The position numbers were made by a program, and so were the translations under genes. Shown in pieces: positions 1 to 5,641 of a stretch of 5,641 nucleotides of DNA. The stretch lies in assembly GCA_014859225.1 (NCBI GenBank), contig JACUUP010000094.1, forward strand, positions 1 to 5,641, written 5' to 3'. The stretch comes from Candidatus Aerophobota bacterium (lineage in GTDB: Bacteria; Aerophobota; Aerophobia; Aerophobales; B3-G15). How positions within the stretch are numbered: position 1 is the first letter of the stretch; the number at the start of each line of letters is the position of its first letter. The notes below the pieces were generated by a model. The model was not told the DNA's origin and did no database searches. It saw nothing but the letters and a program-made list of their open reading frames with translations.

Positions 1-1
1 C

Positions 2-2077
2 AGTTTCATCGTGCAAATTAAGCAGGACTTTTTGCCATCCGAAGTTGCAGGAAGGGTAGCAAAAGCTTTTAATATGCGCACTCGCCATATTTACAGGGTT
101 GCTGTGCGCGGTTTTTCTATTGAAGCAGGAACAAACATCAAGATAGAGGATATTTTGTCTATTCCCGGAGTTCTTTATGTGGAGCATGACAGAGAGGTGC
201 GAATTACAGAGCAGGTTATACCTACCGGGATTCGGCGCATAAGAGCGCATGAAAGTAGCATTGCGAACATTGATGGGGTGGATGTAGATATCGTCATTAT
301 TGATACGGGCATTGACAGAAATCATCCTGACTTGAATGTTGTTGCGGGGCGCAATTTCACATCTGATGACCCTTCAGCCTGGGACGACGGAAATGGGCAC
401 GGCACTCATGTTGCAGGAATCGCTGCAGCACTTGATAACGATATTGGTGTGGTGGGAGTTGCCCCGGGGGCACGGCTCTGGGCAGTGAAAGTGCTTGGCG
501 CAAGCGGCTCAGGTTCCCTCTCCGATCTTATCGCTGGTGTTGACTGGGTAACTCAAAATGCAGATGAAATTGCGGTGGCTAATATGAGCCTGGGTCTTTA
601 TGCAAGAAGCCGTTCTTTGCGCACTGCTATTCAAAATAGCGTAGCTGCAGGGGTAGTTTATTTTGCAGCCGCGGGAAACGATTCAAGGGATGTCTATGGA
701 GCTGATGGAGTTTTTGGCACCAGGGACGATTTTATTCCTGCTGCATACCCGGAAGTTGCCGCTATTTCCGCTTTAGCTGATTCGGATGGAGAGCCAGGCA
801 GTCTTGGTCCAGATACAAGCAAGGATTATGGCAAAGATGATAGCTTTGCCTCTTTCAGTAACTATAGCAGGAGCGTGGCTGCTGACAATCCGGTAAACTC
901 ACCCGGTGCGGCGATTGACCTTTTGATGCCGGGCGTTGATATTTACTCTACCTACAAAAACATGGGTTATGCTACCTTGAGTGGCACCAGTATGTCATCT
1001 CCCCATGCCGCAGGTCTTGCCGCTCTGTACATTGCTGCTCATGGCCGGGCTACGAGTGCCGCTGAAGTCTATGCGATTCGCCAGGCGCTGATTGATATGG
1101 GTATGGACCAGGCAACTGGTAACCGGCTGGCACATCCAGAGACAGAACCAGATACAAATCCGGAAAACCTCGGCTGGGCAAGAAGTTTCATAGGAAATCC
1201 ACCCGAGGTGTTTTGGGCGTATCCTGAGGATGGCGATGTTATTTCGGGAGATGCGGTGAATATGCAGATTGACGCATCAGACGAAGAAGATACGGAAGGG
1301 ACGCTCGTGGTTGAGTGGCGGGTGGATGGCAGAGGCTGGGAAGATGCAGAGTACGAGCCATCCAGTGGATACTACGAAGCCCTCTGGGATACCACTACAT
1401 TACCTGATGGTGTGTATAACCTACATGCTAGGGCTACGGACAGCGATGATAACCGGGTGGTCTCTCGTATCGGTGTAGCCGTTGACAATATTGATGATGC
1501 GCCGGTAGCTTTTTGGATAAAGCCTGAACAGTGGGATATTCTCCAAGATACGGTAGACATCAAGATACAGGCGAGCGATGACCGGGATAAAGGAGATGAG
1601 CTTGTGGTTGAGTGGCGGGTAGATGGTGGAGACTGGGAAGATGCAGAGTACGAGCCATCCAGTGGATACTATGAGGCAATCTTGGATACAAAAGCTTTAT
1701 CTGATGGCACATATACCTTGCAGGCTCGAGCAACTGATAGGGGAGATAATGTAAGTTCTTTAGCTACAATCACGGTTTATATAAAAAATCAGGAAGAGCT
1801 CAAATCTATTCTGTATCAAAACTACCCCAACCCATTTGATTTACAAACTACGATTAAATTTTACCTCGCAACACCTGCGCATGTTATCTTGAAGATTTAT
1901 AATATGCAGGGTCAGCTGGTGAAAACGCTGGTGGATGAATACCGTGGAGCTGATAACCACAGTGAAATCTGGAATGCGGATAACGATGCAGGCAATAAAG
2001 TTGCATCCGGGGTTTATTTTTATCAGATAAGAGCGGGAATCTTTGTTTCCATGAAAAAGATGCTTTTAATGAAGTGA
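2..2077 (+). CDS. Secreted subtilisin-like serine protease (S8 family) with Ig-like repeats and T9SS sorting domain, 5'-partial
   Basis: Secreted endopeptidase of the subtilase family; substrate unknown. Residues are numbered from the GTG at 11. Residues 1-66 resemble an I9 inhibitor propeptide (ending GVLYVEHD). The frame is open to the window edge (SFIVQIK continues the propeptide strand), so the real start and signal peptide lie upstream and GTG-11 is probably not the start. The S8 domain (about 90-365) has Asp98 (IIDTGID), His130 (GHGTHVAG), oxyanion Asn223 (AAAGND) and Ser327 (GTSMSSPHAAG): a complete triad. Two tandem Ig-like domains follow (about 398-493 and 498-593; VEWRVDG and DGxYxLxARATD in both). 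The C-terminus (about 600-688; NYPNPF, IYNMQGQLVKTL, SGVYFYQI, KKMLLMK) is a type IX secretion type A sorting domain, related to the FlgD Ig-like fold. Stop is TGA at 2075-2077. It converges on the tRNA; no hairpin-plus-T-run terminator is visible. Arginine codons favour CGN, unlike the other two genes. Family is certain; export route is inferred. Confidence 0.96.
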   Translation, partial: SFIVQIKQDFLPSEVAGRVAKAFNMRTRHIYRVAVRGFSIEAGTNIKIEDILSIPGVLYVEHDREVRITEQVIPTGIRRIRAHESSIANIDGVDVDIVIIDTGIDRNHPDLNVVAGRNFTSDDPSAWDDGNGHGTHVAGIAAALDNDIGVVGVAPGARLWAVKVLGASGSGSLSDLIAGVDWVTQNADEIAVANMSLGLYARSRSLRTAIQNSVAAGVVYFAAAGNDSRDVYGADGVFGTRDDFIPAAYPEVAAISALADSDGEPGSLGPDTSKDYGKDDSFASFSNYSRSVAADNPVNSPGAAIDLLMPGVDIYSTYKNMGYATLSGTSMSSPHAAGLAALYIAAHGRATSAAEVYAIRQALIDMGMDQATGNRLAHPETEPDTNPENLGWARSFIGNPPEVFWAYPEDGDVISGDAVNMQIDASDEEDTEGTLVVEWRVDGRGWEDAEYEPSSGYYEALWDTTTLPDGVYNLHARATDSDDNRVVSRIGVAVDNIDDAPVAFWIKPEQWDILQDTVDIKIQASDDRDKGDELVVEWRVDGGDWEDAEYEPSSGYYEAILDTKALSDGTYTLQARATDRGDNVSSLATITVYIKNQEELKSILYQNYPNPFDLQTTIKFYLATPAHVILKIYNMQGQLVKTLVDEYRGADNHSEIWNADNDAGNKVASGVYFYQIRAGIFVSMKKMLLMK
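1304..1381 (+). repeat. Ig-domain internal direct repeat, copy 1
   Basis: A 78-nt segment in the first Ig-like domain (residues 432-457, from LVVEWRVDG to GYYEA). It matches copy 2, 297 nt (99 codons) downstream, at 70 of 78 bases by hand count and 24 of 26 residues. A 39-nt core (1336-1374) is identical in both copies. The domains are much more diverged on either side. Confidence 0.93.
1601..1678 (+). repeat. Ig-domain internal direct repeat, copy 2
   Basis: Second copy of the 78-nt segment, in the second Ig-like domain (residues 531-556). The identical core lies at 1633-1671. The only amino-acid changes from copy 1 are Arg441 to Gly540 and Gly442 to Asp541; the other six base differences are silent and lie outside the core. 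Confidence 0.93.
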
Positions 2078-2091
2078 GGGTAGTGATATTA

Positions 2092-2168
2092 TGGCACGCC
2101 TGGAGGGACTCGAACCCCCGACCCACAGCTTAGAAGGCTGTTGCTCTATCCAGCTGAGCTACAGGCGC
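2092..2168 (-). tRNA. tRNA-Arg (anticodon UCU), CCA encoded
   Basis: It folds by hand into a complete 77-nt cloverleaf. The acceptor is GCGCCUG / CAGGCGU, the D-stem GCUC / GAGC with loop AGCUGGAUA, the anticodon stem ACAGC / GCUGU with loop CUUCUAA, the variable loop 5 nt, and the T-stem GGGGG / CCCUC with loop UUCGAGU. The discriminator is G73, followed by CCA. The anticodon UCU is the complement of 2132-2134 and reads AGA (and AGG by wobble). A20 in the D-loop and G73 suit a bacterial tRNA-Arg. The first acceptor pair is G1-U72 wobble instead of the usual G-C. It lies 22 bp downstream of recD2 on the same strand, with its own likely promoter. Confidence 0.98.
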
Positions 2169-2176
2169 CATATTAA

Positions 2177-2204
2177 AAGATAATAAATTTTTACCCTCTG
2201 TCAA
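2177..2204 (-). promoter_or_regulatory. Predicted sigma-70 promoter of tRNA-Arg, inside the recD2 3' end
   Basis: On the minus strand, TTGACA (2204-2199) is followed after 16 bp by TATCTT (2182-2177, 4 of 6 matches to TATAAT). A start about 7 nt further would fall within a few bases of the mature tRNA 5' end at 2168. The -35 overlaps recD2 codons 726-728 (Val-Asp-Arg), just before its TAA stop. The tRNA could also be transcribed by read-through from recD2. Confidence 0.6.
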
Positions 2205-4380
2205 CACTTTTGTTTACTCTTGCATTCTGGCAGAGCCTCTGTGCGAGATTGGTGTATCTTCTGGCAACCTTATCATTTCTTATGGCAATAGCTAAAGCCT
2301 TTTTGTCACCAATAAATATGGCTAATTTTTTAGCTCGGGTAAGAGCTGTATAAAGAAGGTTTCTTTGAAGCATAATGTAATGAGACATAAGGACTGGCAT
2401 AATAATCGCAGGATACTCTGAGCCTTGAGATTTATGAACACTTACCGCATAGGCAACGGTTAGCTCATTTAAATCCTGCCCCCGGTATAGAACTTTTTTT
2501 TCGAGGAAATTTACCAGAATTGTTTCCTCACCTGAATTTATTCTTTCTATCACTCCAATATCTCCGTTAAAAACGTCCTTTTCGTAGTTATTTTTTAATT
2601 GCATAACCTTATCTCCCACTTTGAATAAAGTCTGTCCCCGGGTTATGCAGGAGGTGTTTGGATTTAAAATTTTTTGCAGGATTTTATTTAATCTATTGAC
2701 CCCTGCCATTCCTTTATAAAGAGGTGATATAGCTTGAATGTCGGTAAAGGGGTTAAAAGCAAACTCCTCCGGTATCTTTTTGCAGTAAAGCTCTATTGCT
2801 ATCCTCTCAGCTTTTTCCGCATCAGGCTCTTCCCAAAAATAAAAATCTTTTGTCGCATCTTTATTTTGGGAAGTTAGGCGCAAAGAGGGAAGATAGGGAA
2901 ACTGGCCTTTGTTTATACGATGGGCATTTACAACTATGAGACTGCTTTTAGCCTGGCGAAAAATCTCCTCAAGTTTGACCACATTAACCACTTTAGATTG
3001 GATGATATCCTGCAAAAGGTTTCCCGGTCCTACGGCAGGAAGCTGGTCAGCATCACCCACCAGAATTAGTCTACAGGATGAGTGGAGTGCTTTAAGTAAT
3101 GCCTTCATAAGTAGTATATCCACCATAGATACCTCATCCACTATTACAACATCGGCTCTGAGTTTGTTTTTCTCATTTTTAATAAATCCATGATGCGGGG
3201 TATATCCTAACAGGCGATGGATGGTGCTTGCTTTTCTACCCGTTGCCTCAGATAATCTTTTTGCTGCTCTTCCTGTGGGAGCTGTTAAAATTACTTTGAG
3301 GTTGAAATTTTCAAAAAGAAGCGCTATTGATTTAACGGTGGTGGTTTTTCCGGTTCCCGGCCCGCCGGTTAATACCATTAATTTTTCACAAAGAGCAGTT
3401 TTAATTGCCTCCTTTTGATTTAAGGAAAGCTTTATTTTTTCTTCTTTTTCCAGAAAATCTATTATATTCTGCCATCCAGGAGGCGGGGTTTTCTTTTTTG
3501 TTTTGAGAATTTCATCAAGCTTTTTTGCAACTTCTATCTCAGCTAAATACAGCTCAGGATGGTAAACAGCTCCATCTTCTATGATAATCTCTTGCTTTTG
3601 TTGTAGCTCGCTAAGGTTTTTTTCCAGCAGAGCCTCCTGTATCCCTAAAAGTCTGGCGGCTTTCTCTTTTACTTCCTTACAGGGAAGATATGCGTGACCC
3701 TGTTCTGTGCTTTGCATTAGTGTATGGTGGATTCCGGCCTTTATCCGTAAAGGTGAATCTTTTTTTATTCCGGCGTCCTCTGCTATAGAGTCTGCTTTTT
3801 TAAAACCTATTCCAAAGATATCTTTAATTAAGCAGTAAGGATTTTCCTGAATTTTTTGAGGAGCCTCATCCTGGTAGGTGCTATATATTTTGTTGGCAGT
3901 GGATGGACCTATTCTTAAGGAATAAAGATAGAGCATTACCTGTTTTGTTTTGTTTTGTTTGGACCAGGCAGAAAGAATATTTGCCTTTCTTTTTGACCCT
4001 ATTCCCTCCACCTCTTTTAATCTGTCCGGGTTTTGCTCAATTATTTTTAAACTATCCTCCCCGAAAAATTTCACGATTCTTGCAGCTAACGTGGGACCAA
4101 TTTTTTCTATTATTCCGCTGCCAAGATACCTCTCTATTCCTTTTTTAGTAGCTGGTTGCATTTTAATGTAACTTTGGAGTTTAAACTGTCTTCCATACTT
4201 AGGATGGACTGTCCATTCGCCTTCAATTTGTAAAAGCATCCCCGGCGCAGGCTGGATGATATTTCCCACGATGGTAAAGGTGTCATCCTCTTTCTCAAGC
4301 TGGGAGCATTTTGCCACCAGGTAGCCATTTTGCTCATTATAAAAGATAATCCTTTCCAAGGTAGCTTTCATAATCTGCAT
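2191..4380 (-). CDS. recD2: RecD2-type SF1B DNA helicase (RecD/YrrC family ATP-dependent 5'-3' helicase)
   Basis: Cytoplasmic ATP-dependent 5'-to-3' DNA helicase of the stand-alone RecD2 type, which in other bacteria acts in repair and replication-fork upkeep without RecBC. The 729 aa are full length for the family. Residues 1-75 form the OB-like N-terminal domain (NEQNGYLVAK, HPKYGRQFK). Residues 80-205 hold helix-hairpin-helix segments (EVEGIGSKRK, IFGIGFKKAD). The helicase motifs are Q-like LNQKEAI 320-326, Walker A GGPGTGKTT 339-347 (Lys345), Ia APTGRAAKRL 367-376, Walker B DEVS 415-418, III GDADQLP 442-448, V VSVHKSQGSE 646-655, and VI LLYTALTRAKK with Arg682. No key residue is missing. 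The 2B/SH3-like segment is near 586-611. ATG-4380 was preferred over the in-frame ATG-4371 because GGTGG lies 6 nt before it. Stop is TAA at 2193-2191. Divergent from the LacI-type gene; tRNA-Arg follows 22 bp after. Arginine codons are mostly AGA/AGG. Confidence 0.97.
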   Translation of the reverse strand: MQIMKATLERIIFYNEQNGYLVAKCSQLEKEDDTFTIVGNIIQPAPGMLLQIEGEWTVHPKYGRQFKLQSYIKMQPATKKGIERYLGSGIIEKIGPTLAARIVKFFGEDSLKIIEQNPDRLKEVEGIGSKRKANILSAWSKQNKTKQVMLYLYSLRIGPSTANKIYSTYQDEAPQKIQENPYCLIKDIFGIGFKKADSIAEDAGIKKDSPLRIKAGIHHTLMQSTEQGHAYLPCKEVKEKAARLLGIQEALLEKNLSELQQKQEIIIEDGAVYHPELYLAEIEVAKKLDEILKTKKKTPPPGWQNIIDFLEKEEKIKLSLNQKEAIKTALCEKLMVLTGGPGTGKTTTVKSIALLFENFNLKVILTAPTGRAAKRLSEATGRKASTIHRLLGYTPHHGFIKNEKNKLRADVVIVDEVSMVDILLMKALLKALHSSCRLILVGDADQLPAVGPGNLLQDIIQSKVVNVVKLEEIFRQAKSSLIVVNAHRINKGQFPYLPSLRLTSQNKDATKDFYFWEEPDAEKAERIAIELYCKKIPEEFAFNPFTDIQAISPLYKGMAGVNRLNKILQKILNPNTSCITRGQTLFKVGDKVMQLKNNYEKDVFNGDIGVIERINSGEETILVNFLEKKVLYRGQDLNELTVAYAVSVHKSQGSEYPAIIMPVLMSHYIMLQRNLLYTALTRAKKLAIFIGDKKALAIAIRNDKVARRYTNLAQRLCQNARVNKSVDRG
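3942..3961. repeat. Short pentanucleotide repeat (GTTTT)x3 plus GTTTG within recD2
   Basis: Three full GTTTT units followed by GTTTG, read as AAAAC units on the coding strand. They encode the Lys/Gln-rich stretch KQNKTKQ (residues 141-147), between the two helix-hairpin-helix regions. The unit length is not a multiple of three, so gaining or losing one unit would shift the frame. Confidence 0.85.
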
Positions 4381-4386
4381 AAATTT

Positions 4387-4391
4387 CCACC
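4387..4391 (-). promoter_or_regulatory. Ribosome binding site of recD2
   Basis: GGTGG on the minus strand lies 6 nt before the ATG at 4380. The next in-frame ATG (4371) would be 15 nt away, so this site favours the first ATG. Confidence 0.65.
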
Positions 4392-4424
4392 ATCATTAAA
4401 TTGCATTATGCTCAAACTTTGTAA

Positions 4425-4453
4425 ATTGTAGTTGGATAAAGGGAAAATGTCAA
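4425..4453 (-). promoter_or_regulatory. Predicted sigma-70 promoter of recD2
   Basis: On the minus strand, a perfect TTGACA (4453-4448) is followed after exactly 17 bp by TACAAT (4430-4425, 5 of 6 matches). Transcription would start near 4418, giving a leader of about 38 nt that contains the GGTGG ribosome site. This is the best promoter match in the window. Confidence 0.78.
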
Positions 4454-4466
4454 TAAATGTCAGTAA
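4447..4466. repeat. Tandem 10-bp repeat at the recD2 -35 region
   Basis: ATGTCAATAA is directly followed by ATGTCAGTAA, nine of ten bases identical. The first unit contains the complement of the recD2 -35 element and the second lies just upstream of it. It could be a protein-binding direct repeat or chance in AT-rich DNA. Confidence 0.5.
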
Positions 4467-4504
4467 TGGTGGATGTGTGATTTTGTTGTGAAAGCATTAT
4501 TTTG

Positions 4505-4536
4505 TTGACATACCTGTTATGTAATTTTGGTATATC
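4505..4536 (+). promoter_or_regulatory. Possible distal promoter facing the LacI-type gene
   Basis: A perfect TTGACA (4505-4510) is followed by TGGTATATC, which contains an extended -10-like TGnTATATC (hexamer 4531-4536). The 20-bp spacer is longer than the usual 16-18. A 5-bp-arm inverted repeat, ACATA and TATGT (4508-4512 and 4518-4522), sits across the -35 edge and spacer and could be an operator. If used, it gives a leader of about 140 nt for the LacI-type gene. Confidence 0.35.
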
Positions 4537-4541
4537 ATCGC

Positions 4542-4602
4542 ATCAGAAGGGCATTTTTTCGCTACACAGACCTGCAAAAATGTAAACAAAACTTGCCCTG
4601 AT
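4542..4602 (+). other. Possible imperfect stem-loop in the distal leader of the LacI-type gene
   Basis: GGGCA (4549-4553) can pair with TGCCC (4594-4598). ATCA (4542-4545) can pair with TGAT (4599-4602) across a 3-nt bulge. The loop is long (about 40 nt) and no riboswitch family is recognised. It would be transcribed only from the distal promoter. Function is unknown and may be nil. Confidence 0.25.
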
Positions 4603-4607
4603 TTATC

Positions 4608-4635
4608 TTGACATAGAAAATAGTGGTGGTAAGAT
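4608..4635 (+). promoter_or_regulatory. Predicted proximal sigma-70 promoter of the LacI-type regulator gene
   Basis: A perfect TTGACA (4608-4613) is followed after 16 bp by TAAGAT (4630-4635, 4 of 6 matches). Transcription would start near 4642, inside the first operator copy and about 39 nt before the ATG. A repressor bound there would block the promoter directly. Confidence 0.6.
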
Positions 4636-4664
4636 TAAAACGATTCAATATTAAATCGTTTTAA
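4635..4664. promoter_or_regulatory. Double LacI-family operator / 30-bp palindrome
   Basis: Two 14-bp sites, TTAAAACGATTCAA (4635-4648) and TTAAATCGTTTTAA (4651-4664), both fit TTnAAnCGnTTnAA and lie 16 bp apart centre to centre. Each is itself a near-palindrome around a central CG, the usual form of LacI/PurR/CcpA-type operators. The two are also mirror images, so the whole 30 bp is a palindrome with 14 of 15 pairs matching. It begins at the last base of the proximal -10 and ends 16 bp before the regulator's ATG, which suggests self-repression. A transcribed hairpin is a weaker alternative; it is AT-rich and has no loop of normal size. Confidence 0.75.
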
Positions 4665-4680
4665 GTCAAAAGATTTTGAA

Positions 4681-5641
4681 ATGAAAGCTACAAAAGTTAT
4701 TCCCCAAAGGCCTAAAATTAAAGATGTGGCAAAATTAGCCGGGGTTTCCCCTGCCCTTGTTTCTTTAGCCCTTAATGGAAAACCCTATGTGAGCAAGCAG
4801 GCTAAAGAGAAAATCTACAGGGCTATAAAGAAACTTGGCTACAGACCAAACATCGTTGCCCGCAGCCTTCGGCAAAAAAGGACAGGTACTATAGGACTTG
4901 TGCTCTCTGACATTGCCAACCCATTTTTCCCTGAGATAGCAAGGGGGGTGGAGCAAAGAGCAAGAGAGTATGAATTCAATGTTATTTTGTGTAATACCGA
5001 TGCTGACCCTTTTCAGGAGGAAAAATCAATTGAGACCTTACTTTCAAAACAGGTAGATGGATTAATTATTAGTTCAGCAAGAAGTATTGATAACCTAAAA
5101 AGATACCTGAAAGAGAGTCGTCCCATAGTTCTTGTTAACAGGGACCCTGCCCCGGGTATGTTTGATTTCGTGGGAATAGATAATGTCTCGTCTGCTAAAG
5201 TAGCGGTTAATCATCTTATAAAACTTGGCCATGAAAGAATTGCTTTTATTGAGGGAGAACCCGCATCAGCGGCAAGCTTTGGTAGATATGAGGGGTATAA
5301 GATGGCATTGAAAGAAGCAAGGCTTTCTCTTAAGGAAAATTACGTAAGGATAGGATACTTAAAATATGAAGGCGGATATCGGGCGATGCTTTTCTTTTTA
5401 AGACAAACCTCTCCTCCAACAGCCGTTTTTTGCGCTAATGATATGATGGCTCTGGGAGCAATTGATGCCTGCATGGATAAAAATGTGAGAGCCCCGCAGG
5501 ATATGGCAATAGTTGGCTTTGATGATATGTGGGTAGCATCTTTAAAAACTGTTCAGCTCACAACAATGCGCCAGCCCCGCTCCCAAATAGGGGAAAAGGC
5601 TGTTGATTTAATGATGGAGAGAATTGAAGGCAAAAGAGATA
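4681..5641 (+). CDS. LacI-family transcriptional regulator, 3'-partial
   Basis: DNA-binding regulator of the LacI/GalR family, which usually represses sugar uptake or breakdown genes and is released by a small ligand. The frame stays open for 320 codons to the window edge, so about 10-25 residues are probably missing. Residues 13-33 are the helix-turn-helix (IKDVAKLAGVSPALVSLALNG). Residues 53-64 (GYRPNIVARSLR) hold the hinge helix that enters the minor groove. From 68 on is the periplasmic-binding-protein-like ligand domain: GTIGLVLSDIANPFFPEIARG, VDGLIISS, GHERIAFIEG, RYEGYKMAL (Arg202 at the usual ligand-contact site), FCANDMMALGAIDA, VGFDDM and TTMRQPRSQIGEKAVDLM. ATG-4681 is the only start that keeps the HTH whole: the frame is stopped upstream at 4636 and no other upstream start codon occurs. 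The Shine-Dalgarno is weak. It is divergent from recD2 and has a double operator just upstream. The ligand cannot be told. Arginine codons are mostly AGA/AGG. Confidence 0.96.
   Translation, partial: MKATKVIPQRPKIKDVAKLAGVSPALVSLALNGKPYVSKQAKEKIYRAIKKLGYRPNIVARSLRQKRTGTIGLVLSDIANPFFPEIARGVEQRAREYEFNVILCNTDADPFQEEKSIETLLSKQVDGLIISSARSIDNLKRYLKESRPIVLVNRDPAPGMFDFVGIDNVSSAKVAVNHLIKLGHERIAFIEGEPASAASFGRYEGYKMALKEARLSLKENYVRIGYLKYEGGYRAMLFFLRQTSPPTAVFCANDMMALGAIDACMDKNVRAPQDMAIVGFDDMWVASLKTVQLTTMRQPRSQIGEKAVDLMMERIEGKRD

Follow-up and report, generated by a model that had tools for sequence, protein, structure and literature searches.

Sequence comparisons make us largely confident that a 30-bp palindrome upstream of a LacI-family regulator gene consists of two abutting 16-bp candidate operators for the encoded repressor, placed over the promoter of its own gene. 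The paired sites are very probably the on/off switch of this gene and its operon, and we consider it probable, with somewhat less assurance, that two dimers would occupy both predicted operators simultaneously.

Results

The window, i.e. the whole stretch of DNA analysed, is the entire contig G000:C225 (5641 bases) of a 1.8-Mb draft genome. A pattern search of the window found exact matches of TTnAAnCGnTTnAA at 4635-4648 (TTAAAACGATTCAA) and 4651-4664 (TTAAATCGTTTTAA), with centres 16 bp apart, and no further match at up to one mismatch. A repeat search reported an inverted repeat with arms of 15 nt (4635-4649 and 4650-4664) that are 93% complementary and have no spacer. The original prediction of two such sites at this spacing, together forming a 30-bp palindrome with one mismatched pair, was reproduced exactly (Table 1). 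As 16-mers, ATTAAAACGATTCAAT and ATTAAATCGTTTTAAG abut without a gap, and both are even, CG-centred palindromes with six of eight pairs each, in G000 as well as in the related genome G002. The palindrome ends 16 bp before the regulator ATG.

Table 1. Predicted promoter, operator and gene features of the window (G000:C225)
Feature	Position	Strand	Remarks
-35 hexamer TTGACA	4608..4613	+	promoter scan; at the matching place TTGACA in G002, TTGACT in G015
-10 hexamer TAAGAT	4630..4635	+	promoter scan; the palindrome opens with its last T
Predicted operator 1, 16-mer ATTAAAACGATTCAAT	4634..4649	.	CG centre 4641/4642, near the expected transcription start; identical in G002; G015 counterpart ATTAAATCGATTGAAT
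Predicted operator 2, 16-mer ATTAAATCGTTTTAAG	4650..4665	.	abuts operator 1; centre expected at ~+16; identical in G002; G015 counterpart TTTAAATCGATTTAAT, 15 bp from site 1
30-bp palindrome from both operators	4635..4664	.	14/15 pairs
LacI-family transcriptional regulator	4681..5640	+	HTH VSPALVSLAL, hinge ARSL, ligand domain; gene cut by contig end

At least two scattered matches of TTnAAnCGnTTnAA at up to one mismatch were present in 14 of 200 shuffles of the window, and the single pattern alone is therefore not decisive. Among 20,000 simulated 300-bp upstream regions (first-order Markov), a single site occurred in 21, a 30-bp palindrome with at least 14 of 15 pairs in three, and the double site in none. 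The double site is not a product of chance. G000 contains the double pattern once and its reversed control not at all. Across the 17 searchable genomes of the phylum, the double pattern was found in three places, in every case ahead of a regulator belonging to a single clade, and the reversed control in none. We also inspected the upstream regions of 130 LacI homologues; beyond the three, pairs at 12-16 bp were only GC-rich palindromes in Streptomyces loci, which probably arose by chance.

The single motif had also been put forward as a means of finding the regulon, a use that the genome-wide search did not support. G000 contains just two further places with the single pattern, both within open reading frames, and G002 has no other copy of its exact single site. 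Single sites elsewhere were few, and in all genomes searched the reversed control pattern was more frequent; the regulon search yielded no convincing added members.

The predicted -10 element and the palindrome share a T, and this fusion recurs in G002 (TAGTAT/TAAAACG) and in the more distant relative G015 (TATAAT/TAAATCG). The spacers between the -35 and -10 elements are 16 bp (G000), 17 bp (G002) and 16 bp (G015). From this promoter geometry, transcription would be expected to start at ~4641-4643, on the CG of operator 1, with the centre of operator 2 at ~+16. A predicted operator lying over the regulator's own promoter, as found here, points to an autoregulated local regulator of the LacI family. 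According to a published survey, 72% of the LacI-family regulators studied are autoregulated, and most of their sites have a central CG (PMC4052901). The original assignment of LacI-type operators to the regulator's own promoter is borne out by the sequence, with the palindrome fused to the predicted -10. A clear ribosome-binding site is absent before the regulator ATG in G000 (4665-4681) and likewise in G002; G015 has GGAG before the ATG. At the G015 locus (L045, ~8830-8880), mirror symmetry runs through the -10 element (GTATAAT ... ATTATAC), giving a TATAAT on the opposite strand too.

Pfam searches identified an N-terminal LacI HTH in the regulator (PF00356; 57.7 bits, cut-off 27; 1e-15) and a ligand domain (PF00532; 129.4 bits, cut-off 22.2; Peripla_BP_1, 2.3e-37). 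This combination of a LacI HTH with a periplasmic-binding-protein-like ligand domain makes it a member of the LacI family. The sequence models and solved structures nearest to it are those of RbsR, PurR and CcpA, with RbsR 9ny7 as the best structural match. All three NCBIfam models scored below their curated cut-offs (RbsR 255 against 531 bits, PurR 239.5 against 501, CcpA 237.5 against 442), so that the regulator, of which only the C-terminal end was missing from the query, does not qualify as an orthologue of any of them.

The hinge Ala and Leu for a central CG step are present (VARSL in the window protein, IARSL/VARSL in G002 and G015), and the intact ARSL motif therefore fits central-CG recognition. 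In the recognition code of the family, Arg at AA-20 goes with G at NT-6 (PMC2978694). In contrast to this Arg-20/G class, the regulator has P15, A16 and L20 and its operators have T at NT-6. All three regulators with a known promoter carry Leu at AA-20, and every half-site has T at NT-6 (consensus ATTnAAWC), which weakly suggests a joint departure of protein and operator (n=3 regulators). The orthologues stop shortly past the ligand domain and a LacI-type tetramerisation tail is not evident, making DNA looping by the regulator unlikely.

The closest regulator with a readable promoter is that of G002 (70% identity). Its promoter carries all 30 bp letter for letter, within a 35-bp identical block that comprises the palindrome plus a few bases; the bases flanking this block align poorly, and the gene DNA is 75% identical. 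Upstream of the G015 regulator (48% identity) we found TTAAATCGATTGAA and TTAAATCGATTTAA, two CG-centred sites 15 bp apart. Their palindrome centre differs from that of G000, and the two 16-mers share one base pair and have seven of eight pairs each. Conservation upstream of related regulators, on which the original prediction had depended, was thus observed as an identical 30 bp in G002 and as two CG-centred sites in G015. The promoter comparison covers these three genomes (n=3); in a fourth, G001, both regulators and promoters are cut by contig ends.

In a tree of 47 LacI homologues, the regulators of G000, G002 and G015 and the two G001 copies form one clade (support 100/95), in which one G001 copy groups with G000 and the other with G002. 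If the tree is right, two paralogue branches have retained the operator pair, since G000 and G002 fall into different branches and carry an identical pair. The pair may be common to two paralogous regulators; one of the G001 copies in the tree is a short fragment.

At 10.5 bp per turn, a spacing of 16 bp corresponds to 189 degrees (~1.5 turns) and one of 15 bp to 154 degrees. Dimers at the two sites would therefore lie on nearly opposite faces of the helix, contrary to the earlier claim of roughly the same face. The mirrored layout, which had been read as a feature of its own, proved to be largely automatic, because two copies of a palindromic site in a row form a larger palindrome. What stands is the mirroring at NT-2, where the sites of G000 and G002 deviate from perfect palindromes (outer half-sites AAAAC, inner AATC). 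G015 has AATC in all four half-sites, so this mirroring is absent from the more distant relative.

As a pair of even, CG-centred palindromes near the promoter, the sites qualify as predicted tandem operators. The survey gives spacing peaks of 13, 22 and 32 bp for the LacI family, although its histogram may include occasional pairs at 15-16 bp, and reports more than one site in ~20% of regulated operons (PMC4052901). The spacings of 16, 16 and 15 bp in G000, G002 and G015 match none of these peaks. A literature search, which missed most subscription papers, found no LacI operator pairs at 15-16 bp. We regard the pair as a modest variation on common tandem LacI operators, at a spacing that is not a reported peak.

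The contig ends inside the regulator gene, and the gene upstream on the other strand is recD2. A tRNA-Arg (anticodon TCT; 2092-2168, minus strand) lies between recD2 and a protease gene at 2-2077, which encodes a subtilase (S8) with two Big_7 domains, a type-IX-secretion-like C-terminal sorting domain and two near-identical Ig-like repeat stretches (EWRVDG..WEDAEYEPSSGYYEA).

Genes downstream of the regulator were read in the relatives. In G002, the regulator gene and a FadX-like CoA-transferase gene overlap by 16 bp, and SDR and thiolase genes, overlapping as well, come next. Behind one G001 copy lie a methylmalonate-semialdehyde-dehydrogenase-like gene, a split transketolase and a zinc alcohol dehydrogenase; the genes behind the second copy are similar. 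In G015, the regulator gene is separated by ~290 bp from a downstream ABC sugar transporter on the same strand. The two G001 operons (L043 on G001:C35, L044 on G001:C38) resemble each other; each stands behind a regulator paralogue, is cut inside the regulator gene, and contains an aldehyde dehydrogenase, a small protein, the split transketolase and the zinc alcohol dehydrogenase.

Most likely, the promoter drives a catabolic operon with the regulator as its first gene and a cargo that varies among relatives; for G000, we infer the operon from these relatives. That the promoter would serve the whole operon is indicated by the 16-bp gene overlap in G002. Of the earlier proposal of tight self-repression, the operators at the regulator's own promoter stand, and the restriction to the regulator itself does not, the target probably being the whole operon. 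The G002 CoA-transferase has no match in G000. Contig C208 of G000 carries, behind an alcohol dehydrogenase, an aldehyde dehydrogenase with 78% identity to that of the G001 operon; it was considered as the missing operon and rejected, as no link between C208 and C225 was found. The C225 contig end matched no other G000 contig.

Discussion

We propose that ligand-free repressor would bind with one dimer per CG-centred site. Operator 1 would straddle the transcription start and touch the -10 element, with operator 2 ~16 bp further, and the bound dimers would extend from the edge of the -10 across the start point and over the first two dozen bases. Binding would keep RNA polymerase from opening or escaping the promoter, and ligand binding would release the regulator gene and the catabolic operon, both under one promoter. 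Any cooperativity would act via DNA deformation and not by direct contact, the dimers being nearly opposite at ~1.5 turns.

Alternatively, the two sites could be mutually exclusive registers, occupied by one dimer at a time, that raise the effective local affinity. In the survey, motifs of the family measure 16-22 bp (PMC4052901), so complexes 15-16 bp apart could clash, and the G015 16-mers do overlap by one base pair. However, base contacts in known structures extend 7 bp to each side of the site centre (PMC4052901), and such contact zones do not overlap at 15-16 bp, which is what makes double occupancy plausible; the location on nearly opposite faces would lessen a clash further. We consider exclusive registers unlikely. 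The strongest form of the two-dimer model, an obligate double-dimer LacI switch on nearly opposite faces, coupled via DNA deformation, kept together with the -10 element as a fused unit and perhaps common to two paralogous regulators, is a tentative possibility that we rather doubt.

The original prediction had left room for a single unusual site read across the AATATT centre, by one dimer or a tetramer. The 30-bp dyad of G000 (14/15 pairs) is indeed more symmetric than either 16-mer (6/8), and CcpA has been reported on separated half-sites with a variable spacer (crevar, PMC5263246). Against this, G015 has another centre and a 15-bp spacing, yet both CG-centred sites, and the hinge motif fits a central CG, which together make the single large site very improbable. 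Equally hard to credit is that another regulator binds the palindrome or that it is a structural element of DNA or RNA. Cruciform extrusion is conceivable for an AT-rich inverted repeat without a spacer, but in the 17 genomes searched the double site is restricted to this regulator clade and fused to the -10 element. An RNA hairpin at the transcript 5' end was not supported: the predicted transcript starts within the palindrome, and folding of its 5' end was no better than that of shuffled sequences (z -0.12).

Two abutting operators bound by two dimers would have partial parallels. RafR and ScrR likewise have two sites of one LacI-family regulator per promoter, with the pair kept across the orthologous group; according to the survey, their double sites are only at 21-22 bp, whereas the 15-16 bp here (~1.5 turns), being neither 21-22 nor 32 bp, would put the dimers out of phase (PMC4052901). 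GntR at E. coli gntKU also has closely packed LacI-family sites conserved across orthologues, as described there, but its operators overlap at ~13 bp, and so do their contact zones, whereas the 16-mers here abut (G000, G002) or share one base pair (G015). QacR on IR1, a comparison of working principle only, places two dimers on a large inverted repeat that overlaps a promoter (PMC3022030); it is an unrelated protein of the TetR family that represses an efflux gene.

The genes downstream in relatives (CoA-transferase, thiolase, semialdehyde dehydrogenase, transketolase) suggest that the regulator governs catabolism beyond simple sugar uptake. For an uncultured phylum, our findings name a specific regulator-operator pair that can be tested. 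They also offer a natural case of two LacI-family sites at half-integral helical spacing, outside the peaks given in the published survey, in which one may ask whether LacI-family dimers cooperate without facing each other.
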